From NCBI RefSeq assembly GCF_036250675.1, contig NZ_CP109592.1, positions 6,510,001 to 6,574,000 on the forward strand: 64,000 bases of DNA, given 5' to 3'. The notes under the pieces were generated by a model. It did not search any database, was not told the origin of the DNA, and saw nothing but the letters and a program-made list of their open reading frames with translations. The DNA is from Streptomyces sp. NBC_01689. Lineage in GTDB: Bacteria > Actinomycetota > Actinomycetes > Streptomycetales > Streptomycetaceae. Shown here piece after piece: positions 1 to 64,000 of this stretch (position 1 is the first letter of the stretch; every line of letters begins with the position of its first letter). The translations under genes and the position numbers were made by a program.

Positions 1-245
1 TGCTCGGTGACATCGTGCTGTGCCCGGAGGTCGCCGAGCGGCAGGGCAAGGACGCCCCGACGCAGCACTCCATGGACGAGGAGCTCCAGCTCCTCACCGT
101 CCACGGAGTGCTGCACCTGCTCGGCTACGACCACGAGGAGCCCGACGAGAAGGCCGAGATGTTCGGTCTGCAGGCGGCCATCGTGGACGGCTGGCGCGCG
201 GAGAAGGGCATGACGGGCCCCTCGCCGGCCCCGACCGTGTCATGA
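1..245 (+). CDS. ybeY: Endoribonuclease YbeY, C-terminal part (5' end outside window)
   Basis: YbeY is a zinc-dependent single-strand RNase needed for 16S rRNA 3'-end maturation and ribosome quality control. Only about the last 80 codons are present; the reading frame is entered at position 3 and ends at TGA 243-245. The zinc-binding signature H-x3-H-x5-H is visible as [11 protein letters not shown], followed by the acidic [10 protein letters not shown] stretch usual after it. The stop overlaps the start of the CorC-like gene (ATGA at 242-245), so the two are probably translationally coupled. The linkage ybeY - CBS membrane protein - era is common in actinobacteria. Confidence 0.93.
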
Positions 246-1546
246 GTCCTCAACTCGTTCTCGGCGCCGTCCTGCTGGTCGTCGTCGCCTGGCTCGCCGC
301 CTGCGCGGAGGCGGGCCTCGCGCGCGTCTCCAGCTTCCGCGCCGAGGAGGCGGTCCGCAGCGGGCGGCGCGGCAGCGCCAACCTCGCCCAGGTCGCCGCC
401 GACCCGACCCGCTACCTCAACGTGGCGCTGCTCGTCCGCGTGGCCTGCGAGATGGCCGCCGCGGCGCTCGTCACGTACGCCTGCCTGCGGGAGTTCGACA
501 AGACCTGGCAAGCCCTGGGGGTCGCCATCGGCGTCATGGTCCTCGTCTCCTACGTCGCCGTCGGCGTCTCCCCGCGCACCATCGGCCGCCAGCACCCGCT
601 GAACACGGCGACGGCCGCCTCGTACGTCCTGCTGCCGCTCGCGCGGATCATGGGCCCGATCCCCTCGCTGCTCATCCTCATCGGCAACGCGCTGACCCCC
701 GGCAAGGGCTTCCGCCGAGGCCCCTTCGCCTCCGAGGCGGAGCTGCGCGCGCTGGTCGACCTCGCCGAGAAGGAGTCCCTGATCGAGGACGAGGAGCGCC
801 GCATGGTGCACTCCGTCTTCGAGCTCGGTGACACCCTCGTCCGTGAGGTCATGGTGCCGCGCACCGACCTCGTCGTCATCGAGCGGTACAAGACCATCCG
901 GCAGGCGCTCACCCTGGCCCTGCGCTCGGGCTTCTCGCGCATCCCCGTCACCGGGGAGAGCGAGGACGACATCGTCGGCGTGGTGTACCTGAAGGACCTG
1001 GCCCGCAAGACGCACATCAGCCGTGACGCCGAGTCCGAGCTGGTGTCGACGGCCATGCGGCCCGCCACCTTCGTGCCCGACACCAAGAACGCGGGCGATC
1101 TGCTGCGCGAGATGCAGCAGGAGCGCAACCATGTCGCCGTCGTCATCGACGAGTACGGCGGCACGGCCGGGATCGTCACCATCGAGGACATCCTGGAGGA
1201 GATCGTCGGCGAGATCACCGACGAGTACGACCGTGAGCTGCCCCCGGTCCAGGAACTCGGCGACGACCGCTTCCGGGTGACCGCGCGCCTCGACATCGGC
1301 GACCTCGGCGAGCTGTACGGCTTCGAGGCGTACGACGACGAGGACGTGGAGACGGTCGGCGGTCTGCTCGCGAAGGCGCTCGGACGGGTCCCGATCGCCG
1401 GCGCCTCCTCGGTCGTCGAGCTGCCCGACGGGCGGGAGCTGCGGCTGACCGCCGAGGCCGCGGCCGGACGCCGGAACAAGATCGTCACCGTGCTCGTCGA
1501 GCCGTCCGCGGCCGGGGAGCCCCCCGAGGAGGAGAAGCCGGAATGA
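242..1546 (+). CDS. CNNM/CorC (hemolysin C)-family membrane protein with CBS pair
   Basis: A 434-residue protein with an N-terminal DUF21/CNNM membrane domain (hydrophobic segments near residues 1-22, 60-80, 91-110 and 128-150), two CBS domains at about 205-320 ([10 protein letters not shown], then [10 protein letters not shown] and [24 protein letters not shown]) and a C-terminal CorC_HlyC domain at about 340-420. Family members are linked to Mg2+/Co2+ efflux and to adenosine-nucleotide sensing by the CBS pair; the older name hemolysin is not functional evidence. I chose ATG 242 because it overlaps the ybeY stop and begins directly with the first membrane helix; the frame stays open upstream but that part is ybeY shadow. 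It ends in an ATGA overlap with the next gene, suggesting one operon. Confidence 0.93.
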
Positions 1547-1902
1547 CCCCGGGGCAACTGCGCGCGTTCTGCCTCTCGTTCAACGCGGCCGTCGAGGAGT
1601 TCCCCTTCACCCCGGAGACCTCGGTCTTCAAGGTGCTGGGCAAGCTCTTCGCGCTCTCGAACCTGGACGCGCGCCCCCTGACGGTCAACCTCAAGTGCGT
1701 CCCGGAGGACGCGGTCCGGCTGCGCGCCGAGTACCCCGGTCTGGTCATCCCCGGCTACCACATGAACAAGCGTCACTGGAACACGGTGACGGCCGACGGC
1801 GAGCTGCCGGACCGTCTGGTCCGGGAGCTGGTCGAGGACTCGTACGACCTCGTCGTCGCCGGTCTGCCGAAGGCCGAGCGGCTCCGGCTCGACCGGCCCT
1901 GA
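1543..1902 (+). CDS. MmcQ/YjbR family DNA-binding-like protein
   Basis: A 119-residue protein starting in the stop codon of the CorC-like gene (ATGA overlap). It has the family pattern: an N-terminal helix with FCLSFNAAVEEFPF, the strand motif ETSVFKVLGKLFAL, a conserved LKCVPEDAVRLRAEYPGLVIPGYH core (shown here only as landmarks) and the HWNTV motif before the last helix, ending in SYDLVVAGLPK. This is the CyaY-like fold of the MmcQ/YjbR family, which is poorly characterised. Length and all core motifs are normal. Its role in this operon is unknown. Confidence 0.88.
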   Translation: MTPGQLRAFCLSFNAAVEEFPFTPETSVFKVLGKLFALSNLDARPLTVNLKCVPEDAVRLRAEYPGLVIPGYHMNKRHWNTVTADGELPDRLVRELVEDSYDLVVAGLPKAERLRLDRP

Positions 1903-2025
1903 GCGGTCGCGGCGCACTCCCGTCGCGAGGACCACGACCGGATCCGGGGCGAGTGGCGGGACTGCGGGGACCGATGGGTGCGGACCGCCGCGCGGGCCAC
2001 GGGCGGCGCTTCGTATGCTCGGTGC

Positions 2026-2379
2026 ATGACCGACAGCAGCGCGCTCGACCCCGAGGACCGCAAGATCGTGACCCTGGCCCGCTCGGCGCGGGCACGGAAC
2101 GGGGTGCCCGAGGGGGCGGCCGTCCGGGACGACACGGGCCGTACCTACGTCGCCGGCACCGTGGAGCTGCCCTCGCTGCGGCTGAGCGCCCTGCGCACGG
2201 CGGTGGCCATGGCGGTGGCGTCCGGAGCGACGTCCCTGGAGGCGGCCGCGGTGGTCTCCGGGGCGGAGGCGGTGTCGGACGAGGACCGGGCGGCCGTACG
2301 CGATCTCGGCGGGGCGGGTACGCCGGTGCTGCTGGCGGGGGCGGACGGGGTCGTACGGGCGGTGACGTCCGCCGGTTAG
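2026..2379 (+). CDS. Cytidine deaminase-like protein lacking zinc ligands
   Basis: A 117-residue protein conserved next to era in streptomycetes and usually annotated as cytidine deaminase. The start ATG 2026 follows a 123-bp gap and opens with MTDSSALDPEDRKIVTLARS, which matches the first helix of the fold. The segment that should carry the C-A-E active site reads PSLRLSALRTAVAMAVASGA, and no P-C-x-x-C follows; the protein contains no cysteine at all. It therefore cannot bind the catalytic zinc in the usual way. Codon usage is normal and the frame intact, so a structural or ligand-binding role is more likely than decay. The function is unknown. Confidence 0.8.
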   Translation: MTDSSALDPEDRKIVTLARSARARNGVPEGAAVRDDTGRTYVAGTVELPSLRLSALRTAVAMAVASGATSLEAAAVVSGAEAVSDEDRAAVRDLGGAGTPVLLAGADGVVRAVTSAG

Positions 2380-2414
2380 ACCGGCCCCTCCTCCCGGCGG
2401 GACGGGGCCGCGAC

Positions 2415-2446
2415 CCGCGCCCGGGGGGGGTGTTCCCCGGGCGCGG
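2415..2446. terminator. Bidirectional hairpin between deaminase-like gene and era
   Basis: A perfect 12-bp inverted repeat, CCGCGCCCGGGG with CCCCGGGCGCGG, around an 8-nt loop, placed between two convergent genes and 5 bp from the era stop codon. It has no T tract, as is usual for GC-rich actinobacterial terminators. Confidence 0.7.
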
Positions 2447-2451
2447 CTGGG

Positions 2452-5009
<2,558 letters not shown>

Positions 5010-5079
5010 GGGTGCGGACCCCCGCGGACGAGGTGGACGGGCGGGTGCGCGCCCGGCCACCGGGGTGGTGACGTACCGG

Positions 5080-6417
5080 TCAGGTGAGCGTCAGCGTGAG
5101 CACGCCGGAGTACGAGCCCGGCGGGGTGAACGCCGGCACGTTCAGCGACAGCCCCGCGTCGACGGTGAACTCACCGCCGGTCAGGCCCCCGTTCGGAGTC
5201 GACGCCAGCGTCGCGCCCGAACTCCCCACCGCGCCGGACGAACCGGCCTGACAGGTGCTCGGACTGCCCGCCTTGGTGGCACAGGCGGGGCTCCAGCTCA
5301 GCCGGCCGGCGTCGATCTTGGCGCCGGGACCGGTGAAGTCGGTGACCTTGCCGGTCAGGGACCAGCCCGCGGGTCCGCCGCGGAAGTCCTTGACGGTCAC
5401 CGTGCGCAGGGCTCCGTCCGAGGCCCCGCCCTGGCCGAAGTCGACCGCCGACAGCTGGACGGCGTCCCCGGCCTGTGACATCGACAGTGTCCCCGCCTTC
5501 ACCGTGGTGGTGAGCTTCTGGGCGTTGTCGGGAACGGGCGTGTCGTCGACGACGACGTACGCCGCCGGTCCCGCGCCCTTGTCGTCGCTCCAGCTCGCGC
5601 CCTCGTACGCCACCACACCGGTCGTCGTCCTGTCGTTGACGGCCAGCGTGCCGCTGAACGCGCCCTGGGCGTCGGCGGTGGCGGTCGCGGTGTCGGCGGT
5701 CTGGGTCGCCCCGGACCGTCCGGCGAGGGTCACGGTGGCACCCGGGGTGAAGTGACTGCCGGTGACGGTCACGCTGTCACCGGGCTTCCCGGAGGCCGTC
5801 CCGAGCGCGATGGCACGGGTGTTGGCCTGGCTCCCGTCCGTCGCGGTCACCGTGTCGGAGACCGGGGCGGGCGGATTCGTGACCGTGCAGGGGGTGTCGA
5901 GTTCCAGGATGTAGCTGGTGTGGATGTTGTAGTCGCCGGGCGAGAGCGTGATGGCGCCCGGCGCGGTGACCGTGAAGGTGCCGGTCATGCTGAACGACGG
6001 GAAGGGGGCGTTGCCCGCGACCGGGTCGTTCTTCTTCGGACCCGCGACGGTCAGGGAGCCCGACTGGGCCCCGCCGAGGGTGACCTTGCCGGTCGGGGTC
6101 ATGATGTCGGCCGGCAGGCTGATGGCGGTGGGATTGCTCGCGGCGGGCGTGACCACCTTGTAGGTCACGGTGACGGTGTCACCGACCTTGGGAGTGGCGT
6201 TGTCCACCGAGATGAGCGCGGTGGTGGTGCCGTCGATCGGCGGGATACCCGCGACCGCCGGCGGGATGCAGTGCGTGGCGAAGTCCACGTTCCGGGATTC
6301 CGTGGACACGGCTCCGGCCGGGGCGGCCAGCGCCCCGCCCGCGGTGACCGCCAGCGCGGTCGCCCCGAGCAACGCCGCCCAGCGGCGTCTTCGGGTTGTC
6401 GAACCCGTGGTTCCCAT
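5080..6417 (-). CDS. Secreted WxL-like surface protein
   Basis: A 445-residue exported protein: a twin-arginine-rich start (TTRRRRWAALLG), a hydrophobic core and an Ala-rich cleavage region near residue 36. Residues about 40-180 form a beta-sandwich with SVDNATPKVGDTVTVTYKV, residues about 200-280 an Ig-like repeat (SGKPGDSVTVTGSHFTPGA), and residues about 310-445 a WxL-like C-terminal domain with RTVTVKDFRGG, GWSLTGKV and a final SYSGVLTLTLT. It has no LPXTG signal. Together with the DUF916 gene just downstream it forms the two-protein WxL/DUF916 module known mainly from Firmicutes; the ligand in this organism is unknown. Confidence 0.8.
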   Translation of the reverse strand: MGTTGSTTRRRRWAALLGATALAVTAGGALAAPAGAVSTESRNVDFATHCIPPAVAGIPPIDGTTTALISVDNATPKVGDTVTVTYKVVTPAASNPTAISLPADIMTPTGKVTLGGAQSGSLTVAGPKKNDPVAGNAPFPSFSMTGTFTVTAPGAITLSPGDYNIHTSYILELDTPCTVTNPPAPVSDTVTATDGSQANTRAIALGTASGKPGDSVTVTGSHFTPGATVTLAGRSGATQTADTATATADAQGAFSGTLAVNDRTTTGVVAYEGASWSDDKGAGPAAYVVVDDTPVPDNAQKLTTTVKAGTLSMSQAGDAVQLSAVDFGQGGASDGALRTVTVKDFRGGPAGWSLTGKVTDFTGPGAKIDAGRLSWSPACATKAGSPSTCQAGSSGAVGSSGATLASTPNGGLTGGEFTVDAGLSLNVPAFTPPGSYSGVLTLTLT

Positions 6418-6525
6418 GGTTGTTGCCCCCTCCTGAGGGATGCGGGCGCAGCGGCTCGTCCGCGCCGACAGGGGGCCATTGACGTGCGGGCCGTGAGAGA
6501 AGTCAATGGAACGCCGGACCAGCAA

Positions 6526-6540
6526 CTGATGGGCCATCAG
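6526..6540. promoter_or_regulatory. 15-bp palindrome upstream of the WxL-like gene
   Basis: CTGATGGGCCATCAG is a perfect 7-bp inverted repeat around one base, in the 285-bp gap ahead of the WxL-like gene. On the minus strand a TTGACA hexamer (6550-6545) lies just upstream of it, so a repressor bound here would cover the -35 to -10 space. No -10 hexamer is convincing. This is an inferred operator. Confidence 0.4.
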
Positions 6541-6702
6541 ATCGTGTCAAGGTCACCGTTCCGGCCGGGGGGAAGCCTCCGGGAAGGGGGTTCGGGAAGG
6601 GCGCTCGGGTAGGGGATCCGGGTCCCGGGACGCGGACCGGGACGGTCGTCACGCCGGCCCGGCCGGACACCCGCCCCGGTGCCCGCCCCCGGGCACCGGG
6701 GC

Positions 6703-7968
6703 TCAGTCGACGCCTCTGATCCGCCGCACCAGGACCGCCCCGGCCAGTCCGATCACCGCCGCCACCAGGTAGAGCACGCGGTAGCCGCCCAGGTAGGTCA
6801 CGAGCGGCGCGGCCAGCGCCGGGGCGGCCACCTGAGGCAGGGCGTTGGCGACATTGACGACGCCCAGGTCCTTCCCGCGGTCCAGGGCCGTGGGCAGCAC
6901 GTCCGTCATCAGCGCGAAGTCGACCGAGGTGAACACGCCGAAGCCGACGCCCAGCACCGCCGCCGAGACGATCGCCCCCGGCCAGGTCTGCCAGCCGGCC
7001 AGGAGCCCGGTGGCGAGGGCCATCAGCACGCCCGACCAGATCACGAACGGCTTGCGGCGGCCCACCCGGTCCGACCACACCCCGCCGACCACCACCGTGG
7101 CGAGCAGCGTGACACCGTTGACCGCGGTGAGGAGCAGTACGCCGTTCTCGGGATCGTCGTGGTGCAGCCGGTCCCGCAGGTAGTACAGCAGGTACAGCAG
7201 GACGAGCGCGTTGCTGAGGTTGATCAGGAAGCGGGTCAGCCAGGCCCAGGCCAGATCCGGATGGTCGCGCGGGCTCAGCCGGAAGGAGGCCGCGAAGGAC
7301 CGCCACGACCAGGCCGGCCGGTGCTCCGGTGGCAGCCGCAGGTCCGGGAAGCGCAGCACGTACGGCAGGACGCCCACCAGGGTGAAGACCGCGCAGGCCG
7401 CATAGCCGCCGCCGACGCCCCCGGCGACGGTCGCCAGGCCCGTCCCGCCGACCACGCCCAGGATCTGCGCCGCGCCCAGCCAGCCGCCCACCGAACCCCG
7501 CTGGAGCCGCGGCACCCGGTCGGGGACGGCCGCGGTGACCGCGGCGAAGGCGGCGTTCAGGGTCAGCTGGACCAGGCACCAGCCCAGCGCCATCGTCCAG
7601 ATCCCGCCCGCGCCCGCCAGGAGCAGCAGCGAGAGCGCGCCGCCCGCGGACCCGGCCAGGATCCACGGGGTGCGGCGGCCCCGGCGGGCCGTGGTCCGGT
7701 CGGAGAGCGCGCCGAAGACGGGGTTGGCGACCAGGGACACGACCGCGCCCGCACCGGTCACCCAGGCCAGCACCGTCTCCTTGGACAGGCCGGTGCCGGG
7801 TGCGAAGTCCTCCGCCTGGGAGGCGAGGAGGATCTGCAGCGGGCCGTACCAGCCCACCCAGATGGCCCCGTTGGCGAGCGAGAGCGCCGATGTCCAGCCC
7901 CGGCCGACCCGTTCGACGGGCTCGGCGAGGGCGCCCGGAGGCGCCCCGGCCGGCTCCGTCGCCGTCAT
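6703..7968 (-). CDS. MFS sugar transporter (GPH/SLC45-like)
   Basis: A 421-residue, twelve-helix major facilitator protein. The loop 2-3 signature GALSDRTTARRGRRTPWIL and the second-half copy VWSDRVGRRKPFV are visible. The RRGRRTPW type of loop is typical of glycoside-cation symporters and SLC45-like sugar carriers. ATG 7968 overlaps the stop of the beta-glucosidase gene (ATGA), so both are in one operon and the carrier probably imports the beta-glucoside that the enzyme hydrolyses. Substrate identity is inferred only. Confidence 0.85.
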   Translation of the reverse strand: MTATEPAGAPPGALAEPVERVGRGWTSALSLANGAIWVGWYGPLQILLASQAEDFAPGTGLSKETVLAWVTGAGAVVSLVANPVFGALSDRTTARRGRRTPWILAGSAGGALSLLLLAGAGGIWTMALGWCLVQLTLNAAFAAVTAAVPDRVPRLQRGSVGGWLGAAQILGVVGGTGLATVAGGVGGGYAACAVFTLVGVLPYVLRFPDLRLPPEHRPAWSWRSFAASFRLSPRDHPDLAWAWLTRFLINLSNALVLLYLLYYLRDRLHHDDPENGVLLLTAVNGVTLLATVVVGGVWSDRVGRRKPFVIWSGVLMALATGLLAGWQTWPGAIVSAAVLGVGFGVFTSVDFALMTDVLPTALDRGKDLGVVNVANALPQVAAPALAAPLVTYLGGYRVLYLVAAVIGLAGAVLVRRIRGVD

Positions 7969-9278
7969 CCCCGCGCCCGCAGGGCGTCCCGGAGCCAGGC
8001 GTACGACGCCTTCGGGGTGCGCCGCAGCGTGTCGTGGTCGACGTGCACCAGCCCGAAGCGGCGGGCGTACCCCTCCGCCCACTCGAAGTTGTCCAGCAGC
8101 GACCACACGAAGTAGCCGCGGACGTCCACCCCCTGCTCCGAGGCGCGGTGCAGGGCGCGGACATGGCCGTCGAGGAACGCGATCCGCTCCTGGTCGTCGA
8201 TGCCCTCGTACGAGCAGCCGTTCTCGGTGATGACCACCGGGGGGAGCCGGTCGCCGTAGCGCTCGCGGAAGCCCACCAGCAGTTCGGTCAGCGCCTCGGG
8301 GACCACCGGCCAGCCGAAGTCCGTGACCGGATAGCCCTCCAGCTGCCGCACGGAGAAGGGGAGTTCGGCGGGGAGGGTGAGTCCGCCGAACTCGATCTCG
8401 GTGCCCTGCGGGGCGCCCACCCTGGTCGGCTGGTAGTAGTTGATCCCGTACCAGTCGAGCGGCTCCGCGATCACCTTCAGGTCGGCCTCGATGCCCCCGG
8501 GGTGTCCCGGCATCAGCTCGCCGACGCCCTCGGGGTAGCGGCCCAGCAGCAGCGGGTCCGCGAACAGCCGGTTGAGCAGCACGTCGTAGAAGTCCGCGGC
8601 CTCCACGTCCGCGGGGCTCGGGGAGGCCGCCCAGGTCGGCCCGTGCGAGTTGGCGATCCCGATGTCCCCGGCCCCGGCCGCGCGCAGCGCCCGTACCGCC
8701 AGGCCGTGCGCGAGGAGTTGGTGGTGGGCCACCGGCAACGCGTCGAAGAGCAGCCGTCTGCCGGGGGCGTGCGCGCCGAGCGCGTGTCCCAGCAGGGTGT
8801 GTTCGGCGGGCTCGTTCAGGGTGATCCACTTCCGTACGCGGTCACCGAGCCGGGCGGCGACGACGCCGGCGTACTCGGCGAACCGCTCGGCCGTGTCCCG
8901 GTCCAGCCAGTCCAGCTCCAGCGGCAGGTCCCAGTGGAAGAGGGTCGGGACGGGGCGCACGCCGGCCGCGCACAGCGCGTCGACCAGCCGGTCGTAGAAG
9001 TCGAGACCGCCGGGGGAGTTCACCCGGGGCCAGGAGATCGAGAACCGGTACGCGTCCACGCCGAGGTCGGCGAGGAGCGCCACGTCCTCGGGGTAGCGGT
9101 GGTAGTGGTCGCAGGCCACCGCCGCGGTCGAGCCGTCCTTGACGCGGTCGGGCTCGGCGGTGAAGGCGTCCCACACGGAGGGTTCGCGTTCCTGGACGGC
9201 GCCCTCGATCTGGTGGGCCGAGGTGGACACGCCCCAGAGGAAGCCGGGCGGGAACTGCGGGAGGGGGTTCGTCACCAT
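7965..9278 (-). CDS. GH1 family beta-glucosidase
   Basis: A 437-residue cytoplasmic retaining beta-glucosidase of GH1. The acid/base Glu is E156 in TLNEP, the nucleophile is E350 in ITENG, and the N-terminal signature FPPGFLWGVSTSAHQIEG and the substrate-binding DNFEWAEGY are intact. I chose ATG 9278 (MVTNPLPQFPPGFLWG), which matches the usual family start; ATG 9290 would add four residues. The gene is followed by an overlapping MFS sugar carrier. A 13-bp palindrome lies 15 bp upstream of the start. Confidence 0.92.
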   Translation of the reverse strand: MVTNPLPQFPPGFLWGVSTSAHQIEGAVQEREPSVWDAFTAEPDRVKDGSTAAVACDHYHRYPEDVALLADLGVDAYRFSISWPRVNSPGGLDFYDRLVDALCAAGVRPVPTLFHWDLPLELDWLDRDTAERFAEYAGVVAARLGDRVRKWITLNEPAEHTLLGHALGAHAPGRRLLFDALPVAHHQLLAHGLAVRALRAAGAGDIGIANSHGPTWAASPSPADVEAADFYDVLLNRLFADPLLLGRYPEGVGELMPGHPGGIEADLKVIAEPLDWYGINYYQPTRVGAPQGTEIEFGGLTLPAELPFSVRQLEGYPVTDFGWPVVPEALTELLVGFRERYGDRLPPVVITENGCSYEGIDDQERIAFLDGHVRALHRASEQGVDVRGYFVWSLLDNFEWAEGYARRFGLVHVDHDTLRRTPKASYAWLRDALRARG

Positions 9279-9292
9279 GCGCGCGATCATCC

Positions 9293-9305
9293 TTACCGAC
9301 GGTAA
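9293..9305. promoter_or_regulatory. Palindrome TTACCGACGGTAA ahead of the beta-glucosidase operon
   Basis: A perfect 6-bp inverted repeat around one base, between the promoter region and the beta-glucosidase start. Position and symmetry suggest an operator for a LacI- or TetR-type sugar repressor. No regulator gene is adjacent, so the regulator must act in trans if the site is real. Confidence 0.4.
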
Positions 9306-9376
9306 AGGAAGTCAACGGGCGCGCGTGAACTACGAGTTGCCACATCCGGTGAGCCGCCCCGCCGGGGCGGCCCCGG

Positions 9377-9643
9377 TCACGCCCCCTCCTTGAGCACCCG
9401 GGAGATCAGCTCCCGCTGGTCCTCCGTCAGGCTCGGGTCGGCGGCGTAGACCGTCCTGCCGTCCACCGTGATCTCGTAGCTGAAACCGTCCGGCACCCCG
9501 GCCGGGCGGGTGCCCCGGCCGGCGGCGACCGCCCGCTCGGCCAGGGCCTGCCACTCACGGCCGTCGGGCCGCCCCGAGGTGTCCATCTCGGCCCGGCGCT
9601 CGATGCCCGCGAACCCGCCCGTGCGCCTCACCTGAATACGCAT
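9377..9643 (-). CDS. Emfourin-like protealysin inhibitor
   Basis: An 88-residue protein beginning MRIQVRRTGGFAGI, the hallmark of emfourins, proteins that inhibit protealysin-type M4 proteases. A central region with FSYEITVDGRTVYAADPSLTEDQ and a C-terminal helix LISRVLKEGA complete the small fold. The gene lies 32 bp downstream of an intracellular M4 protease gene on the same strand, so the pair makes enzyme and inhibitor from one transcript. An AGGA ribosome site precedes ATG 9643. There is no signal peptide, matching the protease. Confidence 0.85.
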   Translation of the reverse strand: MRIQVRRTGGFAGIERRAEMDTSGRPDGREWQALAERAVAAGRGTRPAGVPDGFSYEITVDGRTVYAADPSLTEDQRELISRVLKEGA

Positions 9644-9675
9644 GGGTCCTGTCTAGTACGGATCGGACGCCGGGG

Positions 9676-10749
9676 CTACGACGCCGTGACCCCGACCTGC
9701 TCCCAGGCCTTCGCCACGCCCTGCAGTTCCTCGCCCTCCCCGTAGCGGGCGCGCGCCGCGGCGACCGTCAGGCCGGCGAAGTCGGCGAAGCTCGCCTGCG
9801 ACCCCAGCTCGCCGCCGGTGAGGACGTCGTACCAGATCTGCCCGGCGCGCTCCCAGGCGTGGCCGCCGAGCGCCTGGGCGACGAGGTAGAAGGCGTGATT
9901 GGGGATGCCGGAGTTGATGTGGACGCCGCCGTTGTCACGGCCGGTGCTCACATAGCCGTCCATCGTGGCCGGCTGCGGGTCCTTGCCGAGCACGTCGTCG
10001 TCGTACGCGCTGCCCGGTTCCTTCATGGAACGCAGCGCCGTGCCGGTGACCCGGGGGGCGAGCAGCCCGGCGCCGATCAGCCAGTCGGCCTCGGCCGCCG
10101 TCTGGCCGAGCGTGTACTGCTTGATGAGCGAGCCGAAGACGTCGGACATGGACTCGTTGAGCGCGCCGGGCTGGCCGAAGTAGGTGAGGTTCGCCGTGTA
10201 CTGGGTGACCCCGTGGGTCAGCTCGTGGCCGATGACGTCGACCGGGATGGTGAAGTCGAGGAAGATCTCGCCGTCGCCGTCCCCGAACACCATCTGCTCG
10301 CCGTTCCAGAAGGCGTTGTTGTAGTCGCGGTCGAAGTGCACGCTCGCGTCGAGGGGGAGGCCGTCGCCGTTGATCGAGTCGCGCGCGTAGGCGTTCAGGT
10401 ACAGCTCGAAGGTGGCCCCCAGTCCGGCGTACGCGCGGTTGACGGTGGCGTCCTTGCCCGGCTCGTCGCCCTCGCCGCGGACCTTCCTGCCGGGCAGGTC
10501 CTGGTGGTGGCGGGCGTCGTAGACGGTGCGCCGCGGTGTGCCCGCCGGTGCGCCCGTCGGCGCGGCCACCGAGGGCGCGCCGATCACCGTGGTCAGCCGG
10601 CGGTGGGTGCGTTCGAGGGCGTCGCGCTCCAGGGTGCGGCGCGCGGGTCCGGAGAGCGCGGGGTCCTCGTGCCGGGCCAGCGTGTCGAGGACGTGGGGCG
10701 GCACGATGGTGCAGAAGACAGGCTCGAAGCCTGCCGCGTTGGCGGTCAT
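9676..10749 (-). CDS. Protealysin-like M4 metallopeptidase without signal peptide
   Basis: A 357-residue thermolysin-family protease. The short protealysin-type propeptide at residues 1 to about 60 contains CTIVPPHVLDTLA. The zinc site is H175-E176-x2-H179 (HELTH) with E199 in the NESMSD motif, and the transition-state His is H276 in GGVHINSGIPNH. There is no export signal, in contrast to the second M4 enzyme of this window, so it probably acts inside the cell or leaves by another route. I took ATG 10749 (MTANAAG), although ATG 10761 is possible; neither has a strong ribosome site. The emfourin gene follows directly. Confidence 0.92.
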   Translation of the reverse strand: MTANAAGFEPVFCTIVPPHVLDTLARHEDPALSGPARRTLERDALERTHRRLTTVIGAPSVAAPTGAPAGTPRRTVYDARHHQDLPGRKVRGEGDEPGKDATVNRAYAGLGATFELYLNAYARDSINGDGLPLDASVHFDRDYNNAFWNGEQMVFGDGDGEIFLDFTIPVDVIGHELTHGVTQYTANLTYFGQPGALNESMSDVFGSLIKQYTLGQTAAEADWLIGAGLLAPRVTGTALRSMKEPGSAYDDDVLGKDPQPATMDGYVSTGRDNGGVHINSGIPNHAFYLVAQALGGHAWERAGQIWYDVLTGGELGSQASFADFAGLTVAAARARYGEGEELQGVAKAWEQVGVTAS

Positions 10750-10875
10750 GCCCGGCACCATTGCACTGTGTCACTTCCGTGTCACTACCGGCGACCAAGA
10801 TCGTGTGAAATGCGGCGATAGGGAGGGCTGTCGTCCGCTCCTCGGTGGTATGCGAGCTCACGCTGAGTGATGTGA

Positions 10876-12834
<1,959 letters not shown>

Positions 12835-12859
12835 CCACTCTGACCGGCGTTTTCCGTGA

Positions 12860-12887
12860 CCCCGTCCGCCCTCCGGGGCGGGCGGGG
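12860..12887 (+). terminator. leuA terminator hairpin
   Basis: CCCCGTCCGCCC pairs with GGGCGGGCGGGG around a TCCG loop: 12 pairs with one G-U, 26 bp after the leuA stop. There is no T tract. Position and strength make it the likely end of the leuA transcript. Confidence 0.7.
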
Positions 12888-13021
12888 CCACGTCGGTTAC
12901 CGGCCAATCCCCGTGAAGATCACGGAGAGGTCTCGTCCGGGGTACTGACTCCGCCTCGACAATGTGGCTAACATCACGCCAGCGCGGCGATGTTGCCGCG
13001 GCGTTACGGAGGTGTGCGACG

Positions 13022-13717
13022 GTGCTGCCAGGGTGGGGACGAAACGGTCGTGCAGTTCAGGTTCCCCGCATCCTGGGCACCCGTACGGCGTGGACCACCA
13101 TGGGGGACGGCGAGTTCTTCTGCCCCGGCTGCGGAGGCGACCGCAACTACCAGCGCCTCACCGGGCGCCGCCGCTTCACCCTCCTCGGCGTGCCGGTCCT
13201 GCCGCGCGGTGAGACCGGTCCCGTCGTCGAGTGCGCCGCCTGCCGCCGCCACTACGGCGCGGACGTCCTCGACCACCCCACCACCACCCGCTTCTCGGCG
13301 ATGCTCCGCGACGCCGTGCACACCGTCGCGCTCGCCGTGCTCGCCGCGGGCGGCACCTGTTCCCGTACGTCCCTGGAGACCGCCGCCGTCGCGGTGCGCT
13401 CGGCCGGGTTCGACGACTGCACCGAGGACCAGCTCGCCGCCCTCGTGGAGGCCCTCGCCGCCGACACGGGCCGGCTCTTCGGGGAACCTTGCGGGGCGGG
13501 GCTCGCGATAGAGCTCCACGAGGCGCTGGACCCGCTCGCGCCGCACCTCGCCGCGGCCGGCCGCGAGTCGATCCTGCTCCAGGGGGCCCGGATCGCCCTG
13601 GCCGACGGACCGTACACGCCCGCCGAGCGGGACGTGCTGTCCACCGTCGGCGGCGCGCTGACGATCCGCGAGGACGAGGTGACGCGGCTCCTCGTCGCGG
13701 CACGCACCCCTTCGTAG
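13022..13717 (+). CDS. TerB-family protein with N-terminal zinc ribbon
   Basis: A 231-residue protein. The N-terminal third holds a zinc ribbon (CPGCGGDRNY near residue 39 and CAACRRHYGAD near residue 75). The rest is a helical TerB-like domain with the ILLQGARIALADGPYTPAERDVL signature (shown in part: ALADGPYTPAE), the loop that gives TerB its acidic metal/membrane site. TerB proteins were named from tellurite resistance but are general stress-linked helical proteins. GTG 13022 is chosen because GGAGG lies 9-10 nt upstream; the frame is open further upstream without a ribosome site. No other ter genes are nearby. Confidence 0.82.
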   Translation: MLPGWGRNGRAVQVPRILGTRTAWTTMGDGEFFCPGCGGDRNYQRLTGRRRFTLLGVPVLPRGETGPVVECAACRRHYGADVLDHPTTTRFSAMLRDAVHTVALAVLAAGGTCSRTSLETAAVAVRSAGFDDCTEDQLAALVEALAADTGRLFGEPCGAGLAIELHEALDPLAPHLAAAGRESILLQGARIALADGPYTPAERDVLSTVGGALTIREDEVTRLLVAARTPS

Positions 13718-13772
13718 ACCCCGCCATGGACGCACGGGGCGATCACCCGGGGTAATCTTCTCGCTACCCGAC

Positions 13773-15017
13773 GTGGCACACCGAGGTGTGCGAGGCGAGA
13801 GCGAGGCACCCCTGAGACGCAGCCTCGCCGTCGCGCTGACCGTGGGCCTGCTCGCCGCTCCCACCGGTGCCGGCATCGCCTCCGCGGCCACCCGTTCCGG
13901 GTCCCCGTGCACCGTCTCCGTCCCCTACACCGCGGGCCGGGACGGCTACGGCACCTTCCGCATCCCGGCCGTCGTCCGGACCGCCGCGGGCACGGTCCTC
14001 GCCTTCGCCGAGGGCCGGCACGACGGCGCGGGCGACACGGGGGACATCGACGTCGTCCTCAGACGGTCCGCCGACGGAGGCTGTACGTGGGGACCGCTGA
14101 CGGTCGTCGCGGCCGGCCACGGGAACACCCGGGGCAACCCGGCCCCCGTCGTGGACCCCCGCAGCGGCCGCGTCGTCCTGCTCACCTGCTTCAACGGCGG
14201 TGGGGTGACCGAGGCGCGGATCATGCGGGGCGAGGCCGCGCCGGGGCTCGGCCGCCGTGTCTTCGTCCAGACGAGCGCGGACGACGGCCGCCACTTCTCC
14301 GTCCCCCGGGAGATCACCGGGGCGGTGAAGCGGCCGGGGTGGCGGTGGTACGCCACGGGGCCCGGACACGCGATCGCCCTGCGGCACGGCCCGCACGCCG
14401 GGCGGCTGGTGGTCCCCGCCGACCACTCCGCCGCGCCGCCGGCCGGCTCCGCCGACACCGGGCGGGAGGCCCGGTACTACGGCGGACACGCCCTCTACAG
14501 CGACGACGGAGGGCGGGACTGGCGGCTCGGGTTCGTCGACGACTCCTACGACGGACGGCTCAACGTCAACGAGAGCGGTGTGGCCGAACTGCCCGACGGG
14601 CGGCTGTACTTCACCGCTCGGGACCAGAACGGCTCCGCGAGTCCGGGCGGCCACCGGCTCGACGCGTACTCCGCCGACGGCGGACGGACGCTGTCCCGGC
14701 CGTACGCCGTCCAGCCGGGACTGAACGAGGTGCCGGTGGTCCAGGGCGGTGTCCTGCAGCCGCCCGGCCGGCGCGCGCCCCTGCTTTTCTCCGGGCCCTC
14801 CGGACACCGGGCGCGGCGGGTGATGGCCCTGTGGGGCAGTGGCGACGCGGGGCGCACGTTCACCAGGCTGCTGACCCTGTCCTCGCTTCCGGCCGCGTAC
14901 TCGGATCTCGTGCCGCTCGGGGGCGGACGGGCCGGGATCCTCTACGAGACGGGCGAGAGGGGCCCGTACACCCGCATCGAGTTCCACCGCGTCACCCTCC
15001 CGCGACCGCAGGGCTGA
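13773..15017 (+). CDS. Secreted exo-alpha-sialidase (GH33)
   Basis: A six-bladed beta-propeller sialidase that removes terminal sialic acids from glycoconjugates. The signal peptide spans about residues 14-38 (RRSLAVALTVGLLA, cleavage near IASA). The arginine signature FRIPAVVRT follows near residue 62, and Asp boxes are visible as SADGGCTW, SDDGGRDW, SADGGRTL and SGDAGRTF. Later arginines for the triad lie in ARYYGGH and RAPLLFSGP regions but I cannot assign them exactly. The start is uncertain: GTG 13773 gives the longest frame and GTG 13788 is equally possible. It faces the NanA-like aldolase gene, 71 bp away, which fits a sialic acid scavenging locus. Confidence 0.87.
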   Translation: MAHRGVRGESEAPLRRSLAVALTVGLLAAPTGAGIASAATRSGSPCTVSVPYTAGRDGYGTFRIPAVVRTAAGTVLAFAEGRHDGAGDTGDIDVVLRRSADGGCTWGPLTVVAAGHGNTRGNPAPVVDPRSGRVVLLTCFNGGGVTEARIMRGEAAPGLGRRVFVQTSADDGRHFSVPREITGAVKRPGWRWYATGPGHAIALRHGPHAGRLVVPADHSAAPPAGSADTGREARYYGGHALYSDDGGRDWRLGFVDDSYDGRLNVNESGVAELPDGRLYFTARDQNGSASPGGHRLDAYSADGGRTLSRPYAVQPGLNEVPVVQGGVLQPPGRRAPLLFSGPSGHRARRVMALWGSGDAGRTFTRLLTLSSLPAAYSDLVPLGGGRAGILYETGERGPYTRIEFHRVTLPRPQG

Positions 15018-15088
15018 CCCCCCGGGACGGGCAGGGGCGGCGGCCGCGAGAAGCCCCTGGAGCCCCCTGGACCCTCCCCGGAGACCCC

Positions 15089-16024
15089 CTAGAGAAGCCC
15101 GGCCGTCGCCAGGTACTTGCCCACCCGCTCCACCTCCGCGTCGGACAGCGGCACCTGCGGCTCCGCCGTCACCGGACAGGAGATCACCCCCCGCAGGTAC
15201 AGCGCCGCCTTGAACGCGCCGAGCGCGGCCGACCCGCTCCCCATCCGCCCGGCGTCACCGACCCCCACCATCCCGAACAACGCGCACAACCGCTCCTGTT
15301 CGGCCCGCGCCCGCTCCCAGTCCCCCTCCCGGCAGAACCGGGCGATCCGTACGTACCCGTGCGGATCCACGTTGGCGAGCCCCGGCACCGCCCCGTCCGC
15401 CCCCAGCGCGAGCGCCGAGTCGACCACGAGTTCGGAACCGGTGAGGACGCTGAATCCGGTGACGCCCGGACGGGTCCGCGCACCCGTCACCACCGCGCGG
15501 AAACCGCCCAGGTCGCCGCTGGAGTCCTTGAGCCCCGCCAGCGTCCCGTCCGCGGCCAGTTCGAGCACCAGCTCCGCGTCCAGCTTGGTGTGGACGGAGA
15601 CCGGCAGGTCGTAGGCGAAGACGGGCACGGACGAGCGCGCGGCGATCAGGCGGTAGTGCCGGGCGATCTCCGCCGGATGGGTACGGGCGTAGAACGGCGC
15701 CGTGGCCACGACCGCGTCCGCGCCCGCCGCGGTGACCGACGCGACATGGTCGAGCACCCTGGGGGTCGTCATGTCGATGACCCCGGCCAGCAGGGGAAGC
15801 CGGCCGCCGAGATGCCCCTTCACCGTCTCCACCACCAGCCGTCGCTGCGTGTCCGTCAGATAGGCCGCCTCCGAGGACGAGCCGAGCACGAACAGCCCGT
15901 CGACCCCGGCGTCCACCAGATGGTCCACGAGCCGGACGAGCGAGGGCAGATCCACCTCGCGGTCCGGTGTCAGGGGCGTGCAGACGGGCGGTACGACACC
16001 GGTCAGCGGGGCGGGGATCGGCAT
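15089..16024 (-). CDS. NanA/DapA-type aldolase, probable N-acetylneuraminate lyase
   Basis: A 311-residue Schiff-base TIM-barrel aldolase. The catalytic lysine is K166 (AGLKDSSGD) and the tyrosine is Y138 (VFAYDLP). The carboxylate-binding loop reads GSSSEA at 48-53. Sequence alone does not separate N-acetylneuraminate lyase from dihydrodipicolinate synthase-like enzymes, but the neighbours (sialidase, Dpp-type importer, FadR-type regulator) favour cleavage of sialic acid to N-acetylmannosamine and pyruvate in the cytoplasm. It is the last gene of the minus-strand operon, 9 bp after the ATPase gene. Confidence 0.85.
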   Translation of the reverse strand: MPIPAPLTGVVPPVCTPLTPDREVDLPSLVRLVDHLVDAGVDGLFVLGSSSEAAYLTDTQRRLVVETVKGHLGGRLPLLAGVIDMTTPRVLDHVASVTAAGADAVVATAPFYARTHPAEIARHYRLIAARSSVPVFAYDLPVSVHTKLDAELVLELAADGTLAGLKDSSGDLGGFRAVVTGARTRPGVTGFSVLTGSELVVDSALALGADGAVPGLANVDPHGYVRIARFCREGDWERARAEQERLCALFGMVGVGDAGRMGSGSAALGAFKAALYLRGVISCPVTAEPQVPLSDAEVERVGKYLATAGLL

Positions 16025-16033
16025 GGAGGCTCC

Positions 16034-17092
16034 CTAGGGCTGATGCTGGTGATGCTGGGCCGGGATGCCGGCCACGGGAGGAGAGACCGCCACGGCCTGT
16101 GCCACCAGGTCGCGCGTCGACTCGCCCTCCTCCACAGGATGGTGGCACCGGAAGCGGTGTCCGGGGGCCGACGCGGCCGTGAAGCCCGGCATCACGTTCG
16201 CGCACTCGGCGTCCGCCTTCCAGCAGCGGGTGCGGAAGGGGCAGCCGGACGGCGGACGGGTGGCCGAGGGCACCGGGCCCGCCAGGGGGATCGGGTCGAT
16301 CGGCGCCAGCAGACCCGGGGTGGCCGAGAAGAGGGCCCGGGTGTACGGGTGCCGGGCATGGCCGGTGACCTCGGCGGCCGGGGACTCCTCCACGATCCGG
16401 CCGAGGTACATCGTGACCACCCGGTCGCTCATCCTGCGCACCGTCTGGATGTCGTGCGAGACGAACACCAGGGCGAGCCCGAGGCGTTCCCTGAGATCCA
16501 GCAGGAGGTTGAGGATCTGGGCGCGGACCGACACGTCCAGCGCGCTCGTCGGCTCGTCGGCGACCACCAGGTCCGGGTCCAGCGCCAGGGCGCGCGCGAT
16601 CGCCACCCGCTGGCGCTGGCCGCCGGAGAGCTGTCCCGGCAGGGCCTCCGCGAGAGCCCGGGGCAGGCCCACCAAGGCCATCAACTCCCGCACCCGCAGC
16701 TCGCGTCCGGCCGGTGTGCCGCGCCGGTGCACGTCCAGCGGATCGCGCAGGATCCGCCGTACGGTCAGGCGGCGGTTCAGCGCCGTCGAGGGGTCCTGGA
16801 AGATCATGCCCGTGCTGCCGCCGACGGCCGACCGCCGTTCGGCGGCCTTCATCGACCACAGGTCGCGGCCCCCGAACGTCACCGTGCCGGACGTCGGCCG
16901 CTGGACGCCCACCAGCACCTTCGCGAGCGTCGACTTGCCGCAGCCGGACTCACCGACGACCCCGACCGTCTCGCCGGGCGCGACGGCGAGATCGACGCCG
17001 GTCAGGGCGTACACCCGGTCGCGGGCGAACGGACCGCCGCTGCGGGCGCGGTGCACGACGTGGGTGTCCGCGAGCCGGACGAGTGCGGTCAT
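16034..17092 (-). CDS. Dpp/Opp-type ABC transporter ATPase (SiaI-like)
   Basis: A 352-residue ATP-binding subunit. Walker A is GESGCGKST, the signature LSGGQRQR, Walker B LVVADEP, and the H-loop FVSHD. The C-terminal oligopeptide/dipeptide extension has the Cys-rich GCPFRTRCWKADAEC motif typical of this transporter class (iron-sulphur-type cluster reported in relatives). ATG 17092 overlaps the stop of the fused permease-ATPase gene. It pairs with the ATPase half of that fusion to give the two nucleotide-binding domains of the importer. A His/Gln-rich tail (QHHQHQP) ends the protein. Confidence 0.92.
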   Translation of the reverse strand: MTALVRLADTHVVHRARSGGPFARDRVYALTGVDLAVAPGETVGVVGESGCGKSTLAKVLVGVQRPTSGTVTFGGRDLWSMKAAERRSAVGGSTGMIFQDPSTALNRRLTVRRILRDPLDVHRRGTPAGRELRVRELMALVGLPRALAEALPGQLSGGQRQRVAIARALALDPDLVVADEPTSALDVSVRAQILNLLLDLRERLGLALVFVSHDIQTVRRMSDRVVTMYLGRIVEESPAAEVTGHARHPYTRALFSATPGLLAPIDPIPLAGPVPSATRPPSGCPFRTRCWKADAECANVMPGFTAASAPGHRFRCHHPVEEGESTRDLVAQAVAVSPPVAGIPAQHHQHQP

Positions 17093-19050
17093 GAGACGGT
17101 CTCGCTCTCCGTGGTCGTCAGCTCCACCGCCGGGTGATGGCACGCCGCCGTGTGCGCCGTGGTGCCCAGCAGCCCGGGTCTCGTCGTCCGGCACACCTCG
17201 GTCGCCGACGGACAGCGGTCGGCGAACCGGCAGCCCGCCGGGAAGCCGGCGGGGGAGGGCACGACCCCCTTGATCTGGGTCAGCCGCGCGGCCGCCGACT
17301 CCAGGGACAGGACACTGCCCAGCAGACCGCGCGTGTAGGGGTGGGCGGGAGACCGGACCAGGTCCGCCGTCACGCCCGTCTCCACGATCCGGCCGCCGTA
17401 CATCACCACCACCCGGTCCGTGACGTCCGCGACGAGGGCCAGATCGTGCGAGACCAGGACCAGGGCGAAGCCCAGTTCCTCGCGCAGCCGCAGCAGCAGC
17501 GTGATGATCTGCGCCTGGACGGTGACGTCGAGGGCGGTCGTCGGTTCGTCCGCGACGATCACCCGGGGGTCCCGGGAGAGGGCCATCGCGATCAGGACGC
17601 GCTGGCGCTGGCCGCCGGAGAGTTCGTGGGGGTAACTGGGCAGGGTGCGCTCCGCGTCGAGGCCGACCAGCGCCAGCAACGCGGCGGGGGAGCGCCGGCC
17701 GCCCCTGCGCACCACCTGCCTCAGCTGTGCCCGGATCGTCATGGCGGGGTTCAGCGACGACAGCGCGTCCTGGTAGACCATCGCCATCTCGTGGCCCAGG
17801 AGCCGTCGCCGCACCCGCATCGGCTCGCCCGCCAGCTGCCTCCCGTCGAAGAGGATCCGGCCGCGCACCCTGGCTCCGGGCGGCTCCAGGCCCATCACGG
17901 CGAGCGCCGTCAGCGACTTCCCGCACCCCGACTCCCCGACCACGCCGAGGACCTCACCGGGGCGCACCTCGAAACCGATGCCGTCGACGATGTCCACGCC
18001 GCCGTGCCGGGCGGGGAAGCCGACGGAGAGGTCCTCGACGCGGAGCACCGGCGGGCCGGTGGGCAGGGGACGGGCCCGGGAGCGCAGCCGGGCCGCGGCC
18101 TCCGCGAGACCGGGCAGTTCGAGGACCGTCCCGCTGCCCGGTTCGGGGGTCTCCAGCCGGTCCCCGGCGCTCTCCACCTCCCGCGTGGGCGGCGCCGCCC
18201 ACGCGTCGGACACCCCCTCGGAGAGGATGTTCAGGGACAGCACGGTGACGAGCATCAGCAGGCCGGGGAAGACCGTCGCCCACCAGCCGCCGGTCAGCAC
18301 CATGTTCTTGCCGTCCGCGATGACACTGCCCCAGGAGGGGTCCGGCGGCCGGACGCCCGCGCCGATGAAGGACAGCGACGCCTCGAAGACGATGGCCTCC
18401 GCGACCTGGACCGTGCAGAACACGAGGACGGGAGCCGCGCAGTTGACGGCCACGTGCCGCAGCACGATGTGGGGTGTGCGGGCGCCGATGACCCGCTCGG
18501 CCGTCACGTAGTCCTCGCCGTACTGGTCGAGCACGTTCGCCCGGACGACCCTGGCCACCGGCGGGGTGAACAGGAACGCGATCGCGCAGATCAGGACCGC
18601 GATGCCGCCGCCGAAGACCGCGACCAGGACGGCGGCCAGCGCGATGCCGGGAAACGCCATCACCACGTCGAGACAGCGCATCAGGGTCTCGTCGACCGCC
18701 TTGCGGGAGGTCGCCGCGACCGCGCCGAGGAGCGCGCCGACGACCAGGGCCAGCACGGTGGCGCCGAGCCCGATCGCGAGGGACCAGCGGGCGCCGTACA
18801 TCAGCCGGCTCAGGAGGTCCCGGCCGAGGCTGTCCTGGCCCATCCAGTGGGCGGCCGAGGGATGCCCGCTGCCGTCGGTCCGCGGCTGCTGGTCGAGCGG
18901 GTCGTGCGGGGCGAGCAGCGGGGCGAACAGGGCGAGCAGGACGACGAGCGCCAGGAAGCAGACGGCGATCCGGGACAGGACGGGGAGCCGGCGCAGCCGG
19001 ATGCCGGGGCGGGACAGGACGGCCGCGAGACTCTTGCGCGTGGTGATCAT
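17089..19050 (-). CDS. Fused ABC permease-ATPase (DppC-DppD type, SiaG-like)
   Basis: A 653-residue fusion. Residues about 1-295 are a DppC-type permease: a first helix at about 26-50, the [21 protein letters not shown] region (landmark GRDLLSRL), and further helices to [12 protein letters not shown] linker at about 295-345 is rich in Glu/Pro/Ala. The rest is a complete ATPase: GESGCGKS (the third Walker A residue group ends in S-L), [24 protein letters not shown] and the Cys-rich C-terminal [15 protein letters not shown]. Start ATG 19050 overlaps the stop of the other permease. In Corynebacterium glutamicum the SiaEFGI sialic acid importer is, as I recall, also built with such a fusion. Confidence 0.92.
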
Positions 19051-20009
19051 CGGGCGGCGTCCCTCAGGCGGGGGTTGACCAGCAGATACAGGATGTCGAT
19101 GAGGAGGTTCACGACCACGAAGCCGGCGGCCGTGGTCAGGACGACGCCCTGGACGACGGCCGGGTCGCCGTTCTGCACGGCGTCGATCATCAGCTTCCCC
19201 ATCCCGGGCAGCGAGAAGATCGTCTCGATGACGACCGCGCCGCCCAGCAGATAGCCGACCCGCAGACCCAGCACGGTCAGGGGGTTGATCAGCGCGTTGC
19301 GGAGCACGTTCCGTCCGACCACGACCAGCGGCGGCAGCCCGCTGCCGACCGCCGTGCGCACGTAGTCCTTGTCCAGTTCCTCGACCACGGCCGTACGGAC
19401 GACCCGGGTGAGCTGCGCGGCGACCGGCAGCGACAGCGCGAGGGCCGGCAGGGTCATGGTCCGCAGCCAGCCGCCCGGTGAGTCACCGGGGTTGACGTAT
19501 CCGCCGGCCGGGAACCAGCCCCGGTCCACGGCCAGGTACTGGATCATCAGCAGCGCGAGCCAGAATCCCGGTGCGGCGACACCGGTCAGCGACACGACCC
19601 GGATGATCTGGTCGGGCAGCCGGTCGCGGTGGAGGGCGGCGGTGACCCCGCCGAGCAGCGCGAGCACCACCGCGATGCCCAGGCCCAGGAAGGTCAGCTG
19701 GAGGGTGAGCGGCAGCGCGGTGGTGACCTGGTCGACGACCGGTGCCCGGGTCAGCGCACTGGTGCCCAGGTCGCCGTGGAGCAGGTCGCCGACGAAGTGG
19801 ACGTAGCGGACGGGGAGGGGGTCGAGCAGGCCGTTGCGCTCCCGGAAGTCGTGCAGCTGCCGCGGTGTGGGGCTGGCGCCCTGGAAGAACGCGGAGGCCG
19901 GGTCGACGTCCGAGAAGCGCATCACCAGGAAGACGAAGAGCACGATGCCGAGCAGCAGCGGGACGAGCAGGGCGATCCGGCGGGCCAGGATGCGGACGAC
20001 GGCCGTCAT
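19047..20009 (-). CDS. Dpp-type ABC transporter permease (DppB/SiaF-like)
   Basis: A 320-residue inner-membrane permease with about six helices. The N-terminal RRIALLVPLLLGIVLFVFLVMR helix (landmark LLLGIVLFVFLVM) and the short conserved periplasmic region GLLDPLPVRYVHFVGDLLHGDLGTS are typical of DppB/OppB. The coupling-helix EAA motif is seen as VRTAVGSGLPPLVVVGRNVLRNAL (landmark RTAVGSGLPPL). GGGGAG precedes ATG 20009. The gene lies 19 bp after the substrate-binding protein gene and its stop overlaps the next start, as expected for a tightly coupled importer operon. Confidence 0.93.
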   Translation of the reverse strand: MTAVVRILARRIALLVPLLLGIVLFVFLVMRFSDVDPASAFFQGASPTPRQLHDFRERNGLLDPLPVRYVHFVGDLLHGDLGTSALTRAPVVDQVTTALPLTLQLTFLGLGIAVVLALLGGVTAALHRDRLPDQIIRVVSLTGVAAPGFWLALLMIQYLAVDRGWFPAGGYVNPGDSPGGWLRTMTLPALALSLPVAAQLTRVVRTAVVEELDKDYVRTAVGSGLPPLVVVGRNVLRNALINPLTVLGLRVGYLLGGAVVIETIFSLPGMGKLMIDAVQNGDPAVVQGVVLTTAAGFVVVNLLIDILYLLVNPRLRDAAR

Positions 20010-20028
20010 CGGTGAACTCCCCTGTGCG

Positions 20029-21657
20029 TCATGCCCATGTGGCCTGGAGGAGGTTGATCCCGGGGTAGGGCTGGGCCCTGATCCCGGAGAGCCTGCGGGG
20101 GTCCCAGGCCGTCATCAGCTCGTTGTGGACCACCGGGTAGAGCACGGCCTGTTCGGCGACGACGTCGACGTAGTCCTGGATCATCGCCTTCTTCCGGTCG
20201 GGGTCGGGCTCGCGCGTCGCCCGGTCCATGTCCTTGAAGAGCTGCCGGGCGACCGGGTCGTCGGCCCAACGGGCGTACTGCATCCAGAGGTTCCGCGGGC
20301 CGTAGTTGTAGTGCATGATCAGGTCGGCGTCGAGTCCGAACTGGTTGGGGTTCGAGGCGGCGGCGACGACCTGGTAGTCCTGTTTCTGGTCCATCTTGGT
20401 GAACACGGCCGTCGTCTCCTGCGGCGCGAGCGTGGTCTCGACGCCGATCGCGTCCCAGGACGCCTTGAGGGTCGGCAGACAGTCCACGATCCAGCTGACG
20501 TTGACCGCCAGGACCTCGATCCTGAGCCCCGTGACCCCGGCGGCCTTCAGGAGCTTCTTCGCCTTCTCGGGGTCGTACGTGTACACGGTCTTCGCGGACC
20601 GGTAGGCGGGATTGCCCTCGTTGAGGAACGAACTCGACGGCCTGCCGTGCCCCCTGAGGGCGACCTCGACCATCTTGCCGGTGTCGACGGCGTAGTGCAG
20701 CGCCTGACGCACCCGTACGTCGTCGAAGGGCTTGTGCCGGGTGTTGAACATCAGGAAGAGGTTGTTCATCCCGGCGCCTCCCCGGACGCTCAGGCCGCTT
20801 TTCCCGAGCTGCTCGATGTTGGCGTACGGGATGTTGTCCGCGATCTGCGCGCCGGCGTCGGCGCCCGAGATCCGTGCGACGCGCGGCGCGGCGTCCACGA
20901 TCGTCAGCCAGTTCATCCGCTTGAAGGCGGGCGGCCGGGGGCCGTTGTAGCCGGCGAAGGCCTCGAAGGTGGTGTTCGACTTGGGGTGGTGCGCGGTCTG
21001 CCGGTACGGCCCGGAGCCGACGGCCTTGCCCTTGATCGCGTCGTCCCAGGCGCCCGGCAGGGAGAAGACGTGCCGCGGCATGATCTTCGCCAGGGTGAGC
21101 CGGGAAAGGCCGTCCGGGAAAGGGAACTTGAGGATCAGCTCGACCGTCGAGGCGTCGATCCGGCGGACCTCCTTCAGCCAGCTCTCGAAGAACCCCTTGG
21201 CGAGGGTCTGGGTCTTCGGGTCGAGAATCCGGTCGAAGACGAAGACCACGTCGTCGGCGGTGACGGGTCGGCCGTCGTGGAAGGTCGCCCCGGCCCGCAG
21301 CGTGAACCGCCACGTGGTGCCGGTGAGGTCGGAGGGGACCTCGGTGGCCAGCGCCGCGTAGGGCTCCCGCGAGATCGGGTCGGTGTCGATCAGACCCTCG
21401 TAGATGTGCTGGTTGGCGGCCATGGAGAAGGCGGACGCGGTCTGGGTCGGGTCCCAGCTGCCGTCGTTCCCGTAGCCGATGACCGCGGTGAGCGTGGCGT
21501 CCTTGCCGCCCTTCCCGCCGCCGGTGTCGTTGGTGGACTGCGGGCCGGACGAACACGCGGCCAGCGACGAGGAGAGGGCGGCGGCCGCGCCGAGCGCGCC
21601 CGTGTACTTCAGGAACGACCGGCGGTGCGGCGCCGGGAGGTCGGTCACGTCGCGCAC
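20029..21657 (-). CDS. ABC transporter substrate-binding lipoprotein (SBP_bac_5, SiaE-like)
   Basis: A 542-residue family 5 solute-binding protein. The N-terminus has a Tat-type RRSFLK motif and a lipobox SLAAC with the lipidated Cys near residue 35, followed by a Gly/Thr/Lys linker. The family 5 signature TTWRFTLRAGATFHDGRPVTADDVVF is present (landmark FHDGRPVTADDV). The start is GTG 21657 with a GGAGG site 5 nt away. It is the first gene of the importer operon and faces the FadR-type regulator across a 196-bp divergent promoter region. Ligand identity (sialic acid) rests on the neighbourhood, not on binding residues. Confidence 0.9.
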   Translation of the reverse strand: MRDVTDLPAPHRRSFLKYTGALGAAAALSSSLAACSSGPQSTNDTGGGKGGKDATLTAVIGYGNDGSWDPTQTASAFSMAANQHIYEGLIDTDPISREPYAALATEVPSDLTGTTWRFTLRAGATFHDGRPVTADDVVFVFDRILDPKTQTLAKGFFESWLKEVRRIDASTVELILKFPFPDGLSRLTLAKIMPRHVFSLPGAWDDAIKGKAVGSGPYRQTAHHPKSNTTFEAFAGYNGPRPPAFKRMNWLTIVDAAPRVARISGADAGAQIADNIPYANIEQLGKSGLSVRGGAGMNNLFLMFNTRHKPFDDVRVRQALHYAVDTGKMVEVALRGHGRPSSSFLNEGNPAYRSAKTVYTYDPEKAKKLLKAAGVTGLRIEVLAVNVSWIVDCLPTLKASWDAIGVETTLAPQETTAVFTKMDQKQDYQVVAAASNPNQFGLDADLIMHYNYGPRNLWMQYARWADDPVARQLFKDMDRATREPDPDRKKAMIQDYVDVVAEQAVLYPVVHNELMTAWDPRRLSGIRAQPYPGINLLQATWA

Positions 21658-21699
21658 GGTTCCTCCAGTGGGGAGAGGTGGTCCGGGAGGCGGAGATAC

Positions 21700-21712
21700 G
21701 ACGTCCTACGTC
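21700..21712. promoter_or_regulatory. Candidate GntR-type operator in the divergent promoter region
   Basis: GACGTCCTACGTC is a 5-bp inverted repeat (GACGT/ACGTC) with a 3-bp centre, 43 bp upstream of the substrate-binding protein start. FadR-subfamily regulators bind short GT...AC palindromes, and such a regulator is encoded 140 bp away. On the other strand a TTGACA hexamer at 21805-21810 is the likely -35 of the regulator gene; no clear -10 was found. Confidence 0.35.
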
Positions 21713-21853
21713 ATGGGGGCAGCGTGACCATAGGAGGGGCCGTGAGGGCGGTCAAGGGGTCGCACACGAATGGCGTATCTTCCAGAGGTGCGACCAATAA
21801 AGGCTTGACATATGGGTAGTTGGTGCTGAATCCGCCCGGAGGTGGAACGTCGG

Positions 21854-22618
21854 ATGTCCAGTGAGCGTACGATGCGGCGCATGGCCGAGGAGACCGGGAG
21901 CCGGCGCAGGCCCGAGCGCCGGGTGAGCAGCCAGATCCAGCGCGAGGTCATGCAGCTGATCCTCGACCGCAGGCTCCGGGCGGGCGCTCCGCTGCCCACC
22001 GAGACGGAACTGATGAACGATCTCGGGGTCAGCCGCAACTCCGTGCGGGAGGCCCTGAAGGCCCTGCAGGCGCTCGACATAGTCGATATCCGGCACGGTT
22101 ACGGGACCTACGTCGGCCAGGCCTCCCTGACGCCGTTCGTCGACGGTCTCACCTTCCGCACGCTCGCCCGGCGGGACGACACGGACGAGACCGGGGCGCT
22201 GGCGGAGATCCTCCAGGTCCGCGAGGTGCTGGAGGAGGGGCTGGTGCACCGGGTCGCGGCGGTGCTCACAGAGGCGGAACTCGACCGGCTCGAAGCCGTG
22301 GTGGCCGACATGGAGGAGGCGGGCCGGGCCGGCCGTCCCTTCCCCGAACTCGACCGGGAATTCCACGAACTGCTCTACGCCCCGCTGGGAAACGCGCTGG
22401 TGCCGCAGCTGCTCGGCGCCTTCTGGACGGTGTTCAGCCGGGTCGCGGGCGTCCGCGGCTGGACGGACGATCCGGCACCCGAGGTGACCGTCCGCCGCCA
22501 CCGGGACATCGTCACGGCGCTGCGCGCCCGCGACGTCGGAGCCGCGCAGCGCGCGATGGCCGACCATTTCCGCGGGATCGAGGCGAGGGCGGCACAGGAG
22601 TCGCGCGGCGTGGGCTGA
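21854..22618 (+). CDS. FadR-subfamily GntR transcriptional regulator
   Basis: A 254-residue regulator. The N-terminal winged helix is typical (RAGAPLPTETELMNDLGVSR then NSVREALKALQAL, wing GYGTYVGQ). The C-terminal FCD domain carries the metal-ligand pattern D-x3-H in ELDREFHELLY, a His in RRHRDI and another in MADHFRGI. ATG 21854 is chosen because GGAGG lies about 11 nt upstream; GTG 21842 would lie on the ribosome site. Divergent from the importer operon, it probably represses it until a sialic acid-derived effector binds the FCD domain. Confidence 0.9.
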   Translation: MSSERTMRRMAEETGSRRRPERRVSSQIQREVMQLILDRRLRAGAPLPTETELMNDLGVSRNSVREALKALQALDIVDIRHGYGTYVGQASLTPFVDGLTFRTLARRDDTDETGALAEILQVREVLEEGLVHRVAAVLTEAELDRLEAVVADMEEAGRAGRPFPELDREFHELLYAPLGNALVPQLLGAFWTVFSRVAGVRGWTDDPAPEVTVRRHRDIVTALRARDVGAAQRAMADHFRGIEARAAQESRGVG

Positions 22619-22753
22619 ACCCCGCCTCCCGGGGCCGGACGGGAAGGGGCGGGGCGCGGAGCCGGGCCCCGCGTCCCGGGGCGGCCTCGGCCCAGGACCG
22701 GGAAGGCCGTGCCCCGGCCCGCGGTCACGGAGCCGCGCCGGCCGGACCGTCGC

Positions 22754-23857
22754 TCAGGCGTCGAGCCGCCACACCTGGATTTCCTTCGTGTCCTCGGCGA
22801 CCGTGCACCAGCTGCCGTCGCCCAGGGCCAGCGGAACGCCGGACACCGGGAACGGGTAGCCGACCTCGCCGAGCAGCCGCATGTCGCGCACGTCGACCAG
22901 CCAGTGCCGCCCGGCCCCGAACTCCTCGTCCGCCTCGACCGTGCCCGTGATGACGGTGTGCTCGTCGAGGAAGCCGGCGTAGTAATCCCAGTGCACCTCG
23001 GGCTCGTCGTTCTCCGCCGGGAGCGCGGGGTGGGGCGGGACGGCCTCCTCGGCGTCCAGCTCGGCGACGACCGAGCCGTCCGCGACCCGGTGCAGGGCGA
23101 GGAGCTCCTGATAGTGGGTGACCGTCAGGAAGTGCTCGCCGGACGGGCTCACCGAGAGCAGTATCCGGTCGTCGTCACCGATCCGCTCGACGGAGAGCCG
23201 CTCGCCGTCCCAGCGCCCCCACAGCAGCGGCACTCCGTCCTGACCCTCGCCGACGCTCAGCCCCATCTGTCCGGGGTCCGGGTGCGACACGTGGTCCGAA
23301 CCGGCCGCCACCGTCTGCGCGTCCACCTCCGCGAGCACCGTCCCGTCGGCGGCGTCGAGCACCAGCCACTCGTCGAGCACCTCCGGGTCCTCGCCGCCCT
23401 CGGCCAGGGGGCCGCGGACATGCGCCCACACGAGCTTGCCGTCCGCCGAGAAGACCGCGGAACCACTGTCGGCGTACAAGTGGGCGCGGCTGTCGGTGTA
23501 TTCGTCGACCGAGGTGTGCAACTCCCGGCAACCGCCCTCCCAGCAGCCGTGCCGCACCTCCCACAGGGTCGTGCCCCGCCGGTCCACCGCCCGTATCGCG
23601 TGCACACCGGCGAAGACCGCGACGTCGCGCCGCGGGGCGACCGTGCGGGTGCCGAACCGGCGCCGCCACGGCGCCGGGAACCGTACCGGCGCGGCCTCGC
23701 CCGCGAGCGCGTCGGCCAGGTCGTACGCGGCGAGTTGGGTGTCGTCGCTCTGCAGGACGAGGGTCCGGTCCGGCAGGCACAGCACGTCCGGATCGCCGGC
23801 GGTCGCCGAATCCAGCGGGCCGGCGAGCGTGGTGACGAGACGGGCGCTCGCGGACAT
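22754..23857 (-). CDS. Cytoplasmic beta-propeller-like protein of unknown function
   Basis: A 367-residue protein without signal peptide. It contains repeated blade-like segments such as DGKLVWAHVRG, DAADGTVLAEVDAQ, SPSGEHFLTVTHYQELLALHRVADGSVV and GSWCTVAEDTKEIQVWRL, consistent with a seven-bladed WD40/quinoprotein-like propeller, although no strict WD repeat is seen. The middle has an acidic stretch (PAENDEPEVHWDYY). ATG 23857 follows an excellent GGAGGAACC ribosome site; the frame is open upstream but with poor codon usage. The neighbours give no functional clue. I cannot assign a family more precisely. Confidence 0.75.
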   Translation of the reverse strand: MSASARLVTTLAGPLDSATAGDPDVLCLPDRTLVLQSDDTQLAAYDLADALAGEAAPVRFPAPWRRRFGTRTVAPRRDVAVFAGVHAIRAVDRRGTTLWEVRHGCWEGGCRELHTSVDEYTDSRAHLYADSGSAVFSADGKLVWAHVRGPLAEGGEDPEVLDEWLVLDAADGTVLAEVDAQTVAAGSDHVSHPDPGQMGLSVGEGQDGVPLLWGRWDGERLSVERIGDDDRILLSVSPSGEHFLTVTHYQELLALHRVADGSVVAELDAEEAVPPHPALPAENDEPEVHWDYYAGFLDEHTVITGTVEADEEFGAGRHWLVDVRDMRLLGEVGYPFPVSGVPLALGDGSWCTVAEDTKEIQVWRLDA

Positions 23858-24458
23858 GGTTCCTCCAGTGCGCGTGATGCGAGACGGCGTTGGGTGCACA
23901 GTACGGCCGCCCGCCGACAACTCCGCACGCGCCCGCCCCCGCGCACCCGCCCGGCGCGCGGCGGCCCTCGCCCGGCCCGACGGCGGCGGCCGGTCCGTAC
24001 GGCCGGGAGCCGGAGCGCGTCGTGGAATTCCCCCTACCGGACGCGGGCCTTCGCACTTACCCGGACGTGGCCCGTAGCACTCGAAAGGACCATCGGTTCC
24101 GAGATTTTCTCGAATAGCGGTGACGCATCCGAACGTGTTTTGCGAATGGGCCGTTCGAGCTGTCCGGCGTGGCTTCGGAAAAACCTCGCGCACCCTCTGC
24201 CGCGCACGCTCCACCACAGGTCAAACGCCCTGTGAAGGCCAGTACTTGTGAAAGAGGGACTCCTGCCGAGTGTAGGCGCGCGGTGGCGGCCGGGAGGCCC
24301 GAAGCGTGAAACTCGGGAAGTGCGGGGAACAGGGTGAGAGCACAGCACTCGGCGCCCCGCGCCGAAGAGGCGGAGGTAACGGTGAAGGAATTGCGGGCAG
24401 TGCGGGAGAGAGCCGGAATTGCGTCACCGCCGTGCCGGGCCGGCCGGGCGGCACTGCG
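23858..24458. other. 601-bp non-coding region of lower GC content
   Basis: No frame here has the strong third-position GC bias of the flanking genes. The part from about 24050 to 24330 is visibly poorer in GC (for example TTTTCTCGAATAG and GTGTTTTGCGAATG) and probably holds the promoters of the divergent beta-propeller gene and the small gene downstream. A GGAGG-taacg-GTG start at 24382 opens a 26-codon frame that ends in a GTGA overlap with GTG 24459. I see no RNA gene. Confidence 0.5.
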
Positions 24459-24686
24459 GTGAGGCCGCCGCCGGGGCCGCCGGTCGGTTCGTACGCCGTG
24501 GACGTGGACAGCGGAAAGGTGGGGATGGTCATGGGACACGTGGGGCCCTACGTCCAGCTGAGGCCGCTCGGCGGCGGCCGGGAGTGGGACTGCGATCCGG
24601 GCGCGGTACGCCGGGCCACCCCGGCGGAACGGCTCAGCGCGGCCACCGCCTACGCCAACGCACGCAGCCGCGGCGAGGTCCCCTGA
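24459..24686 (+). CDS. Small conserved-type hypothetical protein
   Basis: A protein of about 75 residues with the core VGSYAVDVDSGKVGMVMGHV, followed by PYVQLRPLGG, REWDCDP and a C-terminal helix AERLSAATAYANARSR. The core has a small beta-barrel look (alternating Val/Gly strands). The start is uncertain. GTG 24459 overlaps the stop of a tiny upstream frame (GTGA), whereas GTG 24306 has a better ribosome site (GGGAGG) but would add a 51-codon stretch with low third-position GC. Function unknown; recO follows 78 bp downstream on the same strand. Confidence 0.5.
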   Translation: MRPPPGPPVGSYAVDVDSGKVGMVMGHVGPYVQLRPLGGGREWDCDPGAVRRATPAERLSAATAYANARSRGEVP

Positions 24687-24717
24687 AGGGGGGCGGGGGA
24701 GCGGGCGGGACGAAAGG

Positions 24718-24736
24718 GGACCGGCCGGGCCGGTCC
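24718..24736 (+). terminator. Hairpin between the small gene and recO
   Basis: GGACCGGC pairs perfectly with GCCGGTCC around a CGG loop, 31 bp after the small gene and 28 bp before recO. It may terminate the upstream transcript or structure the recO leader. Confidence 0.45.
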
Positions 24737-24764
24737 GCGGGCGCCGTAGGCGAGAATGGACCCC

Positions 24765-25511
24765 ATGAGTCTGTTCCGCGACGACGGCATCGTGCTGCGC
24801 ACCCAGAAGCTGGGTGAGGCGGACCGGATCATCACGTTGCTCACGCGCGGTCACGGCCGGGTACGGGCCGTGGCGCGCGGCGTACGGCGCACCAAGTCGA
24901 AGTTCGGGGCGCGCCTCGAACCCTTCTCCCATGTGGACGTGCAGTTCTTCGCACGCGGCAGCGAGCTGATCGGGCGCGGCCTGCCGCTGTGCACGCAGAG
25001 CGAGACGATCGCCCCGTACGGCGGCGGGATCGTGACGGACTACGCGCGGTACACGGCCGGGACGGCCATGCTGGAGACCGCCGAGCGGTTCACGGACCAC
25101 GAGGGGGAGCCCGCGGTGCAGCAGTACCTGCTGCTGGTCGGCGGGCTCCGCACGCTGGCCCGCGGTGAGCACGAACCGCACCTCGTCCTCGACGCCTTCC
25201 TGCTGCGCTCCCTCGCCGTGAACGGCTACGCGCCCAGTTTCAGCGCCTGCGCCAAGTGCGGGATGCCGGGGCCGAACCGGTTCTTCTCGGTCGCCGCGGG
25301 AGGTTCCGTCTGCGTCGACTGCCGGGTGCCCGGCAGCGTCGTACCCTCGGCGGGGGCCCTCGAACTCCTGAGCGCACTGCTCACGGGAGACTGGGAGACC
25401 GCGGACGCGTGCGAGCCGCGGTTCGTCCGGGAGGGCAGCGGGCTGGTCTCGGCCTATCTGCACTGGCACCTGGAGCGCGGGCTGCGCTCGCTGCGGTACG
25501 TCGAGAAGTGA
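24765..25511 (+). CDS. recO: DNA repair protein RecO
   Basis: RecO loads RecA onto SSB-coated single-stranded DNA in the RecFOR pathway. The 248-residue protein has the N-terminal OB fold starting [20 protein letters not shown], the conserved basic [16 protein letters not shown] stretch, and a zinc site formed by CAKCG and CVDC at about residues 163-188. ATG 24765 gives the usual MSLFRDD start; ATG 24756 would add three residues. The stop at 25511 is close to uppS, and the recO-uppS pairing is common in streptomycetes. Confidence 0.96.
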
Positions 25512-25552
25512 TGCAGGGCAACAGACGCAGGACTGAGGGAGACGAGAGACAC

Positions 25553-26398
25553 ATGGTGGTACGCGGGTTCCTGGGGCGCCAGCGCCGCGAGTACGAGACG
25601 CCAGAGCCGCACCCGTCGGGGGCCCGGGCGCCGAAGCTCCCCGGTGAGCTGATCCCCAACCACGTGGCGATCGTCATGGACGGCAACGGCCGCTGGGCCA
25701 AGGAGCGCGGGCTGCCCCGCACCGAGGGGCACAAGATCGGCGCCGAGCGGGTGCTGGACGTGCTGCAGGGCGCGATCGAGGCCGGGGTCGGGGCCATCTC
25801 CCTGTACGCGTTCTCCACCGAGAACTGGAAGCGTTCGCCCGACGAGGTGCGCTTCCTGATGAACTTCAACCGCGACTTCATCCGCAAGACCCGTGACCAG
25901 CTCGACGCGCTCGGGATCCGGGTGCGCTGGGTGGGCCGGATGCCCAAGCTGTGGAAGTCGGTCGCCAAGGAGCTCCAGGTCGCCCAGGAGCAGACCAAGG
26001 ACAACGACCGGCTCACCCTGTACTTCTGCATGAACTACGGCGGCCGCGCGGAGATCGCGGACGCGGCACAGGCCTTGGCGGAGGACGTGCGGGCGGGCCG
26101 GCTCGACCCGGACAAGGTCACCGAGAAGACCTTCGCGAAGTACCTGTACTACCCGGACATGCCGGACGTGGACCTGTTCCTGCGGCCCAGCGGCGAGCAG
26201 CGCACCTCCAACTACCTGCTCTGGCAGAGCGCCTACGCCGAGATGGTCTTCCAGGACGTCCTGTGGCCGGACTTCGACCGCCGTGACCTGTGGCGTGCGT
26301 GCGTGGAGTTCGCCCAGCGCGACCGCCGCTTCGGGGGCGCCGTCCCGAACGAGGAACTGCTCGCGATGGAGCGGGACATGAGGGGCGACGGGTCGTAG
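25553..26398 (+). CDS. uppS: Undecaprenyl/isoprenyl diphosphate synthase (cis-prenyltransferase)
   Basis: Makes the long-chain polyprenyl diphosphate used as carrier lipid in cell-wall synthesis, adding isopentenyl units in cis. The 281-residue product has the diphosphate-binding [15 protein letters not shown] motif (catalytic Asp in MDGNGRW), the helix [16 protein letters not shown] and the C-terminal [19 protein letters not shown] region (landmark [10 protein letters not shown]). I prefer ATG 25553 (MVVRGFLG), with a GAGGGAG site upstream, over ATG 25511, which overlaps the recO stop. Convergent with zur. Confidence 0.95.
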
Positions 26399-26483
26399 GA
26401 CCTGCCGCCCGTTCCCGAGGACGTGGACCGGTTGCGGGCGATCCCCGACCGCGACCGGACGCGCGTCCGATCCCCTCCGGGGC

Positions 26484-26900
26484 TCAGGTGTTCGCCGCGG
26501 CGCAGTCCGCGCAGGTGCCGAAGATCTCCACCGTGTGCGCGACGTTCACATAGCCGTGTTCCGCGGCGATCGCCTCCGCCCACTTCTCGACGGCCGGGCC
26601 CTCCACCTCCACCGCCTTGCCGCAGACCCGGCAGACGAGGTGGTGGTGGTGCTCGCCGGTGGAGCAACGGCGGTAGACGGACTCGCCGTCGGAGGTGCGC
26701 AGCACGTCCACCTCACCGGCGTCGGCGAGGTTCTGCAGTGTGCGGTACACGGTGGTGAGCCCGACGGAGTCACCCTTGTGCTTGAGCATGTCGTGGAGCT
26801 CCTGCGCACTGCGGAACTCGTCCACCTCGTCGAGTGCCGCCGCCACGGCGGCACGCTGCCGGGTGGAGCGGCCCCGTACGGGCGATCCAGCGGTAGTCAC
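26484..26900 (-). CDS. zur: Zinc uptake regulator Zur (Fur family)
   Basis: A 138-residue Fur-family repressor. The winged helix is at residues 1-80 (SAQELHDML, then GLTTVYRTLQNLADAG). The metal-sensing region has HHHHLVCRVCGK, and the structural zinc site is formed by CRVC and CADC. It is the last gene of the zinc uptake operon, 58 bp after znuB. With zinc bound, Zur represses znuACB through the two boxes ahead of znuA; being in the same operon it is probably under its own control as well. Confidence 0.94.
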   Translation of the reverse strand: MTTAGSPVRGRSTRQRAAVAAALDEVDEFRSAQELHDMLKHKGDSVGLTTVYRTLQNLADAGEVDVLRTSDGESVYRRCSTGEHHHHLVCRVCGKAVEVEGPAVEKWAEAIAAEHGYVNVAHTVEIFGTCADCAAANT

Positions 26901-26958
26901 CGTTGCCTCCTCACGTCTGCCCTTGCCCGGCCATTGTGCCAGTCCGGACTGTGCGTGG

Positions 26959-27861
26959 TCAGACGCCGACCTTGCGTTCCGGGACCCGGCCGGCCGGAAT
27001 CACGCACTCCGCCGGGTCCGCGGGTGTTCGCCCCTCCGCCGCGGCGCGCGCCCGGCGCCGGGCGAGCGGTGTCGCCAGCAGCGTCAGCGCGATGAACGCC
27101 CCGATGGTCAGCAGGACGATCGTCGCGCCGGGCGGCACGTCCTGGTAGAACGAGGTCACCGTCCCGCCGATCGTCACGCTCACCCCGATCGCCACGGCGA
27201 TCGCGAAGGTGGCGACGAAGCTGCGGCTGAGCTGCTGGGCCGCCGCGACCGGGACCACCATCAACGCGCTGACCAGCAGCAGGCCGACGACGCGCATGGC
27301 GACCGTCACCGTGACCGCCGCGGTGACGGCGGTGAGCAGGTTCAGGGCGCGCACCGGGAGTCCCGTCACCCGCGCGAACTCCTCGTCCTGGCTGACCGCG
27401 AACAACTGCCGGCGCAGTCCCACGGTGACCAGCACCACGAAGGCCGCCAGCAGGCAGATCGCCGTCACGTCGGACTGGCTGACCGTCGAGAGCGAGCCGA
27501 AGAGGTACGAGGTGAGGTTGGCGTTCGAGCCGGCCGGCGCGAGGTTGATGAACATGACGCCGCCCGCCATGCCGCCGTAGAAGAGCATGGCCAGCGCGAT
27601 GTCGCCGCGCGTCCTGCCGTACCAGCGGATCAGCTCCATGATCACGGCGCCCAGCACGGAGACGGCCGTCGCCATCCACACCGGGTTGGCCGCCAGCAGG
27701 AAGCCGAGGCCGACGCCCGTCATCGCCACATGGCCGATGCCGTCGCCCATGAGGGCCTGGCGGCGCTGGACGAGGTAGATGCCGACGGCGGGCGCGGTGA
27801 TGCCCACCAGGACGGCGGCGAGCAGCGCCCGCTGCATGAAGGCGTAGTCGAAGATCTCCAT
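26959..27861 (-). CDS. znuB: Zinc ABC transporter permease ZnuB
   Basis: A 300-residue ABC-3 type permease with about eight hydrophobic helices. The family landmarks are the early LVQRRQALMGDGIGHVAMTGVG region (landmark QALMGDGIGHVA) and GLLLVSALMVVPVAAAQ in the middle, both conserved in Znu/Mnt permeases. Its ATG at 27861 overlaps the znuC stop by one base (TGATG), a tight translational coupling. The cytoplasmic tail is Arg/Ala-rich and ends in PERKVGV. Confidence 0.94.
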   Translation of the reverse strand: MEIFDYAFMQRALLAAVLVGITAPAVGIYLVQRRQALMGDGIGHVAMTGVGLGFLLAANPVWMATAVSVLGAVIMELIRWYGRTRGDIALAMLFYGGMAGGVMFINLAPAGSNANLTSYLFGSLSTVSQSDVTAICLLAAFVVLVTVGLRRQLFAVSQDEEFARVTGLPVRALNLLTAVTAAVTVTVAMRVVGLLLVSALMVVPVAAAQQLSRSFVATFAIAVAIGVSVTIGGTVTSFYQDVPPGATIVLLTIGAFIALTLLATPLARRRARAAAEGRTPADPAECVIPAGRVPERKVGV

Positions 27862-28631
27862 CAGCTCAGCAGTCCCGTCCGGATCGGTTCGGCGTCGTGA
27901 GCCGTGTGCGGGTGTACGTGGTCGTGGCCGGGGAGCGCGTGCTGGCCCACCGCGGCCGGGGGCGGTCCGTCGTGCAGGACGCAGCCGTCGCGCAGTACGA
28001 CCGCGCGGTCGATCAGCGGCTCCAGCGGGCCCAGTTCGTGGAGGACGAGCAGGACCGTCGTGCCGGCGGCCACCTGCTGCCTGAGCGTTCGCGCCAGCAC
28101 CTCCTGGCTCGCCAGGTCGACGCCCGCCATCGGCTCGTCCATGATCAGCAGTTCGGGTTCGGAGGCCAGCGCGCGGGCGATCAGCACCCGCTGGTGCTGC
28201 CCGCCGGAGAGCGCGTTCACGGAGTCCTTGGCGCGGTCCGCCATGCCGACGAGCTCCAGGGCGTGCCGTACGGCCTCGTGGTCGGCCCGGCGCAGCACGC
28301 CGAAGCGGGCGCGGGACAGCCGGCCGGAGGCGACGATCTCGGTGACCGTGGCGGGCACCCCGCCGGCCGCGGTCGTGCGCTGCGGGACGTACCCCACGCG
28401 CCGCCACTCGCGGAAGCGGTGCCGCGGTGTGCCGAAGAGCTCGATCTCGCCTCCGGCGACCGCCACCTGACCGATGACGCTGCGCACGGCCGTCGACTTG
28501 CCGGACCCGTTCGCGCCGAGCAGCGCGACGACCTCACCGCGGTGCACGGTGAGATCGATGCCGCGCAGGACCCGGCGCGAGCCCAGGTCGGCGGTGACAC
28601 CGCGCAGGGAAATGACCGGCTCGGTCGTCAT
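27861..28631 (-). CDS. znuC: Zinc ABC transporter ATPase ZnuC
   Basis: A 256-residue ATPase: Walker A GANGSGKST, signature LSGGQHQR, Walker B LLIMDEP, H-loop VLHE. In ATPases of this Znu/Mnt class the usual SHD is often HEL or HDL, so this is not abnormal. The last 25 residues are unusually His-rich (GQHALPGHDHVHPHTAHD), which could buffer Zn2+ at the membrane. ATG 28631 is chosen for its GGAGG site 5 nt upstream; ATG 28652 has none. It lies 17 bp after znuA. Confidence 0.94.
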   Translation of the reverse strand: MTTEPVISLRGVTADLGSRRVLRGIDLTVHRGEVVALLGANGSGKSTAVRSVIGQVAVAGGEIELFGTPRHRFREWRRVGYVPQRTTAAGGVPATVTEIVASGRLSRARFGVLRRADHEAVRHALELVGMADRAKDSVNALSGGQHQRVLIARALASEPELLIMDEPMAGVDLASQEVLARTLRQQVAAGTTVLLVLHELGPLEPLIDRAVVLRDGCVLHDGPPPAAVGQHALPGHDHVHPHTAHDAEPIRTGLLS

Positions 28632-28648
28632 GCCGTCCTCCGTAGGGA

Positions 28649-29614
28649 TCATCGCTCGGCGCCCAGAGCCGTCCGCAGCGCCTTCAGGTTGGACTCCATG
28701 ACCTGGAAGTAGTCGTCGCCCCGGGACTTCGGGGTGATGCCCTCGATCGGGTCGAGGACGTCCGTCCTGAGCCTCGCGTCGCCGGCGATGGTCTTCGCGG
28801 TCTTGTCGCTGACGAGCGTCTCGTAGAAGACCGTCGAGACGCCGTCGGCCTCCGCCATCCTCTCAAGTCCCTTCACCCGGTTCGCGCTGGGCTCCGACTC
28901 GGGGTCGAGGCCGTTGATGGCCTCCTCGGTGAGGCCGTAGCGCTCGGCGAGGTAGCCGAAGGCGGCGTGGGTGGTGATGAAGGTCTTGGTCCTGGTGTTC
29001 CGCAGCCCGTCGGCGAACGTCTTGTCCAGCGCTCCCAGCCTCTCGACCAGCGCGGCGGTGTTCTTCCGGTAGTCGGCGGCGTGCTTCGGGTCGGCCTTCT
29101 CCAGGCCCTTGCCGACGCCCCGGGCGACCTCGGCGTACCTCACCGGGTCGAGCCAGATGTGCGGGTCGGTGCCGCCGGTCTCCTCGCCCTCGCCGTCGTC
29201 GTGGGCGGCGGCGTGCCCGCCGACCTCGTTGCCGTGCTTCTCCAGCGTGGTCAGCGACGCCGCGTCGATCTTCGTACCGACCTGGGACTGCGCGACGGCG
29301 GTGTCGACGGCCGGCTGGAGGCCCTTGAGGTAGACGATGGCGCCGGCCTTCTCCAGCCGCATGGTCTGCCGGACGCTGATCTCCAGGTCGTGCGGCTCCT
29401 GGCCGGGCTCGGTCAGGCTCGTCACGCGCACGTGCGTCCCGCCGATCTGATCGGCGAGGTACTGCATCGGATAGAACGACGCCACGACGTCGAGCTTCCC
29501 GCCGCTCGTGCCGTCGGCGGCCGCGGAACCGGAGCAGGCGGAGAGGGTGCCGAGACCGAGGGTGGTGGCCGCCAGTGCCGCGGACCCGGATATGAGGCGT
29601 CGTCGTACGTTCAT
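28649..29614 (-). CDS. znuA: Zinc-binding lipoprotein ZnuA
   Basis: A 321-residue cluster A-I solute-binding lipoprotein. The signal peptide ends in the lipobox LSAC with the lipidated Cys near residue 27. Zinc ligands of the family are seen in EPHDLEIS, DPHIWLDP and ITTHAAFGYL, with an acidic His-rich loop between (GGHAAAHDDGEGEETGG), a typical Zn-scavenging loop. I chose ATG 29614: the promoter TTGACA-n18-GAAAAT would start transcription at about this codon, so the mRNA may be leaderless. The ATGs at 29623 and 29632 fall inside the promoter. Confidence 0.93.
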   Translation of the reverse strand: MNVRRRLISGSAALAATTLGLGTLSACSGSAAADGTSGGKLDVVASFYPMQYLADQIGGTHVRVTSLTEPGQEPHDLEISVRQTMRLEKAGAIVYLKGLQPAVDTAVAQSQVGTKIDAASLTTLEKHGNEVGGHAAAHDDGEGEETGGTDPHIWLDPVRYAEVARGVGKGLEKADPKHAADYRKNTAALVERLGALDKTFADGLRNTRTKTFITTHAAFGYLAERYGLTEEAINGLDPESEPSANRVKGLERMAEADGVSTVFYETLVSDKTAKTIAGDARLRTDVLDPIEGITPKSRGDDYFQVMESNLKALRTALGAER

Positions 29615-29628
29615 GACAGTCATTTTCA
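29614..29628. promoter_or_regulatory. Zur box 1
   Basis: TGACAGTCATTTTCA matches 13 of 15 positions of the Streptomyces Zur consensus TGAAAATCATTTTCA as I remember it. It overlaps the -10 element and the znuA start codon, so Zur binding would block RNA polymerase. Confidence 0.75.
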
Positions 29629-29651
29629 ACAAACTTGGAAACGATTGTCAA
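29622..29651 (-). promoter_or_regulatory. znuA promoter (-35 TTGACA, -10 GAAAAT)
   Basis: On the minus strand a perfect TTGACA (29651-29646) is followed after 18 bp by GAAAAT (29627-29622), 5 of 6 matches to TAAAAT. Transcription would start at about 29615, at or next to the znuA ATG at 29614. Confidence 0.6.
29636..29650. promoter_or_regulatory. Zur box 2
   Basis: TGGAAACGATTGTCA matches 11 of 15 positions of the same Zur consensus and overlaps the -35 hexamer. Its centre is 22 bp from the centre of box 1, about two helical turns, so two Zur dimers could bind on the same face of the DNA. Confidence 0.65.
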
Positions 29652-29779
29652 CAAGCCCTCGGTAAGTGCTCGGTGAACGACGGGACGAGCGGAGTCGTCA
29701 CCGAACCGATTTGATACGAGGGTGGGCCGCGCCGGTAACCTGAGTCATTCGCGCCGTCCGTCGTACTGAAGAGAGCATC

Positions 29780-31162
<1,383 letters not shown>

Positions 31163-31213
31163 CCGCCGCTGCCGCCTGACCGGCGGCGGCCGGCCGGCCG
31201 CCGCCCGCGGACG

Positions 31214-31256
31214 ACGAAGGCCCGCGCCCCCGTGCACACGGGGGGCGGGCCTTCGT
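31214..31256. terminator. Strong bidirectional terminator between glyS and the chitinase gene
   Basis: ACGAAGGCCCGC pairs with GCGGGCCTTCGT (12 bp); after one bulged G the stem continues with CCCCCGT against ACGGGGG (7 bp) and closes on a GCAC loop. It lies between two convergent genes, 7 bp from the chitinase stop. Confidence 0.8.
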
Positions 31257-31262
31257 GCTGTC

Positions 31263-32315
31263 TCAACGTCCTTGCAACGCCTTCACGTTGTCCCCGAACG
31301 TCCAGTTCTTCGAGCCGTCCCAGTTGACCGACCACGTCATCAGACCCTTGAGCGAGGTCCCGTAGTGGCGCCACGCCTGGGAGACGAGGCTCGGTGACAT
31401 GTAGCCGCCGCCCGCCCCGGACTGGGCCGGCAGGCCGGGAACCTGCTTGTCGTAGGGCACCTTGACGGTGGTGCCCTGGACGACCAGTCCCTTGTTCAGG
31501 CAGTCCGTCTGCGCGACGAAGCCCTGGACGGTGCCCGCGGAGTACGAGTCGCCGGAGCAGCCGTACATGCTGCCGTTGTAGTACTGCATGTTCAGCCACC
31601 ACAGCCGGCCGTTGTCCGCGTACTTCTTCACGATCGGCAGATACGCGCCCCAGATCGAGCCGTACGTGATGCTGCCGCCGGTGACGTAGGCCGTCTCCGG
31701 CGCCATCGTCAGGCCGAAGTTCGACGGCATACGGGCCAGCACGCCGTCGATGATGCGGATCAGGTTGGCCTGGGAGGCGGAGAGCTGCCCGATGTTCCCG
31801 CTGCCGACCAGACCGGTCTCGATGTCGATGTCGATCCCGTCGAAGTTGTACTTCTGCAGGATGGGCACGATCGTCGACACGAACCGGTCCGCGACCGCGG
31901 AGGAGCTGAGGTCGATCCCGGCCGCCGCCCCGCCGATGGACAGCAGGAGCGTCTGGCCGGCCGCCTTCGCCGCGCACATCTCCGTGGGCGTCGCGACCTT
32001 CACGCCCGCGTCCATCCCGTTCTCCCACAGGGCGGTGCCGTCGGAGCGGATGACGGGGAAGGCCGCGTCGAGCACGTTGTAACCGTGGGCGGCGATACGG
32101 GAGTCGGTGATCGGGGTCCAGCCGAAGGGCGGGTGGACGCCGTTGGCGGAGCCGTCCCAGTTCTCCCAGTAGCCCTGGAGGACCTTGCCGGCGGGGCGGG
32201 ACTTCACGGCGCAGGTGTCGGCCGCGGAGGCGGTGGGGGCGGCGGCGACCGAGAGCGGGGCGAGGACGGCGGCCGCCAGCGCGACGGCGAGCAGGCGCAA
32301 CTTCCGGCGGATCAT
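31263..32315 (-). CDS. Secreted GH18 chitinase (ChiJ-like)
   Basis: A 350-residue single-domain chitinase. The signal peptide (residues 1 to about 31, ending PTASA) is followed by the GH18 barrel with QGYWENWDG near the start, LLLSIGGAAAG and the catalytic FDGIDIDIETG (D-x-x-D-x-D-x-E, general acid Glu last), then LTMAPE, WWLNMQYYNG and GLMTWSVNWDG. No carbohydrate-binding module is attached. Position next to glyS suggests the S. coelicolor ChiJ orthologue, but that is from memory. The promoter contains two copies of the 12-bp chi repeat, pointing to induction by chitin oligomers and DasR control. Confidence 0.92.
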   Translation of the reverse strand: MIRRKLRLLAVALAAAVLAPLSVAAAPTASAADTCAVKSRPAGKVLQGYWENWDGSANGVHPPFGWTPITDSRIAAHGYNVLDAAFPVIRSDGTALWENGMDAGVKVATPTEMCAAKAAGQTLLLSIGGAAAGIDLSSSAVADRFVSTIVPILQKYNFDGIDIDIETGLVGSGNIGQLSASQANLIRIIDGVLARMPSNFGLTMAPETAYVTGGSITYGSIWGAYLPIVKKYADNGRLWWLNMQYYNGSMYGCSGDSYSAGTVQGFVAQTDCLNKGLVVQGTTVKVPYDKQVPGLPAQSGAGGGYMSPSLVSQAWRHYGTSLKGLMTWSVNWDGSKNWTFGDNVKALQGR

Positions 32316-32372
32316 GCGGGGCCTCCTGGAGTGGGGGACGCGGAGGGGCGTGTCGCATGCATGACAGTGCGG

Positions 32373-32384
32373 CGGTCCAGACCT
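32373..32384. promoter_or_regulatory. chi promoter repeat / DasR-type site, copy 1
   Basis: CGGTCCAGACCT, 11 of 12 matches to the chi promoter repeat TGGTCCAGACCT known from Streptomyces chitinase genes (DasR-responsive elements have the same core). It lies 58 bp upstream of the chitinase start, just downstream of a TTGACG -35-like hexamer on the minus strand. Confidence 0.65.
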
Positions 32385-32393
32385 GTCGTCAAT

Positions 32394-32405
32394 AGGTCTG
32401 GACCA
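32394..32405. promoter_or_regulatory. chi promoter repeat / DasR-type site, copy 2
   Basis: Read on the minus strand this is TGGTCCAGACCT, a perfect chi promoter repeat. The two copies are inverted relative to each other and flank the TTGACG hexamer (minus strand, 32391-32386), so bound protein would cover the -35 region on both sides. Confidence 0.7.
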
Positions 32406-32432
32406 AATTGACCGAGGGGTGACGCGTAACAG

Positions 32433-32470
32433 ATGACAGCTGACAGATATTGAAATCTGTCAGCTGTCAT
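32433..32470. promoter_or_regulatory. Large operator palindrome ahead of the aldo/keto reductase gene
   Basis: A perfect 16-bp inverted repeat, ATGACAGCTGACAGAT and ATCTGTCAGCTGTCAT, around ATTGAA. Each arm itself contains two TGACAG copies 7 bp apart, so the site offers four half-sites. It lies 57 bp upstream of the reductase ATG. The TetR gene that follows the reductase is the obvious candidate to bind it. Confidence 0.7.
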
Positions 32471-32527
32471 GCCAAGCTGAATACGGGTCGCCCGCACGGC
32501 ACCCACCCCCCAACCCAAGGAACCTTC

Positions 32528-33532
32528 ATGCGCACCCGCCCCCTCGGAACGAACGGCCCCCAGGTCTCCGCTCTCGGCCTCGGCTGCATGGGCATGTCCG
32601 CGCTGTACGGCGACGCGGACCGCGCCGAGTCCGTCGCGACCGTCCACGCCGCGCTCGAATCCGGCGTGACCCTGCTGGACACCGGCGACTTCTACGCCAT
32701 GGGCCACAACGAGATGCTCATCGGCGAAGCCCTGCGGACCGCCCCCGCGTCCCTGCGCGCACAGGCCCTGACCAGCGTCAAGTTCGGCGCGCTGCGCGAC
32801 CCGGACGGCGGCTGGGTCGGCTACGACGGCCGCCCCGCCGCGGTGAAGAACTTCGCCGCGTACTCCCTCCAGCGTCTCGGTGTGGACCACATCGACGTCT
32901 ATCGGATCGCCCGCGCCGACCCGGCCGTACCGATCGAGGAGACGGTCGGCGCGATCGCCGAACTGGTCGAGAAGGGCCACGTCCGGCACATCGGCCTCAG
33001 CGAGGTCGGCGCCGACACCATCCGCCGGGCCGCCGCCACCGCGCCCATCAGCGACCTGCAGATCGAGTACTCGCTCCTCTCCCGGGGCATCGAGGACGAG
33101 GTGCTGCCGACCACCCGCGAGCTGGGCATCTCGGTCACCGCGTACGGCGTGCTCTCCCGCGGGCTGATCTCCGGGCACTTCACCGCCGACCGGCAGCTGG
33201 CCGCGAACGACTTCCGCGCCATGAGCCCCCGCTTCCAGGGCGACAACCTGCGGCACAACCTCACTCTCGTCGAGGCGCTGCGCAAGGTCGCCGAGCAGAA
33301 GGGCGTCTCCGTCGCCCAGATCGCCATCGCCTGGGTGCTCTCGCGCGGCGAGGACATCGTTCCGCTGGTCGGTGCCCGTACCCGGCAGCGGCTGACGGAG
33401 GCGCTGGGCGCGCTCGACGTCACCCTCGACGCCGGGGACCTCGCCGCCATCGAGGAGGCCGTGCCGGACGGCGCCGCCGCGGGCGACCGCTACCCGCGGG
33501 CACAGATGGGCCACCTCGGCACGGACCGCTGA
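32528..33532 (+). CDS. Aldo/keto reductase
   Basis: A 334-residue NADPH-dependent AKR (AKR13-like). The N-terminal PLGTNGPQVSALGLGCMGMS and LLDTGDFYAMGHNE give the catalytic Asp (DTGDFY) and Tyr (FYAMGHNE). In most relatives the catalytic Lys lies in the KFG segment, here TSVKFG. The usual histidine in the substrate site (DLYYLHR type) is replaced: this protein reads DVYRIARADP, as in the AKR13 group. ATG 32528 follows AAGGAACC. It heads an operon with a TetR regulator behind a large palindrome and probably detoxifies a carbonyl compound. Confidence 0.9.
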   Translation: MRTRPLGTNGPQVSALGLGCMGMSALYGDADRAESVATVHAALESGVTLLDTGDFYAMGHNEMLIGEALRTAPASLRAQALTSVKFGALRDPDGGWVGYDGRPAAVKNFAAYSLQRLGVDHIDVYRIARADPAVPIEETVGAIAELVEKGHVRHIGLSEVGADTIRRAAATAPISDLQIEYSLLSRGIEDEVLPTTRELGISVTAYGVLSRGLISGHFTADRQLAANDFRAMSPRFQGDNLRHNLTLVEALRKVAEQKGVSVAQIAIAWVLSRGEDIVPLVGARTRQRLTEALGALDVTLDAGDLAAIEEAVPDGAAAGDRYPRAQMGHLGTDR

Positions 33533-33558
33533 CGGAACCGCCGGGTACGGTCGTCGTC

Positions 33559-34158
33559 ATGGCACCACCGACCAGCGAGACACTGACCGCCGAGCGCATC
33601 CTCGAAGTGACCGAGGAGGTGCTGCGCCGCCACGGACCGGCCAAGGCCACCGTGGTGGACGTGGCCCGCGCGCTCGGCGTCAGCCACGGCAGCGTCTACC
33701 GCCACTTCCGCACCAAGGCGGCGCTTCGCGAGGCGGTCACCAAACGCTGGCTGGACCGCACCTCGCAGACGCTGGCCCGGATCGCCGGGACGACGGACGA
33801 GACGGCTCCCGAGGCCCTCAGGCAGTGGTTCGGCGCCCTGTTCGCCGCCAAGCGGCACAAGGCGGGCGACGACCCCGAACTGTTCGCCACGTACTCGGTG
33901 CTCCTCGCCGACGCCAGCAGGGTGGTGGAGGAACACGTGCGCGAGCTCGTCGGCCAGCTGACGGACATCGTCGGCCGGGGAGTACGCGAAGGAGACTTCG
34001 CGGCGGTGGACGGCGACGCCGCCGCGACGGCCCGCGCGCTCTTCGACGCCACGAATCGCTTCCACGACCCGGCATACGCCCGCGAATGGGAACAGCCGGG
34101 CATCCAGGACGAGTTCACCGCGGTCGTCGACCTCGTCCTGCGTGGCCTGCGCCCCTGA
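33559..34158 (+). CDS. TetR-family transcriptional regulator
   Basis: A 199-residue TetR repressor: N-terminal helix-turn-helix at about residues 12-58 (TAERILEVTEEVLRRHG, then VVDVARALGVSHGSVYRHFRTKAAL, landmarks LGVSHGSVYRHF) and a variable ligand domain. It starts 26 bp after the reductase stop on the same strand, so the two are co-transcribed, and it most likely represses the operon through the palindrome at 32433-32470. The ligand is unknown. Confidence 0.92.
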   Translation: MAPPTSETLTAERILEVTEEVLRRHGPAKATVVDVARALGVSHGSVYRHFRTKAALREAVTKRWLDRTSQTLARIAGTTDETAPEALRQWFGALFAAKRHKAGDDPELFATYSVLLADASRVVEEHVRELVGQLTDIVGRGVREGDFAAVDGDAAATARALFDATNRFHDPAYAREWEQPGIQDEFTAVVDLVLRGLRP

Positions 34159-34181
34159 CCGGCGGACCCGGCGGAGGGCGC

Positions 34182-34388
34182 TCAGCCCTCCGTCGGATCC
34201 ACGGTCGCCTGGTGCGCCTCGGCGAGATGCTCCTCCGCCTTCAGCCACGGCAGGAACTGCGCGCTCTTGCGCCAGCCGCAGGTGCCGCACCTGATCGTGC
34301 GCTGCACCCCCGTCCGCTGGACATGGACGACGTGCTCGCGGCCGTGCTGGTCCCAGCGGCTCACCTTGCTCGTGTTGATCTGCAGCAT
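34182..34388 (-). CDS. Small zinc-finger-like protein
   Basis: A 68-residue protein with one C-x2-C pair (RCGTCGWRK) and a following H-x4-H (EEHLAEAHQ), which together could form a C2H2 zinc site. The N-terminal half, MLQINTSKVSRWDQHGREH, is a beta-hairpin-like strand pair. AGGAGGT lies 3 nt before ATG 34388, one of the best ribosome sites in the window. It is convergent with the TetR gene. No known function; small zinc-ribbon proteins of this type are common in Streptomyces. Confidence 0.72.
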   Translation of the reverse strand: MLQINTSKVSRWDQHGREHVVHVQRTGVQRTIRCGTCGWRKSAQFLPWLKAEEHLAEAHQATVDPTEG

Positions 34389-34708
34389 GACACCTCCTGG
34401 TGCTCTCGCTCCGCGTGCCCGACAAGGCCTGTGCAGGAAGGAGTGTGCAGCATGGAGAAGATCAACGGGGGCTCTTCGGTCACGAGTTGACCGGCCGGGC
34501 CGGGTGGGCGTCGGCCCGGACTCCGCCGCGTGGCGGCCGAATCCGCCGCCGTCCCGCGGGATCCCGGGCACGCGTTCCGCCTGGTCGCCCGCTGAACATC
34601 CGTACCGGACGGGGGTGTTACGGCACCGCCCGCTCCGGTCGTGCCGGACCGGAACGGCCCGGGCCGGTCCCGGACCGCTCCTCGCCCGCCTGCCCGCGCG
34701 GCGGCCCG
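34389..34708. other. 320-bp gap without a recognised gene
   Basis: This stretch lies between the start of the small zinc protein and the stop of the MFS gene, both on the minus strand. The sequence is GC-rich with inverted runs such as GACCGGCCGGGCC near 34489, but no frame has a ribosome site together with the expected codon bias. It presumably holds the promoter of the zinc protein and the end of the MFS transcript. Confidence 0.4.
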
Positions 34709-36139
34709 TCAGCCGACCGTGCGCGGGAGCCGCAGGCTCAGCGCTGTCGTCAGGACCACGCCCGCCAGCTGGACCAGGAGCGTCGTCACCAGGGCGTCCC
34801 GCATGCCGTGGCCCGGGACGAGGGACAGGAACAGGGTGCCCAGGGTGGCGACGCCGACGGCGAGCGCCGACTGCTGGGTGGTCGCCATCACACCACTGCC
34901 GACACCGGCCCGCGCGGCCGGTACCTCGGAGAGGACGATCCGGATGAGCACCGGCAGCTGGAGCGCCTGTCCCGCACCGGCGACGGCCGCGCCCGGGAGC
35001 AGCTCCCACACGCCGAGGTCCGGCCAGGACCGCCACGCGGTCAGCGCGATGAGGGCCACACCCACCGCCTGGATCAGCCCGCCGGCCGTGACGACCCGGG
35101 TGCCGTACCGGGCGATCAGCCGCGGTCCGCACAGGGAGGTGACGAAGAACACCACGGCCATCGGGGCGAGCGCCAGTCCGGCCGCGACCGGACCGAGGCC
35201 CGCGCCCTGCTGCAGCGCCACCGCGATCACGAACATGAAGCCGCTGAAACCGATCGAGAACGGCACGATCATGATCAGGCCCCGGCGCAGTGAGGTCAGC
35301 GCGAACAGGCTCGGCGGCACCAGGGGAGTGCGGCCGGCCCGGTCCTCCCGGCGCTCGACGGCGTAGAACGCGGCCGCCACCAGCGGGAACAGGGCCAGCG
35401 ACAGCCACGTCCACAACGGCCAGCCCGCCGCGCGGCCCTCGGTCAGCGGGGCCAGCAGCGTCAGCAGCGACAGCGCGAGCAGGACGGTGCCGGGGGCGTC
35501 GATCGGCTCCGGGTGCTGCGAGCGGGTCTCGGGCACCGCACGCCCGGCCAGGAACAGACCGAGGAGCACGACGGGGACGTTCACGAGGAACACCGCGCGC
35601 CATCCGGTGCCCGCGATGTCCGCGGCGACCAGGAGGCCGCCGAGTATCTGCCCGGCCACCATGGAGAGCCCGGCCGTCGCGCCGTACAGCCCCATGGCCT
35701 TGGCGCGGCGGGTTCCCGCGGTCGCCGCCTGGATGGTGGCGAGCACCTGCGGCAGCATGGCGGCGGACGCCGCGCCCTGGGCCACGCGGGCCGCGACCAG
35801 CGTCCAGGCGCTGGGCGCGAGTCCGCACGCCAGCGAGGTCAGACCGAACGCGGCCATCCCCCCGAGGAAGAGCTGCCGCCGCCCGAAGAGGTCGCCGAGC
35901 CGGCCGCCCAGGACGAGCAGGACGGCGTACGAGACCCCGTACCCGGCGACGACGAGTTCGAGGACGGCCTCGCTCGCGTGCAGGTCCCGGCCGATGGTCG
36001 GGAGGGCCACGTTGACGATGAAGAAGTCGATGAGCGGAAGAGCCGCGCCGAGCAGCACGGTGAAGAGCCCGAGGCCACCGAGGACGGGTGGCGCGGACGG
36101 TGATCGGACGGGTGTGGTCAGGGTTCCGGTTTCGGTCAC
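34709..36139 (-). CDS. MFS drug-efflux-type transporter (DHA2 family)
   Basis: A 476-residue, 14-helix major facilitator. Motif C-like ALPLIDFFIVNVALPTIGRDL in helix 1, the motif A loop GGRLGDLFGRRQLFLGG (landmark GRLGDLFGRR) and TWRAVFLVNVP-type region GTGWRAVFLVNVP are typical of proton-coupled multidrug exporters of the EmrB/QacA class. It is divergent from an MmyB-like regulator across a 100-bp region with two inverted repeats, so it is probably controlled by that regulator. Substrate unknown. Confidence 0.9.
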   Translation of the reverse strand: MTETGTLTTPVRSPSAPPVLGGLGLFTVLLGAALPLIDFFIVNVALPTIGRDLHASEAVLELVVAGYGVSYAVLLVLGGRLGDLFGRRQLFLGGMAAFGLTSLACGLAPSAWTLVAARVAQGAASAAMLPQVLATIQAATAGTRRAKAMGLYGATAGLSMVAGQILGGLLVAADIAGTGWRAVFLVNVPVVLLGLFLAGRAVPETRSQHPEPIDAPGTVLLALSLLTLLAPLTEGRAAGWPLWTWLSLALFPLVAAAFYAVERREDRAGRTPLVPPSLFALTSLRRGLIMIVPFSIGFSGFMFVIAVALQQGAGLGPVAAGLALAPMAVVFFVTSLCGPRLIARYGTRVVTAGGLIQAVGVALIALTAWRSWPDLGVWELLPGAAVAGAGQALQLPVLIRIVLSEVPAARAGVGSGVMATTQQSALAVGVATLGTLFLSLVPGHGMRDALVTTLLVQLAGVVLTTALSLRLPRTVG

Positions 36140-36166
36140 GTAAAGAGCTTCGTCCCACCCTCAGGC

Positions 36167-36204
36167 TGGTACCAGAGTGTCCTTATCCTGGTAGCGGCAC
36201 TACC
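36167..36204. promoter_or_regulatory. Paired inverted repeats between the MFS and MmyB-like genes
   Basis: CTGGTACCAG (36167-36176) is a perfect 10-bp palindrome. GGTAG-n5-CTACC (36190-36204) shares the same CTGGTA core. Both lie in the 100-bp divergent spacer, 27 and 50 bp from the two start codons, and are the likely operators for the helix-turn-helix regulator. Confidence 0.55.
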
Positions 36205-36239
36205 TGGAAACAGGTTCCGGCGGACGGCAGTCTGGAGAC

Positions 36240-37184
36240 ATGACGACGATGGTGCGCGAGACGACCACCACCCCCGGCCCGGCCGCCGCCGCGGTCCCCA
36301 GCGGCAGCGCGATCCGGCGCCACGAACTCGCCGCCTTCCTGCGCAACCGGCGCGAACGCATCCCGCCCGAACAGGTCGGACTGCCCCGCGGCCGCCGCCG
36401 GCGCACCCCGGGCCTGCGCCGCGAGGAGGTCGCCCAGCTCTCGGCCGTCGGCGTCACCTGGTACACCTGGCTCGAACAGGCCCGCGACATCCAGGTCTCC
36501 GAACAGGTCCTCGACGCGCTGGCCCGCACCCTGCTCCTGGACTCCAGCGAGCGCGCCCACCTCTTCCAGCTGGCCGGCGCCGTCGACCCCACGCCCGCCG
36601 CGCGGTGCCAGACCATCACCCCGGCGCTGCGCCACATGCTGACCCAGCTGGAGCCGGTCCCGGCCTGCATCCAGAACAGCCGGTACGACATCCTGGCGTA
36701 CAACCGCACGTACGCCCGCCTGATGATGAGGGACCTGGACACGGTGGCGCCCGAGGACCGCAACTGCATGGTCCTCGTCTACACCCACGAGGAGTGGCGC
36801 AGGTCGATCGTGCTCCTCGACGAGACCATGCGCATGATGGCCGCCAAACTGCGCGCCTCGATGGCCGGACATCTCGGCGAGCCCGCCTGGAAGATGCTGG
36901 TCAAGCGCTTGCGTACGGAGTCCGCCGAGTTCCGCGAGATCTGGGAGCGGTACGAGGTGTTCGGCGGCACCCGCAGCAAGACGAAGCAGTTCGTGAACCC
37001 GTACGTCGGGCTCCTCACCCTCGACCACACCGATCTGTGGCTCGCCCCCGACATGGGCGCCCGGATGGTGACGTACGCCCCCACGGACGAGGCGAGCCGA
37101 GTGGGGCTGGAGAGGTTGCACGAGGTGGCGCGCGCAGCGGAGAACGAGGAGCCCCGGGGAGTGCCGGCCCGCGGGGCCCGCTAG
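36240..37184 (+). CDS. MmyB-like XRE-family regulator
   Basis: A 314-residue regulator. The N-terminal XRE helix-turn-helix contains RHELAAFLRNRRERI, the conserved GRRRRTPGLRREEVAQLSAVGVTWYTWLEQ region (landmark TPGLRREEVAQL) and ALARTLLLDSSERAHLFQLAG. The C-terminal part is the MmyB-like ligand domain with the NSRYDILAYNRTYA and NPYVGLLTLDHTDLWL (landmark LTLDHTDLWLAP) signatures; relatives may bind a fatty acid-like ligand. It probably regulates the divergent MFS exporter. ATG 36240 has GGAGAC immediately upstream. Confidence 0.92.
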   Translation: MTTMVRETTTTPGPAAAAVPSGSAIRRHELAAFLRNRRERIPPEQVGLPRGRRRRTPGLRREEVAQLSAVGVTWYTWLEQARDIQVSEQVLDALARTLLLDSSERAHLFQLAGAVDPTPAARCQTITPALRHMLTQLEPVPACIQNSRYDILAYNRTYARLMMRDLDTVAPEDRNCMVLVYTHEEWRRSIVLLDETMRMMAAKLRASMAGHLGEPAWKMLVKRLRTESAEFREIWERYEVFGGTRSKTKQFVNPYVGLLTLDHTDLWLAPDMGARMVTYAPTDEASRVGLERLHEVARAAENEEPRGVPARGAR

Positions 37185-37278
37185 GAGGGGCCGTAGCGCG
37201 GCGCCGCGGGGGCGGTCCGTGCGGGCCGCCCCGCCACCACCACCGCCCCGCCACCACCACCGGCCCGCACCACCCCTG

Positions 37279-38751
37279 CTACGCGGCCGGCGCGTCCTGG
37301 GACCGGGCGGCGCCCACCGGCTGAGGTGTCTCCGCCTCCGCGGGCGCCAGCTCGCGGGCCGTGCGCTCCGCGGTGCCGCGGGCCCAGCGTCCGCTCGTCA
37401 GGGCGCCGAGCACGAGGACGGCGAGGCCGCAGCCGGTGAGGATCCACCAGCCGGGACGGGCGGCCGAGACGAACGTCTCCCGGTACGCCGAGGCGTGGAT
37501 GCCGGAGGCGAGGACCGCGCCGATCACCGCGACGCCCAGGGTGCCGCCGATCTGGCGGCTGGTCGAGGCGACGGCCGCGGCGACCCCGGCCTGCGCGCGG
37601 GGCATCCCGGAGACGGCGGTGTTGGTGATGGGCGCGTTGACGAAGCCGAAGCCCAGGCCGAACAGGACGTAGCCGATCACGAGCGTGACGTTCGACGTCT
37701 CCGCCTCGAACGCGGCGAACAGCAGCCCGCTCGCGGTGGTCGCGACCCCCGCGATCAGCAGGGACAGACGCGGCCCCCGGCTGCCGACCAGCCGTCCGGA
37801 CAGCGGGGCGCACACGAAGCACATCGCCGCCATGGGCAGCATCCACAGGCCCGCGTGCAGCGCGTCCAGGCCGCGGACGTTCTGCAGATAGAGCGTGGAC
37901 AGGAACAGGAAGCCGCTGAGCGCCGCGAACGCGCTGACGGCGATGACGGTGGCCCCGCTGAACGGTGCCGACCGGAAGAAACGGAGGTCGATGAGGGGTT
38001 CGGCGCGCCGGGGCTCGTACCACAGCAGACCGAGCAGGGCGGCGACGGCGATCGCCCCGTAGACGGTGGTCCGGGCGACGGTGGAGTCGGGTGCCTCGAT
38101 GATCGCGTACGTGAGCGAGCCGAGCAGCGCGATGACGAGGAACTGGCCGACCGGGTCGGGGCGGCGGGCCTTGGGTGCGCGGGACTCCGGGACGTAGCGC
38201 CAGGTGAGCAGGAAGGCGGCGAGGCCCACCGGGAGGTTGATCCAGAAGATCGAGCGCCAGCCGACCGAGTCCACCAGGAGGCCGCCGACCAGCGGGCCCG
38301 CGGCCATCGATATGCCGACGACACCGCCCCAGGCCCCGATCGCGCGGGCGCGTTCACGCGGGTCGGTGAACGTGTTCGTGATGATCGACATCGCCACCGG
38401 GTTCAGCATCGAACCGCCCACCGCCTGCACCATGCGGAAGGCGACCAGGGATTCGAGGTTCGGGGCGAGGGAGCACAGCACCGAGCCGACGGTGAAGATC
38501 ACCAGGCCCGCCTTGAAGATCCGGCGGCGGCCGATGCGGTCGGCGGTCGAACCCGCGAGCATCAGCAGCGACGCGAGGACCAGCGTGTACGCGTCGATCG
38601 TCCACTGGAGGCCGGCGACGCTCGCGTGCAGTTCCTTCTGCATCGAGGGCAGGGCGACGTTCAGGACCGTGTTGTCCAGGCTCACGATCAGCAGGCTCAT
38701 GCAGCAGATCGCGAGCACCAGGAGACGGTGGCGTGGGGTGAGCTCGGGCAT
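37279..38751 (-). CDS. MFS drug-efflux-type transporter (DHA2/EmrB-QacA)
   Basis: A second 14-helix exporter of 490 residues. It carries the helix 1 LDNTVLNVALPSMQKEL motif, the motif A loop GSTADRIGRRRIFKAG and the antiporter motif C region GAWGGVVGISMAAGPLVGGLLVD (landmark GISMAAGPLVGG). It shares family and orientation with the exporter at 34709 but not close sequence, so it is not a recent duplicate. No regulator is adjacent. Its upstream region (38752-38800) includes GTTAGTTAGACGC on the minus strand, relatively AT-rich and probably the promoter. Confidence 0.9.
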   Translation of the reverse strand: MPELTPRHRLLVLAICCMSLLIVSLDNTVLNVALPSMQKELHASVAGLQWTIDAYTLVLASLLMLAGSTADRIGRRRIFKAGLVIFTVGSVLCSLAPNLESLVAFRMVQAVGGSMLNPVAMSIITNTFTDPRERARAIGAWGGVVGISMAAGPLVGGLLVDSVGWRSIFWINLPVGLAAFLLTWRYVPESRAPKARRPDPVGQFLVIALLGSLTYAIIEAPDSTVARTTVYGAIAVAALLGLLWYEPRRAEPLIDLRFFRSAPFSGATVIAVSAFAALSGFLFLSTLYLQNVRGLDALHAGLWMLPMAAMCFVCAPLSGRLVGSRGPRLSLLIAGVATTASGLLFAAFEAETSNVTLVIGYVLFGLGFGFVNAPITNTAVSGMPRAQAGVAAAVASTSRQIGGTLGVAVIGAVLASGIHASAYRETFVSAARPGWWILTGCGLAVLVLGALTSGRWARGTAERTARELAPAEAETPQPVGAARSQDAPAA

Positions 38752-38982
38752 TCCACCAGCCTACGCCCGCTTCGATAGTGCGTCTAACTAATGACCCCTA
38801 CAGGGTTCGGTGCCGACGGTCACGGCCCGCCGCCTCGCCCCCCGGGCGCCCCTTCACGGACTCTCCCGTCGCACCCGCTCCCGGGGCCCCGCGCACCCGC
38901 TCCCCGGCCCCCTCGCCCCCGCCCGCCGGGCCGGTCGCCGGCCCCTGTCACGGCACCCGCTCCGGTACGCGACAATGGGGGA

Positions 38983-40134
38983 ATGTCCACGACCGTCCTC
39001 GCCCCCGCCACCCCGCTGTCGATCGGCCCCCACACCGTTCAGCCGCCCGTCGTCCTGGCACCCATGGCCGGGATCACGAACGCGCCCTTCCGCACCCTGT
39101 GCAGGGAGTTCAGCGGCGGCAAGGGTCTGTTCGTCAGCGAGATGATCACCACGCGGGCGCTGGTCGAGCGCAACGAGAAGACCATGCAGCTGATCCGCTT
39201 CGACGCGACCGAGCAGCCCCGCTCGATCCAGCTGTACGGCGTGGACCCGGCGACCGTCGGCAAGGCCGTCCGCATGATCGCGGACGAGGGCCTCGCCGAC
39301 CACATCGACCTGAACTTCGGCTGCCCGGTGCCCAAGGTGACGCGCAAGGGCGGCGGCTCCGCCCTCCCGTACAAGCGCAACCTGCTGCGGGCGATCCTGC
39401 GGGAGGCCGTGAGCGGCGCCGGGGACCTGCCCGTCACCATGAAGATGCGCAAGGGCATCGACGACGACCACATCACCTTCCTGGACGCCGGCCGGATCGC
39501 CGTCGAGGAGGGCGTCACGGCCATCGCGCTGCACGGCCGCACCGCCGCCCAGCACTACGGCGGCACGGCGGACTGGGACGCCATCGCGCGCCTCAAGGAG
39601 CACGTCCCGGAGATCCCCGTCCTCGGCAACGGCGACATCTGGTCGGCCGAGGACGCGCTGCGGATGGTCCGCGAGACGGGCTGCGACGGCGTCGTGGTCG
39701 GGCGCGGCTGTCTCGGCCGGCCGTGGCTGTTCGGCGACCTGGTGGCGGCCTTCGAGGGACGCGAGGAGTACGCCCGCCCGGCACTCCGCGAGGTCGCGGC
39801 CGTCATGGTCCGGCACGCCACCCTGCTCGGCGAGTGGATCGGCGACGAGGCCCGCGGCGTCATCGACTTCCGCAAGCACGTGGCCTGGTACCTCAAGGGC
39901 TTCGCGGTCGGCTCCGAGATGCGCAAGCGCCTCGCCGTCACGTCGTCCCTGGCCGAACTCTCCGACGGACTCGCCGAGCTGGACCTCGACCAGCCGTGGC
40001 CGGCCGGCGCCGACGGCCCCCGGGGCCGCACCTCCGGCAACAACCGGGTTGTCCTCCCGGACGGCTGGCTGAAGGACCCCTACGACTGCGCCGGCATTGG
40101 CGAGGACGCCGAACTGGACACGTCCGGAGGCTGA
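38983..40134 (+). CDS. dusB: tRNA-dihydrouridine synthase (DusB)
   Basis: FMN enzyme that reduces specific uridines of tRNA to dihydrouridine. The 383-residue protein has the N-terminal VVLAPMAGITNAPFR, the catalytic-cysteine region LNFGCPVPKVTRKGGGSAL (landmark FGCPVP), the substrate His motif LHGRTAAQHY and the FMN phosphate loop VLGNGDIWSAEDA and VVVGRGCLGRPW. ATG 38983 follows GGGGGA; the frame is open upstream but without codon bias. It stands alone, with a GTG-started hypothetical gene 66 bp downstream. Confidence 0.95.
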   Translation: MSTTVLAPATPLSIGPHTVQPPVVLAPMAGITNAPFRTLCREFSGGKGLFVSEMITTRALVERNEKTMQLIRFDATEQPRSIQLYGVDPATVGKAVRMIADEGLADHIDLNFGCPVPKVTRKGGGSALPYKRNLLRAILREAVSGAGDLPVTMKMRKGIDDDHITFLDAGRIAVEEGVTAIALHGRTAAQHYGGTADWDAIARLKEHVPEIPVLGNGDIWSAEDALRMVRETGCDGVVVGRGCLGRPWLFGDLVAAFEGREEYARPALREVAAVMVRHATLLGEWIGDEARGVIDFRKHVAWYLKGFAVGSEMRKRLAVTSSLAELSDGLAELDLDQPWPAGADGPRGRTSGNNRVVLPDGWLKDPYDCAGIGEDAELDTSGG

Positions 40135-40200
40135 CCGGACCTGCCTCCCCCGCCGCCGGCGCCCTCGACAGGGGAACGCCGCTCCCCGACACTGATCGAC

Positions 40201-40728
40201 GTGACGGACAGCACGGTGTGGGTCGCGGTCCTTACCGGCGCGACGGCGGTGCTCGCGAGCTGGGTGACCACCCGGGGCAACGTCCGCGCGGCCCGGGTCC
40301 AGGCCGACGCCTCGGCCCGCAACCAGCACCGTGACCGGGTCCGTGACACCCGCCGGGCCGCCTTCCTCGATCTGATGGAACAGGCCCATCTCACCGGCGA
40401 GTTGTACTGGCGGGTCGGCGACGCCTACGTCCAGCTCGACGACCCCGAGGCGCGGCTGGCCCGGGTGCAGGAACTCCGCGTCGAACTCCGCGGAGCCTTC
40501 GACCCGCTCATGCGCTGCGTCAGGGTGGTCCTCCTGGAGGGCCCCGCCCCGGCCGCCGAGGCGGCCGGGGACGTCCAGCGGGCGGCGGCCGAGGCCAACC
40601 GCGCGCTGTGGCGCGTGACCTGCGGAGACCCGGGCGCCCACGAGCGCTTCGACGCGGCCCACGAAGCCTTCCGCCGCCGGCTGGAACGGTTCGTCGTGGT
40701 GGCCCGGGACGCCATGGGCTCCTCCTGA
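40201..40728 (+). CDS. Hypothetical membrane-anchored helical protein
   Basis: A 175-residue protein of unknown function. A single N-terminal hydrophobic segment (VWVAVLTGATAVLASWVTT, residues 6-24) is followed by a long Arg/Ala/Glu-rich helical region with heptad-like spacing (ARNQHRDRVRDTRRAAFLDLMEQ) typical of small actinobacterial membrane proteins with a cytoplasmic coiled coil. The start is GTG 40201. It is convergent with the glycoside hydrolase operon, with a 5-bp gap between stop codons. Confidence 0.75.
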   Translation: MTDSTVWVAVLTGATAVLASWVTTRGNVRAARVQADASARNQHRDRVRDTRRAAFLDLMEQAHLTGELYWRVGDAYVQLDDPEARLARVQELRVELRGAFDPLMRCVRVVLLEGPAPAAEAAGDVQRAAAEANRALWRVTCGDPGAHERFDAAHEAFRRRLERFVVVARDAMGSS

Positions 40729-40733
40729 GAACC

Positions 40734-42671
40734 TCAGGCTCCACCGACCGCCGTCAGCAGCGCCAGGGGAGCCGCCGCCGACCGCGACTCCCGTACGCAC
40801 GCGTGCGGGTAGGGCACCGGCTCCGCGTGTGTGGCCCGGCCGTAGCCCGCGAGGACCTCGGGGAGCCGGTGACCCGCGGCCGTGGCCGCGTCGACCAGGG
40901 CGTGGGCGACCTGGCGGGCCTCGTCGTGCAGGCCGTAGCGGGCCAGCCCCAGCGTGATCAGCGCGTTGTCGTGCGGCCAGACCGAACCGCGGTGGTACGA
41001 CAGCGGGTGGTACGCGGGCTGGTCCGCGGCCAGGGTGCGTACGCCCCAGCCCGAGAAGAAGTCCGGCTCCAGCAGACGCCGTCCGACCAGCTCGCCGTAC
41101 TCCTTGTCCAGGAGACCGGACCACAGCAGATGGCCCGCGTCCGAGGCGAGCGCGTCGACCTGACGGCCGTCACCGTCCAACGCCAGCGCGGGAAAGGCCT
41201 GTTCGCTCATCCAGAAGTCCCGCTGGAAGCGGTCACGGAGATCACCCGCGGCCTGCTCCAGAAGCGCCGCGTAGACCTCGTCGCCCCAGACCGTACGGGA
41301 GAGATGGGCGGTGCGGCGCAGCGCGTCGTACGCGTATCCCTGCGCGCCCGCCGCCAGCACCGGACCGCTGGGCCGGCTGCCGTCCGCCGAGCAGATCGCC
41401 CCCGGGGAGTCCTTCCAGTTCTGGTTGGCGAGACCGCCGCCGTCCGCGCGGTAGACGAGATAACCGCACGAGGTCAGGCCGCCGTGGTCCAGCATCCAGC
41501 CGATCGCCGCGCGTGCGTGCGGCTCCAGCCGCCGGGCCAGGGCCACGTCACCGGTCTGCTCGGTGTACGCGCCGAGCAGCACCAGGAACAGCGGCGTGGC
41601 GTCCACCGACCCGTAGTACCGCCCGTACGGCACCTGCCCGAAGTGCGCCAGCTCGCCGTGCCGCACCTCGTGCACGATCTTGCCGGGCTGGGCCACCGCG
41701 CCCGCCCCCACCTCGACCGCCTGGGTCGCGGCGAGCGCGGGCAGCGTCGCGGCGGCGAGCCCGGGACGGTAGGGAAGGGCGAACAGCGAGGTCAGCAGGG
41801 CGTCCCGGCCCAACAGCGTGAGGAACCAGGGGACTCCCGCGGCCGGCACCCGCAGCTCCTCGCCGTCCGGCCCGGTCGCCGGTACCTGCAGCACCGCGAG
41901 GTCCGACAGCCCGCGCGCGCAGGCCGCGGCCAGCTCCGGCCAGCCGGTCGGGAAGGGCACGCCCTCCGCGAACTCGCCCTCCAGCGCCAGCAGCCGTTCG
42001 TTCGCCGCGGCGGGGGAGCGGGGGACCTCCGGCTCCTTCAGCGCGCCGTGCGGACGCGCCGCGACACGCAGCGACAGCTCCGCAGAGGCGTGCGGGGGGA
42101 GCTCCAGGGTCCAGACGAGACGCCGGGCGCCGGTGCCCGTCTCCTCGACCCCGTCCGGCGGCGGCTCGGCGGTGACCGTCGTACGGGACCGCCACTCCCC
42201 GCGCCGGTAGCTGAACTCCACCCCGTCGTCCAGGATCCGGCGCCCTCGTACGGCGCCGGTCTTGGCGTACGTGCGGTGGTCGGAGCGCAACTCGAACTGG
42301 TCGGTGAAGTCGGCGTCCACGGTGAGCGCGATACGTACGGTCGTGGGCGTCGGACGGTTGCTGGTGACGGTCAGCGACTCCACGAACGCACCGTCGGCGA
42401 CGGCCTGTTCACGGAAGAGCGTGTACGCGGGCGGTTCGTTGCGGCCACCCCGCGGGACGAGCACGCAGCGTGCCGTGTCGCCGTCCGAGACCGGCGTCAG
42501 CGCCTCGGGCACCGCGCCGTCGACGGTCAGCTGCCAGCGGCTGAGATGACGGGCGTCCCGTACGAACAGCCCGTCCGGGGAGCTGCCGCCCCGCACCCCG
42601 CTGATGTCCCCGCCGTCCCCCACGGCGGCGAACGTCCCACCGTGCACGAGCAGATGATGCCGGTCCGTCAT
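40734..42671 (-). CDS. Amylo-alpha-1,6-glucosidase-like glycoside hydrolase
   Basis: A 645-residue protein. The N-terminal glycogen-debranching-type beta domain (about 1-230) opens with SSPDGLFVRDARHLSRWQL. The C-terminal (alpha/alpha)6 barrel has VPWFLTLLGRDALLTS, the KIVHEVRHGE motif, YYGSVDATPLFLVLLG, NQNWKDSPGAI and YHRGSVWPHDNALI, all conserved in this family, with candidate acid residues in the GRD, SVD and WKD motifs. There is no signal peptide. It starts inside the stop of the upstream MGH-like gene (ATGA) and probably works on the same or a related alpha-glucoside inside the cell. Confidence 0.88.
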   Translation of the reverse strand: MTDRHHLLVHGGTFAAVGDGGDISGVRGGSSPDGLFVRDARHLSRWQLTVDGAVPEALTPVSDGDTARCVLVPRGGRNEPPAYTLFREQAVADGAFVESLTVTSNRPTPTTVRIALTVDADFTDQFELRSDHRTYAKTGAVRGRRILDDGVEFSYRRGEWRSRTTVTAEPPPDGVEETGTGARRLVWTLELPPHASAELSLRVAARPHGALKEPEVPRSPAAANERLLALEGEFAEGVPFPTGWPELAAACARGLSDLAVLQVPATGPDGEELRVPAAGVPWFLTLLGRDALLTSLFALPYRPGLAAATLPALAATQAVEVGAGAVAQPGKIVHEVRHGELAHFGQVPYGRYYGSVDATPLFLVLLGAYTEQTGDVALARRLEPHARAAIGWMLDHGGLTSCGYLVYRADGGGLANQNWKDSPGAICSADGSRPSGPVLAAGAQGYAYDALRRTAHLSRTVWGDEVYAALLEQAAGDLRDRFQRDFWMSEQAFPALALDGDGRQVDALASDAGHLLWSGLLDKEYGELVGRRLLEPDFFSGWGVRTLAADQPAYHPLSYHRGSVWPHDNALITLGLARYGLHDEARQVAHALVDAATAAGHRLPEVLAGYGRATHAEPVPYPHACVRESRSAAAPLALLTAVGGA

Positions 42672-44797
42672 CCCCGGTCCCCTCCCTTGGTTCCCTTGAT
42701 TCCCTCGCCACCCTCGGCGCCCGTCCCGAACGAACCGCGCGGCGCGGTGCCGTCCGGCGGTGCGCCGTCCGGCGGTGTGCCGTGCGGGGCCGTGCCGTTC
42801 GGCGGTGCGCCGTCCGGCGGTGTGCCGTGCGGGGCCGCGCGCTGTCCCGTGCCGACCGTGTCGCGCCCCGGCCGGGACACGACCCGGTCCGCCCCTGAGG
42901 GCTCGTGCAGCAGGTCCAGCGTGAGTGCGGCCGTCCAGCTGAAGCCGAGTGCTCCGCAGGCCTCGCCGGTGTACGGATCCACGTACTCCGCGAACCCGGA
43001 CGCGTCCGCCGTCTCCAGCAGCGCCGCGCGCAGCTCCTCCGCGCGCCCGTGCTCGCCGTGCAGCCGCAGCCCGCGCTCCAGCAGCCAGTTGGTGTTGAAC
43101 CAGGCCGGGCCGCGCCAGTAGCGGCGCGGGTCGAAGGCGCGCCCGGTCAGGTCGTAGCTCGGCACCAGCCGGGCCACCCCGCCGAGCCCGAAGTGCGGGC
43201 CGGCCGCCGTCCGGACGAGGGTGGCGGCGATGCCGCGGGGCAGCGCGGGGAGGATGAGCGGGAGCAGCCCGGCGATACCGCGCTCGGGGATCAGCGCACC
43301 ACTCGGAGAGCGCTGCTCTCCTTCGCGAGCGGTGTTCCGCGAGCGGTGCTCTCCTGTGTGAGCACTGCTTCGTGAGCGCTGCTCTCCGGCGTGAGCACCG
43401 TTTTGTGAGCGCTGCTCTCCGTTGTGAGCGCCGATCCGCGAGCGGTGCTCACTGTCCAGAGCGCTGTCTCGCGAGCCCGGCTCGCCCACGTGAGCCGTGT
43501 CCCGTGACTGGTGCTCTCCTTCGAGAGCACCGATCCGCGAGCGGTGCTCCGCTCCGAGAGCATCGCTCCGCGACGGCTGCTCCGCTCCGAGAGCACCGCT
43601 CGCCGTGAGGTGCTCCGCGGTCTGCTCACCGCTCCGAGAGCGCTGCTCCGTCCAGTGAGCACCGCTCCGCGCCCCCGGTTCCGGGGCGCGGTCGTCACTC
43701 GGGAAGCACCGCTCCGGGGCGCGGTCATCCCTCCGAGAGCACCGCTCCGCTCGATGAGCGCCGCTCTCGCGCTCGGCGTACACGTCCCGGCAGAAGAACA
43801 TCCCCTCGGCCGGGTCCCACAGCCGCTCCACCAGGGCCGCCGTCAGGCGCTCCGCGCGTGCGTGCCGTGCGGTCCCCGCCGCGCCGAGTTCCCGGGCGAT
43901 GGCCGCGAGGGCGTGCTCGGAGGCGATCAGCAGCGCGTTGAACGCGGGGTCCTCGACGGCGAAACGCCCCGTCCCGTCGGCGTATCCGCCGTCCCGGTAG
44001 TCCCGCGCGAGCCGTACGTACCGCCCGTAGTCGAGATCCGTCGGGCGGTCCTCGGCGGATCCGTGGTCGAGGTCGGCACGCCGGAAGGTACGGGCCGGGT
44101 CCGGGGCGATCCGGCCGAGCGGGGCGTCCCAGCAGGGGCTGTTGTCCATCCCCTGCTCCCACGGGTGGACCACGGAGGCGAGCCCGCCACCGCCCAGGTC
44201 CCGGCGGTGCAGCAGATAGCGGTGCCAGGCCGCCAGGCGCGGGTACGCCCGGGGGAGGAAGTCCCGCGCCCGGGACAGGCCCGGGTCGGCCTGGTGCACC
44301 AGCCAGGCGGCGAGCGCGTGCACCGGTGGCTGCACGATGCCCGACGTCTGCACGGTGCGCGGGGCGCCCGCGGCGCGCCCCGCGGTCGAGGAGCGCCAGA
44401 AGTCGGGGCTCGGGAAGTACGCGTCGAGCGGCACGGAGGGGCTGAACACGATGTGCGGAATCCGGCCGTCGCCCCACTGGACGCCGAGCAGCGTCTCCAG
44501 TTCCGTCTGCGCCCGCAGGGGCGACACATGACGCAGCCCGATCGCGATGAAGGCCGAGTCCCAGGACCACTGATGGGGATACAGGCCGCGGGAGGGGACG
44601 GTGGACGTTCCCGTCCAGTTGCCGTCGAGCACCTGGGCGGCCCTGACGTGCAGCGGGCCGGCGGACCGGGCGGGATCGTATACGTCGGCGGCGGCGTGGG
44701 CGGTCTCGCCCGGACCGGGCGGCGCGGGGGAGCCGGAGGTGCGCACGGGAGTGGTGATGCCCGTGCGGCGGATGGCGAGTCGGGATGTGCTGTCCAC
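42668..44797 (-). CDS. MGH1-like (GH63-type) glycoside hydrolase with internal 11-residue repeat array
   Basis: A 709-residue protein. The N-terminal half has the WSWDSAFIAIGL motif and WEQGMDNSPCWD; the C-terminal half has YWRGPAWFNTNWLL and EYVDPYTGEACGALGFSWTAAL. All are hallmarks of mannosyl/glucosylglycerate hydrolase-like (alpha/alpha)6 barrels, which cleave alpha-linked sugars in the cytoplasm. Normal members are around 450 residues. The excess comes from 14 tandem 11-residue units at residues about 345-498 and a Pro/Gly/Thr-rich tail with repeated GTPPDGAPP. The array lies between the FFCRDV and GIAGLLPL motifs and keeps the frame. It is divergent from a ROK regulator and overlaps the debranching-like gene. 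Confidence 0.88.
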   Translation of the reverse strand: MDSTSRLAIRRTGITTPVRTSGSPAPPGPGETAHAAADVYDPARSAGPLHVRAAQVLDGNWTGTSTVPSRGLYPHQWSWDSAFIAIGLRHVSPLRAQTELETLLGVQWGDGRIPHIVFSPSVPLDAYFPSPDFWRSSTAGRAAGAPRTVQTSGIVQPPVHALAAWLVHQADPGLSRARDFLPRAYPRLAAWHRYLLHRRDLGGGGLASVVHPWEQGMDNSPCWDAPLGRIAPDPARTFRRADLDHGSAEDRPTDLDYGRYVRLARDYRDGGYADGTGRFAVEDPAFNALLIASEHALAAIARELGAAGTARHARAERLTAALVERLWDPAEGMFFCRDVYAERESGAHRAERCSRRDDRAPERCFPSDDRAPEPGARSGAHWTEQRSRSGEQTAEHLTASGALGAEQPSRSDALGAEHRSRIGALEGEHQSRDTAHVGEPGSRDSALDSEHRSRIGAHNGEQRSQNGAHAGEQRSRSSAHTGEHRSRNTAREGEQRSPSGALIPERGIAGLLPLILPALPRGIAATLVRTAAGPHFGLGGVARLVPSYDLTGRAFDPRRYWRGPAWFNTNWLLERGLRLHGEHGRAEELRAALLETADASGFAEYVDPYTGEACGALGFSWTAALTLDLLHEPSGADRVVSRPGRDTVGTGQRAAPHGTPPDGAPPNGTAPHGTPPDGAPPDGTAPRGSFGTGAEGGEGIKGTKGGDRG
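43304..43765. repeat. Array of 14 tandem 33-bp units inside the MGH-like gene
   Basis: Exactly 462 bp, 14 units of 33 bp, all in frame. Coding units read, for example, SGAHRAERCSR, SGAHWTEQRSR, SDALGAEHRSR, IGAHNGEQRSQ and NGAHAGEQRSR; the consensus is S/N/I-G-A-H/L-x-x-E-Q/H-R-S-R. Copies in the middle and 5' part of the gene are more diverged. The next 11 residues, SGALIPERGIA, fit the same pattern and lead into the conserved GLLPL motif, so they look like the parental copy. In DNA each unit carries GAGC/GCTC inverted half-sites. Copies directly abut without spacers. Confidence 0.92.
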
Positions 44798-45145
44798 TCA
44801 GGTCTCCCCGAAGACGTCCGGTCGGCCGGTTCGGTACCGGGTACCGTAGGGTTACGTCTATTTAACACGCAAAACTCAATATGTAATGCAGAGTTGGGGA
44901 ACGCAAGGGGTCGGGCACGACCGGTGGCGAAGAGTTCGGGTCCGGGCTGGACGCGGCCCGCACGGCCGGCATGACAGACCCGACCGACGACACGACCGGC
45001 GCGACCAGCAGACTGGCGGGACCGGCACGGTCGGCCGGACCGGTAGGACGGACACGGCGGGACCGGTACGACGGACACGGCCGGCGGGACCGGTACGACG
45101 GACACGGCCGGCGAGGCCGGTACGACGGGAAGGGCGGCGAAGGCG
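44798..45145. other. Divergent promoter region of the glycoside hydrolase operon and the ROK gene
   Basis: 348 bp. An unusually AT-rich patch at about 44850-44895 (CGTCTATTTAACACGCAAAA, then TCAATATGTAATGCAG) probably contains the promoters and the ROK binding site. From 45037 on the sequence is a tandem repeat (separate entry). No convincing gene is present. Confidence 0.5.
45037..45140. repeat. 27-bp tandem repeats just upstream of the ROK gene
   Basis: Two identical 27-bp copies (45060-45086 and 45087-45113), beginning GGACCGGTACGACGGACACG, are flanked by a shortened copy from 45037 and a diverged copy to 45140. The array ends 5 bp before the ROK start codon and so lies in the 5' untranslated region or just upstream of it. 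Confidence 0.8.
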
Positions 45146-46345
45146 ATGAGGGCCGGGAACCAGGCAAGCGCCGGAGATCTGCTCGAACTGGTGCGCAGCG
45201 GCCGGGCCACCACGCGAGGCGCGCTGCAACAGGCCACCGGTCTGTCGCGGGCGACGGTCGGTCAGCGCCTCGACCGGCTCTTCCGGGCAGGCTGGCTGCG
45301 GGAGGGCGCGGGCGGTCCGGTGGACTCACCGCAGGGCGGACGCCCCTCCATCACCCTGGAGTTCGACGACGCGCACGCCGTCGTCCTCGCCGCCGACCTC
45401 GACACCCGGCACGGCCGGGCCGCCGTGGTCTCGCTGACCGGCGAGATCCTGGCCGAGCACCACGGCACCCTGCGGATCGAGGACGGCCCGGACGCCGTCC
45501 TCGGTGAACTGGGCGGCTGGTTCGCCGGACTGCTGGAGAAGGCCGGGCGGCACGCCGGTTCGGTGTGCGGGATCGGGCTGGCGGTGCCGGGTCCGGTCGA
45601 CAGCGAGACCGGCCGGGTCGTCCAGCCGCCGATCATGCCGGGCTGGGACGGTTACGACATCCGGGGGCGGTTGCGGCGCGCCTTCGCCGAGCAGTCGGGC
45701 GGTGGCGCCGGGGTACCCGTGCTCGTCGACAACGACGCCAACCTGATGGCGTACGGCGAACAGCGCGCCGGGTATCCGGACTGCTCGGCGTTCGCCCTGG
45801 TCAAGGTCTCCACCGGGATCGGCGCGGGCATGGTCGTCGGCGGCTCCATCTACCGGGGCGTGGACGGCGGCGCCGGCGACATAGGGCACATCCGGGTCGG
45901 CGCCGACGCTCTGTGCCGGTGCGGGTCGTACGGATGCCTGGCCGCGGTCGCGAGCGGTGGCGCGGTGGCCCGGCGGCTCGCGGAGTCGGGGGTCCCGGCC
46001 GCCTCCGGTTCGGACGTGCGCGACCTGCTGACGGCGGGGCACCCGGAGGCGACGGCGCTGGCCCGGGAGGCGGGGCGGCAGGTGGGAGACGTCCTCGCGA
46101 CCGTCGTGACCCTGCTCAACCCGGGGGTACTGATGATCGCCGGGGACCTGGCCGGCACCCCGTTCCTCACCGGGGTACGGGAGTTGCTGTACCAGCGGGC
46201 GCTGCCGCGCTCCACCGCCCATCTGGACGTGGTGACGTCGCGGCTCGGTGAGCGGGCCGGACTGGTCGGCGCCGGGGCGCTGGTCGTCGAGTACCTGTAC
46301 GCCCCCGAGCGGGCCGAGGAGCGACTGGCGGCGCTGGGCGTTTGA
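45146..46345 (+). CDS. ROK-family transcriptional regulator
   Basis: A 399-residue repressor with an N-terminal winged helix (GRATTRGALQQATGLSRATV) and a C-terminal ROK domain. The zinc motif GHIRVGADALCRCGSYGCL (landmark CRCGSYGC) is intact. The kinase phosphate-1 loop that reads DIGGT in sugar kinases is AADLDTRHG here, so it should bind but not phosphorylate sugars. VDNDANLMAYGEQ and VSTGIGAGMVVGG are other ROK landmarks. ATG 45146 follows GGCGAAGG. Divergence from the two glycoside hydrolases suggests that it represses them until a sugar ligand binds. Confidence 0.92.
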   Translation: MRAGNQASAGDLLELVRSGRATTRGALQQATGLSRATVGQRLDRLFRAGWLREGAGGPVDSPQGGRPSITLEFDDAHAVVLAADLDTRHGRAAVVSLTGEILAEHHGTLRIEDGPDAVLGELGGWFAGLLEKAGRHAGSVCGIGLAVPGPVDSETGRVVQPPIMPGWDGYDIRGRLRRAFAEQSGGGAGVPVLVDNDANLMAYGEQRAGYPDCSAFALVKVSTGIGAGMVVGGSIYRGVDGGAGDIGHIRVGADALCRCGSYGCLAAVASGGAVARRLAESGVPAASGSDVRDLLTAGHPEATALAREAGRQVGDVLATVVTLLNPGVLMIAGDLAGTPFLTGVRELLYQRALPRSTAHLDVVTSRLGERAGLVGAGALVVEYLYAPERAEERLAALGV

Positions 46346-46566
46346 GCCCCGGAGCCCGCCGCCCGGAACCCGTCGCCGGCGGTGGCCCCCGGGGTACTCG
46401 CCTCCGGCGTCCCGGTGCCGTGCGGCCGAGGGTGTGTGACGACCGCGTGTCGCGTCCGCGACGTGGTCCGCATGATGGAATTCCGGCCGTCCTTCCGGCG
46501 TGATTCTCGCCACCTCTGATCGGGGTATCGCTCAGATGAGCGGATCTTCGGCGGCTGCACTTCCCT

Positions 46567-46593
46567 AAGGGGTGGCACTGAGTGCCACCCCTT
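46567..46593. terminator. Perfect 12-bp hairpin AAGGGGTGGCAC/GTGCCACCCCTT
   Basis: The two arms are perfectly complementary around a TGA loop. It is 221 bp after the ROK stop and 27 bp upstream of the putative ppdK -10 element. It could be a terminator or, with its symmetric TGGCACTGAGTGCCA core, a protein-binding site. Confidence 0.5.
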
Positions 46594-46629
46594 GATCGTT
46601 CATCGATCGAACTCAGGCGTATAGTGGAG

Positions 46630-46643
46630 CGCTCACATGAGCG
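46630..46643. promoter_or_regulatory. Palindrome CGCTCACATGAGCG downstream of the ppdK -10 element
   Basis: A 6-bp inverted repeat (CGCTCA/TGAGCG) around CA, starting 5 bp after TATAGT, hence over the expected transcription start. A second GAGCG-rich stretch follows to 46665. An operator role is inferred from position only. Confidence 0.35.
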
Positions 46644-46845
46644 ATTTTGTCGGAGTGTGAGCGTCCGCTCGTTCAAGAGGTGAAAACATCGCGCCCCGAG
46701 CGCTTGCCAAGCCTTGACTTTCGATCGCGTGGCGGACGGGTGGTTACAGGCGCATGACGTGCAAGTGGACGTACCCAGGTGCCTTCGATCTGGGTATGTT
46801 CCTCGCCGTCAGGGCAGCCACCGCGACGTCGAGGAGTCGAGACTC

Positions 46846-49596
46846 GTGTCGGAAAACAAAGATCCCCACGTAGCCGGGAGCGGCGACAGCGGCGTCGGGG
46901 ACGTGAAGTTCGTCTACGACTTCACCGAGGGCAACAAGGACCTCAAGGACCTCCTGGGCGGCAAGGGCGCGAACCTCGCCGAGATGACCAACCTGGGCCT
47001 TCCCGTCCCTCCGGGCTTCACGATCACCACCGAGGCGTGCAAGACGTACCTCGACAGCGGCGAGGAGCCCGCGGCACTGCGTGACGAGGTCAGCGCGCAC
47101 CTCAAGGCGCTCGAGGCCGGCATGGGCAAGACGCTCGGCCAGGCCGACAACCCCCTCCTCGTATCGGTCCGTTCCGGTGCGAAGTTCTCGATGCCCGGCA
47201 TGATGGACACGGTCCTGAACATCGGGCTCTCCGACAAGTCGGTCCAGGGGCTCGCCCAGCAGTCCGGTGACGACCGCTTCGCCTGGGACTCCTACCGCCG
47301 ACTCATCCAGATGTTCGGCAAGACGGTCCTCGGCGTCGACGGCGAACTCTTCGAGGACGCGCTGGAGGCGGCGAAGACGGCCAAGAAGGTCGCCGTCGAC
47401 ACGGAGCTGGAGGCCGCGGACCTCAAGAAGCTGGTCACGAAGTTCAAGAGGATCGTCAAGACCGAGGCCGGCCGGGACTTCCCGCAGGACCCGCGCGAGC
47501 AGATGGACCTCGCCATCCACGCGGTCTTCGACTCCTGGAACACCGACCGCGCCAAGCTCTACCGCCGCCAGGAACGCATCCCGCACGACCTCGGCACGGC
47601 CGTCAACGTCTGTTCGATGGTCTTCGGCAACCTGGGCCCCGACTCCGGCACCGGGGTCGCCTTCACCCGCGACCCGGCCTCCGGGCACCAGGGCGTGTAC
47701 GGCGACTACCTGCAGAACGCCCAGGGCGAGGACGTCGTCGCCGGCATCCGCAACACGGTCGCGCTCGCCGAGCTGGAGTCGATCGACAAGAAGTCGTACG
47801 ACCAGCTGATGCAGATCATGGAGACCCTGGAGAACCACTACAAGGATCTCTGCGACATCGAGTTCACCATCGAGCGCGGCCAGCTGTGGATGCTGCAGAC
47901 CCGCGTCGGCAAGCGCACCGCGGGCGCGGCCTTCCGCATCGCGACGCAGCTGGTGGACCAGGGCCTGATCGACGAGGCGGAGGCGCTCCAGCGGGTGACC
48001 GGCGCCCAGCTCGCCCAGCTGATGTTCCCGCGCTTCGACGACCAGGCGAAGGTCGAGCAGATCGGCCGCGGCATCGCCGCGTCGCCGGGCGCCGCCGTCG
48101 GCAAGGCGGTCTTCGACTCGTACACGGCGATCAAGTGGTCGCGTTCCGGCGAGAAGGTCATCCTGATCCGCCGCGAGACCAACCCCGACGACCTGGACGG
48201 CATGATCGCCGCCGAGGGCATCCTCACCTCCCGCGGCGGCAAGACCTCCCACGCGGCGGTCGTCGCGCGCGGCATGGGCAAGACGTGCGTGTGCGGCGCG
48301 GAGGAGCTGGAGGTCGACACCAAGCGGCGCCGGATGACGGCACCGGGCGGTGTGGTGATCGAGGAGGGCGACGTCGTCTCGATCGACGGCTCCACCGGCA
48401 AGGTCTACCTCGGCGAGGTCCCGGTCGTGCCCTCCCCGGTCGTCGAGTACTTCGAGGGCCGCATGCACGCCGGCGCGGACGACGCCGACGAACTGGTCGC
48501 CGCCGTGCACCGGATCATGGCGTACGCGGACCGGGTCCGAAGGCTGCGGGTGCGGGCCAACGCCGACAACGCGGAGGACGCCCTGCGCGCCCGCCGCTTC
48601 GGAGCGCAGGGCATCGGCCTGTGCCGTACCGAGCACATGTTCCTCGGCGACCGGCGCGAGCTGGTGGAGCGCCTGATCCTCGCCGACACGGACGAGGAGC
48701 GCGAGGACTCCCTCAAGGAGCTTCTCCCCCTGCAGAAGCGGGACTTCATCGAGCTCTTCGAGGCGATGGACGGTCTCCCGGTGACGATCCGTCTCCTCGA
48801 CCCGCCGCTCCACGAGTTCCTGCCCGACGTGACCGAACTGTCGGTACGGGTGGCGCTCGCGGAGTCGCGCGGCGACGCCAACGAGAACGACCTGCGCCTG
48901 CTCCAGGCGGTGCACCGGCTGCACGAGCAGAACCCGATGCTGGGTCTGCGCGGGGTACGCCTCGGCCTGGTCATCCCCGGCCTGTTCACCATGCAGGTGC
49001 GGGCCATCGCGGAGGCGGCGGCCGAGCGCAGGAGCGCCAAGGGCGACCCGCGCGCCGAGGTCATGATCCCGCTGGTCGGCACGGTCCAGGAACTGGAGAT
49101 CGTCCGCGAGGAGGCCGACCGGGTCATCGCGGAGGTGCAGGAGACGACGGGCACCGAGCTGAAGCTCGCCATCGGCACGATGATCGAGCTCCCGCGGGCG
49201 GCGCTCACGGCGGGCCAGATCGCCGAGGCCGCCGAGTTCTTCTCCTTCGGCACGAACGATCTCACGCAGACCGTCTGGGGCTTCTCGCGTGACGACGTGG
49301 AGGCGAGCTTCTTCACGGCGTACCTGGAGAAGGGCATCTTCGGGGTCTCTCCCTTCGAGACGATCGACCGGGACGGGGTGGGCTCCCTGGTCCGCGCCGC
49401 CGCGAAGGCGGGCCGCGCGACGCGTCCCGACCTGAAGCTCGGCGTCTGCGGCGAGCACGGGGGCGATCCCGAGTCGGTGCACTTCTTCCACGAGGTCGGC
49501 CTCGACTACGTCTCCTGCTCGCCGTTCCGGATCCCGGTGGCACGCCTGGAGGCGGGCCGCGCGGCGTCGACGTCGAAGGGCAGCGACCACCGGTAG
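46846..49596 (+). CDS. ppdK: Pyruvate, phosphate dikinase
   Basis: Interconverts pyruvate + ATP + Pi with phosphoenolpyruvate + AMP + PPi. The 916-residue enzyme has the N-terminal nucleotide-binding domain (KFVYDFTEGNKDLKDLLGGK, landmark LLGGKGANLAEM), the swivelling phosphohistidine domain with GGKTSHAAVVARGMGK (catalytic His in TSHAAV) and the C-terminal PEP/pyruvate barrel with FGTNDLTQTVWG and LGVCGEHGGDP. I chose GTG 46846 because GAGGAG lies 9 nt upstream; the frame is open from 46714 without a ribosome site. It stands alone, followed by a hairpin terminator. Confidence 0.95.
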   Translation: MSENKDPHVAGSGDSGVGDVKFVYDFTEGNKDLKDLLGGKGANLAEMTNLGLPVPPGFTITTEACKTYLDSGEEPAALRDEVSAHLKALEAGMGKTLGQADNPLLVSVRSGAKFSMPGMMDTVLNIGLSDKSVQGLAQQSGDDRFAWDSYRRLIQMFGKTVLGVDGELFEDALEAAKTAKKVAVDTELEAADLKKLVTKFKRIVKTEAGRDFPQDPREQMDLAIHAVFDSWNTDRAKLYRRQERIPHDLGTAVNVCSMVFGNLGPDSGTGVAFTRDPASGHQGVYGDYLQNAQGEDVVAGIRNTVALAELESIDKKSYDQLMQIMETLENHYKDLCDIEFTIERGQLWMLQTRVGKRTAGAAFRIATQLVDQGLIDEAEALQRVTGAQLAQLMFPRFDDQAKVEQIGRGIAASPGAAVGKAVFDSYTAIKWSRSGEKVILIRRETNPDDLDGMIAAEGILTSRGGKTSHAAVVARGMGKTCVCGAEELEVDTKRRRMTAPGGVVIEEGDVVSIDGSTGKVYLGEVPVVPSPVVEYFEGRMHAGADDADELVAAVHRIMAYADRVRRLRVRANADNAEDALRARRFGAQGIGLCRTEHMFLGDRRELVERLILADTDEEREDSLKELLPLQKRDFIELFEAMDGLPVTIRLLDPPLHEFLPDVTELSVRVALAESRGDANENDLRLLQAVHRLHEQNPMLGLRGVRLGLVIPGLFTMQVRAIAEAAAERRSAKGDPRAEVMIPLVGTVQELEIVREEADRVIAEVQETTGTELKLAIGTMIELPRAALTAGQIAEAAEFFSFGTNDLTQTVWGFSRDDVEASFFTAYLEKGIFGVSPFETIDRDGVGSLVRAAAKAGRATRPDLKLGVCGEHGGDPESVHFFHEVGLDYVSCSPFRIPVARLEAGRAASTSKGSDHR

Positions 49597-49680
49597 CCTC
49601 CGGCGGCCGGACGGACTCCGGGCCCGTCGACCACCGTTCGACCCTCACCGGCGGTGGACGGATCCGGCGTACGAAAGAAG

Positions 49681-49712
49681 CGGGGCGGCACCTTGTGCGG
49701 GGTGCCGCCCCG
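49681..49712. terminator. ppdK terminator hairpin
   Basis: CGGGGCGGCACC pairs perfectly with GGTGCCGCCCCG (12 bp) around an 8-nt loop, 84 bp after the ppdK stop. This is a strong structure without a T tract. Confidence 0.7.
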
Positions 49713-49850
49713 CCGTGCGTGGGCCTCCGGCCGGTCCACCAGGCGCAAGTCGCCGCGTCCCGGGGCCGGTTGGAACCCCACCCCGAACTCCGCCCGCGCC
49801 TCCCGTGCTCCCGGATCACCTGAAGGGATGGCGATCCGACAGACCAAAGG

Positions 49851-50237
49851 ATTCAGAGAGCCCTCCTCACCGCAGGCATGACCCTCGGCCTCGTCATCGG
49901 TGTCGCCGCCTACCTCGTGGCCGCCGCCGACCGGGCCGTGGAGCGGCGGGCGCAGGTCACCGCGCTGACCCTGCTCGGCGCGCGGACGCGGACGCTGCGG
50001 GCCGCGCAGGTGGCGCAGGTCGTGTCGCCGTTGGTGGTGGGGCTGGTGCCGGCGCTGGTGGTGGGGAGGATGGCGGAGTCGAGCTACCTGGTCATCGGCG
50101 GCGGGCCGGTCCTCTGGGACCGCGCCGGGCTGCCGGTCCTGCTCGCCGGCGCGGCCGGTGTCGTGGCCGTCGCCGCCGTCGGCGCGCTGCCGCTGGTCGG
50201 ACGCCGGATCGACCCCGAGCTGATCCGGCGCCACTGA
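49851..50237 (+). pseudogene. Remnant of an FtsX-type ABC permease (C-terminal fragment)
   Basis: The frame gives IQRALLTAGMTLGLVIGVAA followed by DRAVERRAQVTALTLLGARTRTLR (landmark VTALTLLGA) and two more hydrophobic segments, ending GRRIDPELIRRH. This is the last 120-130 residues of a MacB/FtsX-type permease, which normally has over 400 residues. An in-frame stop at 49821-49823 closes the frame upstream, and ATG 49878 has no ribosome site. No partner ATPase is present. It is best read as the surviving 3' end of a deleted gene, though a short expressed protein cannot be excluded. Confidence 0.7.
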
Positions 50238-50285
50238 CGGCCCATGGCACCGGGTCGACCCCGAGCCGATCCGGCACCAATGACG
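50209..50285. repeat. Duplicated 3' end of the permease remnant (31-bp direct repeats)
   Basis: The segment 50209-50239, beginning TCGACCCCGAGCTGATCCGG and including the stop codon, is repeated at 50255-50285 with four differences and a 46-bp period. Downstream, ACTGACCGG-type short repeats with CCGCCGCACCGTC continue to about 50390. These look like slippage products in a gene graveyard. Confidence 0.75.
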
Positions 50286-50418
50286 TGCCCCCACGACCGG
50301 CAGCCGCCGCACCGTCGTGTCGCCACTGACCGGAAGTCGCCGCGCCGCCACTGACCGGCATCCGCCGCACCGTCCTGCCGTCGCGCCGCCGCGCAGGTGG
50401 GACCGTGCCCCGAGAAGA

Positions 50419-50655
50419 GGCGGCAACCGGGTCTTCGGACAGAGCCCGCGGGCGGGGGCCCTGCCCACGCTGTACGCGGCCACCGCGCCCGGCGTGCGCC
50501 CCGACTCCTTCACCGGCCCCTCGTTCGCGATGTGGCGCGGCGCGCCCGCGGAGTCCTGGCGGGCGCGCCGGACCCGTGACGACGCGGCGGCCGAGCGTCT
50601 CCGGGAGGAGTCCGAGCGCCTCACCGGGGTGGCGTACGGCGCGTTGAAGGCCTGA
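50419..50655 (+). pseudogene. Remnant of a short-chain dehydrogenase (C-terminal fragment)
   Basis: The frame reads GNRVFGQSPRAGALPTLYAA, then SFTGPSFAMWRGAPAE and a C-terminal helix ERLREESERLTGVAY. This matches the last 75-80 residues of actinobacterial short-chain dehydrogenases (the LPTLYAAT and EESERLTG segments are familiar), but the Rossmann domain with GxxxGIG and the YxxxK site is absent. Upstream sequence is short-repeat DNA. Two independent gene ends lying side by side imply deletions in this interval. Confidence 0.72.
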
Positions 50656-50656
50656 C

Positions 50657-50689
50657 CGCCCGGCCGTGCCCGGGGCGGCCGGCCGGGCG
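50657..50689. terminator. Hairpin between the dehydrogenase remnant and nirD
   Basis: CGCCCGGCC (50657-50665) pairs with GGCCGGGCG (50681-50689), a 9-bp stem with a GC-rich loop, directly after the remnant's stop and 12 bp from the nirD stop. It is probably the nirBD terminator. Confidence 0.5.
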
Positions 50690-50700
50690 ACGGACCACGC

Positions 50701-51060
50701 TCACCGTTCCGGCGCCGTCCGCACCTCGTACGTCGTGACCGTCACCGTCCCGTCGTCCAGACAGCGGCCCGACGCCAGGTCGAACCGCTGCTTGAGAAGC
50801 GGCGAGGCGACGAAGGGCCGGCCCTGGTGGGAGCCGGTCAGGCCGCGGGAGAGGACCGCCGCGCCGCTGAACGGGTCGCGGTTGTCGATGGCGTACGTCC
50901 GGCCCGCCCGGTCGCGGAAGACGGCGGCCTGACGTCCGTCCGGCAGCAAGGCGGCCACCCCCCGCCCGGGGGTCAGGGCCGACAGGTCGCAGATGGTCAA
51001 CCAGTCTGCCCCCAGGCGTAGTTGAACCTTCGTGGACTGGGCGGCGGGGGGTCGGGTCAT
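50701..51060 (-). CDS. nirD: Nitrite reductase small subunit NirD
   Basis: A 119-residue Rieske-fold small subunit of assimilatory NADH-nitrite reductase. Landmarks are TICDLSALTPGRGVAALLPDG, AVFRDRAGRTYAIDNRDPFSG and LKQRFDLASGRCLDDG. As in other NirD proteins the cysteine and histidine cluster ligands of true Rieske proteins are missing (no C-x-H pair), so no iron-sulphur cluster is expected. ATG 51060 overlaps the nirB stop (ATGA). Expression follows nirB. Confidence 0.93.
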   Translation of the reverse strand: MTRPPAAQSTKVQLRLGADWLTICDLSALTPGRGVAALLPDGRQAAVFRDRAGRTYAIDNRDPFSGAAVLSRGLTGSHQGRPFVASPLLKQRFDLASGRCLDDGTVTVTTYEVRTAPER

Positions 51061-53648
51061 CGCTGAGCGCTTCCTTCCAACGGGCGCCGGCCGATGGCCA
51101 GCAGCGGCAGGTCGGGTTTGATCTGGTCCCGCTCGGGGACGAAGCCGACCACCGGGTCGGGGGTGCCGGGGGCGTTCACGAACGACACGAACCGGGCCAG
51201 CCGCGCGGGATCGTCGAGGGTCCGCGCCCACTCGTCGCGATAGCCGCGGACATGCGCGGCCATCAGGGAGTCCAGCTCCTCGCAGATGCCGAGGGAGTCA
51301 TGGACGACGACGTCGCGGACGTGGTCGAGGCCGCCCGGGATCCGCTCCAGCCAGGCCGAGGTGCGCTCCAGCCGGTCGGCGGTGCGGATGTAGAACATCA
51401 GGAACCGGTCGATCAGACGGATCAGCCCGGCGTCGTCCAGATCCTGGGCCAGCAGGTCCGCGTGGCGCGGGGTGGCACCGCCGTTGCCCCCGATCCAGAG
51501 GTTCCAGCCGCCCGCCGTGGCGATGACACCGAAGTCCTTGGACCGGGCCTCGGCGCACTCGCGGGCGCAGCCGGAGACCGCCGACTTGAGCTTGTGGGGG
51601 GCGCGCAGGCCCCGGTAGCGCAGCTCCAGCCCGATCGCCATCCGGACCGAGTCCTGGACCCCGTAGCGGCACCAGGTCCGGCCGACACAGGACTTCACCG
51701 TCCGCAGCGCCTTTCCGTAGGCGTGCCCGGACTCGAAGCCCGCGTCCACCAGCCGGCCCCAGATCAGGGGGAGTTGCTCGACCCGGGCGCCGAACAGATC
51801 GATGCGCTGACCTCCGGTGATCTTGGTGTAGAGGCCGAAGTCCCGGGCCACCTCACCGATCACGATGAGTTTCTCGGGGGTGATCTCACCCCCGGGGACA
51901 CGCGGCACGACCGAGTACGAGCCGTTCCTCTGCAGGTTGGCGAGGAAATGGTCGTTGGTGTCCTGCAGGGCCGCCTCCTCGCCGTCCAGGACGTGGCCGC
52001 TGGTGCCGATGACCGGGGCGAGGGAGGCGAGGACGGAGGCGACGGCCGGCTTGCAGACCTCGCAGCCGTCGCCGCCCCGGGCGCCGGGCCGCCCGTAGCG
52101 GTCCAGCAGCTCCTGGTACGAGGAGATCCGCAGCGCGAGGACGATCTCGTACAGCTCCTCGCGGGTCCGCGGGAAGCAGCCGCACAGGCCGTGGTCCGCC
52201 TCGACGCCCCGCGCCGCCAGTTCGTCGTCGACGAGCCGGCCGAGGACCTTGACGCAACTCCCGCAGCCGGTACCGGCCTTGGTGCATCGCTTCACCTCCG
52301 CCACGGTGGTGCGGCCGTCCTCGGTGACCGCGGCGCGGACCGCGCCCTTGGTGACGTTGTGGCAGGAGCAGACGACGGCCGAGTCGGGGAGCGCCGCGGG
52401 GCCGAGGGCGACCGGGGCGCCCGCGCCGGCCGGGAGCACCAGCAGGCCGGGAGCGATCGGCGGCACCGACCCGGTGAGGGCGCGCAGGGTGCCGTACGCG
52501 TCGGCGTCGCCGACCAGGATGCCGCCGAGCAGTTCACCGTCACGGCCGACGACGAGCTTGCGGTACGTGCCCGAACGGGCGTCGGAGTAGACGACGTCGA
52601 GACAGTCCTCGGTGGTGCCGTGCGCGTCACCGAAGGACGCGACGTCCACACCGAGCAGCTTGAGCTTGGTGGAGAGGTCGCCGCCGGTGAAACCCGCACC
52701 CGCCTCCGCGCCGGCGATCGTCGCGGCGGCCGTCTCGGCCATCTCGTACCCCGGCGCGACCAGCGCGTACACCCGGCCGTCGGGGGCGAGGGCGCACTCC
52801 CCGATCGCGAACACCCGGGGGTCGGAGGTGCGGCACCGCTCGTCGACGGCGACGCCGCCGCGCTCGCCGACCCTGAGGCCGCTGTCGCGGGCGAGCCCGT
52901 CGCGCGGACGCACGCCCGCCGAGAACACCACCAGGTCCGTGGCGAGCCGGGAGCCGTCGGAGAGGGTCATGCCCGACACCGTGCCGTCGGCACCGGTGAC
53001 GATCCCGCTCGTGCCGGTGCCGGTGCGCACGCCCAGGCCGAGGTCCCCGACGGTACGCAGCAGCGCCGCGCCGCCGCCCTCGTCGACCTGCGCCGGCATC
53101 AGACGCGGCGCGAACTCCACGACGTGCGTGGCCAGTCCGAGGCCCTGGAGCGCGCCCGCCGCCTCCAGGCCCAGCAGCCCGCCGCCGACCACCACGCCGG
53201 TCGTGGCCCGCGCCTTCGCGTACGCCTCGATGGCGAGCAGGTCCTCGACGGTCCGGTAGACGAAGCAGCCCTCGGCGTCCCTGCCGGGCACGGGCGGCAC
53301 GAAGGGGGACGAGCCGGTCGCGAGGACCAGGGTGTCGTAGGCGACGGTGCGGCCGGAGCGCGCCGTCACCGTCCGCGCCGCCCGGTCGATCGCCCGGACC
53401 GGGTCACCGAGGTGGAGTTCGATGCCGTGCGCGGCGAGGAACCCGGCGTCGGCCAGCGTGAGGTCGTCCGGGGTGAGGCCCGAGAAGTACGAGGTGAGCC
53501 GGACCCGGTCGTAGGCCGGACGGGGTTCCTCGCCCAGGACGACCACCCGGTGCGTGGCGGTCAGTCCGCGCTCGGCCAGGGCCTCCAGGAACCGCTGGCC
53601 GACCATGCCGTGACCGACGAGCACGATCGTCGGGGTGTCCGTGGACAT
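51057..53648 (-). CDS. nirB: Nitrite reductase large subunit NirB
   Basis: NAD(P)H-dependent assimilatory nitrite reductase, reducing nitrite to ammonium. Of the 863 residues, about 1-400 form the FAD/NAD(P)H domain (VLVGHGMVGQRFLEAL; VVVGGGLLGLEAAGAL). BFD-like [2Fe-2S] segments follow (VCSCHNVTKG and CTKAGTGCGSC, then CEVCKP). The C-terminal sirohaem/[4Fe-4S] domain has the ligand cysteines in SCVGRTWCRYG and SGCARECAE. ATG 53648 has GGAGG 6 nt upstream; the frame is open upstream as antisense shadow. A GlnR-type box lies 160 bp upstream, and a sirohydrochlorin chelatase gene for sirohaem lies 8 kb away. Confidence 0.96.
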   Translation of the reverse strand: MSTDTPTIVLVGHGMVGQRFLEALAERGLTATHRVVVLGEEPRPAYDRVRLTSYFSGLTPDDLTLADAGFLAAHGIELHLGDPVRAIDRAARTVTARSGRTVAYDTLVLATGSSPFVPPVPGRDAEGCFVYRTVEDLLAIEAYAKARATTGVVVGGGLLGLEAAGALQGLGLATHVVEFAPRLMPAQVDEGGGAALLRTVGDLGLGVRTGTGTSGIVTGADGTVSGMTLSDGSRLATDLVVFSAGVRPRDGLARDSGLRVGERGGVAVDERCRTSDPRVFAIGECALAPDGRVYALVAPGYEMAETAAATIAGAEAGAGFTGGDLSTKLKLLGVDVASFGDAHGTTEDCLDVVYSDARSGTYRKLVVGRDGELLGGILVGDADAYGTLRALTGSVPPIAPGLLVLPAGAGAPVALGPAALPDSAVVCSCHNVTKGAVRAAVTEDGRTTVAEVKRCTKAGTGCGSCVKVLGRLVDDELAARGVEADHGLCGCFPRTREELYEIVLALRISSYQELLDRYGRPGARGGDGCEVCKPAVASVLASLAPVIGTSGHVLDGEEAALQDTNDHFLANLQRNGSYSVVPRVPGGEITPEKLIVIGEVARDFGLYTKITGGQRIDLFGARVEQLPLIWGRLVDAGFESGHAYGKALRTVKSCVGRTWCRYGVQDSVRMAIGLELRYRGLRAPHKLKSAVSGCARECAEARSKDFGVIATAGGWNLWIGGNGGATPRHADLLAQDLDDAGLIRLIDRFLMFYIRTADRLERTSAWLERIPGGLDHVRDVVVHDSLGICEELDSLMAAHVRGYRDEWARTLDDPARLARFVSFVNAPGTPDPVVGFVPERDQIKPDLPLLAIGRRPLEGSAQR

Positions 53649-53809
53649 CGGGAACCTCCGTCGTTGGGGAGCGGTGGAGCGGCCCGCGGGCCGGGACCCC
53701 GGCGGGCGGCACACGGTGGCGGGGGTGGTGCTCCGGGGCGTCCGCGGAGCCGGCACCGGTCACCGCCGGCCGCGCGTGTGAGGTCATGCCCGCAGCGTGC
53801 GGTGCCGGT

Positions 53810-53847
53810 GTTACCCGCCCGGATCACCGCTGTTTCCCGGGCGGAAC
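53810..53847. promoter_or_regulatory. GlnR box upstream of nirB
   Basis: GTTAC-n6-GGATC-n6-GTTTC-n6-GGAAC has exactly the spacing of the Streptomyces GlnR consensus gTnAC-n6-GaAAC repeated twice, with 1-2 mismatches per half-site in one orientation and a perfect GAAAC half-site on the other strand. nirB is a known GlnR target in S. coelicolor. The box is about 160 bp upstream of the nirB start within a 356-bp divergent gap that has no gene. Confidence 0.7.
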
Positions 53848-54004
53848 GCTGCCCTCAGCGGGGGCGGCGGCGGGATGTGAGGCGCCCCTTGCCGCCCGGC
53901 ACGGCTTCCGCCGGTCCGTCGGTGTCCTCGCCCCGCGACCCGGACCCCGGCGGACGCCCCCTCCCGCGGAGGGGGCGAACGACCCGTCGCATAGGGTCGC
54001 GATC

Positions 54005-54787
54005 ATGCCCGACATATCGCTGACCATGGTCGTTGTGCTGTGCCTGGCCTCCCTCGCGGCCGGATGGATCGACGCCGTGGTGGGCGGCGGCGGACTGCTC
54101 CTGCTGCCCGCGCTGCTCCTCGGGCTCCCGGCCGGCACCCCGGCGGCCTTCGCGCTCGGTACCAACAAGGCGGTCGCCATCGTCGGGACGAGCGGCGCGG
54201 CGGTGACGTACGCGCGCAAGGCGCCCGTCGACGTGCGGCTGGCCGTACGGATCGGTCTCGCGGCGCTCGCCGGCTCCACGGCCGGTGCCTTCGTGGCCGC
54301 CGGAATGAGCACGGACGTCCTGAAGCCGGTCGTCATGGTGGTGCTGGTCGGCGTCGGGACGTTCGTCATCCTGCGCCCCGCGTTCGGTACCGCGCCCGCG
54401 GCCGGGCCGGTCCCGCCGCGCCGGGTGCTCGCCGCCATCGGGCTGGCGGGCCTCGGCATCGGCTTCTACGACGGACTCGTCGGCCCCGGCACGGGCACCT
54501 TCCTCGTTCTCGCCCTCACCGCGCTGCTCCACCTCGACCTGGTGACCGCCTCCGCCACCGCCAAGATCGTCAACTGCTGCACCAACGCGGGCGCCCTCGC
54601 GACCTTCGCCTGGAAGGGCACGGTCTACTGGCAGCTGGCCGCGCTGATGGCGGTCTTCAACCTCGTCGGCGGCACCGTCGGCGCGCACACCGCGCTGAAG
54701 CGGGGCAGCGGGTTCGTCCGGGTGGTCCTGCTGACGGTGGTGTTCGCCCTGGTCGCGAACCTGGCGTACCAGCAGTGGGTGGCCTGA
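54005..54787 (+). CDS. TauE/SafE-family anion exporter
   Basis: A 260-residue membrane protein with about eight helices. The two family repeats are visible: LAAGWIDAVVGGGGLLLLPALL with GTNKAVAIVGTSGA in the first half, and GIGFYDGLVGPGTGTFLVLAL with SATAKIVNCCTNAGAL in the second. The family moves sulphite, sulphoacetate or related anions across the membrane. Divergence from nirBD could mean control with nitrogen or sulphur assimilation, or nitrite/sulphite protection, but that is only context. ATG 54005. Confidence 0.88.
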   Translation: MPDISLTMVVVLCLASLAAGWIDAVVGGGGLLLLPALLLGLPAGTPAAFALGTNKAVAIVGTSGAAVTYARKAPVDVRLAVRIGLAALAGSTAGAFVAAGMSTDVLKPVVMVVLVGVGTFVILRPAFGTAPAAGPVPPRRVLAAIGLAGLGIGFYDGLVGPGTGTFLVLALTALLHLDLVTASATAKIVNCCTNAGALATFAWKGTVYWQLAALMAVFNLVGGTVGAHTALKRGSGFVRVVLLTVVFALVANLAYQQWVA

Positions 54788-54844
54788 GCCCGCGGCCGCC
54801 CGGCGCCGGCTCCGGGTGCCCCCGCGTCCCGGGCCGGCCCCCTG

Positions 54845-55489
54845 TCAGCCGCTCCCGGTCAGGTGGGCGAAGACGACCACGTTGCCCTGGTAGCCCGTCG
54901 CCCGCGAGTAGCCGCCGCCACAGGTGATGACCCGCAGTTCGGGACGGGACGCGGCGCCGTACACCTTGTCGTCGGGGAAGTCGCGGGAGTCGTAGACCTC
55001 GACCGCGTCGACGGTGAAGCGGGCGGTGCCGCCGTCGCGGCGCGCCACCTCGATGGCGCTGCCCTTGCGCAGCGCGCCGAGGTCGTAGAAGACGGCCGGT
55101 CCCTCGGCGTTGTCGACATGACCGGCGATGACCGCGGTGCCGCGCTCGCCGGGCGCGGTGCCGGCCTCGTACCAGCCCGCGAGGTTCTTCCGCTCGGAGG
55201 GAGGGACGTCCAGACTGCCCTGCGGTGTGAGTCCGAGGCCCATCAGCGGGGCGTTCACGCCTATCGAGGGTATGCGGATCCGCTCGGGCGGGGAGTGGGG
55301 GAGCGCGCGGACGGGCTGCCGGGCGGCCCCGCCGGTGCCCGACTGGGCCGCGGAGGGCTGGGGCGGCGGGTGGCCCTCGGTGCCGCTGCGCACCAGCCAG
55401 ACGCCCGAGCAGAGGGCGACGACGGTGACGGACGCTATGACGGTGTTGCCGACGCGGCCGGGGGAACCGGCCTTGGATATCCGGTGCAC
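54845..55489 (-). CDS. Class F sortase
   Basis: A 214-residue membrane-anchored transpeptidase: N-terminal anchor at about residues 15-35, a Pro/Ser/Gln-rich stalk, then the sortase barrel. Catalytic residues are the His in IAGHVDNAEG, the Cys in LRVITCGGGYS and the Arg in SRATGYQGN. Class F sortases are typical of actinobacteria and often attach a few surface proteins. The start is GTG 55489 with GAGAGGAGG upstream. The gene upstream on the same strand encodes a surface protein with a C-terminal membrane anchor and may be its substrate. Confidence 0.92.
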   Translation of the reverse strand: MHRISKAGSPGRVGNTVIASVTVVALCSGVWLVRSGTEGHPPPQPSAAQSGTGGAARQPVRALPHSPPERIRIPSIGVNAPLMGLGLTPQGSLDVPPSERKNLAGWYEAGTAPGERGTAVIAGHVDNAEGPAVFYDLGALRKGSAIEVARRDGGTARFTVDAVEVYDSRDFPDDKVYGAASRPELRVITCGGGYSRATGYQGNVVVFAHLTGSG

Positions 55490-55703
55490 GAAGGCCTCCT
55501 CTCGGGGTGGTTCGGGGGGTCCTTGTCCGGGCTCTCCCGGAGGCCCCGGGATGTCCCCGGCGGTGCCCGGCCGGGTCGGCCGGGCACGGCGGTCCAGGGT
55601 TCGCCCGGGGTGGGTCCCCGTCCCCCTCCGGGCCGCGAGGGGCGTCGGGCCACGGAGGGGGAGGGGACGGCGGTACCGGCGGACGGACAGCGGAGGGTGT
55701 CCG

Positions 55704-56237
55704 TCAGATCCCGTCGCCTCTCGCCCGGCGATGCAGGAGCCAGGTACCGCCCGCGGCGGCGACGGCCAGGGCCGCCACTCCCGCCGCGGTCTTGGTGGGG
55801 TCGGTGCCGAGTGCGCCGCCGACGCCCGTGTTCACATGCCCGTGCGGCTGGACCCCGTCGTGCGGGGCACCCGAGTTCGCCGCGGGCATCGCCACCGTCA
55901 GATCGCCGGTGACCCGGGTGCCGCGGGAGCACTTCGCGACGATCTCGTAGGTCCCCGGCTGCGCGCTCGGCGGTACCCGGAACCGGCCGACCGCGTCGTT
56001 CTCGCGGGCGCCGGCGGCGAGCGGGAAGGTGCCGGCGCCGACCGCGCTGGCGTCACCGGTCGCGGCGCCGTTCGTGCCGCATGCCGCGGTGCTGACGATG
56101 ATGTCGCCGCCCGGGACGGCGGCGGAGGGGGACACCTCCAGGCTCACGGTGCTCCCGCCGTACGCGGGCAGGGCGGTGAGACCCGCGGTGGCGACGGCGA
56201 GCGCGGTACCGGTCAGCAGACGGGCTGTGCGTCGCAT
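55704..56237 (-). CDS. Secreted surface protein with C-terminal anchor, candidate sortase substrate
   Basis: A 177-residue protein: signal peptide (residues 1 to about 28, RRTARLLTGTALAVATAG), an Ig-like beta domain with two cysteines (STAACGTNG and VAKCSRG) that can form a disulphide, a Pro/Gly/His linker with HGHVNTG, and a C-terminal TAAGVAALAVAAAGGTWLL helix followed by the basic tail HRRARGDGI. This order is that of a wall-anchored protein, but no LPXTG or LAXTG is present; the nearest is PTKTAAG. GGAGGAG precedes ATG 56237. The sortase gene lies 214 bp downstream in the same direction. Confidence 0.82.
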   Translation of the reverse strand: MRRTARLLTGTALAVATAGLTALPAYGGSTVSLEVSPSAAVPGGDIIVSTAACGTNGAATGDASAVGAGTFPLAAGARENDAVGRFRVPPSAQPGTYEIVAKCSRGTRVTGDLTVAMPAANSGAPHDGVQPHGHVNTGVGGALGTDPTKTAAGVAALAVAAAGGTWLLHRRARGDGI

Positions 56238-56549
56238 GGTTGCTGCTCCTCCGAGGGGGCGCGGCCCGCGGCTCCCCAAGTGCCGCTGCGTCGGTCGTGC
56301 CCCTGCCCTCCCGAGGTAAGTGGCTTCGGTGCGCGCCCGCTTGCCGGGGGAGAGCCGGGAATGTGCTGAACGGGTGTCGTGGGAGAGGGCCGTACGGGGG
56401 GATCGGGAAGCGTTTCGGCAGGTCAACGCCGTGCTGCGAAGACGGGGGGCGGCGGGCGCCCGAAGGGGGGAGGGCGGCGGTGAGCGGCGTGCGGCCCCAC
56501 CCCGACGTGGGTCCGGCCGGATGCCCGACGCCCGGCGCGGTCCGGCGCG
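56238..56549. other. 312-bp gap, no gene recognised
   Basis: The sequence between the surface-protein start and the end of the M4 protease gene is G-rich and shows no supported coding frame, tRNA or clear operator. It probably holds the promoter of the surface-protein/sortase genes. Confidence 0.4.
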
Positions 56550-58199
56550 TCAGCCCACGGACACGGCGGACCAGGCCGCCGCCACCGCGCGGTACTCCGT
56601 GCTCCCCGCGCCGTACAGATCCTTCGCCGCGCTCAGGGTCGCCGTCCGCGCGCCCGCGTACGTGGTCGAGGACGTCATGTGGACCGTCAGGGCGCGGTAC
56701 CAGATCGCGCCGAGCCGGTCCCGGCCGATGCCGGTGACCTCGGAGCCGTCACAGGTGGGGCTGTTGTAGGAGACGCCGTTCACGGTCGCCGGGCCGCTGC
56801 CCTCGGCGAGCAGGTACGCGAAGTGGTTCGCCACCCCGGACGAGTAGTGGACGTCGAGGTTCCCCACCGACGGGCTCCAGCAGTCCGCCGATTCGCCGTC
56901 CTTCGAGGGCCGGTCCATGAAGCGCAGGGCCCGCCTGCCGAACCCGGGACGCACGACCTTCTCGCCGATCAGGTAGTCACCGGGGTCGGAGGCGTTGTGC
57001 GCGTGGAACTCCACCAGCGTGCCGAAGATGTCGGAGGTCGCCTCGTTGAGGCCGCCGGACTCGCCCGAGTAGGCCAGCGCCGCCGTCTTCGAGGTCACGC
57101 CGTGGGACATCTCGTGACCGGCGACGTCGAGCGCGACCAGCGGACCGAGCGTCGTCCCGTCGCCGTCCCCGTAGGTCATGCAGAAGCAGTCGTCGTCCCA
57201 GAAGGCGTTGTCGTAGCCGCTGCCGTAGTGCACACGGTTGTACGAGCCCTTCCCGTCGCCCGCGATGCCGTTCCTTTTGTGCACGTCCTTGTAGTAGTCC
57301 CAGGTCTCGTCCGTGCCGTACTGGGCGTCGACCGCGGCCGTGGAGCGGTCGGCGGCGGACCCGCTGCCCCAGTGGTCGTCGGTGTCCGTGAAGAGGGTCG
57401 CCGGGGCCCGGCTGACGCAGATCCCGAGGACGCACAGGTCGGTCCCGTTCGCCGCGTCGCCCGTGTACGTGTTCCCCCGGGTCGGGTCCTTGAGCTGGTA
57501 CGCGGAACCGGACGGTGTGGTCCGCAACGGGACCGTGCCGCTGTAGAGCGACCGGCCGTCACCGGTCGCGGTCTCGGTGCCGTCCCAGGTGTCGATCTGC
57601 CGGCCCGTGCGGGCGTCGGTCAGCACCGCGCGGGCGACCGGGTTGCCCAGGGAGTCCTGGCCGGCCGCTTCGGTCCGCCAGGCCAGCCGGGGCGCGCCGT
57701 GCAGGGCGTCGACCACCAGTTGCGGCTCGGCCCTCACCTTCTTCAGGGCCGTGCCGAGGTGCGCGGCGCGCAGTGCGGTGACGGCCAGAGCCGCGGCCTT
57801 CGGGGCGGGGAGCGCGGGTGTGACGGTGGGGACGGCGAGGTCGCGGGAAGTGGCCCGGTCCGCGCCGCGGTAGGAGCCGTCCGGGGCGAGATGGACCACG
57901 AAGTCGCCGCCGAGCACCGGCAGTCGGCGGTAGGTGCGGTCGTAGCGCACATGCCGGACGCCGTCCGCGTCGATGACGACGTCGCGCACCGAGGTGCCCT
58001 CGGCGGAGGTCAGGCCCAGCCGCCCGGCCTGACGCACGAGGGCGGCCGCCGCGTCGGCGATCGCGGTGGCGCGGCTCGGCCGGCCGGCGGCGCCGGCGGC
58101 GGGGGCGAGGGCGGTCGCCAGCAGGGCGGTGGCGGCCGCGGTCGCCCCGGCGGCGGCCAGACGGGAACCTCGGGTGGGCCGTATCCGGCTCCGGCTCAT
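56550..58199 (-). CDS. Secreted M4 metallopeptidase (thermolysin family)
   Basis: A 549-residue preproenzyme. The signal peptide covers residues 1 to about 38 (RLAAAGATAAATALLATALA), and the FTP/PepSY propeptide about 45-200, with RYDRTYRRLPVLGGDFVVH. The mature enzyme has the zinc motif HEMSH (in ALDVAGHEMSHGVT), the third ligand Glu in GLNEATSDIFG and the catalytic His in VHYSSGVANHF. Extra cysteines (DLCVLGICVS, DDDCFCMTYG) suggest disulphides, as expected outside the cell. ATG 58199 follows GAGGAG. Unlike the M4 enzyme at 9.7 kb it has export signals and no emfourin partner. Confidence 0.93.
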   Translation of the reverse strand: MSRSRIRPTRGSRLAAAGATAAATALLATALAPAAGAAGRPSRATAIADAAAALVRQAGRLGLTSAEGTSVRDVVIDADGVRHVRYDRTYRRLPVLGGDFVVHLAPDGSYRGADRATSRDLAVPTVTPALPAPKAAALAVTALRAAHLGTALKKVRAEPQLVVDALHGAPRLAWRTEAAGQDSLGNPVARAVLTDARTGRQIDTWDGTETATGDGRSLYSGTVPLRTTPSGSAYQLKDPTRGNTYTGDAANGTDLCVLGICVSRAPATLFTDTDDHWGSGSAADRSTAAVDAQYGTDETWDYYKDVHKRNGIAGDGKGSYNRVHYGSGYDNAFWDDDCFCMTYGDGDGTTLGPLVALDVAGHEMSHGVTSKTAALAYSGESGGLNEATSDIFGTLVEFHAHNASDPGDYLIGEKVVRPGFGRRALRFMDRPSKDGESADCWSPSVGNLDVHYSSGVANHFAYLLAEGSGPATVNGVSYNSPTCDGSEVTGIGRDRLGAIWYRALTVHMTSSTTYAGARTATLSAAKDLYGAGSTEYRAVAAAWSAVSVG

Positions 58200-58521
58200 G
58201 GGTCTCCTCGGGAAGGCACGCTCAGGCGTGTGCGGGGGGAGGGGGATGGTGGCGTCAGGTTTAAAGGTCCATGACATGTCGTGTCCAGAGCGGGGAGAGG
58301 GTTTCCGCAGGTGAGGAGAGAATCGTTTCCGCGCCCTCACGAATGAGGGACGCTCATGGAGACGTCAGCCGGAACACCCCCGGTACGCCCCCGGAACGCG
58401 CACAGGAACCACGGGTGCCGACGCGTCCGTCGCGGCGACCGGCACGACCCCGGCCGACCCCGACGACCCTGAGCGACCCTGAACGCCCGGGATGATCCGG
58501 GACGAGAGAGGAGACCGGCTC
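58200..58521. other. 322-bp divergent gap between the protease and cyclotransferase-like genes
   Basis: No coding frame is supported. An AT-richer patch with TTTAAAGGTCCATGACATGT at about 58259-58278 contains the 8-bp palindrome GACATGTC and is the likely promoter region of the protease gene. Confidence 0.4.
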
Positions 58522-58959
58522 GTGAGCGGCACGAACGGAGGGCGGCTGCCGTTCTTCGTCTACGGCACCCTGCGCCCCGGCGGACCCAACCACGACCTCT
58601 TCCTGCGCGGAAGGGCGGGGGCCGAAGAGCCCGCGAGCATGCGGGGGATCGTGCTCTACGACGGCCCCGGGTACCCGTACGCGGTCGAGGAACCCACCGG
58701 ACTCGTCCACGGCGAGCTGGTCACGGCCCTGCCGGGGACGTACGGGGACGTGCTCGACGCCCTCGACCGGCTGGAGGAGTACGTCCCGGGCGATCCCCGC
58801 AACCTCTACGAACGGGTGGCCCGGGAGGTGACCCGCGCGGACGGCACGGCGGCGCGCGCCTGGGTCTACCTGGCCGCCCCCGCCGTCACCGCCCGACTGC
58901 GCGCCCACGGCCGGCTCGTCCCGGGCGGGGACTGGCGGAAGCACCGGCCCGCGCCCTGA
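58522..58959 (+). CDS. Gamma-glutamylcyclotransferase-like (AIG2/GGCT) protein
   Basis: A 145-residue protein with the GGCT fold. The substrate loop FFVYGTLRPGGPNHDLFL (YGTLRPG motif) is intact, and the catalytic Glu is probably the one in LDRLEEYVPG. The conserved NLYERVAREVTR and AWVYLA strands follow. The family cleaves gamma-glutamyl-amine or glutathione-like substrates. I prefer GTG 58522, with a GAGAGGAGA site 7-8 nt upstream, over ATG 58492, which lacks one. It is convergent with the beta-helix membrane protein gene. Confidence 0.88.
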   Translation: MSGTNGGRLPFFVYGTLRPGGPNHDLFLRGRAGAEEPASMRGIVLYDGPGYPYAVEEPTGLVHGELVTALPGTYGDVLDALDRLEEYVPGDPRNLYERVAREVTRADGTAARAWVYLAAPAVTARLRAHGRLVPGGDWRKHRPAP

Positions 58960-59067
58960 CGCGTTCCGCCGGTGGAAGCGGTCAGGGCGCGGGCCTTCGC
59001 GTGGGCGCCCGCCGGGGGCGGTCCCGTCCCTTGGCCTCCGCCGGATTCCGTCCGAACCGGCCCCCGG

Positions 59068-60573
59068 CTACTGACGGTTGAGGGAGCGGGTGACGCCCGC
59101 CGCGATCGTCGTCGCCAGGATCCAGCCGGTGGCGATCAGCAGGTACGAGAGCCACTGGTACCAGCCGCGCGGCGCGAAAGCCGCCTCCTGACCGAAGTCG
59201 ACCAGGGGCAGCAGCAGGTCGAGGGTGTAGGCGAGGGGATTGAAACCGGGTGCCTCGGACGGCTTCAGGGCGTGCGGAGGGTGCAGCGCGAAGGCCAGCG
59301 CCCCCGTGCACAGCAGCAACAGCAGCCAGCCGGCGGCACGCATCGGCCGGAACCCGTACCCGACCGTCGCGTCCTGCAGGAAACCCCAGAACCGGGCGGC
59401 GCGTGACAGCGTCCCCCGGTGCCGCCGCAGCTTGGCCAGCTGCACCGTACGCGCGGCGGCGTCGTCCCCCGCGGTCCGGTAGGCGGCCGCCAACTGCTCG
59501 TAGGCGTAAGGGAGATAGCCGGACTCCTCGCGTTCCAGCAACGGCAGCCGCACCACGGCGGGCAGATGCGGGGCGAGGGCGCGGTAACTGAGGCCGTCGA
59601 GGCGCACCCGGCCGGGCCATGTCTCCGGGGGGACGTGCAGCAGGTCGAGCTGCGAGCGGCGCAGGTTGACCGTGCCCACGATCGGGGCGGCCTCGCGCAG
59701 CCACAGCTCGCCGATGACACAGCTGCTCGCCCGCAGCGCGGGTCCGCCGGGGTTCGACAGCCGGGCGTAGGCCAGATTCAGCTGGTGGGGAATCCGGGCG
59801 CCGCTCAGGTTGACCCGCCCGTGGGCGCGCAGCCGCATGGCGCGCAGATCGGTGCCGACCGACAGCGTCTCGGCGTGCAGCGCGGTGCCGCCCGGCGCGT
59901 GCAGCTCGGCGTCGTCGAGGTTCAGCTGCCCGCCGAGGGTGGCGCCGTTCAGCCGGACCTGACCGTGGGCGACGAGACCGACGGCCCACACATCGGTGCC
60001 GACCTCGGCGTGGTTGAGCTGCAGCGCCGGTTCCACGGGCGGCTCCGGCGCCCCGGGACCGGGGGGCGGGGCGTCCGGGTCCGGGGGCACCCCGAGCGTC
60101 GCCCCGTTCAGGAAGACCGCGCCCGAGATCTTCGCCCCCTGGAGCCCCACCTGCCCGGAGACACGGCAGCAGCTGAGCCGCAGCACCCCTTCCACGCGCA
60201 GGGTGCCCGCGGTGAGTCCGGGCAGCACCGAGTCGCTCAGCACCAGGTTGCGCAGCCGCGCCCCGTACAGGTTCGGGTCCTGCTCGAAGTGGCAGAACCG
60301 CAGCCGGACGGGGTGGTCGACCGTCCCGTAGGTGAGGTCGAGCCGGCCGGTGACGCGGGCGCCGCTCAGCCTCAGGCCGGCTATCTCGCCGTCCCGGGCG
60401 GCCCCGCCGATCAGCAGCGCCCGCAGCACCTCGGCGCGCACGGTCCGCTCCGGTCCCCAGGAGGCCCCGTCCGCGGGGTCTTCGTCGGCGCCCTCGCGGA
60501 AGTCGACGCCCTCGCCGAGCGGGAAGGCGTCCCGGACCCGGCACTCCGCCGGCGTCAGGTCGGCGGGGATCAC
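59068..60573 (-). CDS. Membrane-associated protein with pentapeptide-like beta-helix
   Basis: A 501-residue protein often labelled membrane-associated oxidoreductase in streptomycetes, but no cofactor motif is visible. Residues about 50-300 form degenerate pentapeptide-type repeats with regular Leu positions (LRLSGARVTGRLDLTYG, VRLNGATLGGQLNLDDAEL, VNLSGARIPHQLNLAYARL), interrupted by a Pro-rich insert with PPDPDAPPPGPG. About residues 330-390 are helical (LPYAYEQLAAAYRTAGDD), and two C-terminal membrane helices follow (WLLLLLCTGALAFAL; YLLIATGWILATTIAAGV). ATG 60573 overlaps the stop of the SanA-like gene. Function unknown. Confidence 0.82.
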   Translation of the reverse strand: MIPADLTPAECRVRDAFPLGEGVDFREGADEDPADGASWGPERTVRAEVLRALLIGGAARDGEIAGLRLSGARVTGRLDLTYGTVDHPVRLRFCHFEQDPNLYGARLRNLVLSDSVLPGLTAGTLRVEGVLRLSCCRVSGQVGLQGAKISGAVFLNGATLGVPPDPDAPPPGPGAPEPPVEPALQLNHAEVGTDVWAVGLVAHGQVRLNGATLGGQLNLDDAELHAPGGTALHAETLSVGTDLRAMRLRAHGRVNLSGARIPHQLNLAYARLSNPGGPALRASSCVIGELWLREAAPIVGTVNLRRSQLDLLHVPPETWPGRVRLDGLSYRALAPHLPAVVRLPLLEREESGYLPYAYEQLAAAYRTAGDDAAARTVQLAKLRRHRGTLSRAARFWGFLQDATVGYGFRPMRAAGWLLLLLCTGALAFALHPPHALKPSEAPGFNPLAYTLDLLLPLVDFGQEAAFAPRGWYQWLSYLLIATGWILATTIAAGVTRSLNRQ

Positions 60574-61292
60574 CGTTCACCCCCCGCGGCCGCCAGCGCC
60601 CGCGCCACTCCGGGCTCCTTGCGGCCGAGGAAGCGCGGATCGGGCTCGAACACCACGTCCAGCAGGGCCTTGCCCGCCGCGAACACCTCGCGAGCGCCGC
60701 CGTAGTACCAGGTGACGTCGTGCCGGTCGTCGACCCCGACACCGTACGACCGCACCCCCGCCGCCCGGCACAGCTCGACCGCCCGCCGGATGTGGAACCC
60801 CTGGCTGATCAGCACCGCCCGGCGGACCCCGAAGATCTTCCGGGCCCGCACGCACGAGTCCCAGGTGTCGAACCCGGCGTAGTCCGTGACGACCCGGTCG
60901 TCCGGCACCCCGTGCCTGGCCAGATAGGCGCGCATGGCGTCCGGTTCGTCGTAGTCCTCACGGCTGTTGTCCCCGGTGACGAGCACCACCTCGATCCGCC
61001 CCGCCCGGTACAGCCGCGCCGCCGCGTCCAGCCGGTGCGCGAGGTACGGCGACGGCTCGCCGTCCCACAGCCCCGCCCCGAACACCACCGCGACCTCGGT
61101 CCTCGGCACGTCCGCGGTGGTCCGCAGCCGGCCGTCCGTCACCACGTACAGCCAGGTGGCGGGAAGCAGCGCGAGGACGCACAGCGCCATGACCACCTGC
61201 ACCGCCCGGCGCTGCCCGGCGCGGGTGCGCGGGAGCCGCGGGCGCCGTCGGGAAAACGCTCTACGGATGCTCGGGCCCGGCAGGCGCAGCAT
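60570..61292 (-). CDS. SanA/YdcF-like DUF218 envelope protein
   Basis: A 240-residue protein with one N-terminal membrane helix (VQVVMALCVLALLPATWLYVV) and a DUF218 domain outside the membrane. Landmarks are VAVVFGAGLWDGEPSPYLAHRLD, VVLVTGDNS, ARHGVPDDRVVTDYAGFDTWDSC and VLISQGFHIRRAV. SanA-type proteins affect envelope permeability and vancomycin sensitivity in E. coli. ATG 61292 has GGGGGA 8-9 nt upstream. It is coupled to the beta-helix membrane protein by an ATGA overlap, suggesting a joint role at the cell envelope. Confidence 0.88.
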   Translation of the reverse strand: MLRLPGPSIRRAFSRRRPRLPRTRAGQRRAVQVVMALCVLALLPATWLYVVTDGRLRTTADVPRTEVAVVFGAGLWDGEPSPYLAHRLDAAARLYRAGRIEVVLVTGDNSREDYDEPDAMRAYLARHGVPDDRVVTDYAGFDTWDSCVRARKIFGVRRAVLISQGFHIRRAVELCRAAGVRSYGVGVDDRHDVTWYYGGAREVFAAGKALLDVVFEPDPRFLGRKEPGVARALAAAGGER

Positions 61293-61516
61293 GGTCGGTG
61301 TCCCCCCACGGGATGTCGGCTGGCGGCGGCGTTCGACAGATGGGGACGCAGCGTAAGCCCGTTCGGTTCGGCGCGGGGCGCGGACCCGGTCACCGGCGCC
61401 GCGCGGCCCCGGGTGCGGGAGCCTCACACGGCTGCCGCACGGCACCGTGAACCCCCGGAAAACCCCCGACACCCCGGTGCAACGGCGCGGCAACCTCCTC
61501 CCGGCACGATCGGTCC

Positions 61517-62431
61517 ATGACGGTGTCGCAACCCCTTCACCACGAGTCCCCGGCCGGCACCGGGGGCGGGCCGCTCCCGGGCGCCGCCCTCGGCAGTACG
61601 GCGCAGCTGCTGCACGAGATCACCAGCCGGCTCGGCGGCCGGCTCGGCCTCGTCTCGCCCGACGGCACACGGCGCCCGGCACCCCCGCCGCTCGTCCTCG
61701 TCGCGCACGGCAGCCGCGACCCGCGCGCGCTCGCCACCGTGAGCACCCTCGCCGAACGCGTCCGCGAGCTGCGCCCGCACCTGTCCGTGCGGCTCGGTCA
61801 CATCGAGCTCGACGAACCGCCGCTGTCCGCCACCCTCGCCGCGATCGGCGCGGACCGCGACCCCCGGGCCGTCCTCGTGCCGCTGCTGCTCAGCCGCGGC
61901 CACCACGTCAAGCGGGACGTGCCCGACGCCGTGGCCGCCGTCCCGGGCCTGCGCGCCCGCGTGGCCGCGCCGCTCGGCCCCCACCCGCTGCTCGTCGAGA
62001 CGCTGTACGAGCGGCTGACCGAGGCGGGCTGGCGCACCCGGACGAGTGACGCCGCCCGCCGGGCGAGCGGCGTCGTGCTGGCCGCCGCAGGCTCCCGCGA
62101 CCCCGAGGCGGCCGTCGACACCCGGCACACCGCCCGGCTGCTGGCCGAACGCCTGGGGGTGCCCGTCGTGGCCGCGTACGCCTCCGCCGCCGCGCCCACC
62201 GTCCCGGCCGCCGTGCGCGCCCTGGCCGCCCGCGGCCGCCACCGCGTCGCCGTCGCCTCCTACTTCACCGCGCCCGGCCGCTTCGCCACCGCGTCCGCCG
62301 GGGCCGCCCCCTGGATCGCCGCCGCCCCGCTGGGCGCCCACCCGGCGATGGCCCGCCTCGTCCTGCACCGCTACGACCAGGCACTCGCGGCCCCCGAACC
62401 GGCTCCCGGACGCGAGCTCGCCGCCACCTGA
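61517..62431 (+). CDS. Sirohydrochlorin chelatase (CbiX/SirB family)
   Basis: A 304-residue two-domain chelatase that inserts Fe2+ (or Co2+) into sirohydrochlorin, the last step of sirohaem synthesis. The N-terminal domain has the metal-binding [13 protein letters not shown] and [14 protein letters not shown]. In the C-terminal copy the corresponding motif is [13 protein letters not shown], with the His replaced by Ala, so only one site should be catalytic, as in other fused forms. A low-complexity N-terminal extension of about 55 residues precedes the domain. NirB in the same window needs sirohaem, so a functional link is likely. Confidence 0.9.
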
Positions 62432-62493
62432 ACCGGGGCGCGCGGTGGCCCTCGGGGCCCCGATCGTCACCGCCTGCGTCTACTGTCGGGTGC

Positions 62494-63864
62494 ATGGAAG
62501 GCACCGCACCGACAGTGTTCGAGCACCACACCGGCCACGAGGAGTACGACGAGACCGCCGTCGAGCGCTGGGCGGCCGAGCCCGACAAGCGCCCCGGACG
62601 CACCGCCTTCCAGCGCGACCGCGCGCGCGTGCTGCACTCCTCCGCGCTGCGCCGGCTCGCGGGCAAGACGCAGGTCGTCACGCCCGGCACCCTCCCGCAG
62701 GGCGACCCCGCCCGTGCGGGCGGGACCCTCGACCGGGCGTGGGACGCCTCCCCCCGCACCCGGCTGACGCACTCCCTGGAATGCGCCCAGGTCGGCCGGG
62801 AGCTGGGCGCGGCCCTCGGCTGCGACCCCGACCTCGTGGAGGCGGCCTGCCTCTCCCACGACCTCGGTCACCCGCCCTTCGGGCACAACGGCGAGCAGGC
62901 GCTGAACGAGTTCGCGCGGGACTGCGGGGGTTTCGAGGGCAACGCGCAGTCGCTGCGGCTGCTCGCCCGCATCGAGCCCAAGCGGTTCGCGCGCTCCGGG
63001 ACGACCGGCGAGCTGGTCAGCGTCGGCCTCAACCTCACCCGCGCCACGCTCGACGCAGCCACCAAGTACCCCTGGCCGCGCGGCCACCACCCCACCGCCC
63101 CCGGGTCCTCGAAGTTCGGGGTCTACGAGGACGACCGGCCGGTCTTCGACTGGGTCCGCGAGGGCGCCCCCGCGGACCGCACCTGCTTCGAGGCCCAGGT
63201 GATGGACTGGTCGGACGACGTGGCCTACTCGGTGCACGACGTCGAGGACGGGCTGCACGCGGGCCACATCGACCCCGGCCTGCTGCACGCCGAGCCCGAA
63301 CGGCAGGAGATCTTCGCGGTGGCCGTCGGGCGGTACGTGCCCGCGGAGACCGACCCCGCCGAGCTCGCCGAGGCTCTCGACCGCCTCCTCGACCAGGAAT
63401 GGTGGCCGCACGGATACGACGGGTCGGCCATCGCGCAGGCCCGGCTCAAGGACGCCACCAGCCAGCTCATCGGCCGCTTCTGCCTGGCCGCCGAGGGCGC
63501 CACCCGGGCCACCCACGGCCTCGGACGGCTCACCCGGTACGGTGCGGAACTGGTCGTTCCGCGCGCCGCGCGCCTGGAGTGCGCGGTCCTCAAGGCGGTC
63601 GCCGACCGTTACGTCATGCAGCGCGCCGAGCAGGAACGGCTCCGCGCCGACCAGCGGATCGTCGTCGCCGAACTGGCCGAGGCGCTCACCGCCCGCGCCC
63701 CCTACGGCATGGACCCGCAGTTCAGGGCCCTGTTCGACGAAGCGTCCGACGACCGCGCCCGCAAGCGGGTGATCGTCGACCAGATCGCCTCGCTGACGGA
63801 CGCCTCGGCGCGCTCACTGCACCTCAGGCTCACCACCCGCCCCACCACGGGCGGCGGAGTGTGA
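62494..63864 (+). CDS. dgt: Deoxyguanosinetriphosphate triphosphohydrolase-like protein
   Basis: A 456-residue HD-domain dNTPase that converts dNTPs to deoxynucleoside and triphosphate. Motifs: [16 protein letters not shown] near the N-terminus, [16 protein letters not shown] (H of the HD site) and [14 protein letters not shown] (HD pair), then [17 protein letters not shown] (metal Asp) in the middle. Length and motifs match the bacterial dGTPase family. ATG 62494 opens MEGTAP. In streptomycetes it lies close to dnaG, which would lie beyond the window. Confidence 0.94.
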
Positions 63865-63870
63865 CCCTGC

Positions 63871-63888
63871 GTGGCCTGATCGGGCCAC
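63871..63888 (+). terminator. Small hairpin after dgt
   Basis: GTGGCC pairs with GGCCAC around TGATCG, 7 bp after the dgt stop and followed by CTCCCTCTTCC. It is a weak but well-placed terminator candidate. Confidence 0.45.
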
Positions 63889-63957
63889 TCCCTCTTCCCG
63901 CAGCACGTCGCGTGCGGGACGCTCGCACGGGGCGACATCCTTACGAGGAGGCATCAA

Positions 63958-64000
63958 GTGGTCGACGCGGATCAGACATTCGTCATCGTCGGAGGAGGCC
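63958..64000 (+). CDS. Start of an FAD-dependent oxidoreductase gene (runs off the window)
   Basis: GTG 63958 with a GAGGAGG site 6-7 nt upstream opens a frame reading VVDADQTFVIVGGG, the first beta strand and GxGxxG dinucleotide-binding loop of a flavoprotein, most like ferredoxin reductase-type FAD/NAD(P)-oxidoreductases. Only 14 codons are visible, so the exact family is inferred. Confidence 0.7.
   Translation, partial: MVDADQTFVIVGGG

Follow-up and report, generated by a model that had tools for sequence, protein, structure and literature searches.

How does an enzyme gene come to hold a long tandem array in its own reading frame, and is it the peptide or the DNA of that array that accounts for it? 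The question is raised by an MGH1-like glycoside hydrolase gene in a stretch of 64,000 nucleotides of Streptomyces sp. NBC_01689, which is analysed here as a whole and called the window. The coordinates of its features are collected in Table 1.

Table 1. Features of the hydrolase locus, in positions of the window.
Feature	Position	Strand	Remark
GDE_N_bis / MGH1-like gene	40734..42671	-	downstream of the hydrolase gene, overlapping it by 4 bp
MGH1-like glycoside hydrolase gene	42668-44797	-	709 aa
Second in-frame minisatellite	42735-42837		hydrolase C-terminal tail; 15/45-bp units, PPDGAPPNGTAPHG type
Native loop SGALIPERGIA	43271..43303	-	unit-like; directly after the array in reading direction
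Array	43304..43765	-	14 in-frame 33-bp units, consensus SGAHxxEHRSR; between FFCRDV and GLLPL
Palindrome GAGCGCTGCTC	43308..43318	+	
Palindrome GAGCGGTGCTC	43341..43351	+	
Palindrome GAGCGCTGCTC	43374..43384	+	
Palindrome GAGCGCTGCTC	43407..43417	+	
Palindrome GAGCGGTGCTC	43440..43450	+	
Palindrome GAGCCCGGCTC	43473..43483	+	centre not RSY
Palindrome GAGCGGTGCTC	43539..43549	+	
Palindrome GAGCATCGCTC	43558..43568	+	centre not RSY
Palindrome GAGCACCGCTC	43591..43601	+	
Palindrome GAGCGCTGCTC	43638..43648	+	
Palindrome GAGCACCGCTC	43657..43667	+	
Palindrome GAGCACCGCTC	43737..43747	+	
Palindrome GAGCGCCGCTC	43756..43766	+	last base 1 bp beyond the array edge
Tandem repeat, ~27 bp	45026-45128		directly upstream of the ROK-family gene
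ROK-family gene	45146-46345		

The array and its host gene

The hydrolase matches Pfam PF22422 (MGH1-like_GH) with E 4.9e-111. Against NCBIfam NF047898 (glucosylglycerate hydrolase) the insert-bearing protein scored 345 bits, under the cut-off of 550, and its substrate is therefore left unclaimed. Residues D218 and E604, invariant across 24 aligned proteins, correspond in the alignment to Asp182 and Glu419, the catalytic pair of the glucosylglycerate hydrolase from M. hassiacum; by this alignment the array-bearing enzyme keeps both catalytic residues. The available part of the paper on the glucosylglycerate hydrolase names five mobile loops, A-E (PMC6608630). On the 6g3n chain, whose index by our own count runs ~2 ahead of the numbering of that paper, the insertion point is between residues 314 and 324, outside the mobile loops A-E as given there (PMC6608630), which leaves the original placement of the array near the active-site barrel weak.

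The 14 in-frame units that had been predicted from the sequence were confirmed inside the MGH1-like gene. Tandem Repeats Finder returned overlapping 33-bp arrays at 69-72% matches, together with one 33-bp pair at 86%, which shows that the units have diverged, and units 2, 3 and 5 were a poor fit to the consensus. The unit-like segment that follows the array was rightly taken for the native loop. The enzyme also looks ordinary when the array is set aside. Array-free orthologues have a usual short loop, of 13 residues in 55 of the 76 orthologous loci in which it was readable (80 loci were named, and 4 were unreadable by pattern). The expectation that all three minus-strand frames stay open over much of the array did not hold: 4 stops interrupt one of them, the other two being free of stops, and in the plus frames 3, 6 and 1 stops were counted.

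Each unit contains two GAGC-RSY-GCTC palindromes, intact or degenerate. Spacers of 8 and 3 nt follow each other in turn, which puts neighbouring centres at distances of 19 and 14 bp. The pattern GAGCNNNGCTC is present in 14 copies in the window, 13 of them inside the array, where they span 43308-43766. When the window was shuffled 100 times with its dinucleotides preserved, the count never came to 14 (shuffled mean 3.72), so the number of palindromes in the window is beyond chance. At one mismatch or fewer, 19 palindromes were counted in the array-bearing loop. No Rfam family was found at the gathering threshold within 42000-45500, and a known RNA element was on this ground rejected as the identity of the array.

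DNA signal beyond the encoded peptide

Comparison of the 14 units with each other showed that the palindrome columns were 0.776 identical and the spacer columns 0.451 (Mann-Whitney p 2e-4). At third codon positions the corresponding values were 0.695 for the cores and 0.398 for the spacers (5 and 4 columns). The centre bases at the two sites were R in 14 and 12 of the 14 units, S in 11 and 14, and Y in 13 and 12. The likeness of the units may be a product of duplication rather than of selection.

The codons of the array deviate from the usage of the window toward those that make palindromes. Within the array, 11 of the 20 Ala codons are GCT, the form that the palindrome demands in one of its frames; the remainder of the gene uses GCT for 0 of 77 alanines, and the called CDSs of the window (hydrolase gene included) use it for 51 of 2171. 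Not one of 5000 synonymous recodings of the window array, with the protein kept fixed, reached its 13 exact sites (mean 2.88). Three orthologous arrays and the cydDC-like insert described below likewise gave 0 of 5000 each, with codons drawn from window usage for all five arrays. The palindromes are therefore not accounted for by the peptide; taken alone, the recoding cannot separate selection from inheritance by duplication.

Palindromes at the promoter of a TetR-type regulator

The same palindromes are found at the promoter of a regulator with TetR_N and TetR_C_33 domains. In the array-bearing genome this TetR gene is located at G000:C1:8342591-8343343, next to a divergent F420H2 quinone-reductase-like gene and with a geranylgeranyl-reductase-type gene nearby, and palindrome pairs with an 8-nt spacer sit between the TetR gene and the divergent gene. 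Orthologues at E 1e-40 were detected in 150 of the 199 sampled genomes of the genus. For the promoter footprint we used 50 of these orthologues, the 30 best matches and 20 lower-ranked matches on the plus strand, and an exact GAGCNNNGCTC was present within 300 bp upstream of TetR in all 50, including L119 (two exact sites) after correction of its start. The 49 promoters other than L119 contained 122 exact and 209 near sites, whereas same-sized control stretches inside the TetR gene at 30 loci contained 0 exact and 5 near sites. In a subset of 34 loci with the start set by residue pattern, exact sites were found in 34/34, with 88 sites against 1.15 expected from shuffles. The promoter sites stand on a 19-bp ladder, the final site is often 33-35 bp ahead of the start codon, and the extended consensus is approximately GA-GAGC-RSY-GCTC-TC. 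From these sequences we infer that the promoter element is the operator of the TetR_N + TetR_C_33 regulator.

The array sites depart from the promoter sites in several respects. A G two bases before the core was found in 69% of the sites at TetR promoters and in 77% of those in the array, but an A next to the core in 79% at the promoters as compared to 40% in the array. At the outer pair of the centre, A.T predominates in the promoters (73%), and G.C is the more frequent in the array (54%). These differences in flanks and centre count against reading the array as operators, and so does its 14-bp spacing, which is absent from the promoter.

Sixteen distant TetR matches, from 6 of the 8 genomes searched, were also inspected. 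Fifteen had 0 exact sites in loci of 3.2-3.7 kb, the remaining one (L247) had a single site with a non-RSY centre ~0.4 kb upstream, and some had a near site upstream. As none of the 16 has an exact promoter site, an operator common to TetR paralogues generally was rejected. A second TetR that is 60% identical (L292, one genome) has two exact sites upstream, and the cognate protein may thus not be unique. All four array carriers (the window, L156, L183 and L219) have a TetR with exact promoter sites; the comparison with non-carriers is uninformative, as the seven that were examined also have TetR, one as a partial match.

In-frame arrays in other species and in another gene

Palindrome arrays occupy the same hydrolase loop in 3 of the 76 readable loci. 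In S. diastatochromogenes (L156) the loop has 102 residues and 11 exact sites, mostly in 36-bp units (12 residues), of which there are ~6. In S. ipomoeae (L183) a 72-residue loop contains 5 exact sites, with 5 units before the native loop, and in S. adelaidensis (L219) a 64-residue loop contains 7 exact sites, with 4 units before the native loop. Copy number, which had been proposed to vary between strains, differs between species, with 14 units in the window and ~6, 5 and 4 in these three. The within-pair distance is constant at 19 bp. The other distance is 14 bp (window, L183 and L219) or mostly 17 bp (L156), so that the two together, 33 or 36 bp, are always divisible by three. The native loop codons in L183 and L219, GCT CTC ATC CCC GAG C, read GCTC-N8-GAGC, which equals a two-operator junction. 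The window groups with L156 (support 100/96) in a tree built from 79 proteins, and L183 and L219 fall in a separate group of 7 rows that includes non-carriers (100/99). Two changes were counted on this tree, only against 8 rows labelled with other repeats; the array may have been gained twice, or gained once and lost once.

The loop is a general repeat hotspot. Unrelated minisatellites were seen in it in other Streptomyces (L193, L158, L188, L008 and L015), and the unrelated repeats reach 135 residues in L193, 87 in L158 and 47 in L188, with others in G022 and G020. No exact palindrome was found in the loop repeats of L193, L158, L188, G022 and G020. The entry of unrelated minisatellites into this loop also counts against the operator reading.

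A palindrome insert was further found in an ABC fusion gene in L100 and L253, which we take to be cydDC-like. The insert adds 29 residues in frame to the second ABC domain in G071 (L100:5927-9871) and G208 (L253:7380-11300), and the gene of G129 is a full-length match to the insert-bearing form. Among 12 other genomes, 11 had adjoining flanks with residues 150-178 unmatched and one (G248) had the downstream flank only; in the 5 of the 12 that were read, 55 residues stand where G071 and G208 have 84. The search of G074 returned no match to this gene. In G071 and G208 every one of the three frames is used for some of the exact and near sites of the insert, and the peptides of the hydrolase array and of the cydDC-like insert differ because the reading frames differ. 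In L253 (G208) a palindrome cluster is also located ahead of the cydA-like neighbour gene.

Distribution in Streptomyces

The exact pair with an 8-nt spacer was found in 190 copies in 73 of the 199 Streptomyces genomes, and its reversed control in 1 genome. At the level of the order, 25 of 119 genomes were positive for the pair with RSY centres, all of them Streptomyces, in a sample that holds 15 genomes from other genera; the control gave 0. Eight pair-rich genomes had 7 to 32 pairs each (spacers 3-27 nt), with 0-2 for the controls. In fifteen regions from five pair-rich genomes we counted 19 clusters, the largest having 15 near sites. Eight clusters lay wholly outside called ORFs, 3 touched an ORF edge only and 8 overlapped a called ORF, the ORFs being called by codon composition and approximate, with several of the cluster-overlapping ones doubtful. 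One cluster (L096) is upstream of a cydA-like gene. Single sites are mostly due to chance, as the whole array-bearing genome has 74 exact RSY sites, 11 of them in the array, and 53 of the reversed pattern.

The TetR orthologue (E 1e-40) was present in 65 of 73 pair-positive and in 85 of 126 other genomes (Fisher p 6e-4), an association with some circularity, since pairs at the TetR promoter are themselves among those counted. At this threshold 8 of the 73 pair-positive genomes had no TetR orthologue, and two of these eight assemblies are 78-82% complete. Such genomes, and G208 with its arrays and no TetR match at E 1e-6, count against the operator reading. Decay of the sites after TetR loss was assessed by hand on five arrays judged orthologous by their neighbouring genes: G071, with TetR present, had 24 exact sites among 43 near ones, and G208, with TetR undetected, had 14 among 28, which is no clear difference and lends such decay no support.

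Some pairs were observed inside other genes. The array-bearing genome has pairs in a Gfo/Idh-type gene (L003, G000:C1:6779424-6779511) and, with one mismatch, in an Rsm22-type gene (L046:8572-8601), ~4 kb apart and with extra residues not evident, and the Gfo/Idh site recurs in at least G009 and G220. In 8 of 30 pair loci (L050, L051, L059, L063, L064, L069, L072 and L073) the pair is conserved inside a gene that is presumably XdhC-like. Conservation of the protein may underlie the sites within the Gfo/Idh, Rsm22 and XdhC-like genes, and in the XdhC-like gene the pair may otherwise be an intragenic operator.

Interpretation of the array

The comparison of sequences establishes that the array palindrome is identical with the promoter element, that its pairs keep the 19-bp register, that the DNA carries a signal beyond the protein and that the element recurs in the same loop and in another gene. 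We read the array, with a probability of roughly 0.55, as an operator cluster of the TetR_N + TetR_C_33 repressor that would have grown in frame in the hydrolase loop. The operator would be GAGC-RSY-GCTC, with pairs on the 19-bp register. The array may have started in a tolerant loop whose native codons already resembled a two-operator junction, and the second spacing within the gene, 14 or 17 bp, would bring the unit to 33 or 36 bp and keep the enzyme readable. Repressor on the array could then act as a transcription roadblock within the hydrolase gene and the overlapping downstream gene, and the array could serve as a decoy that titrates the repressor off its own promoter. The array sites probably bind the repressor; the roadblock or decoy effect and the mode of array growth are guesses. 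More tentatively, Streptomyces may have operator satellites, in which the site of one repressor multiplies at its own promoter on the 19-bp ladder and spreads to intergenic and coding sequence, and an enzyme gene would become a decoy or roadblock.

Much of the same data is explained by a selfish or hairpin-driven palindrome that loops tolerate and that is multiplied through template switching or slippage; the operator would be its origin and binding irrelevant. Many loci with no relation to each other have arrays in G021, G071 and G074, where no region examined was the TetR locus, and one cluster (L091) lies between convergent genes. Array-bearing G208 keeps its arrays with no match to TetR at E 1e-6. 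The array RNA also folds much more strongly than 100 shuffles (z -8.05), and two of the six array frames are entirely stop-free. However, the centre is largely R-S-Y, which a 3-nt hairpin loop does not need, the pairs keep the 19-bp register of the promoter, and no mobile-element gene was recognised on inspection, without profiles, of the ORF lists flanking the arrays. We consider this explanation rather unlikely. The conserved cores could be the outcome of gene conversion. RNA structure is a less likely cause of the array: the folding is strong, yet recognition of the DNA is suggested by the retention of R-S-Y in the centre and by the ladder at the promoter.

It is distinctly improbable that the repeat is a minisatellite at the level of the protein, in which a tolerant loop was duplicated, the palindromes are a by-product of the founding codons and the charged arm may be a neutral or disordered linker. 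The units are like the native SGALIPER, and the loop accepts the repeats without exact palindrome described above. Against this stand the synonymous recoding and the excess of GCT, the presence of the motif at promoters, between genes and in other frames of the cydDC-like insert, and the appearance of the palindrome in the hydrolase loop at two separate places in the tree. The original prediction of a serial duplication of the loop is accordingly retained in part: the units do resemble the native loop, whereas the DNA of the repeat is the TetR promoter palindrome and its codons are palindrome-biased. An assembly artefact is hardly credible. Assembly is prone to error at tandem repeats, and the window is no independent check on G000, both being the same assembly; yet the units are diverged and in frame, and related arrays occur at the same place in the records of three other species, for which reason the artefact was dismissed.

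If the sites of the operator cluster are bound, one stretch of DNA would stand under two codes, coding and regulator binding, and would have grown by tandem duplication. Natural in-gene operator clusters would then exist, and their copy number could alter the amount of free repressor. The decoy hypothesis becomes directly testable in bacteria.

Comparison with known systems

Bacterial intragenic minisatellites (VNTRs) consist of tandem in-frame units with varying copy number. The array resembles them in its tandem in-frame units and in a copy number that differs, here between species, but its unit carries a conserved DNA motif that is elsewhere a promoter element. The datA locus of E. coli is a natural titration site for DnaA. 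Clustered sites away from the regulated promoter could likewise sequester a regulator here, although the sites are inside a gene and the titration is putative.

In a literature search by motif string and by subject, no title among the matches listed pointed to the tandem palindrome element, and in the available main text of a mycobacterial TetR survey neither half-site is present as letters (PMC4482099). According to the available part of a review, Rickettsia palindromic elements are dispersed, ~150 bp long and encode a conserved peptide (PMC10969869). In common with them, palindromic DNA is found here in frame in unrelated genes, where it adds residues, and insert-free orthologues exist; the present arrays are tandem 11-bp palindromes matching a promoter element, and not dispersed elements of ~150 bp (PMC10969869). 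PARCELs are described, in the accessible portion of their report, as a 25-residue amphipathic repeat in ORFs without assigned functions, thought to be spread by transfer (PMC2996958). They share with the array tandem coding repeats, dyad symmetry of the DNA and variable copy number, whereas the units here have 11-12 mostly polar residues instead of 25, lie in an enzyme loop and have an operator link (PMC2996958). For SCO7222, a Streptomyces TetR-family regulator, the part of the paper at hand gives a multi-site operator of three 15-bp palindromes, TGGAACGNCGTTCCA (PMC3511530). As in that system, short palindromes are repeated intergenically beside a TetR-type gene, but here larger arrays also stand at a distance from the regulator, including one in coding sequence with 33/36-bp units (PMC3511530). 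We class the array with the palindromic tandem repeats found inside genes, as a form whose unit is operator-like, and this gives a name to a tandem element found in 73/199 sampled Streptomyces genomes.
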